Assembly: GCF_001435995.1 (NCBI RefSeq) | Contig: NZ_AYYQ01000003.1 | Location: 1 to 64,000 of the forward strand | DNA from: Apilactobacillus ozensis DSM 23829 = JCM 17196 | GTDB taxonomy: Bacteria; Bacillota; Bacilli; Lactobacillales; Lactobacillaceae | DNA length: 64,000 nt | Direction: 5' to 3' | In this document: piece after piece, positions 1 to 64,000 of the stretch | How positions within the stretch are numbered: position 1 is the stretch's first letter | Layout of the letters: every line of letters begins with the position of its first letter | Program-made: the position numbers and the translations under genes | The notes under the pieces: generated by a model | The model's database searches: none | Seen by the model: the letters and a program-made list of their open reading frames with translations, nothing else | What the model was told of the DNA's origin: nothing

Positions 1-53
1 ATAACCCCCAAATTATTGAACATTTTATTGTCCAACTTTTGGGGGTCACTTCA
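1..53 (+). mobile_element. Probable right end of an IS3-family (IS150-group) element
   Basis: The segment ends in TCCAACTTTTGGGGGTCACT followed by TCA. Read on the other strand this starts TGAAGTGACCCCCAAAAG, which resembles from memory the terminal inverted repeat of IS150-group elements in lactobacilli and has the TG...CA ends typical of IS3. No transposase codons can be read because the rest would lie left of the window. Part of the sequence also folds into a hairpin, so a terminator remains possible. Confidence 0.4.
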
Positions 54-80
54 CTCGCTTGGTTGCGAGAACTTTTTTTA
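54..80 (+). terminator. Hairpin plus T-run, plus strand
   Basis: A CTCGC/GCGAG stem with a six-base loop is followed by a T-run, directly after the putative IS end. It would stop plus-strand transcription entering from the left, before the minus-strand ECF operon. Confidence 0.4.
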
Positions 81-905
81 TTTAAATGGATTATAGAACC
101 TTCCACCATCAATTTTTATAAATAAGATACCTATTACAATAATTAAAACCGCTAATGATAAAGTTAAATAATCATTTCGACTAAATTTGCGATACATGTA
201 CCAAGTTCGAGATTTATTCTTACCAAATCTTCTCAGCTCCATGGCCTGACTAATTACTTGAATTTTGTCTAAACTAGATAAAATCAATGGTACTAAAATT
301 TGTGAAGTCCCTTTAATTCTATCCATAACTTTACCCTTTTTAGAAATTTCATACCCGCGAGCTTGTTGTGCTAAGCTAATCGATTGAAAATCTGCTTGCA
401 CATCTGGAATATACCTTAAAGCTAGTGAAACTGCATAGCTAAAACGATATGGTATGCAGATTTGGTTTAAACTAGCTGAAAATTCACTCGGATTAGTTGT
501 GATTAAAAACACCAATGATATAGGAACTGTAACTAGATATTTAATCGCTAAATTTAATTCATAAAATAATTGCTCTTGGGTCATAGTTAAATATCCAAAG
601 TTAAAAATAACGTGTCTGGTGCCATATAAATACGCACCATGACCCGGTGAAAAAATATACACTGTAATTAAATTAAGCACAGCAAAAATAACAATTAACT
701 TCACAACTAATTTAATCTGTTGCCATTTTATTTTAGATTGTTGAAAAATAAAAGCTGATAATAATAAAACTAATAATGTAAATCGAACGTCATAACTAAT
801 CATCGATATAATTGAAACTAGAATGAAAAAGACTAATTTGCTGGTTCCAGTTAGTCTATGAATCCAAGTATCGTTGCCATCATAACCAAATATACTATTA
901 TTCAT
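78..905 (-). CDS. ECF transporter transmembrane component (EcfT)
   Basis: This is the T component of an energy-coupling factor importer, which links the ATPase to the substrate-binding S protein in the cytoplasmic membrane. The 275-aa protein has several hydrophobic segments (about 25-60, 65-90, 120-145 and 245-265). It also has the cytoplasmic coupling-helix motifs, seen as QQARGYE near 180 and MELRRFG near 222; the second departs from the usual ARG. Its start overlaps the end of the ATPase gene by 8 bases, so the two are translationally coupled. It is the last gene of a three-gene operon (S, A-A, T) read leftward from the T-box at 3.2-3.4 kb. Confidence 0.9.
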   Translation of the reverse strand: MNNSIFGYDGNDTWIHRLTGTSKLVFFILVSIISMISYDVRFTLLVLLLSAFIFQQSKIKWQQIKLVVKLIVIFAVLNLITVYIFSPGHGAYLYGTRHVIFNFGYLTMTQEQLFYELNLAIKYLVTVPISLVFLITTNPSEFSASLNQICIPYRFSYAVSLALRYIPDVQADFQSISLAQQARGYEISKKGKVMDRIKGTSQILVPLILSSLDKIQVISQAMELRRFGKNKSRTWYMYRKFSRNDYLTLSLAVLIIVIGILFIKIDGGRFYNPFK

Positions 906-2604
906 TTTTGATATTCGACTCCTTACTAATTAAGTAATGTGTCAAGCGGTCAGCGTTTAAGTTAAATCGGTCAGCTATGGTGCTAATACTAGTTGATTTT
1001 AAATGTGCCGCCTTAACTACTGATTCATCATTTAAAACATTTTCTGGATAATCATCCTTTAAGATTCCGTGATTACCTAAGGCCACTGCTCGATTAGCAT
1101 ATTCAGTCATGAGATACATATCATGCGTAACAAATATCATCGTGATGTGATGTTCTTGGTTCAAAGACTTCAAAAATTGCATAATTTCAGTGTAATGATA
1201 GTAGTCTTGACCAGCTGTGGGTTCATCTAAAATTAATATTTTTGGATTTAAAGCTAAAATACTAGCAATCGTTAAACGCTTCTTTTGTCCATAGCTTAAT
1301 GCTGAAATAGGCCAATTTCTAAATTCGTATAAATGACATATTTTAAGCACTTCCATAACTTTTCGATTGATATAATCGTCATCAAAGCCACGTAATTTAA
1401 GTCCTAAGGCCACTTCATCTTGAATCATTACTTTACTAATCATTTTATCGGGATCTTGCATGATATAGCCAATCTTATCAGCTCGTTGTTTAATGGTCAC
1501 ACCATCTAAGCTCTCATCACCCAAATAAACGCTGCCACTTTGTGGGTTAATGAACCCTGCAATTAGCTTACTTAAAGTAGATTTACCTACCCCATTTTTA
1601 CCAACTAGGGCCAGCATATCACCACGATTAATCGATAGATTTAAATTTTCAAAAATAATTTTTTGTTTATAGGCAAAGTTTAAGTTATCTATTTTTAAAA
1701 CTGGTGATGCTGTTGAAATATCAGGTCTATATTTAGCATATGCATTAGCTTGTTGCAATTTAGGTAATAAGTATTTACCGTCAACTAATTTAGCAGATGA
1801 GATATGTTCCAAGCCACTAATGTCAACTCCTGACAATCTTATTAAATCTAAATACAACGGATTTCTCAAACCATAGTTAGTTAAAATATCTTTTTTCAAT
1901 AATTCATCAGGTTTAAAAACTCCTACGATTTCGCCATTATTCATTAAAATAATTTTATCTACTGATTGATTTAAAACTTCTTCAATTCGATGTTCTATGA
2001 CAATAACCGTGTTATTTAATTCATTATGAATCGCATCTATCAGATTTATTGAAGCAGCTCCCGATGCTGGATCTAATGCAGCTAGAGGTTCATCCAATAA
2101 TAAGATTGGGGCTTCATCAACCATAATTCCAGCCAATCCAGTTCTTTGTTTTTGACCGCCGGAAAGTTCACTAGGCGCTTGGCTTAGTAAATCTTTTAAA
2201 TCTAGACGTTTAGCCCACTGATTTACTTTCTTATTCATGTCAGAATTATCTACGCAATCATTTTCCATACCAAAGGCAATATCTTCAGCCACGGTTAATC
2301 CTACGAATTGGTCATTAGAATTTTGCAACAATGTACCCACTTTAAGTGATAAATCGAATAACGACATTGACTGCGTGTTTTTACCGTCAATCAAAATTTC
2401 ACCATCTAGCATTCCTTTAATATTTCGCGGGATAATTCCGTTGATTAAATTGCCTAGTGTGGATTTCCCCGAACCTGAAGGGCCTGCAATTAATACTTTT
2501 TCGCCAGCTTTAATATTCAAGTTAATGTGTTTTAGAGTTGGTTCAGATTGGCTATTATATTGAAAAGTAACGTCCTTAAATTCAATCATTGATTTATTTT
2601 CCAT
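898..2604 (-). CDS. ECF transporter double ATPase (YkoD-type)
   Basis: The protein powers the ECF importer. It is a 568-aa fusion of two ABC domains. The first has Walker [10 protein letters not shown] (about 40), signature LSGGQKQR (about 149) and Walker B ILLLDEP. The second has Walker A GKNGVGKST (about 336), signature LSYGQKKR and Walker B ILILDEP. Canonical housekeeping ECF systems use two separate ATPases, so this is a dedicated single-substrate system of the YkoD type. An AAGGA ribosome site lies before the ATG. It sits between the S and T component genes of the same operon. Confidence 0.92.
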   Translation of the reverse strand: MENKSMIEFKDVTFQYNSQSEPTLKHINLNIKAGEKVLIAGPSGSGKSTLGNLINGIIPRNIKGMLDGEILIDGKNTQSMSLFDLSLKVGTLLQNSNDQFVGLTVAEDIAFGMENDCVDNSDMNKKVNQWAKRLDLKDLLSQAPSELSGGQKQRTGLAGIMVDEAPILLLDEPLAALDPASGAASINLIDAIHNELNNTVIVIEHRIEEVLNQSVDKIILMNNGEIVGVFKPDELLKKDILTNYGLRNPLYLDLIRLSGVDISGLEHISSAKLVDGKYLLPKLQQANAYAKYRPDISTASPVLKIDNLNFAYKQKIIFENLNLSINRGDMLALVGKNGVGKSTLSKLIAGFINPQSGSVYLGDESLDGVTIKQRADKIGYIMQDPDKMISKVMIQDEVALGLKLRGFDDDYINRKVMEVLKICHLYEFRNWPISALSYGQKKRLTIASILALNPKILILDEPTAGQDYYHYTEIMQFLKSLNQEHHITMIFVTHDMYLMTEYANRAVALGNHGILKDDYPENVLNDESVVKAAHLKSTSISTIADRFNLNADRLTHYLISKESNIKNE

Positions 2605-2606
2605 AA

Positions 2607-3161
2607 CTATTCCTTTTTAAGACTACCTTTCTGAACCTTTGTGGAAGCGTAAATAACTAATAAAATAGTTCCAATAATTCCCGTAGAAAGACTATTAGTA
2701 AATGCGGATACTATTCCTTGTAAATAAACTTTATTAGCCGGTTCGGAATAAATTAGAACATCCCCAGTTGGTGCAATTACTACCCAGCAAATGATGTTAA
2801 TAATAACTTGATATATATTGTATAAAACCAGTTTTTGGGTACTAATTTTACCTTCATCAGGCTTAATATATCTTTTCAAAAAGCCCATTGCTAAACCAAA
2901 GAACCCAGTAGTAAATACCCATGTCCACCAAGGAGTTCCAAACTGAGTAAAATCATTAATTGAATGTCCTAAAAAACCAACACAAAAACCTACAGCTGGT
3001 CCAAATAAAACTGCAATAAATCCTAAAAACCCATATGACGTATCTAGATTAGTGTTTGGAATTCCGATTGGAATGGAAACCCATCTTTTGAGTAAGAATA
3101 AAATTGCAGTCCCAATTCCAATTGCTACAACACTTTGTACACTTAATTTTTTCTTGTTCAT
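2607..3161 (-). CDS. ECF transporter S component, UPF0397 family
   Basis: The protein is the membrane substrate-binding subunit of the adjacent ECF transporter. It has five or six hydrophobic segments over 184 aa. The conserved start (VVAIGIGTAILFLLKR, then IPIGIPNTNLDTSYGF) and the FGTPWWTW segment match UPF0397 proteins. The ATG at 3161 is chosen because AAGGAG lies 8 bases upstream; a GTG three codons earlier lacks that spacing. The methionine-type T-box in front suggests a methionine precursor or related sulfur compound as substrate, in line with literature predictions for methionine-regulated ECF importers; that is inference. Confidence 0.85.
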   Translation of the reverse strand: MNKKKLSVQSVVAIGIGTAILFLLKRWVSIPIGIPNTNLDTSYGFLGFIAVLFGPAVGFCVGFLGHSINDFTQFGTPWWTWVFTTGFFGLAMGFLKRYIKPDEGKISTQKLVLYNIYQVIINIICWVVIAPTGDVLIYSEPANKVYLQGIVSAFTNSLSTGIIGTILLVIYASTKVQKGSLKKE

Positions 3162-3194
3162 CACAAACACTCCTTAAATTTTTAGTTTCAAATA

Positions 3195-3231
3195 AAATAA
3201 AGCCCACCTCTAGATTAACTAGAAGTGAGCT
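3195..3231 (-). terminator. T-box terminator hairpin
   Basis: AGCTCACTTCTAGTTAATCT pairs with the following GAGGTGGGCT to form a strong stem ending in a U-rich run, just upstream of the S-component gene. It overlaps the T-box antiterminator sequence, as expected for transcription attenuation. Confidence 0.75.
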
Positions 3232-3425
3232 AACACGATACCATTCTAATGTTGAAATAGTTTCACAACTATCTCCTTACCAACATACATAAAATATGTG
3301 TACATTTATAATAGGTGCCGCCTATTATCACCTAAATGTCGGTGATACCAATCGTGAGCCATTTTCATACTAAGTTCTAAACTCATTTTCACCAAATATG
3401 AGCTCTCTAAATTTAGAAACATTAA
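3195..3425 (-). promoter_or_regulatory. T-box leader, probable methionine specificity
   Basis: Read leftward, a leader of about 230 nt has a stem-I-like 5' half (AGAGAGCTC, apical GGTGAAAATGAG) and a second hairpin with an AATAGG/CCTATT stem at 3307-3328. It then has GAATGGTATCGTGTTAGCTC, which matches the T-box core (UGGNACCGCG) with C-to-U drift but an intact UGGU, then the terminator. The best-placed specifier codon is AUG at 3360-3362, just before the GCUC strand that closes stem I. Uncharged tRNA-Met would stabilise the antiterminator and switch the ECF operon on. The family call is firm; the specifier is inferred. Confidence 0.72.
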
Positions 3426-3583
3426 TATTACTTAATCAGTCAATTTGTTTCATATATTTATTGATTAAAATTATATTGATAAAAAATTATTAAGTCAAGC
3501 TTATCCAAAATCAATTACCTATCATTATACGTTAAATTAATGTTAGTATGTAATAGTCAATTTAAAATAAAGGATGGGTTAAT

Positions 3584-4453
3584 ATGAACAATGTAAACGT
3601 TACTAATCCCAGCTTTTTTAGAAAATATCTAGATAGTTTTCAATGGGATCAAATTTTACATAACATTACTAATATCATAATTGGATTAATTTTACTTTCG
3701 TTATTCTTTATGATTTTGAGATACATTGGTAAAAAAATAATCAATAGGTTGTTTAATAGTTACCAAAAGAAACAAAGTGATGTTTCGGCGGGCCGATTAA
3801 AAACATTACACTCATTATCAACCAATGCTTATTTATATATCTTAGTATTCTTTTGGATTTATTCAGCATTGACCATTATTGGAATTCCAGTGGGAACATT
3901 GTTAGCCAGTGCTGGGTTATTCTCAGTGGCAATTGGTTTAGGTGCCCAAGGTTTGGCATCAGATATTTTAAATGGTTTCTTTATCTTATTTGAAAAGCAA
4001 ATCTCAATTGGCGACTATGTCACTATAAATGAAGTTACCGGTACAGTTTCATCAATTGGCTTAAGAACTACGCAAATTAGAGGCAATAACGATTCACTAA
4101 ATTATATTCCTAATCGATACATCACCGTAATTACTAATATGTCTAAGCAAAGAATGAAAGCTGAAATCAACATTAGAATTAACCCTGATACTCCTATCGA
4201 TAAGGTAATTAATATAATGAACCAAGTTAATAAAGAATACGTTCCTAAACGACCAACTATCATCAGCGCACCTGAATTACTAGGTACGGTGGATATGGGC
4301 GATGGCACAATTGCTATCAAAGAATATATTCCAACTACTGCTGATGCTCGTTTTGAAATTCAATTTGAATTCTTAGAATTATATTTAACGGCTATTAATA
4401 AAGCTGGTATTAAATTACCAGATAATCATATCTTATTTGGGACTAACCATTAA
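3584..4453 (+). CDS. MscS-family small-conductance mechanosensitive channel
   Basis: The protein opens under membrane tension to release solutes during hypo-osmotic shock. It is 289 aa, with transmembrane segments at about 30-50 and 75-100. The Gly/Ala-rich pore helix near 108-135 (SAGLFSVAIGLGAQGLASDI) runs into the beta domain (FEKQISIGDYVTI) and a C-terminal alpha/beta vestibule. The length is normal for the short YkuT/MscS type. The start has AAAGGATGG upstream. The gene is transcribed alone, head-on to replication, and is followed by its own hairpin terminator. Confidence 0.92.
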   Translation: MNNVNVTNPSFFRKYLDSFQWDQILHNITNIIIGLILLSLFFMILRYIGKKIINRLFNSYQKKQSDVSAGRLKTLHSLSTNAYLYILVFFWIYSALTIIGIPVGTLLASAGLFSVAIGLGAQGLASDILNGFFILFEKQISIGDYVTINEVTGTVSSIGLRTTQIRGNNDSLNYIPNRYITVITNMSKQRMKAEINIRINPDTPIDKVINIMNQVNKEYVPKRPTIISAPELLGTVDMGDGTIAIKEYIPTTADARFEIQFEFLELYLTAINKAGIKLPDNHILFGTNH

Positions 4454-4488
4454 AAAGAAGTGCATAAGAAGAATGTACTTCTTTTTAT
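4452..4488 (+). terminator. Intrinsic terminator after mscS-like gene
   Basis: AAAAAGAAGTGCA pairs with TGTACTTCTTTTT across a 9-base loop and ends in a T-run. Confidence 0.8.
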
Positions 4489-4546
4489 TATGAAATGAAA
4501 CACGAACAACACAGATAAAATTTAAGATTTTAAACGGGTTTTATTG

Positions 4547-4704
4547 TATAATGTTAGTTATTAGTTTATTAATGTTATTGAAATAACAATTTATGAATAT
4601 AAAAAATTAACGTTTAAAAGCTAATCATAAACGCTATAACTCTTAGCTATTACGTTACATCTATCGATTAATAAAAGATGCCGGAATGGGCGTCTTTTAT
4701 TTTA
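4547..4704 (+). ncRNA. Candidate structured RNA (leader or small RNA), function unknown
   Basis: The 360-base gap before the glutamine-type ABC operon holds a TATAAT (4547-4552) followed by about 120 nt that fold into nested helices. TAACGT (4608-4613) pairs with ACGTTA (4652-4657), and inside it AGCTA (4619-4623) pairs with TAGCT (4644-4648). An intrinsic terminator follows at 4672-4704. A separate promoter appears downstream, so this could be an independent small RNA or an attenuator leader. I do not recognise the family. Confidence 0.45.
4672..4704 (+). terminator. Intrinsic terminator ending the candidate RNA
   Basis: AAAAGATGCC pairs with GGCGTCTTTT (one G-U pair) and is followed by ATTTTATT. 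Confidence 0.7.
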
Positions 4705-4760
4705 TTATGTAATTTAAAATGACATAAGCATTATTTTTTATATACATATTACGAATATTC

Positions 4761-4769
4761 TGATATTAT
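4761..4769 (+). promoter_or_regulatory. Extended -10 element for the amino-acid ABC operon
   Basis: TGATATTAT gives TG-n-TATTAT about 45 bases upstream of the start codon. The -35 region is poor, as is usual with extended -10 promoters. Confidence 0.4.
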
Positions 4770-4814
4770 TAATACAGTTAATGTTATAAAAAGTAACATA
4801 GAAGGGATGATACA

Positions 4815-6269
4815 ATGAAACGACGTAATTTAACCATTAGTGTATTTTTAACTACCATCTGTGCACTAATGATAGCTTTAGGAGTATTTTTAGCTCCTAG
4901 CAGGGCTAACGCCGATACAAAGACTTACCAAATTGGAACAGATGTAACCTTCCCACCATTTGAATTCGCGAACAACGACAACAAATATGTAGGAATTGAC
5001 ATGGACTTGTTAAGAGCCATTGCTAAGAACCAAGACTTTAAAGTAAATATTAAACCACTTGGTTTCAATGGATCAGTTCAAGCAACTCAATCTGGACAAA
5101 TTGATGGTATGATTTCTGGAATGAACATCACACCTGAAAGAAAAGGTACTTTTGACTTTTCTAAGCCTTACTACAGCTCTGGAGTAGTCATGGCAGTTGC
5201 TCCAAATAGTAGTATTAAATCATTAAATGAACTAAAGGGTAAAACTGTAGCTGTTAAAACTGGTACCGCAGGAGCTGACTACGCTAACAGTATTCAAAAG
5301 AAATACGGTTTTAAAGTTTCTACTTTTGATGATTCAAGCAATATGTATCAGGATGTGACTACAGGTAACTCAGTAGCTTGTTTTGAAGACAATCCTGTTA
5401 TGATGTACGCAATTAAACAAGGAACAAAACTTAAAATAGTTACTAAGCCTGCCAACAACGGTTATTATGGCTTTGCTGTTAAAAAGGGACAAAACAAAGA
5501 GCTTTTACATAAGTTTAATGTTGGTCTAGACAACTTAAAGAAAAATGGTGAATACCAAAAAATAGTTGATAAGTATCTAAAAGCTAAGCCTAACGCTGGT
5601 AGTAGCTATGCAGATAATCATTCATTCATTGGTATTTTGAAGCAAAACAAATCTTTCTTATGGAATGGTTTTGTACAAACCTTATGGTTAACAATCGTTT
5701 CAATTTTCTTTGCTACAATTTTCGGTATGATATTCGGTTTAATGGGTGTGTTACCAAGTAAGTTTTTACAAGGTGTATCAACAACCGTTATTTATATTTT
5801 TAGAGGTTTGCCTTTAATGGTATTGGCATTATTTATCTATACTGGTATCCCAAGCTTAACCGGAACTAAAATACCAGCATTCGTAGCCGGTGTCGCCACG
5901 CTAATGTTCAATGAAGGTGCATACATTGCTGCCTTCGTTAAGGGAGGAATTCAATCAGTTGATAAAGGTCAAATGGAAGCTGCACGTAGTTTAGGTCTTC
6001 CATTTGGTAAATCAATGCGTAAGATTATCCTTCCACAAGGTGTTAAAATTATAATTCCTTCATTTGTTAACCAATTTATTATTACACTTAAAGATACTTC
6101 TATCCTATCAGTAATTGGTATTCTAGAACTTACACAAACTGGTAAAATCATCATTGCTAGAAACCTTGAAGGGTTTAAAGTATGGACTGCCATTGCAATT
6201 ATGTATCTTGTAATTATTACGCTATTAACTTGGCTTTCTAACTGGGGCAAAAGGAGGACTAAGATTTGA
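4815..6269 (+). CDS. Glutamine/polar amino-acid ABC transporter, binding protein-permease fusion
   Basis: One polypeptide of 484 aa captures the amino acid and forms the membrane channel, as in lactic acid bacterial GlnP. A signal segment (1-33, ending in RANA) is followed by a type-3 periplasmic-binding-protein domain (about 38-255; DVTFPPFEF and [20 protein letters not shown]). A permease domain (about 280-480) follows with the EAA loop [20 protein letters not shown] that docks the ATPase. There is a single binding domain; some homologues carry two. The stop overlaps the TTG start of the ATPase gene by four bases. Substrate is probably glutamine, glutamate or a similar polar amino acid. Confidence 0.92.
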
Positions 6270-7000
6270 GTAAAATAAAAGTTTCTAACTTATATAAACA
6301 ATACGGCGATAACCATGTTTTAAAAGGTGTCGATTTAGAAGTAAAAGATAACGAAGTAGTCGTTATTATTGGACCATCTGGTTCAGGTAAGAGTACTCTT
6401 TTAAGAACTTTGAATAAATTAGAAGAACCTACTTCTGGTTCAGTTATCGTTCACGGCGAAGACATTGCTAAAAAAGACGTTAATATTGATAAAGTAAGAG
6501 AACAAATTGGGATGGTTTTCCAACACTTCAACTTGTTCAACAACTTATCAGTATCTGATAACATCATGCTAGCCCCAATGGAATTGAAAAATGTTTCAAA
6601 GGAAGATGCTAGTAAATTAGCCAGAAAGTTACTTAAAATCGTTGGACTAGAAAATAAATTCGATGCTCCAATACAATCACTATCTGGTGGTCAAAAACAA
6701 CGTGTTGCGATTGCTAGAGCCCTGGCAATGCATCCTGACATCATGCTATTCGATGAACCAACTTCAGCTTTAGATCCTGAAATGGTTGGTGATGTGCTAT
6801 CCGTTATGAAACAACTAGCTAAAGATGGTATGACAATGGTCGTTGTTACCCATGAAATGGGCTTTGCCAAAGAAGTTGCTGACCGTGTACTATTCGTAGA
6901 TAAAGGTAAAGTCTTAGAAGAAGGTACCCCTGATGAAATCTTTAATCACCCTAAGGATTTAAGATTACAAGAATTTTTATCCAAAGTTTTAGATGCATAA
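6266..7000 (+). CDS. glnQ: Polar amino-acid ABC transporter ATP-binding protein (GlnQ-like)
   Basis: The ATPase drives the fused binding protein-permease encoded just upstream. The 244-aa protein has Walker [10 protein letters not shown] (about 36), Q-loop, signature [15 protein letters not shown] (about 136), Walker [15 protein letters not shown] and H-loop VVTHEMG. The GLNQ/PAAT family match is very strong. Translation starts at TTG, with AAAGGAGG eight bases upstream, and overlaps the upstream stop codon. A hairpin terminator follows, so the operon is two genes. Confidence 0.94.
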
Positions 7001-7004
7001 AAAT

Positions 7005-7042
7005 AAAAAGGAACATTCTAAAATAGAATGTTCCTTTTTATT
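7005..7042 (+). terminator. Intrinsic terminator after glnQ
   Basis: A perfect 16-bp stem (AAAAAGGAACATTCTA with its complement) has a three-base loop and a T-run. Confidence 0.9.
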
Positions 7043-7057
7043 TATTTGAATATTTTC

Positions 7058-7066
7058 TGTTATAAT
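7058..7066 (+). promoter_or_regulatory. Extended -10 promoter for the small gene at 7.1 kb
   Basis: TGTTATAAT (TG-n-TATAAT) lies 34 bases before the ATG, with no clear -35. Confidence 0.55.
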
Positions 7067-7100
7067 TATGAAAAGTAATCTCAAAGGAGATAGTTAAGCA

Positions 7101-7313
7101 ATGTTAAACTTTATTATCAATGTTTTACCTAAAAAATTACAAAGTAAAAACAAACAGAAAGCTCAAGATATTATAAAAGACGATAAAAAAAGAGTATTAG
7201 TGAAAAGAGTTAAACATGATCGCATGAATTTTTCAGACAAAATAGAGATAATCACAAAAGAATTAAACGTAAACAAAGGTACTGCTAAAGAACTTATAAA
7301 GCAGGCAAAATAA
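7101..7313 (+). CDS. Small basic protein of unknown function
   Basis: I do not recognise this 70-aa protein. It starts with a short hydrophobic or amphipathic stretch (LNFIINVLP), then is highly lysine/arginine-rich. Its last 28 residues (KIEIITKELNVNKGTAKELI) read like a short helix-turn-helix or helical hairpin. It has its own AAAGGAG ribosome site, an extended -10 promoter and a terminator, so it is a free-standing transcription unit and very likely expressed. It could be a small nucleic-acid-binding protein, but nothing in the sequence proves it. Confidence 0.65.
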   Translation: MLNFIINVLPKKLQSKNKQKAQDIIKDDKKRVLVKRVKHDRMNFSDKIEIITKELNVNKGTAKELIKQAK

Positions 7314-7348
7314 AAAAGATTTGGTAATGTCTACCAAATCTTTTTTAT
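7312..7348. terminator. Bidirectional terminator
   Basis: AAAAAAGATTTGGTA and its complement flank a short loop, with A- and T-runs on both sides. It serves the small plus-strand gene and the minus-strand permease gene. Confidence 0.85.
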
Positions 7349-7349
7349 T

Positions 7350-8843
7350 TTAAGCTTTTTTATTGGCTCGATTATAGAAAATCCAGGCAACAATAATGAA
7401 GAATACTGGACCGAAAACAGTCCAAAATGCTGTTTGTAAGTCATGGTCTAAAATTGGTTGTAACGATGTGAATATAATCGATAATGCCAAAGTAGCCATA
7501 GTAATCACCGTTACAAAATTAATTGTTATTCGGCGATGATAGAAAATAGCACCAACTTGATTATTAGCAAAATTTTTCTTGAAGAATGGAAAAGCAACTA
7601 CTAAGAACAAGTATGGAACTGCAGTCGTAATATTATTCATATCAGTCAAAATTGTATAGAAAGCTTGTGCAGTAGATCCACCAAATGAAACCCCTAAAAC
7701 AATCAAGCAAACTACTAGCGTTTGAATCCAAAGAGCAAAAGAAGGAATTCCATTTTGATTTAACTTAGTCATTTTCTTTGGCCAAAAGTCTTTAGGTGAA
7801 CCTTCAATAAATGATTTAATCGGTGCATAAATTAAGAATAAAAATTCACCAAAATAACTTATAAATCCGGTTAAACTCATAAATCTAGAAATCCATTGGC
7901 CTAAAACAACTGAGTTAGCTGCATTCATATGTAAAGCTTTTTCACCAAACATAGAACCTAAATTAGTTACCATGAAATAACGCACGTTCCCTAAATTAAT
8001 GTTGCTGCCGCTTAAATCTTTTAACCAGTTAGCACTAATTCCGCAGATAAAAATGCTTACCACATACGACAAAGTCATAAAAACCGTGGCAATGATAACC
8101 GCACGTGGAAAAGTCTTTTTAGCATTTTTAGTATTATCAGTAACTCCACCTAACGTTTCCATCCCAGCATAAGCAAAAATAGCATAAACTAAAAATGAAA
8201 AAATACTTACTGGAGATTGGAAAGCTGAGTTAGGAGATTGTGTAACACTGTGCATAGTAATTGGTTCGGCAAAGTGGCCACCTTGCAATACTAATAACCA
8301 AACTGATAAACCTACAAAAATAATAATATCAATCACACTAATAATTCCACTAAAGTAAGAAATTTGCGTAATTGCATTTAATCCGCGATTAGCCACCCAA
8401 GTAATTAAAATAATTGCAAAAACTGATAAAATTCCAATCGTTTCATTGGAATTAAGTCCCAATAAACTCCAAGTTTGGGTTTTATCAACGCCTGAAAAAG
8501 TAACTGATAAAGGAATCCACATATTAGTTAAAAGTGAAACTAAAGTTAAAACCCAACCGGCTAGCCAGGTAAAACTACCAATAAATGCCCATTTTTTACC
8601 AATTGATTTTTCTAACCATGAATAAATTCCACCGTGGGCATCCTTAAAAGTTGAACCGTATTCAGCAAACATTAAACTAGTTGGAATAAAAAACAATAGT
8701 GCTCCTAATATATACCAAGTTGCACTAGCGTAACCCATTTGATAAAAAGCCGTCTGAGAATTACTAATTCCAAAAATAGTTGAAAAAATAATGAGAACTA
8801 GTCCCATTGTTGTAATCTTACGATTACTTTGTACTTTATCCAT
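7350..8843 (-). CDS. APC-family amino-acid permease (YjeM/GadC-like), probably lysine-regulated
   Basis: This is a secondary amino-acid transporter of about 497 aa with 12 predicted membrane segments. The first helix carries the IFGISNSQTAFYQMG region of the glutamate:GABA-antiporter/YjeM branch, and FAYAGMETLGGV matches the middle of the family fold. The start at 8843 is chosen because AGGGAG lies eight bases upstream; a GTG ten codons earlier lacks a ribosome site. The L-box riboswitch directly upstream implies that lysine represses the gene, so lysine (or a lysine/cadaverine-type exchange) is the likely substrate. That part is inference. Confidence 0.88.
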   Translation of the reverse strand: MDKVQSNRKITTMGLVLIIFSTIFGISNSQTAFYQMGYASATWYILGALLFFIPTSLMFAEYGSTFKDAHGGIYSWLEKSIGKKWAFIGSFTWLAGWVLTLVSLLTNMWIPLSVTFSGVDKTQTWSLLGLNSNETIGILSVFAIILITWVANRGLNAITQISYFSGIISVIDIIIFVGLSVWLLVLQGGHFAEPITMHSVTQSPNSAFQSPVSIFSFLVYAIFAYAGMETLGGVTDNTKNAKKTFPRAVIIATVFMTLSYVVSIFICGISANWLKDLSGSNINLGNVRYFMVTNLGSMFGEKALHMNAANSVVLGQWISRFMSLTGFISYFGEFLFLIYAPIKSFIEGSPKDFWPKKMTKLNQNGIPSFALWIQTLVVCLIVLGVSFGGSTAQAFYTILTDMNNITTAVPYLFLVVAFPFFKKNFANNQVGAIFYHRRITINFVTVITMATLALSIIFTSLQPILDHDLQTAFWTVFGPVFFIIVAWIFYNRANKKA

Positions 8844-8914
8844 AATAAATACTCCCTTTTTTAAGGAAGACACTTCGACACAGCTAAATAACTATGTAAA
8901 GATTTTACATATAT

Positions 8915-8946
8915 AAAAAGCATCTCCTAAAATTAGAAGATGCTTT
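8915..8946 (-). terminator. L-box expression-platform terminator
   Basis: AAAGCATCTTCTAATTTTAG pairs with the following GAGATGCTTTT to form a stem ending in a U-run, between the lysine aptamer and the permease start. Confidence 0.8.
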
Positions 8947-8984
8947 AAAATAAGTACTTAACAAACTAAAAAGTTCATATATGT

Positions 8985-9165
8985 AAATACCTTAAAAGCA
9001 CCCCGTAGAAAACTACGACAGTTACCAGTCTATTAAACTGGTCCCCAATAATAAATTAAATAAGTAATTCATTACTTCGGCAAAATACCCTTTTTAACTA
9101 AATCACAGTTGCTTAATCAACTCAATAGCTATACTAATGTATTTTGCGCCTCTTCCTTAGATATA
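8985..9165 (-). promoter_or_regulatory. Lysine riboswitch (L-box)
   Basis: Read on the minus strand, the conserved lysine aptamer blocks appear in order: GGAAGAGGCGC, AAAAAGGGTATTTTGCCGAAG, TTGGGGACCAG, AACTGTCGTAG and CTACGGGGTGCTT closing the core. The five-helix layout with long P2 and P3 arms fits L-box RNAs. A terminator lies just downstream, so lysine binding should cause premature termination of the permease transcript. Confidence 0.92.
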
Positions 9166-9209
9166 TTTGATTATTTTAATAATACAATAACATTTTATAT
9201 TATGCAAAC

Positions 9210-9241
9210 TAAAAAAGATGCCTTTTAGGCATCTTTTTTAG
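9210..9241 (-). terminator. Terminator after the acetoin reductase gene
   Basis: TAAAAAAGATGCC and GGCATCTTTTTTA form a symmetric hairpin just downstream of the minus-strand stop. It lies beyond the 5' end of the L-box leader. Confidence 0.85.
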
Positions 9242-9247
9242 TATTTT

Positions 9248-10042
<795 letters not shown>

Positions 10043-10161
10043 TTATTCATAAATAAATTTACACTAAAAACGGTTAAAATGTAAGTGGTTTTCAATAATT
10101 TTTTTCTAATTTTTATTATAAATTGAATTTTAGAAATTTAAATTTAATCTTATTATAAATA

Positions 10162-11136
10162 TTATCTAACTACAACTGCATAACGATTATATTGGTCATA
10201 TACTTGTTGAAATCTGGATGTGCTTACCCAGAAAATTTTATTACCATCTCCAGCGTATTTATAAGGGTCAGCAACTAAAAATTGCCCATATCTATATCCA
10301 ACAATTGTTAACATATGGCCCGTGGCTTTACCACGCATATTTCTTGATCCAGCAAAGGCCACTGCATTTCCCCTTTTAACTTCCTTAATGATTTGGTCTT
10401 TGTGGTAACTAGAAATGTTAGCGGTATTGGAATTATACTGTTTGCCATATCTAGTTAAAGGAGCCGGCAATATAGTCCATGAAACGTTGGTAGCGTTATG
10501 TTTGTATGGATTACCGCGAAAACCCTTATGAATATTAGAACTTCTAGGCATTCGATCGATAAAAGTACGTGTACTCAAATTATTAGCACTACCTTTAACT
10601 GATAACGCCATTTTTAGACTAATCGCCTCACAGGCATTTGGTGCGAGGGTTGGATACAATTGACTAGAATAAGTGTATGGTAAAACATAAGTTGATATGC
10701 TCTTTAAAGCCTTAGCGTTTATCCAACCATAAACGTGTCCTTTGCGACTAATTTGGTAATATGTTTCCTTATTTGAAACGGCTTTTTGATTTAGTTGTAC
10801 GGATAATCCGTTAATTCTATTAGTGCTACCTAAGTATTTAGCTCCTGGCTTATATGGTTCTGCCCATAGATACGAAGTTCCATTAGCTATTTTCATCATA
10901 TATTTATCCCTAGCAGAAGTTACATCATACTTATATTGGTCAGCATTATTTTCGTCGCTATTATTATTTTCTCCATTATCATTGTTGTTTTCACTATTGC
11001 TATTAGTGTTATTTTGATTGTTTTCAACACTAACTCCGTTGATAGAATCAGCATAAGCTTTATTATACTTAATAGCGGATGTAAAGATGCCTAAACCCAT
11101 TAAAGATAAAGTTGCTAAATATACTGTTTTTTTCAT
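10162..11136 (-). CDS. Secreted C39-like peptidase with SH3/GW-type domain
   Basis: This extracellular protein is probably associated with the cell surface. A signal peptide (MKKTVYLATLSLMG... to AYA) leads to an Asn/Glu/Asp-rich linker, then a GW/SH3-like repeat (SYLWAEPYKPGAKYLG ... GHVYGWINAKAL). The C-terminal papain-like C39_2 domain has a probable catalytic Cys in PNACEAISLKMAL, His in GHMLTIVGY and Asp in VADPY. The ATG at 11136 is chosen because it begins a clean signal peptide, though the ribosome site (AAGAAG) is weak; ATG 11148 and TTG 11181 are alternatives. Substrate unknown; surface or peptidoglycan-peptide cleavage is plausible. Confidence 0.75.
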   Translation of the reverse strand: MKKTVYLATLSLMGLGIFTSAIKYNKAYADSINGVSVENNQNNTNSNSENNNDNGENNNSDENNADQYKYDVTSARDKYMMKIANGTSYLWAEPYKPGAKYLGSTNRINGLSVQLNQKAVSNKETYYQISRKGHVYGWINAKALKSISTYVLPYTYSSQLYPTLAPNACEAISLKMALSVKGSANNLSTRTFIDRMPRSSNIHKGFRGNPYKHNATNVSWTILPAPLTRYGKQYNSNTANISSYHKDQIIKEVKRGNAVAFAGSRNMRGKATGHMLTIVGYRYGQFLVADPYKYAGDGNKIFWVSTSRFQQVYDQYNRYAVVVR

Positions 11137-11316
11137 TTTAAAATCCATCTTCTTATTTTTATTTTGAGTAAATAATATCAACTAAATTTAACAAACGTAT
11201 AACATAAAGATTAACTTTTATGAATATAATGTTACACCTTTAGGCCAATTGTTTGAATATTAACCGTTGAAATAGTAGTTTATAGACGTAATAAATAAAA
11301 GATAAGAGGTTAAAAA

Positions 11317-12657
11317 ATGGCTGATAAATATAATTATGATGTTTTATACATTGGAGCCGGACATGGTACCTTCGATGGTGCAATGCCTCTAGCACAAAAG
11401 GGATTCAAAGTTGGTGTTATTGAAGCTGATAAAGTTGGTGGAACTTGTCCTAACTGGGGTTGCAACGCCAAAATAGCCCTAGATACACCTATAAAAATTT
11501 ATGAACAACAAAAACAAATGAGTAACATTTTAGAAGGAAATCTAAAAATTAACTGGAGAAATAACGTTGAAAATAAACGTAAAACAATTAATTCACTACC
11601 TTCAGCTATTGAAAGCGGTATGAAATCAATGGGAATTGATGTAATAAAAGGATGGGGTAAACTTGTCGACAAAAATACTGTAAGCGTCGACGACAGAAAA
11701 ATCACGTCAAAAAACATCGTAATTGCTACTGGTTTAAGACCAAATAAATTAGACATTCCTGGTACTGATTTAAGCCATGATAGTAAAGAATTTATGGACT
11801 TAGACGAAATGCCTAACAATATCGCTATCATTGGTTCTGGATATATTGCAATGGAATTTGCTACGATTGCTAACGCCGTTGGTGCAAATGTTACTGTATT
11901 TATGCATAGTGATCGCATTTTGAGACAATTCTACCAACCTTATACTGAGATATTAATGAAATCACTAGAAAATAAAGGCATTAAATTCATTAAATCAGCT
12001 AATGTAGCTAGTTTCAGCAAAGAAAACGACAAATTTGTTGTCGAATATGGTGATAATGAAAAATTTGAAACTGACTGGATTTTAGATGCAGCTGGCCGCA
12101 TTCCAAACGTTGAAAATATCGGATTGGAAGATGTTGGGGTGGATTTTGACAAAAAAGGTATCAAAGTTGATAACTACTTAAGAACCTCAGTAGACAACAT
12201 ATATGCTTCCGGTGACGTTGCTGATGCTGGGCAACCTAAGCTAACTCCAACTGCTGTATTTCAATCAACTTATTTAATGAAATTATTTGCTAAACTAACT
12301 GATAAACCAATTGATTATCCAAGTATTCCATCAGTCGCATTTACTATGCCACGTATTGGTCAAGTTGGGGTTAGTGTAGACGAAGCTAAGAGTAATCCCG
12401 ATAAATATGACATCAAAGAAAATAATTTAACTGATTCTGATTGGTATCGAATTATGACAAATGATAAAATTGCTCAAAATAATTATATTTACAATAAAGA
12501 ACATCAACTAGTTGGCTTTACCGAAATTAGTAATGAGGCTGATAATGCTGTAGACTCGTTATTACCAATTATTGATTTAAAGTTAAATAAAGACCAAATG
12601 GGCCAGATAGTTCAATTGTTCCCATCCATCACTAGTGATACTTGGGGTAATATGTAA
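11317..12657 (+). CDS. FAD-dependent pyridine nucleotide-disulfide oxidoreductase (GR/LPD-like)
   Basis: This flavoenzyme has the glutathione reductase/dihydrolipoamide dehydrogenase fold. The 446-aa protein has an FAD-binding IGAGHGTFDGA, the redox-active disulfide GGTCPNWGCNAK (about 43-52), an NAD(P) motif IGSGYIAMEFA and a second FAD motif IYASGDVAD. The C-terminal dimerisation domain reads LFPSITSDTWGNM where canonical enzymes have the catalytic His-Pro...Glu, so the usual acid/base dyad is missing. A single-gene unit ending in a perfect hairpin. Substrate unknown; it is not next to pyruvate-dehydrogenase genes, so it is unlikely to be the E3 subunit. Confidence 0.85.
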   Translation: MADKYNYDVLYIGAGHGTFDGAMPLAQKGFKVGVIEADKVGGTCPNWGCNAKIALDTPIKIYEQQKQMSNILEGNLKINWRNNVENKRKTINSLPSAIESGMKSMGIDVIKGWGKLVDKNTVSVDDRKITSKNIVIATGLRPNKLDIPGTDLSHDSKEFMDLDEMPNNIAIIGSGYIAMEFATIANAVGANVTVFMHSDRILRQFYQPYTEILMKSLENKGIKFIKSANVASFSKENDKFVVEYGDNEKFETDWILDAAGRIPNVENIGLEDVGVDFDKKGIKVDNYLRTSVDNIYASGDVADAGQPKLTPTAVFQSTYLMKLFAKLTDKPIDYPSIPSVAFTMPRIGQVGVSVDEAKSNPDKYDIKENNLTDSDWYRIMTNDKIAQNNYIYNKEHQLVGFTEISNEADNAVDSLLPIIDLKLNKDQMGQIVQLFPSITSDTWGNM

Positions 12658-12671
12658 CAACCTAATAACCT

Positions 12672-12708
12672 AAAAAAGATTAATCCATAGCGATTAATCT
12701 TTTTTTGT
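12672..12708 (+). terminator. Intrinsic terminator
   Basis: AAAAAAGATTAATC and GATTAATCTTTTTTT form a perfect 14-bp stem with a six-base loop. Confidence 0.92.
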
Positions 12709-12782
12709 TTCACGTATGTATTGTAAATCTATAATAACTCTATTAGTATGTTAAGTATAAATTATCAGGGAGGATTTATATT

Positions 12783-13448
12783 ATGAGTAGATTTGATCTT
12801 AAGAAAAAAGCAGATCGAATTTTAATGACTAACTTTAAGTATTTCTTTTTAATGTTTTTACCATATTATATTTTATCAATTATTTCTGGGGTAACATACC
12901 AAAATTCATCAGAAATAAGTATAGACGGAAGTAATCACATAAAAGTAACACATAATTGGGGAATGTTAGGTTCAACTACTATATTTTCAATAGTAGCTGG
13001 ACTATTAATGACTGGAATTATGTTTGTATGTATTGACCATATACGTAATAAGGCTGAATATAACAAACCTTTTTTGCATTCTGTAACTATAATTAATAAT
13101 GGTAAATATTTCTGGGGAACAATATTTATATATATATTATCTTATATAATGATATGCTTATGGACATTGTTACTAATAATTCCAGGAATAATAAAAGGAT
13201 TAGCATATTCTCAAGCATTTTATATATATAGAGATGCCGTCGATAAAGGTGAACACATATCATACATGGATGCTATCACAAAAAGTCGTCAGCTTATGGA
13301 CGGACATAAGTGGGAATTCTTCGTTCTTCAATTAAGTTTCATCGGTTGGTTCTTGTTAGTAGGAATTACATTTGGACTAGCTGGTATTTATGTAATACCT
13401 TACTATCGTTTAACTATAGCTAACTTCTATGATAGTTTGTTAGATTAA
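12783..13448 (+). CDS. DUF975 family integral membrane protein
   Basis: This is a 221-aa multipass membrane protein of unknown function. It opens with a charged FDLKKKADRILMTNFKYFFL segment, then has hydrophobic segments at about 20-40, 60-85, 105-135 and 175-212. The Gly/Pro-rich LLIIPGIIKGLAYSQAFYIY and DAITKSRQLMDGHKWEFF stretches are characteristic of DUF975. GGGAGG precedes the ATG. It is a single-gene unit ending in a bidirectional terminator shared with the convergent gene. Confidence 0.8.
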   Translation: MSRFDLKKKADRILMTNFKYFFLMFLPYYILSIISGVTYQNSSEISIDGSNHIKVTHNWGMLGSTTIFSIVAGLLMTGIMFVCIDHIRNKAEYNKPFLHSVTIINNGKYFWGTIFIYILSYIMICLWTLLLIIPGIIKGLAYSQAFYIYRDAVDKGEHISYMDAITKSRQLMDGHKWEFFVLQLSFIGWFLLVGITFGLAGIYVIPYYRLTIANFYDSLLD

Positions 13449-13466
13449 GAAAATAAGTACTATTTA

Positions 13467-13508
13467 AAAAAATAGGTTATGAAGTAAACCTCCATAACCT
13501 ATTTTTTA
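13467..13508. terminator. Bidirectional terminator between convergent genes
   Basis: AAAAAAATAGGTTATG and CATAACCTATTTTTT form a long stem with runs on both sides. It reaches the stop codon of the minus-strand gene. Confidence 0.88.
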
Positions 13509-13730
13509 GTGTCTGAACAAGTAAATCATTGCAAATCCAATCACCGCAATGATACTTCCCCAGAAAAATTGAGCAATCATACTACGATCACCTAACATGT
13601 ATCTAATCAAAGGAATCTTTTTACCTACACCAAATATACATACTCCTAGAACAGCCAATACAAATCCAACGACTGCTAGTGGTCCATTTTGATGCCACAT
13701 TTGTGAAAACTCATTTAATATTTCATTCAA
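13506..13730 (-). CDS. Small membrane protein, function unknown
   Basis: This is a 74-aa protein with two hydrophobic helices (about 17-36 and 51-71), separated by a basic loop (GKKIPLIRYMLGDRS). A GAGGTG ribosome site precedes the ATG. I do not recognise a named family. It is followed by a terminator, and the upstream usp gene has its own terminator, so it is probably transcribed alone. Confidence 0.7.
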   Translation of the reverse strand: MNEILNEFSQMWHQNGPLAVVGFVLAVLGVCIFGVGKKIPLIRYMLGDRSMIAQFFWGSIIAVIGFAMIYLFRH

Positions 13731-13760
13731 TTATAATTCACCTCATATTTAATAATACTA

Positions 13761-13797
13761 AAAAAACACTCAATAGCTATAGTATTGAGTGCTTTTT
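13761..13797 (-). terminator. Terminator after uspA-like gene
   Basis: AAAAAGCACTCAATA pairs with TATTGAGTGTTTTTT (minus-strand reading) and ends in a T-run. Confidence 0.85.
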
Positions 13798-13810
13798 ATA
13801 AATAATTTTA

Positions 13811-14242
13811 CTATCTAATTACCATTACAGAGATAGGTGCATACTTAGCCATGTAAGCTGCTTGACTACCAAAGTGTTTGGCAATTCCTTTTTTAGATTC
13901 AGAACCAATAATTAGTAAATCCGGTTCAACATGAGGAATAACATCTTTAACAATTGTTTCTCCAGCTTCACCTTCAGAAACAATCACATTAACTTCTTTA
14001 ACTCCAGCTTCTTGAGCTTGTTTTTGATAATCTAAAACGTGTTGTTCTAATTCAGAACGTTCACCGTGAATATAATCCTTAGTTAAAGCTTGATAGATGT
14101 TCATATCTTCATCTTCTAGCACTGAAACGATAGTTAATGAAGCTTCATCTTTTTTAGCACGTTCAATGGCGTACTTAAAAGCTAAAATAGCATCGTCTGA
14201 GTCATCAACTGCTACTAAAATTTTTTTGAAGTCATCATTCAT
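13811..14242 (-). CDS. Universal stress protein, UspA family
   Basis: This is a 143-aa nucleotide-binding stress protein. The start KKILVAVDDSDDAILAFKYA and the C-terminal IIGSESKKGIAKHFGSQAAYMAKYAPISVMVIR contain the Asp and the G-x-S/G-x9-G-[S/T]-type ATP-binding loop in variant form. It lies 32 bases behind mntH on the same strand with no terminator between, so the two are probably co-transcribed. This mntH-usp pairing fits a link between manganese supply and oxidative or acid stress in lactic acid bacteria. Confidence 0.9.
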   Translation of the reverse strand: MNDDFKKILVAVDDSDDAILAFKYAIERAKKDEASLTIVSVLEDEDMNIYQALTKDYIHGERSELEQHVLDYQKQAQEAGVKEVNVIVSEGEAGETIVKDVIPHVEPDLLIIGSESKKGIAKHFGSQAAYMAKYAPISVMVIR

Positions 14243-14274
14243 ATTAAAGCCTTCTATCTTTTATATAATTTAAA

Positions 14275-15849
14275 CTAATCTTTATTAGCTTGCTTTTGAG
14301 CGTAACGCTTATTTCCGCGATGCAATTCTACTAAAGTCCATACAAGTAATGCTAAGATTAAAACATCAATTACATAAGCAATAATAGTACCAGCATGTTG
14401 TTGACCAGCAGTTGGGTTATCACCAAAGAATCCAATAATGGAATCTGGCATATTTAACAAGTTTAGGAATGTCAAAGCTATAACTGATAACCATCCACAA
14501 ACTTTTACCCAAGTACTATTCTTAAATCTTTCACCCATTTCAACTTTACTATTAGTCATCATTAGTAATGGCAACATTGAGAATGGTAAAGCAAATGCTA
14601 AGAATACTTGTGAATTTTCAATTAAATCATTAATTGCGGCATGTTGAGCTAGTTCAGATTCTTTCGCAGTCATTGCCACACAAATAAGCACTGGAATAAC
14701 TGAAATCAAACGAGTTATTAAACGACGCATCCATAGAGGCATCTTCATGTGAACGAAACCTTCCATGATAACTTGACCAGTTAAAGTACCGGTAATGGTA
14801 GAGTTTTGTCCTGAAGCTAACAATGCAACTGCAAATAAAGTGGAAAGTACACCAGACTTAGCAACCCCAATTAAAATTGGGTTTGATAACATCTTAGTGT
14901 TATTTAAAGCATCAAATAATCCAAAGAATGATGTATCTTGAACGGCACCAGATTTGAATACCGCTACACCCATAATTAATAGTAATGAGTTTACAAAGAA
15001 AGCAAATGTTAATTGAATATTTGAATCCCAAGTAGTAAATCTAATTGTTCTAGCAACGTCTTCTTCATCTTTATGATCAATTGATCTAGTTTGAGAAACT
15101 GCAGAATGTAGGTATAAATTATGTGGCATAACAGTAGCACCAATAATTCCTAAAGCACCACTTAATGGAGTCATACCTGCAACTTCTTCTGAGCCTGAGA
15201 ACGTACGTGGAAGTGGCATTAATCCAGCAAATGCACCACCCCAGTCTGGTTTAGATAGGACAACTTGATATACGAATACCAACAAAATAACCAAAATTAA
15301 ACAAACAACGATTGCTTCAATTTTTCTAAAACCAATCTTAGTTAATAATAGCAATACCAAAACATCTAGAACTGTAACAAAAACTGCTACAACTAAAGGT
15401 ATATCGAATAATAAATAAAGCGCAATCGCAGCACCAATAACTTCAGCAATATCAGTCGCCATAATTGCTAGCTCGGTCATAATCCATAAAACGATTCCTA
15501 AGGTCTTACTGGTTCTGGCACGGATAGCTTGTGCTAAATCCATCTGACTCACGATTCCAAGTTTAGCCGCCATGTATTGTAGTAGCATCGCAATCAAACT
15601 TGAAATTAAGATGACAGACATCAATAGATAACCAAAGTTTTGACCACCAGTAATTGAAGTAGCCCAGTTACCTGGATCCATATAACCAACGGCAACTAAT
15701 GCTCCAGGTCCAGAGTACGCAAATAATGTTTTCCAGAATCCCCAGTTTTTAGGAACATCAATCTTCCCGTTAATTTCTTCAAGGGAAGGTCCATTAGCAT
15801 AATGGATTAAGCCTTGCTTTTTGTGTTGAGAACTTACTTTTTCACTCAT
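14275..15849 (-). CDS. mntH: Divalent metal:proton symporter, NRAMP family (manganese uptake)
   Basis: MntH imports Mn2+ (and some Fe2+) with protons. Lactobacilli accumulate manganese as an antioxidant, so it is central for them. The 524-aa protein has about 11 membrane segments. The TM1 metal-binding signature GPGALVAVGYMDPGNWATS and the TM6 signature MPHNLYLHS are both intact. The start at 15849 has AAAGGTGG ten bases upstream; a longer reading frame from 15888 has no ribosome site. A promoter with a candidate DtxR/MntR-type palindrome lies upstream, and a usp gene follows. Confidence 0.95.
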   Translation of the reverse strand: MSEKVSSQHKKQGLIHYANGPSLEEINGKIDVPKNWGFWKTLFAYSGPGALVAVGYMDPGNWATSITGGQNFGYLLMSVILISSLIAMLLQYMAAKLGIVSQMDLAQAIRARTSKTLGIVLWIMTELAIMATDIAEVIGAAIALYLLFDIPLVVAVFVTVLDVLVLLLLTKIGFRKIEAIVVCLILVILLVFVYQVVLSKPDWGGAFAGLMPLPRTFSGSEEVAGMTPLSGALGIIGATVMPHNLYLHSAVSQTRSIDHKDEEDVARTIRFTTWDSNIQLTFAFFVNSLLLIMGVAVFKSGAVQDTSFFGLFDALNNTKMLSNPILIGVAKSGVLSTLFAVALLASGQNSTITGTLTGQVIMEGFVHMKMPLWMRRLITRLISVIPVLICVAMTAKESELAQHAAINDLIENSQVFLAFALPFSMLPLLMMTNSKVEMGERFKNSTWVKVCGWLSVIALTFLNLLNMPDSIIGFFGDNPTAGQQHAGTIIAYVIDVLILALLVWTLVELHRGNKRYAQKQANKD

Positions 15850-15890
15850 ATTAGTAGTTCCACCTTTCTGTAAATTAAGCAACAACACAC

Positions 15891-15919
15891 ATTGTACAAT
15901 ATTATTAAAAAAGTTTAAA
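15891..15919 (-). promoter_or_regulatory. mntH promoter
   Basis: On the minus strand, TTTAAA (15914-15919) and TACAAT (15891-15896) are 17 bases apart, about 40 bases before the start codon. Confidence 0.5.
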
Positions 15920-15925
15920 GTTTTT

Positions 15926-15941
15926 TTTAGGCATTACTAAA
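15926..15941. promoter_or_regulatory. Candidate MntR (DtxR-family) operator
   Basis: The palindrome TTTAG-n6-CTAAA lies immediately upstream of the mntH -35 box, inside a larger AAGTTTA...TAAACTT inverted repeat (15911-15944). DtxR-family regulators bind similar TTAG...CTAA dyads, so manganese-responsive control is plausible. No experimental consensus for this genus is known to me. Confidence 0.4.
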
Positions 15942-16131
15942 CTTTTTTTATCCACTTATTAAATATAATCATTATACATACTGTAAAGTAGCCTTTTGAT
16001 AATGAGTAATTTATTTTAACAAAAAAATCGAAAAGTAAAATAATCGGTAAATTTACTTGTTAAATGTACAATAATACCTTTGTATTAAAGTTTAATTTGA
16101 GTTTTGAGCAAAACACGAACTTTTTTTCTAT

Positions 16132-16160
16132 TTGACAAAATAATGTTTATGTTTGATAAT
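16132..16160 (+). promoter_or_regulatory. Adenine deaminase promoter
   Basis: TTGACA (16132-16137), 17 bases, GATAAT (16155-16160) is a near-consensus sigma-A promoter. Just upstream, ACACGAACTTT resembles one half of a PurR box; the mate half is not visible. The rest of the 15.85-16.2 kb intergenic gap shows nothing else beyond the mntH promoter. Confidence 0.7.
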
Positions 16161-16195
16161 AGTCGATAATTTTATACTTAAGAATTGGAGCTATT

Positions 16196-17872
16196 ATGAT
16201 GGAAAAAGTCGATTTATGCATTACTAACGGTAACGTTTTAAATGTTTTTACCCGTTCATTTGAAAAAAACACTTTATGGATTAAGAATGGAAAAATTGTT
16301 GCTACCGGAAATCAATTTAATACAATCCAAGCTAAAACTATTATTAACGCTAGTGATAAATACATAGTTCCAGGATTTATCGATTCACACGTCCACATTG
16401 AAAGTTCGCTAGTCGCTCCATCCGAATTAGCTAAAGTAATTTTACCAATGGGAACTACCTCAATTTTTACTGACCCACATGAAATTGCTAATGTATCTGG
16501 AGTTGATGGTATTAAATATATGATTGAAGATGCCAGACAAACTCCATTAGATGTCTTTGTAATGTTACCATCTTCAGTTCCTTGTACCCCATTTGAAGAT
16601 AATGGTGCTACTCTTAAAGCTAAAGACTTACACCCACTTTATAAATTTCCTGAAGTTAAGGGCTTAGCTGAAGTTATGGATTATCCAGCGGTTGAAAAAA
16701 GAGATACCGATATAATGGAAAAAATTAATGATGCTTTAAACCATCATTTACAAGTTGATGGACATGGTGCCGGCATGAACAGAGAACAGCTGGACGTCTA
16801 CCGCCAAGCAGAAATTAGTACCGATCATGAATGTACAGACTTACAGGGAATTAATGATCGTTTGGCTGAAGGCTTTAAAGTATTCTTGAGAGAAGGCACC
16901 GTTGAAAGAGATTTACAAAACACGATTCAAATTGTGAATGAAGGTAATGCGCAACGTTTCTCATTTTGTACCGACGACAAATTTATAAACACTATAATTG
17001 AAGAAGGTGGCATTAATTTTGCGATTAAGCTAGCCATCCAATACGGTGTTAAACCTGAAACAGCTTACACCATGGCTAGTTACAATGCAGCTATGGCACA
17101 TAAAATTGACGATTTAGGGGCTTTGTCAACTGGTTACAAAGCTGACTTAGTATTTATAAATAACCCGAAAGCCGTTGATGTTAATAAGGTTATGAAAGAT
17201 GGAAAGTTCATTCAAGAAAATGATTTTGAAACTAAAACTTTAAACTTTCAAAGCAATACTATGAATCATCATTTTACTAAAGCAGATTTGAAACTTGAAT
17301 TAAGCAACGACGAATGTAACGTTATTGGTATTTGTCCTAATCATATCGAAACTAAACATTTAATAAAAAAAGTTCCTATTGAAAACGGTGAGTTCAAAGC
17401 TGACCTTAAAAATGATGTTTTAAAGATGGTAGATGTAGAAAGACATCACAACTCGGGAACTTACGGATTAGCTTTAGTAAGTGGTTTTAAATTAAATGAA
17501 GGGGCAGTTGCTACAACTGTGGCGCATGATTCACACAATTTACTAGCATTTGGAACTAGTGATGATGCAATCTATCGAGCAATTGAAGAAGTTACTAAAG
17601 TTGGTGGTGGCATTTCTGTTGTCGATGACGAAAAAACACTTGCCACAATGCCCTTAAAAATTGCTGGCCTAATGTCTGATAAATCCTGGCAAAAAGCTAG
17701 TGAAGATTTATCTGCCATTACCAATGCTTATAAAAAAATAAGCAATGATATTGATTTTAACCCATTCATCACCCTATCATTTTTAAGTTTACCGGTAATT
17801 CCTACGATTAAATTAACCAACCGTGGATTATATGATTTTGAACAACAAAAATTTATCAATATTGCAAGATAA
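16196..17872 (+). CDS. ade: Adenine deaminase
   Basis: This enzyme hydrolyses adenine to hypoxanthine and ammonia in purine salvage. The 558-aa amidohydrolase has the metal-binding GFIDSHVHIESS (about 61-72), DPHEIANVSG, VDGHGAGM and the late TDDK motif. A C-terminal AdeC domain (TVAHDSHNLLAFG) follows. The length is normal. Two consecutive ATGs are possible; GGAG is better spaced for the second (16199). It has a near-consensus promoter and a terminator, so it is monocistronic. Confidence 0.95.
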   Translation: MMEKVDLCITNGNVLNVFTRSFEKNTLWIKNGKIVATGNQFNTIQAKTIINASDKYIVPGFIDSHVHIESSLVAPSELAKVILPMGTTSIFTDPHEIANVSGVDGIKYMIEDARQTPLDVFVMLPSSVPCTPFEDNGATLKAKDLHPLYKFPEVKGLAEVMDYPAVEKRDTDIMEKINDALNHHLQVDGHGAGMNREQLDVYRQAEISTDHECTDLQGINDRLAEGFKVFLREGTVERDLQNTIQIVNEGNAQRFSFCTDDKFINTIIEEGGINFAIKLAIQYGVKPETAYTMASYNAAMAHKIDDLGALSTGYKADLVFINNPKAVDVNKVMKDGKFIQENDFETKTLNFQSNTMNHHFTKADLKLELSNDECNVIGICPNHIETKHLIKKVPIENGEFKADLKNDVLKMVDVERHHNSGTYGLALVSGFKLNEGAVATTVAHDSHNLLAFGTSDDAIYRAIEEVTKVGGGISVVDDEKTLATMPLKIAGLMSDKSWQKASEDLSAITNAYKKISNDIDFNPFITLSFLSLPVIPTIKLTNRGLYDFEQQKFINIAR

Positions 17873-17910
17873 AAAAATACACATTATCGATTTAGATAAT
17901 GTGATTTTTA
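17872..17910. terminator. Bidirectional terminator between ade and the TSUP gene
   Basis: CACATTATC and GATAATGTG enclose a six-base loop, with A-run and T-run flanks. Confidence 0.85.
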
Positions 17911-17914
17911 TTTT

Positions 17915-18655
17915 TTATATATTATAAGTTTGTACAAATAAGATACCAGCTAATATTAAAGCTAAAATACCAATGATAATTTTTAACAATCTAATTGGTA
18001 ATAATCTAACAATCTTAGGACCAATATAACCACCACATAGAAATCCTAATGCTAGCGGTAGTACTAATACCCAAACAATGTGTGATTTAAACGCATATAT
18101 CACTGTTGCTGCAAAGTTAGCGGCTAACATCGCTACATTTCGAATAGCATTATAAACTGGAAATGGTTCTGAGCTAGTTCTTGATAAAACTGCCAACATA
18201 ATTACTCCAGCAGCCGCACCAAAATATCCACCATATATTCCAATTAAAATTAAGCTTAAACCGCCTAAAACCAATTTAAATTTGTTTCTTGCGAAATTAT
18301 GAAAATGTTTTGGATCAAAACCAGTAGAATTTGTTGGATAAGCATTAGATTTTTCTGGCCACAAAATCATAATCCCAGCAATTGCAATAAAAAACGGTAC
18401 AATACTTTCAAATACTTTGGATGGAACTGACAATAAAAGAAAACTACCTATGATACCACCCACGAAAACTAAGAGTAGTATTTTAAACATTTCTTTCCAA
18501 TGTCCATGTAGTTCCCTTGAAGATGATACTCCTGAACCAATTCCATTTAAAATTAACGCTGCTGTATTAGTTACATTAGCATACACTGGACTGACTCCAG
18601 CCATTAATAAAGCTGGATAAGATACTAATGATGCTAGACCAGTCACAGTACTCAT
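17915..18655 (-). CDS. TauE/SafE (TSUP) family membrane exporter, start uncertain
   Basis: This is a multipass protein of the sulfite exporter TauE/SafE family, 246 aa from the only ATG. The two family halves are visible (LASLVSYPALLMAGVSPVYANVTNTAALI and later GGYFGAAAGVIMLAVL). The reading frame is open upstream to a stop at 18734-18736 and encodes a typical first helix (FSLWQILIFFPVGILAGI), but that stretch contains no ATG, GTG or TTG. The ATG at 18655 has only a weak ribosome site. An AGAGAGAAG sits eight bases before an in-frame ATT at 18718. Either initiation is at ATT or the N-terminus is decayed. Substrate unknown. Confidence 0.75.
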   Translation of the reverse strand: MSTVTGLASLVSYPALLMAGVSPVYANVTNTAALILNGIGSGVSSSRELHGHWKEMFKILLLVFVGGIIGSFLLLSVPSKVFESIVPFFIAIAGIMILWPEKSNAYPTNSTGFDPKHFHNFARNKFKLVLGGLSLILIGIYGGYFGAAAGVIMLAVLSRTSSEPFPVYNAIRNVAMLAANFAATVIYAFKSHIVWVLVLPLALGFLCGGYIGPKIVRLLPIRLLKIIIGILALILAGILFVQTYNI

Positions 18656-18781
18656 AATTCCAGCTAATATACCTACTGGAAAAAAGATTAGTATTTGCCA
18701 TAAGCTAAAAGATTGAATAAATAAAACTTCTCTCTATAAGTTGATATCTATCATTGTACAACAACTAATTAATTTTTTTAA

Positions 18782-20032
18782 TTATTTGCCAAAGTTAATT
18801 TGAGATAACTGCTTATCTAGTTTCATATCTTTAGTGACAGCTTTACCATTGTGGTAGTAAGTAACTGATACGGTGCTACCAACTTTTTGTTTGTACAATA
18901 TATCTCTAATATCATTTTGACTTTCGATATTTTTACCAGCAAATTTAGTTATGACATCATACTTACTGATTCCCGCATTAGCTGCTGGAGAATCGCTTGT
19001 TGTTTTCATAACTACAACCCCATTTTTAACCGATTCAGGTAACTTTAGAATTGATTTTTGTTGTTGCGCAGATATATTGGTTAAATCAACATATTGAATT
19101 CCTAAAGCTGGACGAATAACTTTTCCATGCTCAACTAGTTGATTAATAATATTAACTACTTCGTTACTTGGAATGGCGAAACCAATTCCTTCAACGCTAG
19201 TACCTTCACCATCTGACGATAATTTCATGGAGTTAATACCAATAACTTGACCAGCTAAGTTAATTAATGGACCACCAGAGTTACCAGGATTTATCGCTGT
19301 ATCAGTTTGAATGACAGTTGCTGTATTTCCAGTAGCTTGACCGTTTGAACTAGTTTGTTGTACTTCACGTTTTTTAGCAGATATAATTCCTTGTGTTAAA
19401 GATGAAGCATATGATGAACCCATTGGAGAACCAATTGCTAATGAAGTTTCACCAACTTTAATGTTGTCAGAATTACCAAATGTAGCTACTTGATTAACGA
19501 CACTACTATTAATTTTTAAAACTGCCAAATCGGTAACTTCATCACGACCAACAATTTTTGCTTCAACTTTCTTACCATCACTTAGAATAACTTCTAGTGC
19601 CGAAGAACCGGCTACGACGTGGTTGTTAGTAACGATGTAAGCTGAATCACCAGATTTTTTATAAATTAGTCCTGATCCTTCACTACTTGCTTCTAATTCT
19701 GACTTACTTTTACCGGAATTAGAAGAATTGCCAGATTCAAAGCCAAACATTTGAGCCAACTGATTATCGGACTGTGAAGCAGCTTTTAAATTCACAACTG
19801 AAACCACTGAATTTTTAACAGCTTGATAAGCTTTTTCAGTTTGATTTTGCACGTTAACATTTATATTTGATTGAGTAGCGGTTCCGCCACTGTTTGAACT
19901 AGTTGGAACGGCTGTATTAATTCCAGAATTTTGAAAGGCATTAATTCCACCGTAAGCAATCCCACCACCTAAAAGTCCTGCAACTAAAGCCGCTACAGAA
20001 GCTTTCCAAATATAAGAATTCTCTTTTTTCAT
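18782..20032 (-). CDS. htrA: HtrA-type serine protease/chaperone
   Basis: This membrane-anchored surface protease handles misfolded exported proteins under heat or envelope stress. An N-terminal anchor helix (about 9-30) and a Ser/Asn-rich linker lead to a trypsin-like domain with the triad His (TNNHVV), Asp (VTDLAVLK) and Ser (NPGNSGGPL). One PDZ domain forms the C-terminus. The ATG at 20032 is chosen because GGGGG precedes it at seven bases. It directly follows walJ, the normal position in this order; rlmH, often next in line, is not present here. Confidence 0.94.
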   Translation of the reverse strand: MKKENSYIWKASVAALVAGLLGGGIAYGGINAFQNSGINTAVPTSSNSGGTATQSNINVNVQNQTEKAYQAVKNSVVSVVNLKAASQSDNQLAQMFGFESGNSSNSGKSKSELEASSEGSGLIYKKSGDSAYIVTNNHVVAGSSALEVILSDGKKVEAKIVGRDEVTDLAVLKINSSVVNQVATFGNSDNIKVGETSLAIGSPMGSSYASSLTQGIISAKKREVQQTSSNGQATGNTATVIQTDTAINPGNSGGPLINLAGQVIGINSMKLSSDGEGTSVEGIGFAIPSNEVVNIINQLVEHGKVIRPALGIQYVDLTNISAQQQKSILKLPESVKNGVVVMKTTSDSPAANAGISKYDVITKFAGKNIESQNDIRDILYKQKVGSTVSVTYYHNGKAVTKDMKLDKQLSQINFGK

Positions 20033-20110
20033 AAGTAATGCCCCCATTAATAAATTTTATTTAATAATAAAACTGTTACTTAAAAATTAACTTAAAAAAA
20101 GTTTTATTTT

Positions 20111-20920
20111 TTATAAAGTAATCAATTTAGATGGACAATTAACATCAGTGTCTAATAAATTAAAGTCACTACCGACATCAAAATCATGATTTTTTAAAAT
20201 ATCCGATACCGTGTCGTGAGCTAAAAGCTTAGTATTATTATTGTGACTACGATGCCCAACAAATATGTTTTTAGTATTCAAACCTATACAATCCATTAAC
20301 GCATCAGCACCATCCTCATTAGAAAGATGCCCTGAATCACCTAAAATACGTTGCTTTAATGACCAAGCATATGGACCATTTCGCAACATTTCTACATCAT
20401 GATTACATTCAAAAACATAAGCGTTAGCATTTTTAACCGTTTCAACAATTCTTTGTGGAACGTATCCTATATCAGTTAAAACCACAAAACTTTTATCATG
20501 ATGATGAAAATTGTAAAACTGGGCTTGTGCCGCATCATGTGAAACTGTAAAACTTTCAATATCTAAATCTCCAAATGATAAAACTACATTAGGCGGGAAA
20601 ATATTCTTTTGTGAATTATTAATTTTACCTATCTTATCATTCATGGCTTGCCAAGTTAACTCATTGGCATAAACACTAATTTGTGGGTATCTTCTAGCTA
20701 ATATTCCAACACTTTTGCAGTGGTCATTATGCTCGTGAGTAACTAATAGTGTATCGATATCTTCGATACTTCTATTGATAGAAGCCAATAGCTTTTTTAT
20801 TTTTATTCCACTTAAGCCAGCATCTAAGAGTATTTTATGCTGGGCAGTTTCAATATAAGAAACGTTGCCACCACTACCGCTAGATAGCACGCTGATTTTC
20901 ATATTATCATTATTAATCAT
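20111..20920 (-). CDS. walJ: WalJ (YycJ) metallo-beta-lactamase-fold hydrolase
   Basis: This is an MBL-fold protein encoded in the walRK operon and implicated in coordinating division and replication and in DNA repair in Firmicutes. The 269-aa protein has the metal-binding motif THEHNDH (about 60-66), a later Asp in VVLTDIGYVP and His in GHRSHNN. The start has AGG six bases upstream of the first ATG; a second ATG six codons later is also possible. It lies 14 bases after walI on the same strand. Confidence 0.92.
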   Translation of the reverse strand: MINNDNMKISVLSSGSGGNVSYIETAQHKILLDAGLSGIKIKKLLASINRSIEDIDTLLVTHEHNDHCKSVGILARRYPQISVYANELTWQAMNDKIGKINNSQKNIFPPNVVLSFGDLDIESFTVSHDAAQAQFYNFHHHDKSFVVLTDIGYVPQRIVETVKNANAYVFECNHDVEMLRNGPYAWSLKQRILGDSGHLSNEDGADALMDCIGLNTKNIFVGHRSHNNNTKLLAHDTVSDILKNHDFDVGSDFNLLDTDVNCPSKLITL

Positions 20921-20934
20921 AAAATACCTCGAAA

Positions 20935-21744
20935 CTAATTAGTTGAAAAACTATTGATTGCATCTTTAGTATTGCCAGAGCTAAGCATTGAACCAGTAAA
21001 GGCATTAATGCGCTTTACTTGAATATTTGAAGAATCACCAGTAGTAAATGCAATTACCCAAGTTGGAATATAGACCTGATTATTTTGCAATAGCTTTGTA
21101 TAATACAACTTCTCCCAATCAATTTTAGAATTATTGGGGATCTCGTTATATTGATACAAATTATAAAGTGCTTTACTGCCAGAAATAGTAGCCGATTTTT
21201 CACGCAAAATTCGGACATCAGATAGATAGCTTTGTGTATAGCCTAATACTAAACCATCACTACTAATGTTAAAGCGAATTTGCCCATAGATACTAGAGTA
21301 AAAAGTCCCATTATCATGTTTTTGTAAATAAACTAAAGTGTTAGCATTGGATAAATTTTTAGCATATTCATACTGACTACCATGCGTAATGTATGAAGGA
21401 TTCAACATTATCTTGTCGATACTGTCTTTCCCCCATTTTCGTTTAAAAGTGCTTCTTAAAAAGCCATTGCTAAAACGAGCGGATTGATTTTGTAAATCTT
21501 TTATAGAATTTTTCAATGAATCATTTGATTCGGCAGCTAAGTAATAGCCTTCAGAAACTTTATCAGAAGGAGTTGTCGCTACTAATATCTGATCATTTTG
21601 CATCTGCTTAACGATTTCACTACTGTTACTTTGAGATACACTTTCAGTTTGTAAGCTTCTATTTTCATGAAACATATTAAAAAGAAATATATCTATCATT
21701 ATAAATACAATTAAAAAAATCAACTGTATTCGCTTAAAATCCAA
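20935..21744 (-). CDS. walI: WalI (YycI) regulatory protein
   Basis: A membrane-anchored accessory protein that, with WalH, modulates the WalK sensor kinase. It is 269 aa, with one N-terminal transmembrane helix (about 5-23; IQLIFLIVFIMIDIFLFNMF) and an extracellular YycI/YycH-type domain ending with SYLSDV, a YNEIP stretch and a last beta-rich repeat. Translation starts at TTG, preceded by AGGGGA. It sits between walH and walJ with gaps below 20 bases. Confidence 0.9.
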   Translation of the reverse strand: MDFKRIQLIFLIVFIMIDIFLFNMFHENRSLQTESVSQSNSSEIVKQMQNDQILVATTPSDKVSEGYYLAAESNDSLKNSIKDLQNQSARFSNGFLRSTFKRKWGKDSIDKIMLNPSYITHGSQYEYAKNLSNANTLVYLQKHDNGTFYSSIYGQIRFNISSDGLVLGYTQSYLSDVRILREKSATISGSKALYNLYQYNEIPNNSKIDWEKLYYTKLLQNNQVYIPTWVIAFTTGDSSNIQVKRINAFTGSMLSSGNTKDAINSFSTN

Positions 21745-21761
21745 AAAATATCCCCTCGATT

Positions 21762-23057
21762 CTAGTACTGGTTTTGTGTAGCTTTATTATAATTGAGCCA
21801 TTTCCCATTATATTGAACAAACCAAGTTGGCTTTAAGTTAATCAATATATCTGAAGAGTTAGATTTAATAGATTGATAACCCAATTCTATTGTCCCAATT
21901 TTTTTCTTATCGTAGCCTAGACTAATAAGATTATTCATTACCTGTTTAGTACTTATCATTTTCAAATCTTTCTTTTTAGAAGGTAATGGCGTTTGTAAAA
22001 CATCTAAAGAGAAATTATATCTAACGGATACATTATCGATAATCTTCATTTGTACAGCACCATAGGAGTTATTATCAAAAATTGGAAAACCTTCAACATA
22101 ATTACGATAAATTACATCTGTGTTTTTATCATCATAACTAAAGTATCTAATACTATTTAAATTATTACCTAATCCCAGATTAGAAACATTTTTGTAGGCC
22201 TGGAATAAAAATTGCGATAGGTCAGAAGATATCGAGTTAGCCATGCTATCCATATACGTAGCTTCATTATTTTTATCATTGAAAGAAATTCGTTTATCCT
22301 GATCACTATATATCGTTGTGTCACGGTGTCGTTTAGGTGATGTATTCGATTCAGGAAGTAAGCGGTTCACAAAAAAGTTCTGTGAAGTAGTGTTATATAA
22401 ATAACTATATTGGGGCATATAAAAGCTTTTGGTAAATACCATTGTAGGCTTTTTATTTTCAAAGCTAATGTCAACTGGAATCTGACGTACATCTTTAGAA
22501 ATAATATTTTTAATTTTATCTAGATTATTATTTTTTAAAGATATCTTATAAACAGAATATGAATCATCACGCAGTAAATAAATACTTTTATGGTCATCTA
22601 ATGGTATGAGAATGCGATTGAAATCAACGTTAGGTAGCTTACTTAAACTATTATCTAACACTTTATTTAATATATTGGTTGTAACCGTATCCGGATAATT
22701 TAACAGTAGAGAATTTTTACGATTAATAAAATCCTTGTACTTATCTAAATTATTGTTATCAATTTTTTTAAAATCTAAATCAGAAAAGTTTAGCATTTGT
22801 AATCTTATCTCTGAAACTAAGTTGACTGATTGATTAGTTAAAACATATGACGAACCTGTGTAGTCATTTTTAATCACTTGAGTTGGAGAGTAAACATAAG
22901 GCAAGGTCTTTTTGTAAATTTCGTTGTCATCGTTAGTATTAGTTTTGTTTACGTTTTGGTAACGAGAAGGATTTATCCATAAAGTCATAGATAAAAATAT
23001 ACTAATTAAAACAGCAATCGTTAGTAAAAGTGGTAGAATCATCTTTTTAATTTTCAT
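21762..23057 (-). CDS. walH: WalH (YycH) regulatory protein
   Basis: This is the second membrane-anchored regulator of WalK. The 431-aa protein has an N-terminal helix (about 7-27) and a large extracellular part with the YycH fold, including SLDVLQTPLP and a final NLKPTWFVQYNGKW. It overlaps the end of walK by 11 bases, which implies translational coupling. The extracellular region is low in sequence conservation, so the call rests on position and overall layout as much as on motifs. Confidence 0.9.
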   Translation of the reverse strand: MKIKKMILPLLLTIAVLISIFLSMTLWINPSRYQNVNKTNTNDDNEIYKKTLPYVYSPTQVIKNDYTGSSYVLTNQSVNLVSEIRLQMLNFSDLDFKKIDNNNLDKYKDFINRKNSLLLNYPDTVTTNILNKVLDNSLSKLPNVDFNRILIPLDDHKSIYLLRDDSYSVYKISLKNNNLDKIKNIISKDVRQIPVDISFENKKPTMVFTKSFYMPQYSYLYNTTSQNFFVNRLLPESNTSPKRHRDTTIYSDQDKRISFNDKNNEATYMDSMANSISSDLSQFLFQAYKNVSNLGLGNNLNSIRYFSYDDKNTDVIYRNYVEGFPIFDNNSYGAVQMKIIDNVSVRYNFSLDVLQTPLPSKKKDLKMISTKQVMNNLISLGYDKKKIGTIELGYQSIKSNSSDILINLKPTWFVQYNGKWLNYNKATQNQY

Positions 23058-24903
23058 CCCACAAATCCTCCTCCATTGGTTCGTATGGCAAAGCTATATA
23101 AAAAGTTGAACCTTTACCTTCCGTACTTTCAACCCAAAGCTTACCACCCAATGCTTGAATAACTTCTTTTGAGATGGCCAAACCTAAACCAGTTCCACCT
23201 TGTGCTCTAGACCTTGCTTTATCAACTCTATAAAATCGATCAAATATTTTTGACAACGAGTTTCTAGGAATTCCTAACCCTTGATCTTTAACACTTAAAA
23301 CCACATTATTTCTAGTTTCGTAAAGTGAACAGGTAATCGTCCCACCATCAGGAGAATATTTAATAGCATTATTCATTAAGTTATCGATAACTTGAGTAAA
23401 TCGGTCAGTATCGATTTCTACCCATAAAGCTTTACGGGTAAATTTGCGAGTGATTTTATACATTTTATCTGGCTTGTCATCATTTTTAATAATCATATCG
23501 AAACGGTCTAATAAGTAATTAAATAATTCGTTAATGTTAACCATTTCTTTTTCCATTTTTTGCGTACCAGAATCCATTCTAGATAACGTTAACAAGTCAT
23601 TAATCATTCGAATCATACGGTCAGTCTCATCTTGTGTAACCTTTAAAAACTTCGGTGCTAATTTACTGTCCTGCCAGGCACCATCTTGCAGAGCTTCAAT
23701 ATATGAGTGCACACTAGTTAGTGGCGTTCTCAGTTCATGTGAAACGTTTGAAACGAACTGCTTACGATCGTTATCTATCTTTTGTTGTTCCGTAACATCA
23801 TGTAGCACACAAACTAAGCCTGAAATAAATCCAGAGTCTCTTTGAATAAGTGAAAAATGAGCATGTAAAATTAAATCATGACTAGCATCTGAACGGTCTA
23901 TGATTAGCTCATCAGGGTCTTCAATTAATTCTCTTAAAGTATATCGATCACGAATGTCTAACACATCTAAAATAGGTTTACCAACAAATCCTTCTTTCGG
24001 TGCAGATAAAAAGCTAACTGCTTCATCATTAATAATGATAACGTTACCACGACGATCAGTAGCTAAAACACCATCAGTCATATTCGTTAAGACTGAGTCT
24101 AGACGACGACGCTCGGCTTCCGTAGTTTCTTGAGATTCTTCAACTTTTACAGAAAGTGTATTTACTGCGTTTGCAAGTTGTCCCAATTCATCATCACCAT
24201 AAACATGTACCTGTCCTGAATAATCTCCCTTAGATATTCTCAGTGTTTGTTTTTTCATTTCATCAATAGGTTGCGTAATTGCTCTAGAAATTACTATGGC
24301 AATAAATAAGCCTAGCAAGATAGCTACTATGGCAGCCACTACGTATATAATCGTAATTTTATTAATCTCGTAATAAACTTGATTAAGATTAGAATGAACG
24401 TATACCGCACCGGCACTACTACCATTGGGCTTATTTAAAGGAGCAATGTAGGTATAATAACGATTATTATCTGAAGGATTGTTTTTGATTCCTGAATATA
24501 CCTGTTTATTTGGACTAGGGTCAGTCAGAAATTGTTTTATATCTGGATTTTGATTTCTTCTGCCAATAATAGACTGATTATCAATTCTATTGGTACCTCG
24601 AATAGTGTTTTTAGAGTCCACAACTTGAATCTCAGTATTTTTTTCATTATTTTCCATATCCAATAATAATGATTTTATTTCAATATTGGCTTTGTTAACA
24701 TCTTTTTTAGATAAGTCGTTAATCAACGCAGTTTTCACATAATTAGGAATTTTAACTTGATTCTTGAAACTCTCTAAATTAGTTTGCTCTAATCGGCTGA
24801 CAAAAATAGCCCCCACAATTTCCAAAGTTACTAATAGAATTAGAGCTAGAACAAGTGCTATTTTAAAATGAATCGATTTAAATAACTTCATCCTATTTTT
24901 CAA
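23047..24903 (-). CDS. walK: WalK sensor histidine kinase
   Basis: The essential cell-wall homeostasis kinase phosphorylates WalR. The 618-aa protein has two membrane helices (about 12-32 and 184-206) flanking an extracytoplasmic sensor domain. HAMP (about 207-260) and PAS (about 270-370) follow, then a HisKA domain with SHELRTPL. The ATPase domain has N box NNAIKYS, G1 DQGLGIP and G2 GGTGLGLAIS. Start at TTG 24903 with AAGGAG about ten bases upstream; the internal ATG four codons on has no usable spacing. Second gene of the operon. Confidence 0.96.
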   Translation of the reverse strand: MKNRMKLFKSIHFKIALVLALILLVTLEIVGAIFVSRLEQTNLESFKNQVKIPNYVKTALINDLSKKDVNKANIEIKSLLLDMENNEKNTEIQVVDSKNTIRGTNRIDNQSIIGRRNQNPDIKQFLTDPSPNKQVYSGIKNNPSDNNRYYTYIAPLNKPNGSSAGAVYVHSNLNQVYYEINKITIIYVVAAIVAILLGLFIAIVISRAITQPIDEMKKQTLRISKGDYSGQVHVYGDDELGQLANAVNTLSVKVEESQETTEAERRRLDSVLTNMTDGVLATDRRGNVIIINDEAVSFLSAPKEGFVGKPILDVLDIRDRYTLRELIEDPDELIIDRSDASHDLILHAHFSLIQRDSGFISGLVCVLHDVTEQQKIDNDRKQFVSNVSHELRTPLTSVHSYIEALQDGAWQDSKLAPKFLKVTQDETDRMIRMINDLLTLSRMDSGTQKMEKEMVNINELFNYLLDRFDMIIKNDDKPDKMYKITRKFTRKALWVEIDTDRFTQVIDNLMNNAIKYSPDGGTITCSLYETRNNVVLSVKDQGLGIPRNSLSKIFDRFYRVDKARSRAQGGTGLGLAISKEVIQALGGKLWVESTEGKGSTFYIALPYEPMEEDLWDEN

Positions 24904-24940
24904 TGTGAAAATACTCCTTATAACACAATAAAACTATTGC

Positions 24941-25648
24941 TTATTCTTTTTCTGAATTTCTTAAATAATACCCTACCCCACGTCTAGTAACTAACCAAAT
25001 TGGATGACTTGGGTTGTCTTCAATTTTTTCTCTTAAACGTCTAACTGTAACATCGACAGTTCTAACATCACCGAAATAGTCATAGCCCCACACCGTTTGT
25101 AATAAATGTTCACGAGTCATTACTTGACCAATGTGTTGAGCTAAATAATGTAATAATTCAAATTCACGGTGTGTTAATTCAATATTTTCACCACGTTTGG
25201 TTACCGTGTATGCTTCTGGGTGAATTACTAAATCACCAATTTCAATATCTTTGTTAGTGTCATCTTCATTTTGCGAGTTATTATTAGCAACTTGACGTCT
25301 TAAATTAGCCTTAACTCGAGCAATTAATTCACGATTAGAAAATGGCTTCGTAACGTAATCGTCAGCACCTAATTCTAGGCCTAAGACCTTATCTAATTCT
25401 GAGTCTTTAGCGGTTACCATAATGATTGGCATATCGTGGTTCTTTCTAACTTCACGGGCAACTTCTAGGCCATCAACCTTAGGCAACATCAAGTCTAAAA
25501 TAATTAAGTCTGGATCTTCATCATTGGTTTTTTTAATCGCTTCTTCACCATCATAGGCAACAGAAACTTCGTATCCTTCTTTTTCTAAGTTAAATTTTTC
25601 AATATCAGTTATCGGCTTTTCATCGTCAACTACAAGAATTTTAGTCAT
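24941..25648 (-). CDS. walR: WalR response regulator
   Basis: An OmpR-family DNA-binding regulator that controls autolysins and wall metabolism. The 235-aa protein has a receiver domain with acidic pocket DDE, phospho-Asp in [13 protein letters not shown] (about 53) and Lys in VTKPF. The winged-helix output domain has [19 protein letters not shown] and [11 protein letters not shown]. It is the first gene of walR-walK-walH-walI-walJ, with AAGGAG before ATG. Downstream htrA may share or follow the transcript. Confidence 0.97.
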
Positions 25649-25826
25649 ATTGTTGTACTCCTTATTTGGGAATAAATATAGTTTTAATTTTTATTTTTAA
25701 TTCACATACAACATAATTATATCACGTTGTGTATATGCAACCATATATTAACGAATTGTAGGCAACATTATCAACAATTATAATTTTTTCAGAAATTTTC
25801 TTGCAAAAATTTTGTGGACATGTTAA

Positions 25827-25832
25827 TATAAT
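25827..25832 (+). promoter_or_regulatory. -10 element of the tRNA-Lys gene
   Basis: TATAAT lies 17 bases upstream of the mature tRNA 5' end; the -35 region is weak. Confidence 0.5.
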
Positions 25833-25848
25833 TAAGTCGAAAAGATAT

Positions 25849-25921
25849 GGGCAGTTAGCTCAGTTGGTAGAGCAACGGACTCTTAATCCGTGGGTCCAGG
25901 GTTCGAGCCCCTGACTGCCCA
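25849..25921 (+). tRNA. tRNA-Lys (anticodon CUU)
   Basis: A 73-nt cloverleaf is complete: acceptor stem GGGCAGT/ACTGCCC, D-loop AGCTCAGTTGGTAGAGC, anticodon stem ACGGA/TCCGT with loop CTCTTAA (anticodon CUU), and T-arm with GGTTCGAGCC. The discriminator base is A and the CCA end is not encoded. It reads AAG lysine codons. It stands alone between walR and an MFS gene, and is followed by a bidirectional terminator. Confidence 0.97.
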
Positions 25922-25974
25922 TCATTCAATTTAAGTAAAAATCATGCTGCATAATTGCCGTGGTTATTACTTCG

Positions 25975-26010
25975 AAAAAAGCAACCTAATTAATTAGGTT
26001 GCTTTTTTTA
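25975..26010. terminator. Bidirectional terminator
   Basis: AAGCAACCTAATTAATTAGG with its complement forms a near-perfect palindrome with A and T flanks. It serves tRNA-Lys and the convergent MFS gene. Confidence 0.9.
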
Positions 26011-26015
26011 TTTAC

Positions 26016-27197
26016 CTATTTATCAAAATTTGTAAATTTTTTACCGTATATTATATGTGAAAGTATGATAAACATAATTAGACCTATACATACTAATAAA
26101 ATCGTTAAAAATAACATATTATATGAATAAGCTTCAATCATAATTCCACCTAACAATGGTCCAAAAGCTTTTCCAATTGAGGCCCAAGCGTTATTCAATC
26201 CTTGGTATTTGCCTTTAACTTCAACCGGCGTTAGATAATTAACCACGGCAGGAATTGACGGGATTACTGAAGCTTCCCCAATTGTTAACACCGTCATTGA
26301 CAATACAAATCCTAAGTAGCTATGTGTAAAAATTAAAATAAAATATGAAAGTCCGATAAAAAATATACCTAGGTATATTTGTAAATATAAATTATCATAA
26401 AAACGAGCTAGCCAACTAATAATTAATTGAAATACAACTAATAAAAAGGCGTTGATAGTCCATAAAAAACTATACATACTCAAAGGAATGCCCATTCCAG
26501 TTATATAAACTGACAAGTTTGACACCCATTGTTCATAAACTATCCAAATTACACTTAAGCTAACGAATAAAGTCATTATCAACATAAAGTTAGGTTTAGG
26601 TAATTTAACTTCCTGACGTTTAGGACCTTCTTTAATAACCGGGTAAATCGAATCTGGTTGTTTATAAGTAATGGCAGCACTAATTCCATAAATTATTAAT
26701 ATGGTTGTTGTAATAATAAATACATAGCCTATTCCATATGGATATATAAATCCTACAAACATTGTTCCTAATACAACTCCAATGTTTTGCGCTAGATACA
26801 ACATATTAAAAATATGGCGACTGGATTGATTACTAATGGTAGTTCCTAACGAGTTTACCATCGTAAGATTCCAACCAGTTCCAAAACCTAATAGTACTAA
26901 TCCAATTGGATAAGTCGGCCAGCCATGGAAAAAGATTAACATAAGCGATACTAAAACAGAAAATACTATTCCAAATATTGTTAATGGATAACGATTATGT
27001 TTATCAAACAATTTTCCACTTACATAATTACCGAAAACATTAGACACCGAAAATAAAAATAAAATAATACCAACTTCAGTTAATGATTTTTTTAAAGTAT
27101 TATGCATGTAAACCGTAGTTAAAGGCCAAATTGTGCTAACTGCAATATTGTTGATAAATGATCCTAAAAATAACCACTTAAGCTTAATATAATTCAT
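26016..27197 (-). CDS. MFS transporter
   Basis: This major-facilitator efflux or uptake protein is 393 aa with about 12 membrane helices. The loop 2-3 motif A is seen as GNYVSGKLFDKHNRYP, and its counterpart in the C-terminal half is less clear. The general type matches bacterial drug/multisolute transporters of the YttB/MdtH kind; substrate cannot be read. GAGGTGA precedes the ATG. It lies between tRNA-Lys and dnaB, where other lactobacilli often carry purA. Confidence 0.85.
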   Translation of the reverse strand: MNYIKLKWLFLGSFINNIAVSTIWPLTTVYMHNTLKKSLTEVGIILFLFSVSNVFGNYVSGKLFDKHNRYPLTIFGIVFSVLVSLMLIFFHGWPTYPIGLVLLGFGTGWNLTMVNSLGTTISNQSSRHIFNMLYLAQNIGVVLGTMFVGFIYPYGIGYVFIITTTILIIYGISAAITYKQPDSIYPVIKEGPKRQEVKLPKPNFMLIMTLFVSLSVIWIVYEQWVSNLSVYITGMGIPLSMYSFLWTINAFLLVVFQLIISWLARFYDNLYLQIYLGIFFIGLSYFILIFTHSYLGFVLSMTVLTIGEASVIPSIPAVVNYLTPVEVKGKYQGLNNAWASIGKAFGPLLGGIMIEAYSYNMLFLTILLVCIGLIMFIILSHIIYGKKFTNFDK

Positions 27198-27224
27198 CTC
27201 ATCACCTCTAAAATAAAATATAAT

Positions 27225-27262
27225 AAAAAATTCTTATCTTACTCGGATAAGAATTTTATTTT
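27225..27262. terminator. Bidirectional-looking terminator after dnaB
   Basis: AAAATTCTTATC and GATAAGAATTTT enclose a seven-base loop, with T-runs on the minus-strand 3' side. Confidence 0.8.
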
Positions 27263-28649
27263 ACATATCACCATGTTCGTATGAAATAGATGCAAACTTA
27301 TTGTGTGACTTCACAAAAAGTAATTTAACGGTTCCTCTAGGACCTGAACGGTTCTTTTCAATAATGACTTCAACTTCACCAACATCTTGTTGTTGATCAC
27401 TATCACCGCCACCATTTTCGTCATCCTCGCCGTCTTCACGTTCATAATAATCATCACGATATAAGAACGCAACAATGTCAGCATCTTGTTCAATTGAACC
27501 AGATTCTCTAATATCTGAAAGCACTGGACGTTTGTCCTGACGCTGTTCCACACCACGTGATAATTGTGAAAGGGCAATTACTGGAACTTGCAATTCCTTG
27601 GCTATCTTCTTTAGTTGTCTAGATATATATGAAACTTCTTGTTGACGGTTTTCTTGGCTACCACCGTCAATCAACTGTAAATAATCTACTAAGATTAGAC
27701 CCAATCCATCATTTTCTTTAGCTAGACGACGGGCTTTAGCTCTAATTTCAGATATTTTAATTCCAGCAGTATCATCAATATATATGTTAGCTCTCGATAA
27801 ACTGCCCATCGCAATCATGATATTATCCCACTCTTCAGGAGATAATTGACCAGTTCTCAAATGATTGGCATCAATACTACCTTCAGCACATATCATACGA
27901 TTAACCAATGATTCAGCACTCATTTCCAAACTAAAAATAGCTACGTTTTTATTGGTCTTAGTACCAATATTTTGCGCTAAATTTAATGCAAACGCGGTTT
28001 TACCAACCGCCGGACGAGCCGCTAAAATTACTAATTCATCATCATGCAATCCGGTTGTAATTTTATCTAAATCTGGATAACCAGTCGACAGTCCAGTCAC
28101 TGCCGATTTATTTTTTGATAGTTTTTCTACTTCGTTAAAAGCAGTCGTTAAAACATCTTTAATTGGCTTAAAGCCAGACTGATTTCTATTTTCAGAAACG
28201 TTTAAAATAGATTGTTCAGCTTTATCTAATAAAGTTGTTACGTCTTCATTCCCCGCATAACCGTCACTAGCAATGTTAGTAGCCGTTTTAATCAATTTTC
28301 TAGCAATTGATTTATCACGAACTATCTTGGCATAGTCTAAGATATGCGCAGACGTTGGTACCGAATCAGCTAATTCAGCAATATATTGAATCCCACCAAC
28401 ATCTTTTAAATGATTTTCTTGAACTAATAAATCACGCATAGTAATTACATCAATTGATTTATCTTCATCCGCTAATTTTTGCATTGCAAAATAAATTAAT
28501 TGATGGGCATGATTGTAAAAATCATCTGGTTCCAAGAATTCCATTGCGTCTGGTAATGAATCCGTATCAATGAAGATTGAGCCTAATACTGCTTTTTCCG
28601 AATCAATACTTTGCGGTGGAGTTTGTCCCCCTAAAAAATCATTACTCAT
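27261..28649 (-). CDS. dnaB: Replicative DNA helicase DnaB
   Basis: The hexameric helicase unwinds DNA at the fork. The 462-aa protein has an N-terminal DnaB domain (about 12-115) and a linker. The RecA-like C-terminal domain has Walker A ARPAVGKTAF, Walker B LGLILVDYLQLI and the DnaB loop SQLSRGVEQRQDKRP. A C-terminal acidic/Gln insert (EDGEDDENGGGDSDQQQD) is of normal type. It is the last gene of gdpP-rplI-dnaB and ends in a terminator. Confidence 0.97.
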   Translation of the reverse strand: MSNDFLGGQTPPQSIDSEKAVLGSIFIDTDSLPDAMEFLEPDDFYNHAHQLIYFAMQKLADEDKSIDVITMRDLLVQENHLKDVGGIQYIAELADSVPTSAHILDYAKIVRDKSIARKLIKTATNIASDGYAGNEDVTTLLDKAEQSILNVSENRNQSGFKPIKDVLTTAFNEVEKLSKNKSAVTGLSTGYPDLDKITTGLHDDELVILAARPAVGKTAFALNLAQNIGTKTNKNVAIFSLEMSAESLVNRMICAEGSIDANHLRTGQLSPEEWDNIMIAMGSLSRANIYIDDTAGIKISEIRAKARRLAKENDGLGLILVDYLQLIDGGSQENRQQEVSYISRQLKKIAKELQVPVIALSQLSRGVEQRQDKRPVLSDIRESGSIEQDADIVAFLYRDDYYEREDGEDDENGGGDSDQQQDVGEVEVIIEKNRSGPRGTVKLLFVKSHNKFASISYEHGDM

Positions 28650-28678
28650 AAATTTACCTCTAAATTTAATAACTAACT

Positions 28679-28711
28679 AAAAAGGGATAGCAACATTGCC
28701 ATCCTTTTTAA
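28679..28711 (-). terminator. Terminator-like hairpin between rplI and dnaB
   Basis: AAAAAGGATGGCAATGTTGC pairs with the following TATCCCTTTTT. It may be partial attenuation, since dnaB follows at once. Confidence 0.7.
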
Positions 28712-28720
28712 ACAATAAAA

Positions 28721-29173
28721 CTACTTTTCACTAACATGAACCCTAATATTTGCGGTCACTTGTGAATGTAATTTAATAGGAACGTTAGTGTAACCTAGAG
28801 ACTTAATAGGTTCTGGAAGTTCAATTTTACGTTTTTCAATTTTTAAGTTATGTTGTTTCATCATTGTTTGTACGATTTGTTTAGAAGAAACAGAACCAAA
28901 TAGTCTCCCGTCAGCTCCAACCTTGGCTGGAACTTCAACTACTGTTTTATCATCTTCTAATTTGGCTTTTAAAGCTTTAGCATTAGCTAATTCTTCAGCA
29001 GCTTCTTTTTTCTCAGCTTTTTTTTCACCATTTAATTGGCTAATTGCAGATTTAGTTGCAGCCTTAGCTTTGTTTTGTTTAATTAGGAAATTTTGAGCAT
29101 AGCCATCTGGCATTTCCTTTACTTCGCCACGTTTACCTTTACCTCGAACATCTTGTAAAAATATAACTTTCAT
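28721..29173 (-). CDS. rplI: 50S ribosomal protein L9
   Basis: L9 binds 23S rRNA at the base of the L1 stalk and helps hold reading frame. The 150-aa protein has the N-terminal RNA-binding domain ([19 protein letters not shown]), a long Lys/Glu/Ala helix and a C-terminal domain ([12 protein letters not shown]). The length is normal. AAGGAG precedes ATG. It lies between gdpP and dnaB. Confidence 0.97.
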
Positions 29174-29252
29174 TACAATTCACTCCTTTAGTCCTACAAG
29201 TAATAATTTAACAGATATAAACCTAAAAGTCTTGAAAAAAGTCAATTAACGG

Positions 29253-31271
29253 TTAAATATTTTCTTCTTTTTCAACATCGTTAATTGCATTAACTAACAT
29301 TTTTTCTACTTCTTTAATGGTTTTATCTTTAATTTGCGTAGCACCACTAGATAAGTGACCACCACCACCTAAGGTTTCCATCACTCTTTGCACATTAACA
29401 CTACCATTGCTACGTGCTGAGATTCCTACTTTTTTATCTGGACGATGAGTAATTACAAAGGAAGCATTTACTCCTGAAATATTTAATAATGAATCAGCAG
29501 CCTGAGCAGCTGTAACTGGATCATAAACTGTTTCGTCTTCACCGCAAATAACTGCTAAAGTATGCTTTTCATCAATAAACTTAGTCATCGAAATCAAATG
29601 TGTTCTTGCCATATAATCGTCAGGATTTTCTTGCATAAACGCTTGCATTTCCTCAGAATCAGCTCCAGCCGACCTCAAGTAACTAGCCGCATCAAAGGTT
29701 CTGGTTCCCGTTCGAAGTGAGAACGATTTAGTATCTACAAAAATACCTGTAAGCATAGCAGTGGCCTCTAGTTTACTAATTGGTTCAGCATCTTGTGATT
29801 GATATTCAAACATTTCAGTAATCAACTCACAAGTTGATGAAGCATACGGTTCAATATATACCAGTACTGGATTTTCTGGGAATTCTTCCCCACGTCTATG
29901 ATGGTCAATAATCATAACCTTATTTTCCAGACGTTCATATATTTCCTTTGAACAACTCATCGAAGGCTTCGAGTGGTCTACCATAATCAATAATGTGTTA
30001 TCGGTAGCTTTTTGCAGGCCTTCTTCTGGTGAAATCAAGTCATCTTTAAGTTCATCTTTAGACCTCATTTTACCAATTAAGCGTTGGACGTCTGAATGAA
30101 GCCCCTCTTCATTTACTATCATCTTACAAGGTTTGCCATTCATGCTAGCAATTCTATGAATTCCAAGACAAGCACCCAATGAATCCATATCCGGATGTGA
30201 ATGTCCTTGTACAAAAACTTGGTCTGATTCATTAATCAGCTCTTGCAAAGCCTGTGATATCATTCTAGCCCTAACTCTAGTACGCTTTTCCATTGGGTTA
30301 GTTTTACCACCATAGAAACGCGCTTCTTTATCTTTAGATTTCACTACAACTTGGTCACCACCACGTCCTAAAGCTAAATCTAAGTCTTTTTGAGCCTGGT
30401 CAGCAAGACTATTTAAATTGTCATCACCATAAGCAATTCCGATACTCAATGTTAATGGGAAATTTTGTTTAGAAGTTGATTCACGAATATTATCTAAAAT
30501 TTGAAATTTATCATCTTCAATTTCTTTTAAAGTTTTAGAATAAGCAAACAGAATATGGTGATCTTCATCAACTTGCTTAATAAAGAAGCCAAATTCTTTG
30601 GCCCATGTAGATAATTCATTAGTAACATAGTTATTTAAGTTGGAAATGTTTTGGTCAGTCATTGACTGCGTAATCTCATCATAATTATCTAAGAAGATTT
30701 GGCCAATCGCTATTTTTTCATCATTATAATTTTTCTCGATATTAAAATACCTAGTAATATCCATCATATATATGGTGTTATATTCTTTTTGGATTAAAAG
30801 ATTAAAATAATGATTTTTCCATTCAATAACCTGTGGATTTTCATCTTCCCAATATTTATCTAAAATTTCACTCAATTCGGGTGAAACTGCAGAAACTGGA
30901 TTACCTAACAAATCAGCGTCACCAAAATATGGTTGTAAATATGGATTTACCCATTCAATGTTACCTGCCTTACTAAGCATTAAAACTCCTACTGGCATCT
31001 CCAATAAAGTTTCTTGTTCACCACGGTGAATTCGATATGATAGATTTGAGATGTAATTGTCTCTATCTTCACTTAATTTGTTCATACCATTAAAAATAAA
31101 AGCTAACGCTAAACAAATAACTATTAAAAGTGTAAAGCCTAAAACGTTACTATATAAAAAGCTTATTACTAAACTTAGTATTGATAATAAAGAAATAAAA
31201 ACGGTTATCCACCTTAATATACTATCGCGCAAAAAAGGTGGAAGACTTGCTAATGAGAATAATTTTTTCAT
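29253..31271 (-). CDS. gdpP: Cyclic-di-AMP phosphodiesterase GdpP
   Basis: GdpP degrades c-di-AMP and so tunes potassium, osmotic and wall stress. The 672-aa protein has two N-terminal membrane helices (about 15-55). A PAS domain (about 85-150) and a degenerate GGDEF domain (SIGIAYGDD) follow. The C-terminal DHH/DHHA1 phosphoesterase shows HSHPDMDSLGA, MIIDHHRRG and GGGGHLSSGA. Key metal ligands are all visible. It heads the gdpP-rplI-dnaB cluster. Confidence 0.96.
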   Translation of the reverse strand: MKKLFSLASLPPFLRDSILRWITVFISLLSILSLVISFLYSNVLGFTLLIVICLALAFIFNGMNKLSEDRDNYISNLSYRIHRGEQETLLEMPVGVLMLSKAGNIEWVNPYLQPYFGDADLLGNPVSAVSPELSEILDKYWEDENPQVIEWKNHYFNLLIQKEYNTIYMMDITRYFNIEKNYNDEKIAIGQIFLDNYDEITQSMTDQNISNLNNYVTNELSTWAKEFGFFIKQVDEDHHILFAYSKTLKEIEDDKFQILDNIRESTSKQNFPLTLSIGIAYGDDNLNSLADQAQKDLDLALGRGGDQVVVKSKDKEARFYGGKTNPMEKRTRVRARMISQALQELINESDQVFVQGHSHPDMDSLGACLGIHRIASMNGKPCKMIVNEEGLHSDVQRLIGKMRSKDELKDDLISPEEGLQKATDNTLLIMVDHSKPSMSCSKEIYERLENKVMIIDHHRRGEEFPENPVLVYIEPYASSTCELITEMFEYQSQDAEPISKLEATAMLTGIFVDTKSFSLRTGTRTFDAASYLRSAGADSEEMQAFMQENPDDYMARTHLISMTKFIDEKHTLAVICGEDETVYDPVTAAQAADSLLNISGVNASFVITHRPDKKVGISARSNGSVNVQRVMETLGGGGHLSSGATQIKDKTIKEVEKMLVNAINDVEKEENI

Positions 31272-31331
31272 TTTAAGTCCTCTTTAATCTTGTTAGTGGT
31301 AATTTCATTTTATCACAAAAGAAAAAAGTAA

Positions 31332-31369
31332 TAAAAAAACTGGAGTGTTATAAAATAACAACCCCAGTA
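31332..31369 (-). terminator. Terminator of the rpsF-ssb-rpsR operon
   Basis: ACTGGGGTTGTTA pairs with TAACACTCCAGT and is followed by a seven-base T-run on the minus strand. Confidence 0.9.
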
Positions 31370-31381
31370 AAAGTATTTTTA

Positions 31382-31618
31382 TTATGCTTCAGAAACGAAT
31401 GGCATTAAGCCCATGATACGAGCACGTTTGATAGCCATTGTTAACTTACGTTGGTTTTTAGCACTTGTTCCAGTAACACGACGTGGTAAAATCTTACCTC
31501 TTTCTGAAACAAAACGACCTAGTAAAGCAACGTCTTTGTAGTCGATGTATTCAATGTGATTAGCAGCAATGTAATCAACTTTACGACGACGACGTCCGCC
31601 TCTTCTTTGTTGTGGCAT
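31382..31618 (-). CDS. rpsR: 30S ribosomal protein S18
   Basis: S18 binds the platform of the small subunit together with S6. The 78-aa protein begins with an Arg/Gly-rich segment ([12 protein letters not shown]), then [20 protein letters not shown] and the signature [17 protein letters not shown]. Third gene of the classic rpsF-ssb-rpsR operon, with GGGA before ATG. Confidence 0.97.
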
Positions 31619-31644
31619 TATAATTTCCCTCCCCTATTTTTCGA

Positions 31645-32157
31645 TTAAAATGGTAAATCATCATCTGAAATATCAATTTGGTCGCCAGAATTGGCAAACG
31701 GATCAGCTGGTTGTCCATTTCCACCATTGTTGTTGGATGGTTGTGAATTATTAGCTTGATTGTTATTACCATTATTGGAAGATTCAAATGGATTTTCATT
31801 GTTTTGAGGAGCACCGTTATTGTTGTTATGATTTGCAGAACGTGGTTCTAACAAAGCAAAATTTTCAACAACTACTTCGGTTACATAAACTCTTTGACCT
31901 TGTTGATTTTCGTAATTCCTAGTTTGAATACGACCATCAATTCCAACCAAAGAACCTTTATGAACGAAGTTGGCAAAGTTTTCAGCGGATTTTCTCCAGA
32001 TTACACAATTGATGAAATCTGCATCACGTTGACCATTAGCATTTGTAAATCGACGGTCAACAGCTAAAGTAAAACTACCCACTGCTACTCCGCTTTGTGT
32101 GTATCGCAAATCAACATCCCGTGTTAATCTACCCGTTAAAGTTGTACGGTTAATCAT
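31645..32157 (-). CDS. ssb: Single-stranded DNA-binding protein
   Basis: SSB coats single-stranded DNA at forks and during repair. The 170-aa protein has an OB fold (1-110; [35 protein letters not shown]) and an Asn/Gln/Gly-rich flexible tail. The acidic tip is ISDDDLPF, which docks partner proteins. AGGAG precedes the ATG. It lies between rpsF and rpsR. Confidence 0.97.
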
Positions 32158-32191
32158 GCTGAAATTCTCCTCTCTGCTTTTTAGTTATTAA

Positions 32192-32482
32192 TTATCTTCT
32201 TACAGTCATTTGACGTAAAATGTCATCTGAGAATTTTGATAGACGATCAAATTCATCTAAAGCAGCTTTGTTATCAGTTGTTAAGTTAACAACGTGGTAT
32301 ACACCTTCGTTGTAACCAGCAATTTCGTATGCAAAGCGACGTTTTGACCAGTCTTTTGAATCGATTAACTTAGCACCATTATCAGTTAAAACTTTGTCAA
32401 ATCTTTCAACTAAGTCTTTCTTTGCTGATTCGTCTAAATCTGGACGAATGATGTAAGTAATTTCATATTTATGTTCTTCCAT
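32192..32482 (-). CDS. rpsF: 30S ribosomal protein S6
   Basis: S6 forms a heterodimer with S18 on the 30S platform. The 96-aa alpha/beta protein has [14 protein letters not shown] and the RNA/S18 interface [28 protein letters not shown] precedes ATG. The 150-base gap to gyrA holds an ACTCTTT/AAAGAGT hairpin in the leader, but the CCG-type S6:S18 autoregulatory element is not evident. Confidence 0.97.
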
Positions 32483-32637
32483 GAATTACACCTCCTTGTG
32501 GACTTTAAGACTCTTTAAATCAAAGAGTAAGGAGTAAAAGTTATTAACAAATACTCACGTTTAAAAAGAATACCACAATATATTATTTTATTCAACAACG
32601 GAATTAAATTTACGATACAAGAATATATACGCGTGTT

Positions 32638-35112
32638 TTAATCTTCCGAATCATTCATTTCTGAATCATCAGCATTTTCAATAACTTTGGCCATTGTAGA
32701 AACTTTTGAATCATCAGCAATTTTAATTAAGTGAACTCCTAAAGTAGCTCTTCCGGTTTGTGAAACATCATCAATATTAAATCTAATGATGACACCCTTA
32801 TCAGTAACTAGCATAATATCTTCTTTGCCAGAAACAGTTGTTAAACCAGCAAGTGGACCATTCTTTTCGGTAACATTCACGGTCTTAATTCCCTTACCGC
32901 CACGTTTTTTGATTGCATATTCAGTAGCAGCAGTTTGCTTACCATAACCTTTTTCAGAAATAACAAAAACATTGTCACTAGGGTTAAGCATTGCTGCACC
33001 GATTACATAATCATCATCACGTAAACGAATTCCACGAACTCCGGTTGCCGTACGACCCATTGATCTAACATCAGAAACCTTAAAACTAGCTGAGTAACCA
33101 GCATGCGTTCCTAAAATCATGTTGTCTTTTTCTGAAACTGTTGATACTCGAATCAATTCATCATTATCTTTTAGATGAATAGCTTTTAGACCATTATTAC
33201 GGATATTTGAAAATTCTTCTACAGGCGTACGTTTTACAGTTCCATGTAGTGTAGTAAAGAATAAGAATTTGTCATCATAATCTTCATTTTCCGAAATAGT
33301 TATAACCGCTTGAATAGTTTCGTCAGATTCTATACCAAGTAAGTTAATAATTGGAATTCCTTTAGCTGAACGTCCATATTCAGGAATTTCATAACCTTTC
33401 ATACTGTAAACTTTACCTGTATTAGTAAAGAAGAGTAGGTTGTGGTGGGTAGTAGTTGAAATAAGATTTTCAATAAAGTCATCATTATGAACACCCATAC
33501 CTTTAACTCCGCGACCACCACGATTTTGGCTTCTAAATTCAGAAGTAGCAATTCGTTTAACATAACCCTTATGAGTTAATGTAACGATAACATCTTCTTC
33601 TTCAATTAAATCTTCATCCTCAATGCTTAGAATTTCACCAACCATTAATTCGGTACGACGTTTATCGCCAAATTTAGATTGAATTTCCAATAATTCTTGA
33701 TAGATGATTTCATTAACTTTTTCACGACTAGCCAAAATGCTTCTATAGTTTTCAATCGATTTGAGCAATTCTGCATTTTCATTAGCAATCTTATCGTGTT
33801 CCAAACCAGTTAAACGTACCAAACGCATATCTAAGATAGCTTGGGCTTGTTTATCATCTAATTCAAAACCACTTGTTAATTCATTTTTAGCAATTGCTGC
33901 GGTTTGTGATTCACGAATAATTTTAATAACTCTATCAATGTTATCTAAAGCAATGATTAAACCAGCTAAAATATGTGATCTAGCTTCTGCTTTGTCTAAT
34001 TCATACTTAGTACGACGTTTAATAACTTCAACTTGATGTTCTAGATAGTATTGTAAAATTTCTTTTAAACTAAGCACTTTAGGCGTACCTTTAACGATTG
34101 CTAACATATTAAAGCTAAAGCTAGTTTGCATTAAAGTCATTTTGTATAAGTTATTCAATACAACTTGTGCTGATGCATCTCGACGCACATCAATCACAAT
34201 ACGCATTCCTTCACGGTCAGATTCATCGTTAATATCAGTAATGCCATCAATTCGTTTATCACGAGCTAATTCAGCAATTCTTTCAATTAATTTAGCCTTG
34301 TTAACCATGTATGGAATTTCAGTTGCAATAATTTTTTGCTTACCGTTACTTTGTTCTTCAATATCGGTTTTAGCTCTTAAAATAATGCTACCTTTACCAG
34401 TTTCGTAGGCTTTGCGAATTCCAGATTTACCCATAACCACTCCACCAGTTGGAAAATCAGGACCAGGTAAGGCCTCCATTAAATCAGCAGTCGTAGCATC
34501 TGGATTATCCATCAGCACATGAATAGCTGAAATAACTTCACTTAAATTATGTGGAGGAATATTAGTAGCCATTCCTACCGCAATACCAGAAGCCCCATTA
34601 ACTAGTAAGTTGGGAAAACGTGATGGCAATACCACCGGTTCTCTTTCACTTCCATCAAAGTTGTCTTGGAAGTCAACCGTATTCTTGTTAATGTCTTGCA
34701 ACATTTGGGTTCCAATTTTACTTAATCTAGCTTCGGTATAACGCATTGCGGCTGGACTATCTCCATCCACTGAACCAAAGTTACCGTGACCATCAACTAA
34801 TTGATAACGATAACTAAAATCTTGCGCCATTCGAACCATTGATCCATAAACTGCTGAGTCACCATGAGGATGATACTTACCTAAAGTATCTCCTACAATT
34901 CTCGCTGATTTACGGTATGGTTTGTCAGGAGTAATCCCCAATTCACGCATATCATATAAAATACGACGATGAACTGGTTTCATTCCATCACGAACGTCTG
35001 GAAGAGCACGTGCAACGATAACACTCATTGCATAGTCCAGAAATGACGTTCTCATTTTCTGTGATAAGTCAACATCTTCAATACGATGATTTGATAAATC
35101 TTCATTGGCCAA
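32638..35112 (-). CDS. gyrA: DNA gyrase subunit A
   Basis: GyrA cuts and reseals DNA for negative supercoiling. The protein is 824 aa from TTG 35112. That start is chosen because GGAGG lies eight bases upstream; the ATG of a five-codon longer frame overlaps GGAGG. The active-site Tyr is in MRYTEARLS, the C-terminal beta-pinwheel has the GyrA box QNRGGRG, and the tail is acidic. The quinolone region reads [15 protein letters not shown]: the residue equal to E. coli Asp87 is Gly, whereas most Firmicutes have Glu. Confidence 0.97.
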
Positions 35113-35147
35113 AGTCTTTTCCTCCATTCAAGTATGTCAATTCAAAA

Positions 35148-35163
35148 TGTTTCACGTGAAACA
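35148..35163. other. parS site (ParB binding)
   Basis: TGTTTCACGTGAAACA is a perfect 16-bp palindrome matching the Firmicutes parS consensus TGTTNCACGTGAAACA. It lies in the short gyrB-gyrA spacer, 6 kb left of the origin. Confidence 0.93.
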
Positions 35164-35168
35164 TTTAA

Positions 35169-38257
<3,089 letters not shown>

Positions 38258-38265
38258 TCTTATCC

Positions 38266-38484
38266 CTACTTTTTACGAATAAAAAACATCCCTGCATCAG
38301 GGACTTCAACGTTGTCACCGTCATACAATTTACGACCACGACGGTCATCTGGTTCACTGTTGACCATAACTGTATTTTCTCTCAAATACCATTTTGCTTG
38401 ACCACCTGATGAAACAACGTTTTCTTCCTTCAAAAGTTGACCTAGCGTAATAAAATCAGTGCTTATAATTACGTTTTTTTTCAA
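38266..38484 (-). CDS. yaaA: S4-domain RNA-binding protein YaaA
   Basis: This is a small S4-like protein found beside recF in Firmicutes and linked to ribosome assembly. The 72-aa form (KNVIISTDFITLGQLLKEEN, GQAKWYLRENTVMVN, DRRGRKLYDGD) starts at TTG 38484 because AAAGGTGG lies eight bases upstream. A GTG four codons earlier overlaps the ribosome site. It heads the recF-gyrBA run, but is separated from dnaN by pepQ. Confidence 0.93.
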   Translation of the reverse strand: MKKNVIISTDFITLGQLLKEENVVSSGGQAKWYLRENTVMVNSEPDDRRGRKLYDGDNVEVPDAGMFFIRKK

Positions 38485-38651
38485 GACTTCACCCACCTTT
38501 GCTTTAGTGATTATTATACCCTTTTTTTAGATTAAAGTACACATTTATAGCTTTAAAATTAGTATATGAGCGGTTTTAAAGTATTTTCGATAATTTATAC
38601 ATATATCCACAAAAAATCGCTAAAATATGCTAAAAATTCAATTTTAAATAT

Positions 38652-38688
38652 AAAAAAGTGGAATCAGTATATTTGATTCCACTTTTTA
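38652..38688 (-). terminator. Terminator after pepQ
   Basis: AAAAAGTGGAATCAAATATACTGATTCC-type hairpin: the AGTGGAATCA and TGATTCCACT arms are perfect and end in a T-run on the minus strand. Confidence 0.9.
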
Positions 38689-38706
38689 AAATATTGTTAA
38701 CGACAT

Positions 38707-39807
38707 TTATTTATCCACATAAATTAAATTTTTAGGTGTGTGCGTAAATGGTTTGCTGCCATCTTCTGTAACATATACACAATCCTCAATTCTTACCCCG
38801 GCAAAACCAGGTACATAAATCCCTGGTTCGATTGAGAAACACATACCAGGTTTTAATTCCATTTGGTTACCTTGCATTATTGATGGAAATTCATGTGTTC
38901 CCATGCCGATTCCATGACCTAGACGGTGGATAAAGTATTCACCGTAACCAGCTTTAGTAATAACGTCACGTGCTATTTTATCTAATTCTTCAGCTGTAAT
39001 GCCAGGTTTAACAGCATCCATAGCTTTAAGTTGGGCTTCTAAACATACTTTATGCATGTCTAATTCTTTATCACTAGGTTTGCCGACTGCAACAGTTCTA
39101 GATGCATCAGACATGTAACCATCGTGGACTGTACCTAAATCAAACAATACTAGTTGATTGTTTTCAATAACATTGGTGCTAGATTCACCATGTGGTTCAG
39201 CTGCATGTTTCCCAGCTTGCACTAAGGTGTTGAAACTCATTTCCATAACACCCTTTTTCATTAAAGCATATTCTAATTCGGCCACTACATCGACTTCTTT
39301 TACGCCTGGTTTAACAGCTTTAAAACCAGTTTCAAAAGCAAAATCAGCTTCTTGACCTGCCAAAATCATTTTCTGAATTTCATCCTCAGTTTTAATGGCA
39401 CGCATAGAATCAATTAATCCGCTAATGTCTTTATTAAAAGTAACGCCTGTTAAATTTTCGGTAAGCTTTTCAAAATGGTCAACTGGGAATGCTATTTTAT
39501 CTAAACCAGCTGTAGTTGGGTGATTATTTCTTTGACGAATTTTATCAGCAATAATTGCCCAAGGATTTTCATGGTCCAAATATCCATAAATGTCAAAAGA
39601 CACCCCTGCTTCTCTAGCAGACTCAACTTCTAATGCCGGCGTAAATAAAAATGGTGATTGATTTGGAAATACCAGCAATGCTAAGATTCTTTCATGTGGA
39701 TCACTAGCAAAACCAGTTAAATATTCGATAGTTGTTGGGTCACTGATATATGTAAAATCTAAACTATTTTCAGCAGTCCATTGTTGAATTCTTTCTAATT
39801 TTGTCAT
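38707..39807 (-). CDS. pepQ: Xaa-Pro dipeptidase (M24 family)
   Basis: This cytosolic prolidase cleaves Xaa-Pro dipeptides in peptide nutrition. The 366-aa protein has a creatinase N-domain (about 1-125). The pita-bread M24 domain has metal ligands visible as LFDLGTVHDGYMSDASRT (two Asp), RLGHGIGMGTHEFP (His), CFSIEPGIYV (Glu) and RIEDCVYV (Glu). GGAGG precedes ATG and terminators lie on both sides, so it is an independent unit placed between dnaN and yaaA, which are normally adjacent. Confidence 0.94.
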   Translation of the reverse strand: MTKLERIQQWTAENSLDFTYISDPTTIEYLTGFASDPHERILALLVFPNQSPFLFTPALEVESAREAGVSFDIYGYLDHENPWAIIADKIRQRNNHPTTAGLDKIAFPVDHFEKLTENLTGVTFNKDISGLIDSMRAIKTEDEIQKMILAGQEADFAFETGFKAVKPGVKEVDVVAELEYALMKKGVMEMSFNTLVQAGKHAAEPHGESSTNVIENNQLVLFDLGTVHDGYMSDASRTVAVGKPSDKELDMHKVCLEAQLKAMDAVKPGITAEELDKIARDVITKAGYGEYFIHRLGHGIGMGTHEFPSIMQGNQMELKPGMCFSIEPGIYVPGFAGVRIEDCVYVTEDGSKPFTHTPKNLIYVDK

Positions 39808-39874
39808 TTGAAACCTCCATAAATAATAGTTGATATAATCTTAAAACAAGATTAAATATTTAACAATGAAAATT

Positions 39875-39912
39875 AAAAAAGCATTTATATTTTTTAATAT
39901 AAATGCTTTTTA
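39875..39912 (-). terminator. Terminator after dnaN
   Basis: AAAAAGCATTTATATT and AATATAAATGCTTTTTT form a strong stem with a T-run, separating dnaN from pepQ. Confidence 0.9.
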
Positions 39913-39927
39913 TTGTTTAAATAATTT

Positions 39928-41073
39928 TTAAAATGTTCTTACTGGCGTTATTAATTCAATAAAGTTTTCACTATCTTCAGTTGGAAGTAACGTGAATGGT
40001 CTTAATGAAGAAGTAAAGGATATTTTAATAATTGATTTACCAAATGCTCTTACAGCATCTTTCATGTAATCAGGATTAAAAGATATTTCCAATTCATTTC
40101 CGTCAATTTTTTTAGGATCTAGTTTTTCTTCTACGTTACCAACATCAGGTGAGTTGCCTGATATTTTAACAATTTCATCAGCTGGATTAATTGTTAATTT
40201 AACAACATTATTTCTAGATTCATGTGAAAGAATTGAAGCACGTTCAATTGCACCCAATAACTCAACATTGTCAAATTCAATGGTTGTGGTAGATGTATCG
40301 GGAATTAATCTAGATGTATCGGGATAGTTTCCTTCTAACAATCTTGAATAGAAAGAATTTTGACCAACTATAAATAATACTTGGTTTTCTGAAACACTCA
40401 TTTTTACTGTTTCGTTATTTTCAGAAATCATCTTAGATAATTCAGATAAACTACTACCTGGAATAATTAAATCATATGATTTACCTTCATCAATTTCTGG
40501 TAATTTTATTTTTCTTTGACTTAAACGATGTGAATCGGTAGCTACAGCCATTAGCTCAGCATTATTTAGTACAAAATGGACCCCAGTTAAAATTGGGCGA
40601 CTTTCTTGATTAGAAACAGCAATAACGGTTTGACTAATCATTTCTTTAAATATGTCACCTTTTAATTCAATAGCGTTATTAGTGTCAATTTCTGGTAAGT
40701 GTGGATAATCTTCTGCATTTAAACCATTAATTGTAAATGAAGCAGCTCCTGATTTAATTACAGTTTGCAAGTTATCTTCGTTAACTTCGATAGTCACTAA
40801 GTCTTCTGGTAATTTTTTTACGATTCCCGTAAAGAATCTGGCAGGTAAAACTACTGAACCAGGTTCAACAACCGTTAACATGTTATTGTTGTCTTCAGAT
40901 AATATTTTGTTTTCAATTGATATATCAGCATTACTACCAGTTAAAACTAATTCACTGCTATTAGCTTTTAATTTTAATCCAGTTAATATTGGGATTGTCG
41001 TTTTAGAAGATATTGCTCTTGATACTAAATTTAATCTTTTAGTTAGCTCAACTCTGTTTATTGAAAATTTCAT
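39928..41073 (-). CDS. dnaN: DNA polymerase III beta sliding clamp
   Basis: The clamp tethers the replicative polymerase to DNA. The 381-aa protein has three clamp folds (KFSINRVELTKRLNLVSRAIS start, FTINGLNAEDYPHLP, DSHRLSQRKI, and an end reading ITPVRTF). AAGGAG precedes the ATG. The spacer to dnaA holds the origin unwinding element. Confidence 0.97.
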   Translation of the reverse strand: MKFSINRVELTKRLNLVSRAISSKTTIPILTGLKLKANSSELVLTGSNADISIENKILSEDNNNMLTVVEPGSVVLPARFFTGIVKKLPEDLVTIEVNEDNLQTVIKSGAASFTINGLNAEDYPHLPEIDTNNAIELKGDIFKEMISQTVIAVSNQESRPILTGVHFVLNNAELMAVATDSHRLSQRKIKLPEIDEGKSYDLIIPGSSLSELSKMISENNETVKMSVSENQVLFIVGQNSFYSRLLEGNYPDTSRLIPDTSTTTIEFDNVELLGAIERASILSHESRNNVVKLTINPADEIVKISGNSPDVGNVEEKLDPKKIDGNELEISFNPDYMKDAVRAFGKSIIKISFTSSLRPFTLLPTEDSENFIELITPVRTF

Positions 41074-41091
41074 AACTATGCAAACTCCTTA

Positions 41092-41132
41092 TTTTTTAAA
41101 TTAATTAATATAATAATATAAAGTACTAGTAG
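41092..41132. other. Origin DNA unwinding element with DnaA-trios
   Basis: An almost pure A/T stretch (41092-41123) runs into TAC-TAG-TAG (41124-41132), then the GC spacer GGCC, then DnaA boxes. This is the layout of the B. subtilis basal unwinding system: DnaA boxes, GC-rich spacer, DnaA-trios, AT-rich duplex. Confidence 0.75.
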
Positions 41133-41136
41133 GGCC

Positions 41137-41228
41137 TGTGGATATGTGGATAAGTCTAAAATATCCCTTTATATCAACGCTCGTGCCTGTGGATAACTCT
41201 GTGGATAACTTTTATTATCTGTGGATAA
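41137..41228. other. oriC: DnaA-box cluster between dnaA and dnaN (oriC part 2)
   Basis: Perfect TGTGGATAA boxes lie at 41145, 41188, 41200 and 41220. TGTGGATAT (one mismatch) is at 41137 and shares one base with the next box. All are in the same orientation. The cluster abuts the dnaA stop codon and the unwinding element. Confidence 0.92.
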
Positions 41229-42560
41229 CTATTTTCCCAAAATTTTTGATAATTCTTTTACAGCTTCTTTTACAGCTTTTTCTTTTTTCATTAATACACT
41301 AATTTTATCATATGCATGAATAACGGTAGTATGATCTTTACCACCAAAAGATATACCAATTTTAGGTAGTGATACGTTGGTTAATTTTCTAGATAAATAC
41401 ATAGCAATTTGCCTAGGAATCACGATGGCTTTAGTACGTTTCTTACCCTTGATATCTTCAGGTTCTAATTCAAAATAATTTGCTACTTGATATATTATTT
41501 CATCGACCGATGATTTATTGAGCTTAGATATGTGGTTATTTAAGCCATGAAGAGCCTCAGAAACCAAATCTTTACTAATCACTGTTTTTTTGAATTTTGC
41601 AAAAGCTTGAACCCTAGACAATGCACCTTCTAATTCTCTAACGTTTGAATCAATTTGCCCAGCAATATAATTTAGGATATCAACTGGAACTTCCATATTA
41701 TCACTATCAGCTTTAGCTCTCAAAATAGCAATCCTGGTTTCTAAGTCAGGAGCAGTGATATCAACTGATAAGCCCCATGCAAACCTAGATACCAAACGGT
41801 CTTGTAATTTTGAAATTTCGTTTGGTAGACGATCAGATGTTAAAACGATTTGTTTACCATCTTCATATAAATCGTTAAAAGTATGGAAAAATTCTTCTTG
41901 AGTACCATCTTTATCAGCAAAAAATTGAATGTCATCAACTAAAAGTACGTCAACATTACGATATTCTTGTCTAAATCTTTCAGTATGATTAGATTGAATA
42001 GCATTTATAAAGTCATTAGTAAACGATTCGCTGGTAACATATTTGATTTGAGTATCCGGTTTGTTTTTTACTATTTTATTACCAATTGCGTGCATTAAAT
42101 GCGTTTTACCTAATCCAACGCCACCGTATAAAAGGAGGGGATTATACATTTTTCCTGGATCTTCTGACACTACTAAAGCAGCAGCATGTGCCATTTGGTT
42201 GCCTTTACCAATGACGAATGTATCAAAGGTATATTCTGGGTTTAAGTGTGTATCTTTCATAAACGTTGGTAACTGCACTTTAGTATCATTGATTTTTTCT
42301 TCTGATTTTTTTAACTCATCCTTTAATACGAATTTAGGAAAAATGTCTTTTTTAGTTATTTTATAAGCATATTCAATTAATTGCTCTGATAATTTATCTT
42401 TCCAATAATCTTTATGTAAAGGTGAAGGTAATTCAATTATTAACTCGTTGTTTTCCAATTTAATTGGGATCGCAGTTTCTACCCAAGTCGAATAGGTAGT
42501 TCTTGAAACGTCGGATTTGAAATAGTCGCTTATTTTTGACCATAAATTATCCTTGTCCAT
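41229..42560 (-). CDS. dnaA: Chromosomal replication initiator DnaA
   Basis: DnaA binds the boxes on either side of its own gene and opens the origin. The 443-aa protein has domain I (about 1-85) and a short linker. The AAA+ domain has Walker [11 protein letters not shown] and Walker [11 protein letters not shown]. The domain IV helix-turn-helix shows the signature [18 protein letters not shown] 42560 is chosen because GGGAGG is well spaced; the TTG five codons earlier lies inside it. DnaA boxes upstream make autoregulation likely. Confidence 0.97.
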
Positions 42561-42616
42561 ACAATTTCCTCCCAATTTAAAATTACATAGAACAATTTTA
42601 GCATTATGTATGTTAA

Positions 42617-42923
42617 TTATCCACAGGAATACATAAATAAAATAAAGTTATCCACACCCTGTGGATAAAGTTATCCACAGCCCTGTGGATAACTAGCACA
42701 TAAAAATTAAAAAATTAGAGTTATCCACAGGCACCTGTGGATAACTATTGCCTACAAACGTTGATATTAAAACGTTTTGAAAGTTATCCACAGGGCTGTG
42801 GATAAAGTTATCCACAGGGCTGTGGATAACTCTTTTTCTGTGGATAAGTCTGTGGATAACTCATGGTTAAAAATAGCTACCTGTGGATAAAATGTGGATA
42901 ACTAAGCCTTAAATTGTGGATAA
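42617..42923. other. oriC: DnaA-box cluster upstream of dnaA (oriC part 1)
   Basis: Sixteen perfect nine-base DnaA boxes occur in 307 bases. TTATCCACA starts at 42617, 42648, 42671, 42721, 42784 and 42808. TGTGGATAA starts at 42660, 42684, 42736, 42797, 42821, 42839, 42851, 42882, 42893 and 42915. Several form inverted pairs about 3-6 bases apart, in the first half especially. The 480-base dnaA-rpmH gap otherwise holds only the two divergent promoter regions. Confidence 0.96.
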
Positions 42924-43040
42924 CTATTGGATGTTAAAATAATTTTTTTGTTTTATATAATCTAATTTTATGTTATGATATTAAAGAAATGTATTTGGCA
43001 TAGTTAGAAATTTAAATTAAATATTTAAGGAGGGTTAGTA

Positions 43041-43175
43041 ATGAAAAGAACTTACCAACCAAAAAGACGTAAACGTGCACGTGTGCATGGTTTCCGTAGT
43101 CGTATGAGTACTAGTAACGGTCGTAAAGTATTAGCCAACCGTCGTAGAAAAGGCAGAAAATCATTGACTGTATAG
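43041..43175 (+). CDS. rpmH: 50S ribosomal protein L34
   Basis: A 44-aa basic ribosomal protein. The translation reads [18 protein letters not shown], then [20 protein letters not shown], then RKSLTV: a normal L34 of full length. AAGGAGGG lies upstream of the ATG. It is the first plus-strand gene right of the origin, in the universal rpmH-rnpA-yidC order. Confidence 0.97.
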
Positions 43176-43202
43176 ACCACTGACCATTCAGTGGTCTTTT
43201 TC
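43176..43202 (+). terminator. Hairpin after rpmH
   Basis: GACCACTGA and TCAGTGGTC enclose a four-base loop and are followed by a T-run. It probably reduces, rather than stops, transcription into rnpA. Confidence 0.85.
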
Positions 43203-43234
43203 ATTATCATGATAATTTTACTTGGAGATGTATT

Positions 43235-43594
43235 ATGCGTAAGTCGTACCGCGTAAAAAAAGAAGCAGAATTTCAAAAAGTATTTGAGCATCATGATTCA
43301 GTAGCAAATCGATTATTTGTTATTTATCAAATGCCTAAAGATGATCAAAAACACTTCAGAGTTGGAATTTCTGTTGGTAAAAAAATTGGAAATGCTGTAC
43401 ACAGAAATTGGGTTAAACGTCGTATTAGACAGTCACTATTAGAATTAAAACCATATCTAAAGCAAGATGTAGACTTTTTGGTCATTGCTAGACCTAGAGC
43501 TGATGGTTTATCTATGAAAGAAATAAAATCCAATCTTGTACATGCGTTGAAGTTAGCTCATTTAATAGAATCTGATTATAACGAGGTTATTTAG
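43235..43594 (+). CDS. rnpA: Ribonuclease P protein component
   Basis: This protein aids the RNase P RNA in maturing tRNA 5' ends. The 119-aa basic protein has the family signature [12 protein letters not shown] (about 66) and a start [17 protein letters not shown]. It sits 59 bases after rpmH and 2 bases before yidC. Confidence 0.96.
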
Positions 43595-43596
43595 TT

Positions 43597-44430
43597 ATGA
43601 AGAAATTTAAAAAATACTCTTCACTATCTTTAATAGCCGGACTAGTTCTGTTTTTAAGTGCATGTAGTAATAAACCTATTAACAGCCATAGTACGGGTAT
43701 TTGGGACGGTGGAATTGTTCTAAACTTCTCTCGTGCAATTATTTGGTTATCTAAATTCTTTGGTGATAATTATGGAATGGGAATTATCCTATTTACCATA
43801 ATTGTTAGAATCGTAATATTACCACTTATGATTTACCAAACTCGTAGTATGAAAAAAACGCAAGAGCTTCAACCTAAGTTAAAAGCTCTTCAAAAGAAGT
43901 ATTCTTCAAAAGATACTGAAACTATGAGCAAATTGCGAGAAGAACAACAAAAATTATATTCAGAAGCTGGGGTCAATCCAGTAGCTGGATGCTTACCACT
44001 ACTTGTTCAATTGCCTATCTTATGGGCTTTATACCAAGCAATTTGGCGTACAAACGTTTTAAAAACAGGACAATTCCTATGGTTAAAATTAGGGGTTAAA
44101 GATCCTTACTTTGTATTACCAATTTTGGCAGCTTTATTTACGTTCATTAGTACTTGGCTATCCATGAAATCACAACCTGAAAAAAATGGAATGACAAACA
44201 TGATGATGTTTGGAATGCCTATAATTATTTTCTTTATGGCTTTAAATATTCCATCAGCCATTTCTATTTACTGGGTAACTACTAACGTATTCCAAGCTTT
44301 ACAAACTTTAGTAATTCAAAATCCTTGGAAGATTCAACGCGAACGTGAAGAAAAAGTAAGAGCTGAGAAAAATCGTAAACGCACAATTGAAAAAGCAATT
44401 AAAAAAGCTAAAAGAAGTCACCGTAAGTAA
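43597..44430 (+). CDS. yidC: Membrane protein insertase YidC/OxaA
   Basis: YidC inserts and folds inner-membrane proteins. The 277-aa lipoprotein form has the lipobox LSACSN (Cys near 23), five membrane segments, MIYQTRSMKKTQELQPKLKALQ (cytoplasmic loop) and SIYWVTTNVFQALQ near the end. The tail is Lys/Arg-rich, as usual for ribosome contact. Next to rnpA and jag. Confidence 0.96.
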   Translation: MKKFKKYSSLSLIAGLVLFLSACSNKPINSHSTGIWDGGIVLNFSRAIIWLSKFFGDNYGMGIILFTIIVRIVILPLMIYQTRSMKKTQELQPKLKALQKKYSSKDTETMSKLREEQQKLYSEAGVNPVAGCLPLLVQLPILWALYQAIWRTNVLKTGQFLWLKLGVKDPYFVLPILAALFTFISTWLSMKSQPEKNGMTNMMMFGMPIIIFFMALNIPSAISIYWVTTNVFQALQTLVIQNPWKIQREREEKVRAEKNRKRTIEKAIKKAKRSHRK

Positions 44431-44440
44431 CTTCAGTTTG

Positions 44441-44485
44441 AAAGAGTTAGTTTGTTTATTAAAAACATGCTAACTCTTTTATTTT
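44441..44485 (+). terminator. Hairpin between yidC and jag
   Basis: AAAGAGTTAG pairs with CTAACTCTTT, with an inner TGTTT/AAACA helix and a T-rich tail. Confidence 0.75.
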
Positions 44486-44556
44486 GGCTATTTTTTGTGT
44501 GTTATTTTGTGATATTATAGTTACTGTATTTTTTTATAATTTAAGGGAGTTATGTA

Positions 44557-45285
44557 ATGGGGAAATTTGTTGCTAAAAGCGTGGATCAAGCCATAGAAAA
44601 AGGTTTACATAGCTTAAACATTTCAAAAGATAACGCTGAAATTATTGTAATTCAAAATGACAGAAAAGGTTTCTTAGGACTATTTAAAAAAGATGCAATT
44701 GTAGAAATTGCAGTTAAAGAAAATAATTTTAAAAACCAGGTGACTAAACTTGAAATGAAAAAGTCAGAGGCTGAATCTGACCATAAACCTAAATATGATA
44801 AAAAAGTTGATAGTTATAGGTTAGATAAAGAAACAATTTACCAAAATTTATCGAAATATCTTATCGATATAATTAGTCAATTGCAAATAAAAGCACAAGT
44901 TAAAAATATAAAAATAGCTAAAAAAAGTGTCTATATTGAATTTAAAACAGATACAGAAGGACTTTTGATTGGGAAACATGGTCTTACAATCAATTCACTT
45001 CAAGAGTTATCACAAATATATTTAAATCATCAGGGTTTGAGTTATGTTAATGTGGTTTTAGATGTTGCTAATTATCGCGAAAGAAGAAAAGAAATTTTAA
45101 AACATTTAGCCATTAAAACCTCACGTGAAGTAGTGGCAAAGGGCTCACCCGTGTATTTAGACGCAATGCCTGCATTTGAACGTAAAGTAATCCATCAGAC
45201 GCTACAAAATAGTAAATATGTTGCAACGCAATCATCTGGACAATATCCATATCGATTTGTGATTGTCTTACCTAGTGATGTTTAA
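44557..45285 (+). CDS. jag: Jag/KhpB RNA-binding protein
   Basis: KhpB is a KH-R3H protein that partners KhpA and affects cell elongation and RNA turnover. The 242-aa protein has a Jag-N domain (1-52; VAKSVDQAIEKGLHSLNIS), a charged linker, KH with GKHG loop (IGKHGLTINSLQEL) and C-terminal R3H (ERKVIHQTLQ). GGGAG precedes the ATG. Confidence 0.95.
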   Translation: MGKFVAKSVDQAIEKGLHSLNISKDNAEIIVIQNDRKGFLGLFKKDAIVEIAVKENNFKNQVTKLEMKKSEAESDHKPKYDKKVDSYRLDKETIYQNLSKYLIDIISQLQIKAQVKNIKIAKKSVYIEFKTDTEGLLIGKHGLTINSLQELSQIYLNHQGLSYVNVVLDVANYRERRKEILKHLAIKTSREVVAKGSPVYLDAMPAFERKVIHQTLQNSKYVATQSSGQYPYRFVIVLPSDV

Positions 45286-45353
45286 ATTGACAAAATATTA
45301 TAAAAATTTTATGATATGTTTAATCATTCTTATTCTAAGTAGATAAAGTAGTC

Positions 45354-45402
45354 AAAGTGCTTTGTCCACGCTTTTTTATGCGTGGAGTAGGCACTTTTTT
45401 TG
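45354..45402 (+). terminator. Strong two-tier terminator between jag and mnmE
   Basis: AAGTGC/GGCACTT and an inner CCACGC/GCGTGG stem stack into one long hairpin followed by TTTTTTT. It may act as an attenuator for mnmE-mnmG. Confidence 0.85.
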
Positions 45403-45434
45403 TGTGAAGATTTATTTTAAAGGAGTAATTAGTC

Positions 45435-46829
45435 ATGGCAACTACAACAGATTTTGATACTATTGCTGCTATTTCAACCCCGCCTGGTGAGGGTGGAATT
45501 GCGATTGTAAGAATTAGTGGCGATGAAGCTTTTGAAGTTATCAGTAAAATATTTAAAGGTAAAGATTTAAAAAAAGTACCATCTCACACTATTAATTATG
45601 GACATATAATTGATCCAGATAACGGTAGTGATGTTGATGAAGTTATGGTATCAGTTATGAAAGCTCCCAAAACTTATACTAAAGAAGATGTAATTGAAAT
45701 TAATTGTCATGGTGGAATTATTGCTACCAATAAAATATTACAGTTAGTACTAAGCTATGGGGCTAGAATGGCTGAACCGGGTGAATTTACTAAGCGCGCT
45801 TTCTTAAATGGGCGAATTGATTTATCACAATCCGAAGCAGTTATGGATTTAATTGAAGCAAAAACTGATCGTTCAATGAAGGCGGCTTTAAATCAATTAG
45901 ATGGAAACCTTTCAAGTTTAATTCGTAAATTACGTCAAGACATTTTAGATGTTTTAGCTAACGTTGAAGTAAATATTGATTATCCCGAATATGACGATGC
46001 CGAAGTAGTTACAACTAAACTTTTGTCTAATAAGGCTAAGGAATTAAAAGTAAGAATTCAAAAATTATTGGATACTTCTAAACAGGGACGTGTTTTAAGA
46101 GATGGTTTGGCAACTTCAATCGTTGGTCGTCCAAATGTCGGTAAATCAAGTTTGTTGAATCATTTATTGCACCAAGACAAGGCCATTGTAACGGATGTAC
46201 CCGGTACCACTCGTGATGTTTTAGAAGAATATGTTAACGTACGTGGTGTGCCTTTGAAATTAGTGGATACAGCTGGAATTCGTGAAACTGATGATAAGGT
46301 TGAAAAAATTGGGGTAGATCGTTCTAGAAAAGCCATTCAGAGTTCAGATTTAGTATTGCTAGTATTAAATGCTAGTGAACATTTGACTGATGAAGATAAA
46401 GAGTTGATTAAGTTAACTCAAGACACTAAAAAAATTATTATTTTAAACAAAACCGATTTAGACCAAAAATTAACAACTGATGAGATTAAACAGATTGTGG
46501 GTTCTGATGAATCTATAATTACAACTTCAGCTATTAAAGACGATGGAACTGAAAAATTAGAAGAGCTAATTGCTCATTTATTCTTTAATGAAGGAATCGA
46601 AAGTAGTCAAAATGATGTAATGGTTACTAACGCTCGTCATATTAGTTTGTTGCATCAGGCTAAAGATGCGCTTTCTAGTGTATTAGACGGAATTGATTCA
46701 GGAATGCCAGTCGATTTAGTTCAAATGGATATGCGTAGATGTTGGGACCTATTAGGTGAAATCACAGGTGATAGCTACAATGGTGAATTATTAGACCAGT
46801 TGTTTAGCCAATTCTGTTTAGGTAAATAA
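45435..46829 (+). CDS. mnmE: tRNA modification GTPase MnmE
   Basis: With MnmG, this GTPase installs the carboxymethylaminomethyl group on uridine 34. The 464-aa protein has an N-terminal folate-binding domain ([17 protein letters not shown]) and a central helical part. The inserted G domain has [20 protein letters not shown] and NKTD. The C-terminal catalytic CLGK is present. It is followed 42 bases later by mnmG, with a parS site between. Confidence 0.97.
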
Positions 46830-46832
46830 CAA

Positions 46833-46848
46833 TGTTTCACGTGAAACA
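46833..46848. other. parS site (ParB binding)
   Basis: TGTTTCACGTGAAACA, identical to the gyrBA site, lies in the mnmE-mnmG spacer 4 kb right of the origin. Confidence 0.93.
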
Positions 46849-46871
46849 TTTAAAATTGTGGAGGATATTTC

Positions 46872-48797
46872 ATGAGTGAAATTGTAAGTGAAGAAAATAT
46901 TAAATATGATGCTGGTAACTACGATGTAATCGTAGTTGGTGCTGGTCATGCTGGATGTGAAGCAGCTTTAGCAGCAGCTAGAATGGGTAATAATACATTG
47001 TTATTAACCATTAATTTGGAAATGGTTGCATTTATGCCATGTAATCCGTCAGTTGGTGGCCCTGCTAAGGGAATCGTAGTGCGTGAAATTGATGCACTTG
47101 GTGGTGAAATGGGCCGAAACATTGATAAAACTTATATTCAAATGCGAATGTTGAATACCGGTAAAGGTCCAGCAGTACGTGCCTTAAGAGCCCAAGCAGA
47201 TAAGCATGCTTATCATCGCGCAATGAAAAAAACAATTGAAGAGGAACCTAACTTAACTTTGCGTCAAGGAATTGTAGATTCTTTAATTGTTGAAGATGGC
47301 GAATGTAAAGGAGTTGTAACTTATACTGGTGCTAGATACTACTCTAAAACAGTTGTAATATGTGCTGGTACCGCAGCTAGAGGCCGTATTATTATCGGTG
47401 AATTAAGATATTCATCTGGTCCTAATAACTCTCAACCAGCTATTAAATTATCAGAAAATCTAGAAGAATTAGGCTTTAAACTAAAACGTTTTAAAACCGG
47501 AACTCCTCCACGAGTTAACGGAACTACAATTGACTTTGACGAAACAGAGGAACAACCAGGTGATAAAGAAGTAAATCACTTCAGTTACGAAACCTCAGAT
47601 GATGATTATTTAGATGTTAAAAATCAATTATCATGTTGGTTAACTTATACTAACGAAACTACCCATAAAATTATTCGTGACAACTTAGACCGTGCGCCTA
47701 TGTTTACTGGAGTAATTGAAGGAGTGGGACCTCGTTATTGTCCTTCAATTGAAGATAAGATTGTGCGTTTTGCTGATAAAAGTAGACATCAATTGTTCTT
47801 AGAGCCAGAAGGACGTGACACTGATGAATACTATGTTGATGCTTTATCGACTTCAATGCCTGAAGAAATTCAAAAGAAAATGATTAGAAGTATTGCCGGT
47901 TTGCATCATGCTGAAATGATGCGTCCAGGGTATGCGATTGAGTATGATGTCGTGGATCCATATCAATTAAAGCCAACTTTTGAAACTAAGGTAGTTAAAA
48001 ATCTTTATACAGCTGGCCAAACTAACGGAACTTCGGGTTATGAAGAAGCTGCTGGTCAAGGATTATATGCTGGAATTAATGCTGGACTACGAGCAATGGG
48101 TAAAGAACCATTCGTCTTAAAACGTAATGAAGCTTATATAGGTGTGTTGGTCGATGATTTAGTTACTAAAGGAACTAATGAACCATATCGTTTACTTACT
48201 AGTCGTGCCGAATATCGTTTACTGTTGAGAAATGACAATGCTGATATTCGATTAACCAAAAAAGGTCATGCTTTAGGCTTAATTTCAGATGAACGCTATC
48301 AAAAATTCTTGGCTAAAAAAGCAGCCGTTGAACAAGAAATGGATCGATTGAATCATCTTAGAATTAAACCAAGCGAAGCTGTAAATAAATTTGTTCAAGA
48401 ACATGGCGATAAGCCGCTCAAAGATGGCGTGATTGCAGCAGTCTTTTTACGTCGACCATATGTTACTTATCATACTTTGCTTAACTTCATGGAAGCACCA
48501 GCAAAGCCATTAGGTCGTCGAGTAATTGAACAAGTTGAAATTCGAACTAAGTATGCTGGATATATAAAGAAAGCCGAAGCTAACGTTGAACGTTTGAAGA
48601 AAATGGAAGCTAAAAAAATTCCATTGAATATTGATTATTCAGCAATTGATGGCATTGCAACTGAAGCTCGTCAAAAACTAGAAAAAATTCAACCACGTAC
48701 GATTGCCCAAGCTTCTAGAATCTCTGGAGTAAATCCTTCTGATATTTCTATTTTGAGTGTTTATATTCAACAAGGTCGAATTGCTAAAACTAAATAG
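46872..48797 (+). CDS. mnmG: tRNA uridine-5-carboxymethylaminomethyl modification enzyme MnmG
   Basis: This is the FAD-dependent partner of MnmE. The 641-aa protein has [17 protein letters not shown] (FAD), the catalytic-region [26 protein letters not shown] and a C-terminal helical domain. Length is normal. In many Firmicutes rsmG-noc-parA-parB follow mnmG; here signal peptidase I follows instead. Confidence 0.97.
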
Positions 48798-48885
48798 TTA
48801 AGTTTTTGATAGAATATTTAAAAATCAATACATTTAACTATCGTATGCTATAATCATAGTCAGTTCGATAAGAGGAGATTTTAAT

Positions 48886-49497
48886 ATGTCTTTTATAAAG
48901 TCAGTTATGAGTTATGTAATTCCCATTGTAGTTGGATTATTAATCGCATTCGTAGTTAAATCTACGTTGTTGACGGTAGCTAAAGTGCAAGGAACTTCCA
49001 TGCAACCTAACTTGGAAAATAATCAACGTGTTTTAGTTTTAAAACAAGCTCAAATAAAACATTTGAGCGTAGTAGTTTTTAGTGCTGATGGAGTTGACCC
49101 AGATGAAGTTGGTCATGGGAACTACTATGTTAAAAGAGTTATCGGTTTACCTGGTGATACGGTGGATTATAAAGATGGTAGCATTTATGTTAATGGTAAA
49201 AAAATAAACCAAAGTTTTATTAATGCATATCAACGAAGCACTGGTACTGGGACTGTGCAAGGGTATCAAGAAGATAGTAATTGGGATATTAAAAAACTAT
49301 CTTCACATTGGCAATATAACCATGGAGCAGTTAAGGTGCCTAAAAATAGTTACTTTGTTTTAGGTGATCACCGTAGTGTTTCTAATGATAGTAGGTACTG
49401 GGGATTTGTTCCTAAGGACAAAATCATGGGGGTTGCTAAAGCTTTACCATTTGGTTCTAGTACCAAACGTCATAATGTAAATAATTTAGCTTATTAA
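48886..49497 (+). CDS. lepB: Type I signal peptidase
   Basis: It removes signal peptides on the outer face of the membrane. The 203-aa protein has one N-terminal membrane helix (about 8-28), the catalytic Ser in QGTSMQPNL, the Lys in VKRVIGLPGD and the late GDHRSVSNDSRYWGFV box. AGAGGAG precedes the ATG. It has its own terminator. Confidence 0.95.
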   Translation: MSFIKSVMSYVIPIVVGLLIAFVVKSTLLTVAKVQGTSMQPNLENNQRVLVLKQAQIKHLSVVVFSADGVDPDEVGHGNYYVKRVIGLPGDTVDYKDGSIYVNGKKINQSFINAYQRSTGTGTVQGYQEDSNWDIKKLSSHWQYNHGAVKVPKNSYFVLGDHRSVSNDSRYWGFVPKDKIMGVAKALPFGSSTKRHNVNNLAY

Positions 49498-49498
49498 T

Positions 49499-49530
49499 AA
49501 AAAAACTATGACATTGTCATAGTTTTTTTA
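49499..49530 (+). terminator. Terminator after lepB
   Basis: AAAAAAACTATGACA and TGTCATAGTTTTTTT form a compact hairpin with a T-run. Confidence 0.92.
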
Positions 49531-49595
49531 TATTGGGTTTGATTGTTCATTAAAAAAAGATTAGAATTATTTTAATATTTATTAGGAGTGATGAA

Positions 49596-50906
49596 ATGCC
49601 TAAATCAGAATTAACTAAATACAATTATGACAAGATGGAAAAAAACTTTAAAAATGAAAAATTACGTAATGTAGTTTCACGAACGATTATTAATAATGGC
49701 ATCAGAAATAGTGCTAGGGACAATCATGTTCAAGAGCGTTTGAATGGATCTTTCTCAGTAGAATTAGATACTGGAAAGGTTTCCGACCAAAAAGCTTCAG
49801 GTAGATGCTGGCTGTTTTCATTATTAAACGTTTTAAAACATGATTTTGCTAAAAAATATGACGTAAAAGATTTTGAATTATCACAAGGATACTTATTCTT
49901 TTGGGATAAAATTGAGCGTGCCAATATTTTTTATGACCAAATGTTAGAAACAGCTGATTTACCTGCTGATGATCGTTTGGTAGCCTGTTATCTAGCCTAT
50001 CCAGGTGGTGACGGTGGAGAGTGGGACATGGCAGTAGCTTTAGTCCAAAAATATGGAGTTATGCCAACTAGTGCTTTTCCAGAAAGTAATGTAACGAACA
50101 ATACACGTGATTTAAACGAAGTTTTGAACTTAAAACTGCGTCGTGATGGCTTAAAATTAAGAAAACTAGTTCAAGATAAAGCTTCTGACAACGATATTAA
50201 AGCCGCTCGTAAAGCGATGTTAGCTGAAATATATCGAATTGCTGGTTACGCATGTGGTGTTCCACGTGAAACATTTGATTTCGAATACCGTGATGACAAG
50301 AAAAAATATCATTTAGACAAAGGTTTAACACCACAAAAATTTTATCAAAAATACTTTGATATCGATTTAGATGATTACGTATCAGTTTCCAATTATCCTA
50401 ATAAAGAAATGCGTAAATTGTATAACATGTCATTTGCAGATAACGTAGTCGGTGGCAGACATGTTCATTTCTTAAATATGCCAATGAAAATTTTGAAACA
50501 TGTTGCAATTAAACAATTAAAAGATGGCCAGGCAGTATGGTTTGGAAATGATGTTGCTACCCAATCAAATAGCAAAGCAGGACTTTTAGATTCTAAGCTA
50601 TATCACTACGACGAATTATTTGATGTAGACTTATCAATGTCTAAAAAAGATCGTTTTAGTTATTATCAGGCAGTACCCAGTCATGCAATGACTTTAACTG
50701 GAGTTGATTTAGTTGATGATAAACCAACCAAGTGGAAAGTTGAAAATAGTTGGGGCGAAAAAGTTGGTGAAAAGGGCTACTTTAAAATGTCAGATAGTTG
50801 GATGAATGATTATGTTTATGAAGTTATTGTTAATAAAAAATATTTAAGTTCAGCTGACCAAGCATTACTTAACCAAAAACCAATTGAATTGCAACCATGG
50901 GAATAA
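49596..50906 (+). CDS. pepC: Aminopeptidase C (C1-B bleomycin hydrolase family), copy 1
   Basis: This cytosolic cysteine aminopeptidase is used in peptide catabolism. The 436-aa protein has catalytic Cys in KASGRCWLFS (about 70), His in PSHAMTLTGV and Asn in VENSWG. AGGAGTG precedes the ATG. The gene contains a parS site at 50258. A second, related copy follows 18 bases later, so they are probably one operon. Confidence 0.94.
   Translation: MPKSELTKYNYDKMEKNFKNEKLRNVVSRTIINNGIRNSARDNHVQERLNGSFSVELDTGKVSDQKASGRCWLFSLLNVLKHDFAKKYDVKDFELSQGYLFFWDKIERANIFYDQMLETADLPADDRLVACYLAYPGGDGGEWDMAVALVQKYGVMPTSAFPESNVTNNTRDLNEVLNLKLRRDGLKLRKLVQDKASDNDIKAARKAMLAEIYRIAGYACGVPRETFDFEYRDDKKKYHLDKGLTPQKFYQKYFDIDLDDYVSVSNYPNKEMRKLYNMSFADNVVGGRHVHFLNMPMKILKHVAIKQLKDGQAVWFGNDVATQSNSKAGLLDSKLYHYDELFDVDLSMSKKDRFSYYQAVPSHAMTLTGVDLVDDKPTKWKVENSWGEKVGEKGYFKMSDSWMNDYVYEVIVNKKYLSSADQALLNQKPIELQPWE
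50258..50273. other. parS site inside pepC copy 1
   Basis: TGTTCCACGTGAAACA matches TGTTNCACGTGAAACA at all defined positions. It encodes Val-Pro-Arg-Glu-Thr within pepC; the same stretch in copy 2 (VPPKTF) lacks the motif. Confidence 0.88.
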
Positions 50907-50924
50907 GAATAGGAGATGAGTGAT

Positions 50925-52247
50925 TTGATAAAATCAGAATTAACTAATGAAATGTTACAAGATTTAAGAAAGCAATATGCTAGTCGCCCAGAATCTAGTA
51001 TTTTAGAACGTGCGGTGACTCAAAACGGCATCAACAATGTTGCCAAAGATAAAGACGTGAAAAGCAAATTGAACCCAGTCTTTTCCGTTGAAGTAGAAAC
51101 AGGTAAGGTTTCGAACCAAAAACGTTCGGGTAGATGTTGGTTATTCTCCATTTTAAATACTTTAAAGCATCGTTTTGCTAAGCAATATAATGTTAAGGAC
51201 TTTGAACTATCACAAAACTATCTATTTTTCTGGGATAAAATTGAACGGGCAAATATTTTTTATGATCGGATGATTGCAACCGCTGGACTACCTACAAATG
51301 ATAGAACAGTTGAATTCTATTTAGCTGGACCGGGTACTGACGGTGGTCAATGGGCAATGGCAGCCTCATTAGTCCAAAAATATGGAGTTATGCCAACGAG
51401 TGCCTTTCCTGAAACTAATGTCTCAGAAAATACGACCGATTTGAATGAAGTTTTGAATTTAAAATTACGCCGTGATGGCATGAACTTGCGTAATATGGTT
51501 AATAATGATGCAACTGATGAAGAAATTAACAACTCCCGCGATAAAATGTTGTCAGAAGTTTATCGAATTGCTGGATACACATTAGGTGTGCCACCCAAGA
51601 CTTTTGACTTTGAATATCGTGATGACAAAAAGAAATACCATTTAGATGAAAAGCTTACCCCCAAGAGTTTTTACGCTAAATATTTCTCAGATGTAGATTT
51701 AGATGATTATGTAGTTTTATCTAATTCACCGGATAAAGCGATGAATAAGACGTATAGTATGAGTGCACAAAATAATGTTGTCGGCGGAACTAACATTGAA
51801 TTTTTAAACCTATCCATGCCAGAATTAAAAGCAGCTGCCATTAAACAATTGAAAGCCGGCGAAACGGTTTGGTTCGGTAACGATGTAACTAGACAATTAA
51901 GTCGTAAAGAAGGTTTCTTAGATGCCGACTTGTATCATTATGATGAATTATTTGATTTAAACTTATCCATGACGAAAGCCGAACGACTTGAATATCATCA
52001 AGCTGAAGTTAGTCATGCAATGACTCTAACCGGGGTTGATTTAGTTAATGACCAGCCAACCAAATGGAAAATTGAAAACAGCTGGGGCGAAAAAAATGGA
52101 GTGAATGGTTACTTCGTAATGGCTGATAATTGGATGGATGAATATGTGTACGAAGTAGTGGTTAATAAAAAATTCCTTAATGATGACCAACGCGAATTAC
52201 TAAATCAAGCTCCAGAAGAATTAAAGCCATGGGATTCACTAGCTTAA
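50925..52247 (+). CDS. Aminopeptidase C, copy 2
   Basis: This is a tandem paralogue of the previous gene (440 aa). All three catalytic residues are present: Cys in KRSGRCWLFS, His in VSHAMTLTGV and Asn in IENSWG. The TTG at 50925 is chosen because AGGAG lies nine bases upstream and the following KSELT aligns with copy 1; the ATG at 50916 touches AGGAG. Substrate preference may differ; in lactobacilli such paralogues include PepE/PepG-like endopeptidases, and this one keeps the C-terminal length of the aminopeptidase. Confidence 0.92.
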   Translation: MIKSELTNEMLQDLRKQYASRPESSILERAVTQNGINNVAKDKDVKSKLNPVFSVEVETGKVSNQKRSGRCWLFSILNTLKHRFAKQYNVKDFELSQNYLFFWDKIERANIFYDRMIATAGLPTNDRTVEFYLAGPGTDGGQWAMAASLVQKYGVMPTSAFPETNVSENTTDLNEVLNLKLRRDGMNLRNMVNNDATDEEINNSRDKMLSEVYRIAGYTLGVPPKTFDFEYRDDKKKYHLDEKLTPKSFYAKYFSDVDLDDYVVLSNSPDKAMNKTYSMSAQNNVVGGTNIEFLNLSMPELKAAAIKQLKAGETVWFGNDVTRQLSRKEGFLDADLYHYDELFDLNLSMTKAERLEYHQAEVSHAMTLTGVDLVNDQPTKWKIENSWGEKNGVNGYFVMADNWMDEYVYEVVVNKKFLNDDQRELLNQAPEELKPWDSLA

Positions 52248-52249
52248 AA

Positions 52250-52279
52250 TTGACTATTGACTTCGATTGGTATTATTAT
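52250..52279 (+). promoter_or_regulatory. Promoter candidate for the small gene at 52.3 kb
   Basis: TTGACT and TATTAT are 18 bases apart, just after the pepC copy 2 stop codon. Confidence 0.45.
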
Positions 52280-52344
52280 AGTTTAGTAAATTAATATTTA
52301 TATTGAATTAGATACTGCGGATTTATTATCAAGGAGGAAGACTT

Positions 52345-52524
52345 TTGTCTAAAAGATTTAAAATAGTTGAAGAATCATTAACTGGAGTTTCCGTTTATAT
52401 TGACCAAAAGACTGGTGTTGAATATGGTGGTTATGGAAGCACATTGACTCCACTAAGAAACCCCGATGGAAGTCTTTTTGTTGATAAAGATGCGATTGAC
52501 GACGATTATGAAGATAAAAACTAA
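52345..52524 (+). CDS. Small DUF6440-like protein
   Basis: A 59-aa acidic protein starting at TTG, with AAGGAGG seven to eight bases upstream. It reads KRFKIVEESLTGVSVYIDQK, then TGVEYGGYGSTLTPLRNPDG. The RF-x-IV, D-x-TGV-x-Y and LTPL-x-x-x-DG pattern fits DUF6440, whose function is unknown. A terminator follows directly. It lies between pepC and a YisL-type gene. Confidence 0.75.
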   Translation: MSKRFKIVEESLTGVSVYIDQKTGVEYGGYGSTLTPLRNPDGSLFVDKDAIDDDYEDKN

Positions 52525-52529
52525 ATTAT

Positions 52530-52562
52530 AAAAAAAGCGCTAACCTTAGTTAGGGCTTTTTA
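52530..52562 (+). terminator. Terminator after the DUF6440-like gene
   Basis: AAAAAAGCGCTAAC and GTTAGGGCTTTTT (one mismatch or G-U) form the stem. Confidence 0.8.
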
Positions 52563-52585
52563 ATTTTGCTAAAGGAGGTGATACA

Positions 52586-52933
52586 TTGTTTTTGTGGATA
52601 CATTTATTGGTCGCCGTTTTATTTATATTTACAGTTGTTTTAGGGCTGGTAAAACATAGTGGTTATACAGTTTATCAAATGATATCAAGATTTTGTTATC
52701 TTATCTTTATCGTGACCGGTGGTTTTTTAGCTTTCAAGGCTTTTCATAGAGCCCCGTTTTTAATTAGCCTAAAAATAATTATTGCTTTGATATTTATAGT
52801 TGCACTAGAATACGGTTTTGCTAAAAAGAATCATAAGAATTTGGACCAAAAAACTTTTAAAATACTAATATTCATTTTTGTAATTTTGATATTAGTTGGT
52901 TTATTGGCTGCCGGTGGTCGTCCGTTCATGTAA
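52586..52933 (+). CDS. YisL/DUF1516-like small membrane protein
   Basis: A 115-aa protein with four hydrophobic helices (about 1-20, 27-50, 55-75 and 93-110), starting MFLWIHLLVAVLFIFTVVLG and ending LLAAGGRPFM. It matches the DUF1516 (YisL) layout; function unknown. Starts at TTG with AAAGGAGGTGA, a near-perfect ribosome site, five bases upstream. Confidence 0.8.
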   Translation: MFLWIHLLVAVLFIFTVVLGLVKHSGYTVYQMISRFCYLIFIVTGGFLAFKAFHRAPFLISLKIIIALIFIVALEYGFAKKNHKNLDQKTFKILIFIFVILILVGLLAAGGRPFM

Positions 52934-52971
52934 AAAGGCTTGATGAATTTTAAATCATCAAACCTTTTTTA
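52932..52971. terminator. Bidirectional terminator
   Basis: AAAAAGGCTTGATGA and TCATCAAACCTTTTTT flank a seven-base loop between convergent genes. Confidence 0.88.
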
Positions 52972-53916
52972 TAATCTGTTGATAGCAATTAATTCACAAT
53001 CGTTTGGCATGTTGTCTTTATCGATTAAATATACGTCGCCACCAAAGCCCATAGTAGTGATAGCTAAATCATTTATTTGACTACTAATTGTGTCATTATC
53101 ACTTATGATTAGGGTATCTATATATCCAGAAATCGCAGCTCCTGCAATCTCTTTTGTTTCAGTTAACACTTTTGATTTATTAACAGCCTTATTGTAATTG
53201 AATCTTAGATTTTTAATAAATTTTTGATATAACTGATAATTTACATGCTCTACAATATAATTAATGCTTGGATAATCTTGATAGCTGATATTAATGTCGG
53301 ATATTAAATTATTATATTTAGAATTGGCAGAATATAATTCGCAATCATTTTGACTACCTACAACTACCAAAGGAATTGTATCGTCATTATTTAGCTTTTC
53401 GAGTATAGATTCATCAATTAATTTAAAGAAATCTTTTTTATTATTAGTGAAAGCCAACGCTGGAGCATTAGGAATTTTTAGTTCTTCATATTTATCGTTG
53501 TGGACAGTATACATTTTAAAATCATTGTCTTTTAAAACTAGCATTTTATAGTAGCACTCATCAGTGATGTCTTTAATTAGTGGGATTATGCACATGGTCG
53601 ATGCGATGGTCGCACTAGTTTTAACCGCATGATTTAAATTAAATAAGTGGATAGAATCATAACTTACATACACAGCGATGCTTTTACTGTCGCTGACGTT
53701 TTTCTCACGTGAGTAATTAAAATGTTTAAGCTTTTTATAATATTTATTCCAATATGTTTCACCATATTTAGCAGTAAAACGGTCTTTAATTTTAGCTATA
53801 AATTGATTAAATTCTAGATTATCTTGTATTTTATTAAAGTTAATAAACAGTGATATAAAGGGCCCCTGTTCAGCTTCTAGTGTCAATGTGTTTTTAAGTT
53901 GCATGTCTATATTCAA
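52969..53916 (-). CDS. baeRF-family (bacterial archaeo-eukaryotic release factor-like) protein
   Basis: This 315-aa protein has the three-part eRF1-like layout of bacterial baeRF proteins. The N-terminal part includes GPFISLFINFNKIQDN, the middle YKMLVLKDNDFKMYTVHNDKYE, and the C-terminal segment TKEIAGAAISGYIDTLIISD followed by TTMGFGGDVYLID. No GGQ motif of class-1 release factors is visible. Starts at TTG, with GGGGAGG eight bases upstream. Role unknown; ribosome rescue or tRNA hydrolysis has been suggested for the family. Confidence 0.72.
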   Translation of the reverse strand: MNIDMQLKNTLTLEAEQGPFISLFINFNKIQDNLEFNQFIAKIKDRFTAKYGETYWNKYYKKLKHFNYSREKNVSDSKSIAVYVSYDSIHLFNLNHAVKTSATIASTMCIIPLIKDITDECYYKMLVLKDNDFKMYTVHNDKYEELKIPNAPALAFTNNKKDFFKLIDESILEKLNNDDTIPLVVVGSQNDCELYSANSKYNNLISDINISYQDYPSINYIVEHVNYQLYQKFIKNLRFNYNKAVNKSKVLTETKEIAGAAISGYIDTLIISDNDTISSQINDLAITTMGFGGDVYLIDKDNMPNDCELIAINRL

Positions 53917-54044
53917 CTCATAAACCTCCCCAATAATTGGTAAACTACATTATATCACTTGTTGCGATGTTGTTATTATTGTCTATGCTATAATTAAAAA
54001 TGTTAGTAGAATATTAATTACTAACACTGGAGGATATGAGCATT

Positions 54045-55502
54045 TTGATAGATTTGTCTTTATTATGGGAATTTATCATCTTTCTAAATACAGGCTTAGC
54101 AATAATAACTGTATTTAGACAACCTAGAGATATTGCTGCAACATGGGCGTGGTTACTGGTTTTAACTTTCTTGCCAGTAGCTGGTTTTATAGTATATGCC
54201 TTTGTTGGACGTAAGTTACCTAAAAAAAGACTTTTTAGGTTCCAGCAGCAAGATTTATTAAGAATGGATAACATATTAAGTAAGTTGAATCGTAAATATG
54301 CTGACCCTAAAAAAATTAAAGCAGATGAAGTAGCATATCAAGCTCGTGATATGGTACGGCTCTTTAAAAATACAGATATGGCATATTTAGAACGACGTAA
54401 TAAATTGCATATCTACACTGATGGATATGGATTGTTTACGCAAATGATTAACGACATTAAACATGCTAAAAAATCAATAAACATTGAATTTTATACTTTT
54501 TATAACGATAAAATTGGTCGACAGATTTTAGAACTGCTAACTATGAAAGCTCGTGAAGGAGTATTAGTACATGTAATCTATGATAGTTGGGGTTCAATGG
54601 GTACTACTCGTCGTTTCTTTAAACCTTTAATAAATGCGGGTGGATATGCTGAGCCATTTTTGCATACGCATTCCGTAATAACTGATTTTCGAATTAATTT
54701 TAGAAATCACCGCAAAATTGTGGTGATTGATGGTCAAATAGGTTATGTAGGTGGCTTTAACATTGGCGACCAATATTTAGGTCGCAAGAAAAAGTTTGGA
54801 CATTGGCGTGACACACATTTGAGAATTATGGGTTCAGCAGTTTATAGTCTGCAATCACAATTTATATTAGATTGGAACGTTACCGATATAAAAAACAAAA
54901 TTGATGAAGAAAGGGATCACGCCTTTTACTTCCCACCTTTTAAATCAGAGGGAACTACTAACATGCAGATAGTATCTAGTGGGCCAGATTCTGATTTAGA
55001 ACAAATTAAAATTGGTTATATTAAAATGATTCAAAGTGCTAAAAATTATTGTTGGATTCAAACGCCATACTTAATTCCTGATGATAGCACTTTAGACGCC
55101 ATTAGAATTGCTGCAATGTCAGGCGTTGATGTTAGAATTATGGTGCCAAATAAACCAGACCATTTGTTTGTTTATCGAGCGACACAGTATTATGCCAAAC
55201 GTTTAGCCAACGAAGGCGTTAAAATTTACTACTACCAAAAAGGTTTTATGCATGCTAAAACGGCAGTAATCGATGATAAAATTGCTTCAGTTGGTTCTGC
55301 CAATTTTGATTTTAGAAGTTTTAAGCTTAATTTTGAAATCAATGCTTTTCTATATGATTCAGAATTTAGCAGTCGTTTGAAATCTATTTATTTAAAAGAT
55401 ATTAAAGACAGTGAATTACAAACGATTGAGATGTTTAAAAAACAATCACTATGGTTAACCTTTAAACAAATTTTTAGTCGCTTACTTTCACCAATATTAT
55501 AA
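54045..55502 (+). CDS. cls: Cardiolipin synthase
   Basis: It makes cardiolipin from two phosphatidylglycerols in the membrane. The protein is 485 aa from TTG 54045; ATG 54036 is only two bases after GGAGG and so less likely. There are two N-terminal helices and a PLDc_N segment (WAWLLVLTFLPVAGFIVYAFVG). Two HKD motifs are present: HRKIVVIDGQIGYVGGFN and HAKTAVIDDKIASVGSANFD. Full length; single gene with a palindromic terminator. Confidence 0.95.
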   Translation: MIDLSLLWEFIIFLNTGLAIITVFRQPRDIAATWAWLLVLTFLPVAGFIVYAFVGRKLPKKRLFRFQQQDLLRMDNILSKLNRKYADPKKIKADEVAYQARDMVRLFKNTDMAYLERRNKLHIYTDGYGLFTQMINDIKHAKKSINIEFYTFYNDKIGRQILELLTMKAREGVLVHVIYDSWGSMGTTRRFFKPLINAGGYAEPFLHTHSVITDFRINFRNHRKIVVIDGQIGYVGGFNIGDQYLGRKKKFGHWRDTHLRIMGSAVYSLQSQFILDWNVTDIKNKIDEERDHAFYFPPFKSEGTTNMQIVSSGPDSDLEQIKIGYIKMIQSAKNYCWIQTPYLIPDDSTLDAIRIAAMSGVDVRIMVPNKPDHLFVYRATQYYAKRLANEGVKIYYYQKGFMHAKTAVIDDKIASVGSANFDFRSFKLNFEINAFLYDSEFSSRLKSIYLKDIKDSELQTIEMFKKQSLWLTFKQIFSRLLSPIL

Positions 55503-55531
55503 AAAGCTAGCTCATATGAGCTAGCTTTTTA
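55500..55531. terminator. Bidirectional terminator
   Basis: AAAAAGCTAGCTCATATGAG with its complement is a perfect palindrome with A and T flanks, between cls and pyrE. Confidence 0.92.
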
Positions 55532-56161
55532 TTTATTCCAATTCCATGGATCATCACGCCATTTTTTAAGTAGTTGTAAGTCTTCATCACTAACCATTTT
55601 TTCTTTGTGAGCTTGTTCAATCATTTCAGAATAATTAGTTAGAGTATTGAGTTTAGTATTCGCTTCAGCAAAGTTAGTATCACTATCACTTAACTGATAT
55701 GTGAAAATAGCAGCTACGCCCACAACCTCTACGCCTTCATTTCTCACAGCTTCAACAGCTTTAAGAACACTGCCACCTGTAGATATTAAATCGTCAATTA
55801 GAACTATTTTGGGATTATCAGGTAAATCGCCTTCAATTTGTTTACCTGCACCGTGGTCTTTGGGTTTTGAGCGAACGTAAATCATAGGTAGACTTAATTT
55901 ATCTGCTACGATGGCAGCATGTGGGATACCTGCCGTAGCGACGCCACCGATAACATTTGCCTCAGGATAGTTTTCTTTAATTACTTCGCATAATCCTTCT
56001 GCAATTTGAGTTCTTATTTCGGGGTAACCAATCGTCTTACGATTATCAGTATAAATAGGGGCTTCAATGCCACTAGCCCATGTAAATGGCTTTTTAGGAG
56101 CAAGCGTTACAGCTTTTATTTTTAACAAGTCGGATGCAATTTGATTTTTAAAGTTTGTCAT
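55529..56161 (-). CDS. pyrE: Orotate phosphoribosyltransferase
   Basis: It converts orotate and PRPP to OMP in pyrimidine synthesis. The 210-aa protein has the PRPP loop VLIDDLISTGGS and SGIEAPIYTDNRKTIGYP at the orotate site. ATG 56161 overlaps the pyrF stop codon by one base (TAATG), with GGAG nine bases upstream; a longer frame from 56176 is less likely. Confidence 0.95.
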   Translation of the reverse strand: MTNFKNQIASDLLKIKAVTLAPKKPFTWASGIEAPIYTDNRKTIGYPEIRTQIAEGLCEVIKENYPEANVIGGVATAGIPHAAIVADKLSLPMIYVRSKPKDHGAGKQIEGDLPDNPKIVLIDDLISTGGSVLKAVEAVRNEGVEVVGVAAIFTYQLSDSDTNFAEANTKLNTLTNYSEMIEQAHKEKMVSDEDLQLLKKWRDDPWNWNK

Positions 56162-56877
56162 TATTTTGAACTCCATTCATTTAAAATTTGCTTGTACGCA
56201 GCGTTTGGCTTTTCAGCTTTAGTAATTGAACGACCTACGACAATTCCATTACTACCAAGTTTTCTAGCCTTTTTTGGATTCACAACTCTTTGTTGGTCAT
56301 CGTTGTTATCAGAGCTTAGTCTAATGCCAGGGTTAACGCATAAAAATTCTTCACTAGTATTTTGGTGGATCATTTCATTTTCTAAGGCTGAACAAATTAC
56401 GCCGTCAGCACCATTTTGATAAGCGATTTTAGCTAAATGGGTAACCATTTCTGGCATTGATTTGTTTACAGCCTGTTCTTGTTGCATTTGTGTTTCTGAA
56501 AATGAAGTTAGTTCGGTAACCGCTAAAATTTTAGTGGTGTCAGTTAAATTATAATCTTTGGCAGCTTGTACGAGACCTTTTTTAGCCGCATTAATCATTT
56601 TAGATCCACCAGAGGCATGCACCGTAATATATTGAACTTTCAATTTACCCAGTTCGTACGCAGCTTTTTCGACAGTTGTGGGAATATCATATAATTTTAA
56701 ATCTAAAAAAATATTGATGTCTTTATTTTGTAAATATTCAATAATATTTTTACCTTCAGAATAAAAAATTTCCATACCAACTTTTACACACATATTATTT
56801 GTTTGACTGAAATTTTTCATAAATTGTTTCACTTCAGTTAAATTGTGAAAATCAAGTGCAATGAATACAGGTTTCAT
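56161..56877 (-). CDS. pyrF: Orotidine 5'-phosphate decarboxylase
   Basis: It decarboxylates OMP to UMP, the last step of de novo pyrimidine synthesis. The 238-aa TIM barrel has the catalytic FLDLKLYDIPTTV (Asp-x-Lys-x-x-Asp, about 60), VHASGG, VNPGIRL and a late GIVVGRSIT phosphate site. It heads a pyrF-pyrE pair controlled by a PyrR attenuator. Confidence 0.96.
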   Translation of the reverse strand: MKPVFIALDFHNLTEVKQFMKNFSQTNNMCVKVGMEIFYSEGKNIIEYLQNKDINIFLDLKLYDIPTTVEKAAYELGKLKVQYITVHASGGSKMINAAKKGLVQAAKDYNLTDTTKILAVTELTSFSETQMQQEQAVNKSMPEMVTHLAKIAYQNGADGVICSALENEMIHQNTSEEFLCVNPGIRLSSDNNDDQQRVVNPKKARKLGSNGIVVGRSITKAEKPNAAYKQILNEWSSK

Positions 56878-56894
56878 TATTTTACCTCCAAAAA

Positions 56895-56926
56895 AAGCCG
56901 CTAAGTCTGAGAGACCTAGCGGCTAC
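56895..56926 (-). terminator. pyr attenuator terminator
   Basis: GCCGCTAGGTCTC pairs with GAGACTTAGCGGC-like sequence (GCCGCTA/TAGCGGC core) and is followed by six T, right before the pyrF ribosome site. Confidence 0.88.
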
Positions 56927-56995
56927 ACTTATAGTAAATAAAGTTCATTTATTTACAATTCGATATACCGACTTACTAGCCTCTCTGGACTAATT
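56895..56995 (-). promoter_or_regulatory. PyrR-binding RNA attenuator
   Basis: The minus strand carries AGTCCAGAGAGGCTAGTAAG (56971-56990), a match to the PyrR binding loop ARUCCAGAGAGGCU. An antiterminator region and the terminator follow. PyrR bound to UMP should favour termination when pyrimidines are plentiful. PyrR itself is not encoded in the window. Confidence 0.92.
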
Positions 56996-57142
56996 TAAAA
57001 TCTTTATTGTTGAATAGGTTACTCTACTTAATGGTGTTTAGTCAAGTTAAAATAAATTTGCTTTTTTGAAAAAGTTGTTTCATAATTATTTCTAATATAA
57101 AAATAAAGAATGTCTGTGAGCATTCATTTGGAGGAATTTAAT

Positions 57143-58354
57143 ATGCAACAAGTAAGTAACCACACAATGACGTCTAATCAAAAATGGACGATGGCATCGA
57201 CTACGATTGGTCAAGGTTTAGAAAGTATGGATATGTCTTTTCTTTCTTTCACTTTAACTTCGATTATCGCTAGTTTACATATCAGCTCTGGAGCTGCAGG
57301 TATGCTATCGACAATAACAACTTTAGGATCGTTATTAGGTGGTATTTTTTTTGGAATAATTGCAGATAAATTTGGCCGAGTAAAAGTTTTAACGTACACT
57401 ATCTTTATTTTTGCTTTTGCAACTGCCGGAATTTACTTTACTTCTAATATATTTATGTTGTACATTTTGCGATTCTTAGTTGGAGTAGGCGCTGGTGGTG
57501 AATATGGTGCAGGGATGACTTTGATTGCTGAAAATTTTGATAAGTCCAAATTAGGTCGAGCAATTTCGATAACTACTATTGGTGGCCAAGTTGGTTCAAT
57601 CATGGCCGCATTGTTAGCGGCAGTGATGATTCCAGTTGTTGGTTGGCGTTCAATTTATCTAGTTGGTTTAGTTCCAGTAATCTTTGCCTTTATTGTACGT
57701 CGTAATGTAAAGGAAAGTGACGATTTCATAAAGACCATGGAAACTGATAAGGCTGACCGACCTAAAGTATCAATTGCCAAGCTTTTTAAAACTCCTAAGT
57801 TAACTATGCAAACGATGGCTTTAATGCTAATGGTGGTAGTTCAAATTGCCGGATATTACGGATTGATCAATTGGTTACCATCAATCATGCAAAAGAAATT
57901 AGGATTAAGCGTTTCTGGTTCTTCAGAATGGATGATAGTTACAATTATTGGTATGAGTGTGGGTATGATGGTATTCGGTACAATCTTAGATAAGTTTGGT
58001 CCAAGAATATCATTTGGTATTTTTCTACTAACTGCTGCGGTTGCGGTTTTCGGAATTACATTTGCCTTTAATGGTCTTACATTATTATTAGCTAGTACAG
58101 TCCTAGGATTTTTCTCAAATGGTATGTACGGTGGATATGGTGTCATAGTTAGTTTATTATATCCTACTGAAATCCGTTCAACTGCTAATAATTTTATAGT
58201 TAGTGTAGGAAAAGCTATAGGTGGTTTTTCACCGGCCGTTATTGGATTATTAATGGAAAGTCATTCATTATTATTTATAATGAGTTTACTATCAATTGCT
58301 TACGTAATCAGCTTTTGTACCATGTTATCAATTCCAGCTTTGAAAAATATATAA
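57143..58354 (+). CDS. MFS transporter, sugar/aromatic-acid:H+ symporter type
   Basis: This major-facilitator protein is 403 aa with 12 predicted helices. Motif A is GIIADKFGRVKVL between helices 2 and 3; GVGAGGEYGAGMTLIAE in helix 4 and GTILDKFGPR in the second half follow the pattern of the AAHS/YceI-like branch. ATG 57143 is chosen because TTGGAGG lies eight bases upstream. Substrate unknown. It diverges from pyrF. Confidence 0.87.
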   Translation: MQQVSNHTMTSNQKWTMASTTIGQGLESMDMSFLSFTLTSIIASLHISSGAAGMLSTITTLGSLLGGIFFGIIADKFGRVKVLTYTIFIFAFATAGIYFTSNIFMLYILRFLVGVGAGGEYGAGMTLIAENFDKSKLGRAISITTIGGQVGSIMAALLAAVMIPVVGWRSIYLVGLVPVIFAFIVRRNVKESDDFIKTMETDKADRPKVSIAKLFKTPKLTMQTMALMLMVVVQIAGYYGLINWLPSIMQKKLGLSVSGSSEWMIVTIIGMSVGMMVFGTILDKFGPRISFGIFLLTAAVAVFGITFAFNGLTLLLASTVLGFFSNGMYGGYGVIVSLLYPTEIRSTANNFIVSVGKAIGGFSPAVIGLLMESHSLLFIMSLLSIAYVISFCTMLSIPALKNI

Positions 58355-58364
58355 AAATAACGAT

Positions 58365-58404
58365 TAAAAAATAACGTTCCTCTCTAAGAAGAACGTTATT
58401 TTTA
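58365..58404. terminator. Bidirectional terminator
   Basis: AAAAAATAACGTTC and GAACGTTATTTTT enclose an 11-base loop between convergent genes. Confidence 0.88.
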
Positions 58405-58941
58405 TTTTATTTTAGAATATAAGTCTACATCCATAAATTTATCTCTTACTAGAATGTGTTGTGAAAGGGTAGCTTCATGTTTAAAACCTAATCTCTCAGG
58501 CACAGCTTTACTTTTGGAATTATCAACTGCTGCTAACACGATAATTTTATGAAGTTCTAAGACATCAAAACCAATTTTAGTAATATTTTCTAGGGCTTTA
58601 GTAGTTATGCCATGTCCTTGAAACTTACTAGATAGCCAGTATCCGACACTGGCATGTTTGGAAACATTTGAAATAGAGTGTAAATCAATCAGGCCAGCTG
58701 GTTGGTTATTTACCATAATTGTCAACATTAATAATTTTTGCTTTTCCATTTCAACAGTTGCATATTGGATAAAGTCTTGTTCGTCTTCTACAGATTGCAT
58801 ATCATCCACCCATGGTAACCACTTACGCATATTTTGGCGGTCATTATCAATTGCTTCATATAAATCTTTTGCATGGTTTTCACTAGTAGCTTCTAATTTT
58901 ACCTTTTGATTATTTACTTCGAATTCAGGTACCTCAAACAT
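58402..58941 (-). CDS. GNAT acetyltransferase, RimJ/RimL-like
   Basis: A 179-aa acetyl-CoA-dependent N-acetyltransferase, of the kind that modifies protein N-termini or small amines. Visible are the N-terminal MRKWLPWVDDMQSVED substrate-loop pattern of the RimL group, the acetyl-CoA segment GYWLSSKFQGHGITTKAL and the late KAVPERLGFKHEATL. Target unknown. A GGGTGAT ribosome site precedes the ATG. Confidence 0.88.
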   Translation of the reverse strand: MFEVPEFEVNNQKVKLEATSENHAKDLYEAIDNDRQNMRKWLPWVDDMQSVEDEQDFIQYATVEMEKQKLLMLTIMVNNQPAGLIDLHSISNVSKHASVGYWLSSKFQGHGITTKALENITKIGFDVLELHKIIVLAAVDNSKSKAVPERLGFKHEATLSQHILVRDKFMDVDLYSKIK

Positions 58942-58952
58942 GATTTATCACC

Positions 58953-59825
58953 CTAATCTTTAAAATATTCTTGCACTGCCATTTTAACATCACTAGCTAT
59001 TTTTTGTTGGTAGGCATTACTTTTAATTAATTTTAAATCATGTGTATTATCCATAAAACCCATTTCTAATAATATTGCTGGTTGGGTATTATTTCTTAAA
59101 ACGTAGTAATTTCCAAAATTAACTTTGCGGTTTTCCATTGGCAAATTTTTAAATTGTTTATTAATAATATTTGCGAATGCGTCAGCGTTTTTATGATATT
59201 TAAATACTTGATATCCTGAAGCATTGTACATTCCATTAGAAGAATTAAAATGAAAACTGATGAATAAGTTGGCTTTAGCGGCGTATGATAGGTAAGCACG
59301 GTTAGCTAGGGGAACGTACTTATCACTATCTCGAGTTAATAATACGTTGGCATTTAAGCTTTTTAGTTCTTTATAAACTTTTAACGCAGTTTTTAAAGTA
59401 TAAATTTTTTCCATCTTGTTACCGTCAGCAGATAATGTTCCAGCATCGCTGCCACCGTGTCCGGGGTCTAATACAATTGTAGTTTCTGGAATATTATTAC
59501 TCTTTTTAGCGTTGTAGTTTTCCTTATTGATTAGCCAAGAAGCTACCCATCCCTTTTGATTGTTTATTTTGATTTTCCACCAACCAGTATTTTTATTTTT
59601 TTTAAGGACATGTAAGCTCTGACCATGTTCCACATTTCCAATTATTTTAGCGTATGGTGATGGATTCTTTCGAATATTTAAATTTTGTGAATCAACCTTA
59701 GGAATTGATAAGAATCGAATAATAGTGATGGTAAACAACAATATTACCAGTAACGCTACTGCCACTCGTATGATCCAGTTGAATTTTGAAACGTGTATAA
59801 ATTTTTTCCATAGATTATTTAACAT
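58953..59825 (-). CDS. N-acetylmuramoyl-L-alanine amidase with SH3b domain
   Basis: This membrane-anchored cell-wall hydrolase cuts stem peptides from glycan. From ATG 59825 (290 aa) it has an N-terminal anchor helix (about 15-42), an SH3b domain (about 45-105; LNIRKNPSPYAKIIGNV, GWVASWLI) and an Amidase_3 domain. Zinc ligands are seen in LDPGHGGSDAGT (His), EKIYTLKTA (Glu) and FISFHFNSS (His); catalytic Glu is in ILLEMGFMDN. The start is chosen for AAGGAAG upstream; the frame extends 44 codons further without support. Confidence 0.9.
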   Translation of the reverse strand: MLNNLWKKFIHVSKFNWIIRVAVALLVILLFTITIIRFLSIPKVDSQNLNIRKNPSPYAKIIGNVEHGQSLHVLKKNKNTGWWKIKINNQKGWVASWLINKENYNAKKSNNIPETTIVLDPGHGGSDAGTLSADGNKMEKIYTLKTALKVYKELKSLNANVLLTRDSDKYVPLANRAYLSYAAKANLFISFHFNSSNGMYNASGYQVFKYHKNADAFANIINKQFKNLPMENRKVNFGNYYVLRNNTQPAILLEMGFMDNTHDLKLIKSNAYQQKIASDVKMAVQEYFKD

Positions 59826-59995
59826 AATTTTTTGGGTCTTCCTTAATTTTATTTTTTGAAAATTTAGATTGTGATAATTAAATAAAAACACTTTGTGAAA
59901 TGATTGTTTTATAATATTGTATGTTAAGATTATGTAATAATTATAACTTTTATTCAATAAGTTTTGTTGTAAAACAGTATGGAGGCATAAACATA

Positions 59996-60892
59996 TTGAA
60001 ATATTTTAAGAATATAATCGCTTTTTTGATGATTATGGCTTTTGTACTTAATTTGAGTAGTTGTTCACAAAAAGTCGTCAAAAGTCATGCAAAAATTAGG
60101 GTAGTTGCCAGTACTGATACATACGGTCAAGTTGCAAAATCAGTATTAGGCCAAAATGGACAAGTTATTTCTATTATCAATAAAAGTAATGTAGACCCAC
60201 ATGATTATCAGCCAACCACGATTACAGCTGAACAAATTTCTAATGCTAACATTTTGATATCGAATGGTTTAGGTTATGATACTTGGATGAAATCAATAAG
60301 TATGAATGCCAAAAAAGCTAATAAAATTGCTGTGGGGGAAGATTTGTTGCACTTCAAGAGCGGTGATAATCCACACGTATGGTATAAGTTAAATACAATC
60401 ACTAAATTGGCCAATTATTTGGCAAATTTATTTAGTAAAAAAGATGCCAAGAATAGCCAATATTACCATAAGAATGCAGCAAAATATATTAAATCGTTAT
60501 CTGGTTTAAAGAAACAAATTGATGAAATAAAACGTTTAAATCAAAATGGTAAAGTTGATGTTTCTGAACCAGTGTTTAACTATGCATTATCTGAAATGGG
60601 ATATCGAGTTAATAATAATAGATATGCACTTTCGGTAGAAAAGGGGACTGACCCAACTCCTAGTCAAATTCGTGAAGTTGAAAATGACATCAAGTATAGA
60701 AGAATCAGATTTTTTGTAAATAATATTCAAGACAGCAACGATATTGTCGATAATTTTGTTAGATTAGCTCATGAACACGATGTCCCAGTAGTCAATGTTA
60801 CTGAAACTATGCCTCAAAATGATAACTATAAATCGTGGATGCTTAAGCAAAACCAACAAGTTTTAAAAATAGAAAGGTCAAAAAAATATTGA
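59996..60892 (+). CDS. Metal (Zn/Mn) ABC transporter substrate-binding lipoprotein
   Basis: It binds an extracellular metal for the adjacent ABC transporter. The 298-aa lipoprotein has lipobox LSSCSQ, and likely ligand His residues in DPHDYQPT and NPHVWYKL. Where zinc-type ZnuA proteins have a third His, it reads SEPVFNYALSEMGY, a Glu, as in manganese-type PsaA. A late Asp lies in QNDNYKSW. Starts at TTG 59996 with TGGAGG ten bases upstream; the frame from 59921 is unsupported. First gene of a three-gene operon. Confidence 0.88.
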   Translation: MKYFKNIIAFLMIMAFVLNLSSCSQKVVKSHAKIRVVASTDTYGQVAKSVLGQNGQVISIINKSNVDPHDYQPTTITAEQISNANILISNGLGYDTWMKSISMNAKKANKIAVGEDLLHFKSGDNPHVWYKLNTITKLANYLANLFSKKDAKNSQYYHKNAAKYIKSLSGLKKQIDEIKRLNQNGKVDVSEPVFNYALSEMGYRVNNNRYALSVEKGTDPTPSQIREVENDIKYRRIRFFVNNIQDSNDIVDNFVRLAHEHDVPVVNVTETMPQNDNYKSWMLKQNQQVLKIERSKKY

Positions 60893-60893
60893 T

Positions 60894-61550
60894 ATGAAAA
60901 AAATACTAAAAGTATCTAATTTAGATGTAAAACTGAAAGAAAGAACACTTATTGAACGTCTTTCGTTTGATATTAACAGTGGAACGCTAACTTGCATTAC
61001 TGGTGAAAATGGTGTCGGTAAGACTACCATGATAAAAACAATTTTGAAAAATTTCAAAAAAGATAATCACGTTAAATTTTATATTAAACGTAATCAAGTG
61101 CAATATGTTCCCCAGTTACGTAATATTGATGATGATTATCCTTTAATGGTTAAAGACTTTATAGGTCTGGGGCTACAAAAAAGTTTATTGCCATGGATTA
61201 GCAAAAAAGAAAAAAATGCTATTAATAATGTAATGAAAGAAACTAATTTATTACATTTAGCTAAAACTCCACTTGGCAAAGCCTCTGGTGGGGAACAACA
61301 GCGTGTGTTTTTAGCACAAGCGTTAGTTTCAAATCCTAAACTATTAATTTTAGATGAAAGTACTGCCAGCATGGATAAAGATGCGAAGGTAGAATTATTA
61401 CGACTAGTTAAGAATATAACAGTTAAAACTGATACAGCAGTTATATTTATTACCCATGATCCGTTATTAGTTCAAAAATTTGGTGATTATGATTTAGAAA
61501 TAAAAAATAAACAGGGGACTTTAAAGTCTGTTAAAGGAGTTAATAATTAA
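60894..61550 (+). CDS. Metal ABC transporter ATP-binding protein
   Basis: ATPase of the metal importer: 218 aa with Walker A GENGVGKTTMIK, signature ASGGEQQRVFLAQAL, Walker B LLILDESTASMD (Ser in place of the usual Pro after the Glu) and H-loop FITHDPLL. It starts one base after the substrate-binding gene and overlaps the permease ATG by one base, so the operon is translationally coupled. Confidence 0.92.
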   Translation: MKKILKVSNLDVKLKERTLIERLSFDINSGTLTCITGENGVGKTTMIKTILKNFKKDNHVKFYIKRNQVQYVPQLRNIDDDYPLMVKDFIGLGLQKSLLPWISKKEKNAINNVMKETNLLHLAKTPLGKASGGEQQRVFLAQALVSNPKLLILDESTASMDKDAKVELLRLVKNITVKTDTAVIFITHDPLLVQKFGDYDLEIKNKQGTLKSVKGVNN

Positions 61551-62344
61551 TGTTAAGCTATCCATTTATGCAATATGCCTTTATTGCTAGTTTTTTCATA
61601 TCTGTGCTATGTGGTTTAATGGGTGTTTTCGTTGTTGCTAGAAAGACAGCTTTTTTTACGCATACACTATCTGAAATTAGTTTTTCCGGGGCATCATTTG
61701 GAGTATTTTTAGGAACATCCCCAATTTTAGGAATGTTGATATTCACAATTCTGAGTTCATTCATGGTTGGTTCAGTTGGTAGTCGATTAAGTCGTCGTGA
61801 ATCTTCAATAAGTGTTTTCTCAGTATTTTTCATTGGTTTAGGAGTCTTATTTTTAGCCCTAGCTGATGGTCAATCTAGTTATGCAACTAATATTTTGTTT
61901 GGTAGTATTGTCGGCATTAGTTTTAGTAACATTGTAGTTTTAGTAAGTTTAAGTATCGCAATTCTAGTTATTACGACTTTGATTTATCGCAAACTGAAAT
62001 ATAATTCATTTGATAGCGTAGGTGCTAGTTTTAATTCAAGAAGTAACACAATTGTTTCTATTATATTTTTAGTTTTGTTGGCTTGTACAGTTAGTGTAAC
62101 CGCACAAATTGTTGGTTCATTACTAATATTTGCACTGCTAACGATTCCCGCTTCTTCTGCTAAATATTTTGCCCATACTATCGCTGGAATGACGCTGTTA
62201 TCATTTACATTTTCGTTGATTGGGACTTGGGTAGGATTATACTTAAGTTATATAACTAATTTACCAGTTAGCTTTTTTATCGCAGCTATCGAAACATTAA
62301 TTTATTTAATTGCAGTGATTTGGGATAAGTTTTTCGTAAATTAA
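61550..62344 (+). CDS. Metal ABC transporter permease (ZnuB/MntB type)
   Basis: Membrane subunit of the importer: 264 aa, about 8 helices, with the start FMQYAFIASFFISVLCGLMGVFVVARKTAFFTHTLSE and LTIPASSAKYFAHT near the ATPase-docking loop. The ABC-3 family call is clear; zinc versus manganese is not. Confidence 0.93.
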   Translation: MLSYPFMQYAFIASFFISVLCGLMGVFVVARKTAFFTHTLSEISFSGASFGVFLGTSPILGMLIFTILSSFMVGSVGSRLSRRESSISVFSVFFIGLGVLFLALADGQSSYATNILFGSIVGISFSNIVVLVSLSIAILVITTLIYRKLKYNSFDSVGASFNSRSNTIVSIIFLVLLACTVSVTAQIVGSLLIFALLTIPASSAKYFAHTIAGMTLLSFTFSLIGTWVGLYLSYITNLPVSFFIAAIETLIYLIAVIWDKFFVN

Positions 62345-62420
62345 ACACATCTGTAATATGATTTTGTTATACTGTTCGTAAATAAAAATTTACTAATAAG
62401 GTAAAGAGAGGTCAGAAAGT

Positions 62421-63161
62421 ATGAAATTATATAAAAAACTTTTACCAGCAGCGATGTTATTAGGAGTTTCTTTAACATTAACTGCCTGTGGTCAAAATAA
62501 TGACAATGGTAAATCTTCTAACGCTAGCAGTTCTACTAATGTTAGTTCTAGCAGTCAGTCTTCATCAGTGTCAGAAAGCTCACAAAGTAGTAGTGCAAGC
62601 AGTTCAGCTTCTGCCACAATGAATAGTAAATTAGGTGATGCTAAAGTTCCAGCTAATGATGGTTCCAAGAGCAATGGTTCTGCTGATACTAAAACTCATG
62701 GAAATAAAGATAACTTCAACATTGATTACAAAAATGGTGGACAAGTATATGCCACTTACACTAAGCATACTTACAATAGTAATGATGAAGCTCATCAACA
62801 AATTGATAATTACCAAACTAGTGAAGATACAAAGGGATTGCCAACAATTGATTTAGGATACAATATCCAAGGTTCTAAAGATCAAGGTGCTGGTCAAATT
62901 TATATTCACTGGAACATGGGTAACTGGTCAATGAGCACACATGGTAACAATGTAGATGAAAATAGCAATGATGCACAAAAAGAAGCTGTAAAAGCGGTTA
63001 AATTCCTACAAAGCAATACTCTTCCAGCACCACAAAATAGAGGAGTTATTACATTAGATGGTTCTGATAACCAAGTTAAATGGCAAGAACAAAATGCTGT
63101 TTACACTGTTAAAGCAACTACTGCCGATGCAGCTTTAAGAATAGCAACATCTATTAAGTAA
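62421..63161 (+). CDS. Lipoprotein with Ser-rich linker, function unknown
   Basis: A 246-aa lipoprotein: lipobox LTACGQ (Cys near 23), then a long Ser/Asn/Ala/Gln low-complexity linker (about 30-66), then a globular C-terminal domain (about 90-246). That domain includes YATYTKHTYNSNDEAHQQID, WNMGNWSMSTHG and ALRIATSIK. I do not recognise the domain. AGAGAGG precedes the ATG. The lysozyme gene follows 20 bases later and is probably co-transcribed. Confidence 0.75.
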   Translation: MKLYKKLLPAAMLLGVSLTLTACGQNNDNGKSSNASSSTNVSSSSQSSSVSESSQSSSASSSASATMNSKLGDAKVPANDGSKSNGSADTKTHGNKDNFNIDYKNGGQVYATYTKHTYNSNDEAHQQIDNYQTSEDTKGLPTIDLGYNIQGSKDQGAGQIYIHWNMGNWSMSTHGNNVDENSNDAQKEAVKAVKFLQSNTLPAPQNRGVITLDGSDNQVKWQEQNAVYTVKATTADAALRIATSIK

Positions 63162-63181
63162 AATTTATGAGGGAGTTTATA

Positions 63182-64000
63182 ATGGAACCAAAAAAACCGC
63201 TGTTTAAAATAATTTTATCAACACTTTTAATTTCTATTTTTTCATTGACGTGTCTACTAGGAGTTAAAGCTAATGCTAGTTTTAAGGACTATCAACCTGT
63301 TTCTTATGATATATCAGAATGGCAAGGTAGAATGACTGATAGTAAAGCGCAGGCTTTAAAAAATGAAGTCAAATTTGTTATTTTGAGAGTTCAAGATGGC
63401 ATGTACAAGGATAAGCAACTAAATAACAACATCAGTATGATGGATAAATATGGAATTCCATATGGTGTTTACGGATTTAGTAGATATGCTAATGCTGCTC
63501 AAGCTAATGAAGAAGCACAAAGAGTATATAATTTAGCCCCTAATGCTCGTTTTTATGTTAACGATTATGAGATTGGTTTTAATTCTAAAACTAACCAAGC
63601 TACTGCTAGTTGGGCTGACACGATGCGCTCAATTAATGGTGGTAAGCCAGTTGTTTTATACTCAGGAATGTATAAAATGAATGCATTTAAGCAAAGTACC
63701 TTAAATGCATATGATGCTTTATGGATGGCTTCGTATTCAAAATACATGCCTCAACCTAACTACAACTATGATTTATGGCAGTTTACTAGTCAATATTATA
63801 GTTCTGCGATGGGTAAAAAATTAGATGCAAATGTTATCCCTGTTAATGGAAAGCCACTATCATTTTGGATTGGCAATAATGCAGATTCTAATACTAACAA
63901 CAGTAGCCAATCTGACAATTCTGTAGATTCCAATAATAATTCATCTAATAATCAAACCAATGATGGTCAACAAAATAATACTCAACAAACAGATCAATCA
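63182..64000 (+). CDS. GH25-family lysozyme, cut by the window edge
   Basis: Reading from ATG 63182 (GAGGGAG upstream), a signal peptide of about 33 residues (KPLFKIILSTLLISIFSLTC) leads to a GH25 muramidase domain. It shows VSYDISEWQG (first acidic residue), FVILRVQDG, VYGFSRYANAAQANEEA, FYVNDYEIG (Asp-x-Glu pair), PVVLYSGMY and YDLWQFTSQ. A Ser/Asn/Gln-rich tail begins at about residue 235 and continues beyond the window, so a C-terminal wall-binding domain may follow. The frame is open at 64000. Cell-wall remodelling or surface defence. Confidence 0.88.
   Translation, partial: MEPKKPLFKIILSTLLISIFSLTCLLGVKANASFKDYQPVSYDISEWQGRMTDSKAQALKNEVKFVILRVQDGMYKDKQLNNNISMMDKYGIPYGVYGFSRYANAAQANEEAQRVYNLAPNARFYVNDYEIGFNSKTNQATASWADTMRSINGGKPVVLYSGMYKMNAFKQSTLNAYDALWMASYSKYMPQPNYNYDLWQFTSQYYSSAMGKKLDANVIPVNGKPLSFWIGNNADSNTNNSSQSDNSVDSNNNSSNNQTNDGQQNNTQQTDQS

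Follow-up and report, generated by a model that had tools for sequence, protein, structure and literature searches.

A lysine riboswitch ahead of a YjeM-family permease gene in Apilactobacillus ozensis, and a candidate lysine-carrying subset of the family

Lysine transporters under riboswitch control were surveyed in 2017; the accessible text of that survey lists COG0833 (lysP/gabP), COG1757 (lysW), COG0531 (yvsH) and COG0834 (lysX-lysY), along with a few putative transporters of unsettled class, and does not name YjeM (PMC5584792). Our literature search found no paper pairing YjeM with a lysine riboswitch. We presume that YjeM may be filed in COG0531, in which case riboswitch-YjeM cases may sit under yvsH, unnamed rather than unseen.

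YjeM proteins are common in lactic acid bacteria, yet in the literature accessible to us their cargo is either guessed (glutamate/GABA) or unsettled (threonine). The yjeM gene of L. plantarum is proposed, in the accessible part of the paper, to encode a glutamate/GABA carrier, a proposal made without functional study, and YjeM is reported there to lack the C-plug of GadC (PMC9909107). In the accessible part of a second paper, a multicopy plasmid carrying E. coli yjeM is described as helping a mutant in threonine uptake, although no uptake could be measured (PMC12003319). The NCBIfam family to which these proteins belong, NF011775, bears the label glutamate/gamma-aminobutyrate transporter.

We analysed a window of 64 kb (positions 1 to 64 000 of contig NZ_AYYQ01000003.1) from Apilactobacillus ozensis DSM 23829 = JCM 17196. 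In the bacterial family of this bee-associated host, YjeM matches at E ≤ 1e-30 occur in at least 200 of 301 genomes and at least 31 of 40 genera. The window carries a lysine riboswitch ahead of a YjeM-type permease gene, an observation first made from the sequence alone in a first-pass annotation and now confirmed. Judged from sequence, lysine control of this gene is close to certain. We consider it likely (probability about 0.75) that lysine is the cargo of the permease, and that the gene encodes a YjeM-family importer that takes up lysine, is shut off when lysine abounds, and offers a second route beside LysP. That lysine is bound and carried, and carried inward, we infer from the comparisons below.

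The permease among APC transporters

The permease gene (7350..8843, minus strand) encodes 497 aa. Its product matches the YjeM family NF011775 at 601.3 bits (cut-off 400) and PF13520 at 104.3 bits, and is ~39% identical to E. coli YjeM. In the open reading frame list the gene runs over 7350-8873, starting with GTG. We prefer the ATG at 8843: the Shine-Dalgarno-like AGGGAG precedes it at 8857-8852, and matches to orthologues begin at this codon.

Other assignments were rejected. The GadC models TIGR00910, NF053662 and TIGR03813 give 43, 80 and 79.5 bits, against cut-offs of 673.5, 640 and 650. The basic amino acid/polyamine antiporter model TIGR00905, the kind to which we take YvsH itself to belong, gives 45 bits (cut-off 409.05). 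The LysP model NF008094 is absent from the eight NCBIfam families that match the permease at E up to 1e-5; the LysP-like protein of the same genome, which has a lysine riboswitch too, scores 650 bits with it and so represents a different APC branch. Even the riboswitch-linked LysP-like proteins of Apilactobacillus as a whole, at 641-650 bits, fall below that model's cut-off of 735. The first-pass annotation had placed the permease in a GadC/YjeM branch as opposed to LysP: the separation from LysP and the YjeM assignment hold, but membership of GadC does not.

An AlphaFold2 model of the permease (pLDDT 87.5, pTM 0.86) shows a confident APC fold. GadC is the best match of this model in Foldseek and also the best sequence match among solved structures, for all its distance from the GadC family models. 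When structures are compared by Z score, AdiC comes top (36.5 over 424 residues, at 15% identity) and y+LAT1 with lysine comes next but one (35.5). The presence of antiporters among these neighbours favours a lysine exchanger, which would bring lysine in and send another cationic compound out (ornithine or cadaverine, for example) in the manner of AdiC/CadB-like antiporters. Against this, the common APC fold cannot separate antiport from symport, no decarboxylase is encoded among the genes adjoining the permease in the window, and the same genes show no trace of an antiport partner. We hold exchange to be unlikely, without dismissing it, and keep lysine import as the preferred reading.

Two neighbouring loci are described for context. 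At 4815-7000, on the strand opposite to the adjoining YjeM gene, lies an amino acid ABC transporter made of a fused binding protein/permease followed by an ATPase; it has no Rfam riboswitch match. The gene at 10162-11181 encodes a protein that looks secreted and combines a GW domain with a C39-like peptidase domain.

Aptamer, terminator and switch logic

A covariance search, which the first-pass annotation had named as a check, came out in favour of the riboswitch: cmscan matches the lysine aptamer RF00168 at 8988..9162 (minus strand) over the full model (1-182) with 107.2 bits, against a gathering threshold of 30, and an E-value of 1.3e-27. The same aptamer was recovered upstream of the permease by a search of its own genome, and it is one of three Rfam matches in the window. 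The element is predicted to bind L-lysine. The permease leader folds with z = -7.4 relative to its shuffles, none of 100 being equally stable. The window also holds a PyrR binding site, RF00515, at 56889-57005 (minus strand; 64.2 bits, cut-off 54).

Upstream of the aptamer a weak promoter-like site, TTTGCA-18-TATTAT (9179..9208, minus strand), agrees with the consensus in 9 of 12 letters; it is no evidence of function, since the region holds 8 sites of this kind and its shuffles more, 12.7 on average. Downstream, an intrinsic-terminator-like hairpin (8917..8946, minus strand) has 13 pairs, the tail TTATATATGT and a folding energy of -15.6 kcal/mol alone. Terminator-like sites number nine in 6900-9500, against a shuffle mean of 1.4. 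The tail is U-rich, but its U-run is weak, being short and interrupted by A.

The competing structure is an antiterminator (8938..9003, minus strand). It joins the P1 3′ strand, from 9003, to the terminator 5′ arm, down to 8938, and the segment has -18.2 kcal/mol. The two states are mutually exclusive, because the antiterminator consumes both the P1 3′ strand and the terminator 5′ arm. Over the whole leader (to 8908) the fold with P1 and terminator has -71.8 kcal/mol, against -69.7 when constrained to the antiterminator, a computed difference of 2.1 kcal/mol that makes the states nearly isoenergetic in silico. The antiterminator pairing of the window leader is only modestly above chance, being equalled by 13 of 200 shuffled leaders; across the 18 riboswitch-linked leaders described below, 0 to 22 of 200 shuffles do as well. 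Within Apilactobacillus, the terminator 5′ arm ranks first among the partners of the P1 3′ strand in 10 of 11 leaders and second in the other. The expression platform is thereby coupled to P1 in silico, and the arrangement of full aptamer and P1-coupled terminator/antiterminator is that of L boxes (RF00168) on transporter genes. The first-pass description of aptamer and terminator as textbook fits the aptamer and the presence of a terminator hairpin; the U-run and the antiterminator pairing of this leader are less clear-cut.

With these parts, lysine that holds P1 should favour termination, giving a predicted OFF switch. When lysine is plentiful, the bound aptamer would stabilize P1, the terminator at 8946-8917 would form and transcription would halt ahead of the permease gene. 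When lysine is scarce, the P1 3′ strand would pair with the terminator 5′ arm and the permease would be made. The product would be a second lysine-controlled uptake system beside the LysP of this genome, which is controlled by a separate lysine riboswitch.

The logic of the switch also bears on direction. APC permeases can operate in both directions, which leaves room for a permease that exports lysine. But the platform reads OFF with lysine, whereas export would be expected to come with an ON switch, and the gene shares its regulon with LysP and lysA. Export seems to us barely credible, and import remains the preferred direction.

Nearer to the gene, a small hairpin (8852..8869, minus strand; 7 pairs, loop of 4) encloses the AGGGAG, and each of the 11 Apilactobacillus leaders shows such a hairpin in the Shine-Dalgarno region when folded. 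In nine of the 11 (L061-L069) the P1 3′ strand can also pair ~46 nt before the start codon, beside this hairpin. This pairing is strong, being equalled by 0-15 of 200 shuffles, and suggests that those nine have a further control layer that acts on translation. It is absent from the window leader and from that of the nearest relative, where 155 and 68 of 200 shuffles, respectively, pair as well; a translational platform for the window leader was therefore dropped.

Riboswitch-linked genes in the host's family

The genome of the window (1.48 Mb, 36 contigs) has three lysine riboswitches, before a LysP-like permease gene, the YjeM gene and lysA. Lysine riboswitches occur in 286 of 301 genomes of the host's bacterial family. 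Our comparison set of 235 YjeM-family proteins came from genomes of the order, except for two taken from named contigs; drawn from among the matches listed, it contains 18 whose genes lie behind a lysine riboswitch (linked) and 217 whose genes do not (unlinked).

A close YjeM orthologue (65-100% identity) is present in 11 of 16 Apilactobacillus genomes, the other five having remote matches only. All 11 orthologues are preceded by a lysine riboswitch, with 138-169 nt between aptamer and start. Two further genera have linked genes. In the genus that we label g23, 26 genomes hold 47 YjeM copies; at least six of these are linked, and in each of the six cases the linked copy is that genome's copy most similar to the window permease. 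These genomes (G116, G283, G303, G304, G305 and G254) hold four or five YjeM copies each, one of them linked. In g36, represented by a single genome, one of three copies is linked. The first-pass annotation had also asked how the permease compares with other genes behind L boxes, and this comparison turned out favourably.

Scanning upstream of the 217 unlinked relatives gave no further linked case, three of them having <500 nt of upstream sequence; further linked cases beyond the at least 18 may exist. A scan of 19 unlinked YjeM loci for regulatory RNAs turned up a TPP element, a single sRNA family and tRNAs, but neither a lysine riboswitch nor a T-box.

Each of the 18 genomes that carry a linked YjeM also encodes a riboswitch-linked LysP, which places the linked YjeM gene within the lysine regulon and makes it an addition to LysP, not a substitute. 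The YjeM gene is dispensable where LysP is present, as the five of 16 Apilactobacillus genomes without it indicate. Our guess is that two lysine routes are kept for different affinity, pH range or coupling.

The first-pass annotation had taken the riboswitch to assign a probable substrate to the transporter group. That interpretation was right in direction and too wide, and is partly supported: lysine may be assigned to the riboswitch-linked subset (18 of 235), but not to YjeM as a group, since 217 of 235 proteins are unlinked and lack the residues, described next, of the linked ones.

Marker residues and origins

Two alignment columns are common to the linked lineages and absent elsewhere, and they are the only ones. 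T100 in TM3 (codon 8544..8546, minus strand) is T in 17 of 18 linked proteins and in none of the 217 unlinked, 213 of which have W; the sole exception among the linked is a g23 protein, L133, which keeps W100. N403 in TM10 (codon 7635..7637, minus strand) is N in all 18 linked proteins and in 0/217 unlinked. In these two positions, where other members of NF011775 have W and small or other residues, and in its lysine riboswitch, the window protein departs from YjeM at large. A third residue, E333 in TM8 (codon 7845..7847, minus strand), is E in 12 of the 18 (the 11 Apilactobacillus proteins and the one of g36), is missing from the six linked g23 proteins, and is likewise found in none of the 217.

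Columns 100 and 403 were picked after inspection of the alignment. Ninety-five of the 217 unlinked proteins were fetched after this choice: 93 have W100, and T100 and N403 are absent from all 95. Because none of the 95 is linked, this out-of-sample check could only have failed and contributes no further positive case. When three unlinked clades were drawn at random, such a column appeared in 0/400 draws with 0 or 2% of occurrences outside allowed and in 1/400 with 5%. For random pairs (a clade and a single row), at least one column was found in 5/600 and at least two in 3/600.

The accessible parts of two papers describe A96, C97 and N101 (TM3) and S357 (TM10) of AdiC as hydrogen-bonding the guanidinium of arginine (PMC5983779, PMC8399266). 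We obtained this contact list after the columns had been chosen. AdiC was aligned with the permease in one profile alignment and under four MAFFT settings, and every one of these five puts N403, a polar TM10 residue, opposite S357. AdiC N101 falls on T100 in two alignments (the profile alignment and one MAFFT setting) and on L101 in three, all MAFFT. The lineage-specific residues are thus on or beside guanidinium-contact positions of AdiC, the top structural match by Z score. N403 firmly, and T100 probably, can be placed by alignment where a cationic side chain would be handled; T100, N403 and, in some lineages, E333 may shape the site for that side chain.

These residues weigh on the question of whether the true cargo is something else, be it glutamate/GABA, threonine or a wide range of amino acids, while lysine only signals nitrogen or amino-acid status. 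Such a reading can draw on the NCBIfam family name, on the L. plantarum proposal and on the relief of the threonine-uptake mutant by E. coli yjeM, the one experimental clue to YjeM in the literature accessible to us, which concerns threonine and not lysine (PMC9909107, PMC12003319, both in their accessible parts). But lysine riboswitches are described, in the accessible text of the 2017 survey, on genes of lysine synthesis, lysine transport and some lysine catabolism (PMC5584792), and a mere signal needs no change in the protein, whereas the linked proteins have changes at or near the side-chain site that the 217 unlinked ones lack. A different cargo is in our judgement rather improbable, and we retain lysine. 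The subset with riboswitch and specific residues then offers a concrete candidate cargo, named residues and a negative set of 217 relatives, and calls for caution in transferring the glutamate/GABA label to linked YjeM genes.

The two of the 95 later-fetched proteins that lack W100 carry other residues: L322 (genome G002) has L100 and D403, and L339 (genome G036) has N100 and G403. Neither has a lysine riboswitch ahead of its gene, and none was seen in the whole genome of G002. These two may carry yet other cargoes.

The linked aptamers do not share one source. In a tree of 58 aptamers, those of Apilactobacillus YjeM genes cluster with the ones ahead of LysP genes in that genus (SH-aLRT 99), and those of g23 and g36 YjeM genes cluster with lysA aptamers (SH-aLRT 96). 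A single origin of the linked YjeM aptamers is rejected (p-AU 0.001; 0.007 without L133). Since the linked aptamers do not form one clade, at least two RNA recruitments are supported.

The grouping of Apilactobacillus YjeM and LysP aptamers means that a duplication did occur, and it could be argued that the riboswitch arrived by chance in this way, with no bearing on cargo. But the riboswitch has been kept in every one of the 11 orthologues, and other lineages acquired theirs from a different source; we find a chance arrival very improbable as the whole explanation and maintain that the riboswitch points to lysine as cargo.

For the proteins the picture is less sharp. The protein tree needs three changes for the linked state, and a single origin of all 18 linked proteins is rejected weakly (p-AU 0.038). 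One clade of Apilactobacillus and g23 linked proteins is compatible with the tree (p-AU 0.224), so T100 and N403 may be partly inherited, and separate origins of the protein traits are less sure than the separate RNA recruitments. Tentatively, and with slightly less than even confidence, we propose that YjeM proteins were made lysine carriers at least twice, each time under an aptamer from another source, of LysP type in Apilactobacillus and of lysA type in g23 and g36, and with the changes of W100 to T and of 403 to N, regulation and specificity having evolved together. If this is true, two residues and an aptamer could predict lysine carriers within an orphan family. At the level of the RNA, the family is a case of a regulatory element recruited separately to one kind of protein.

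One further lysine riboswitch, L350, lies at a contig end, and its aptamer clusters with those of the g23 YjeM genes; it probably belongs to a seventh linked g23 copy, cut off by the assembly.
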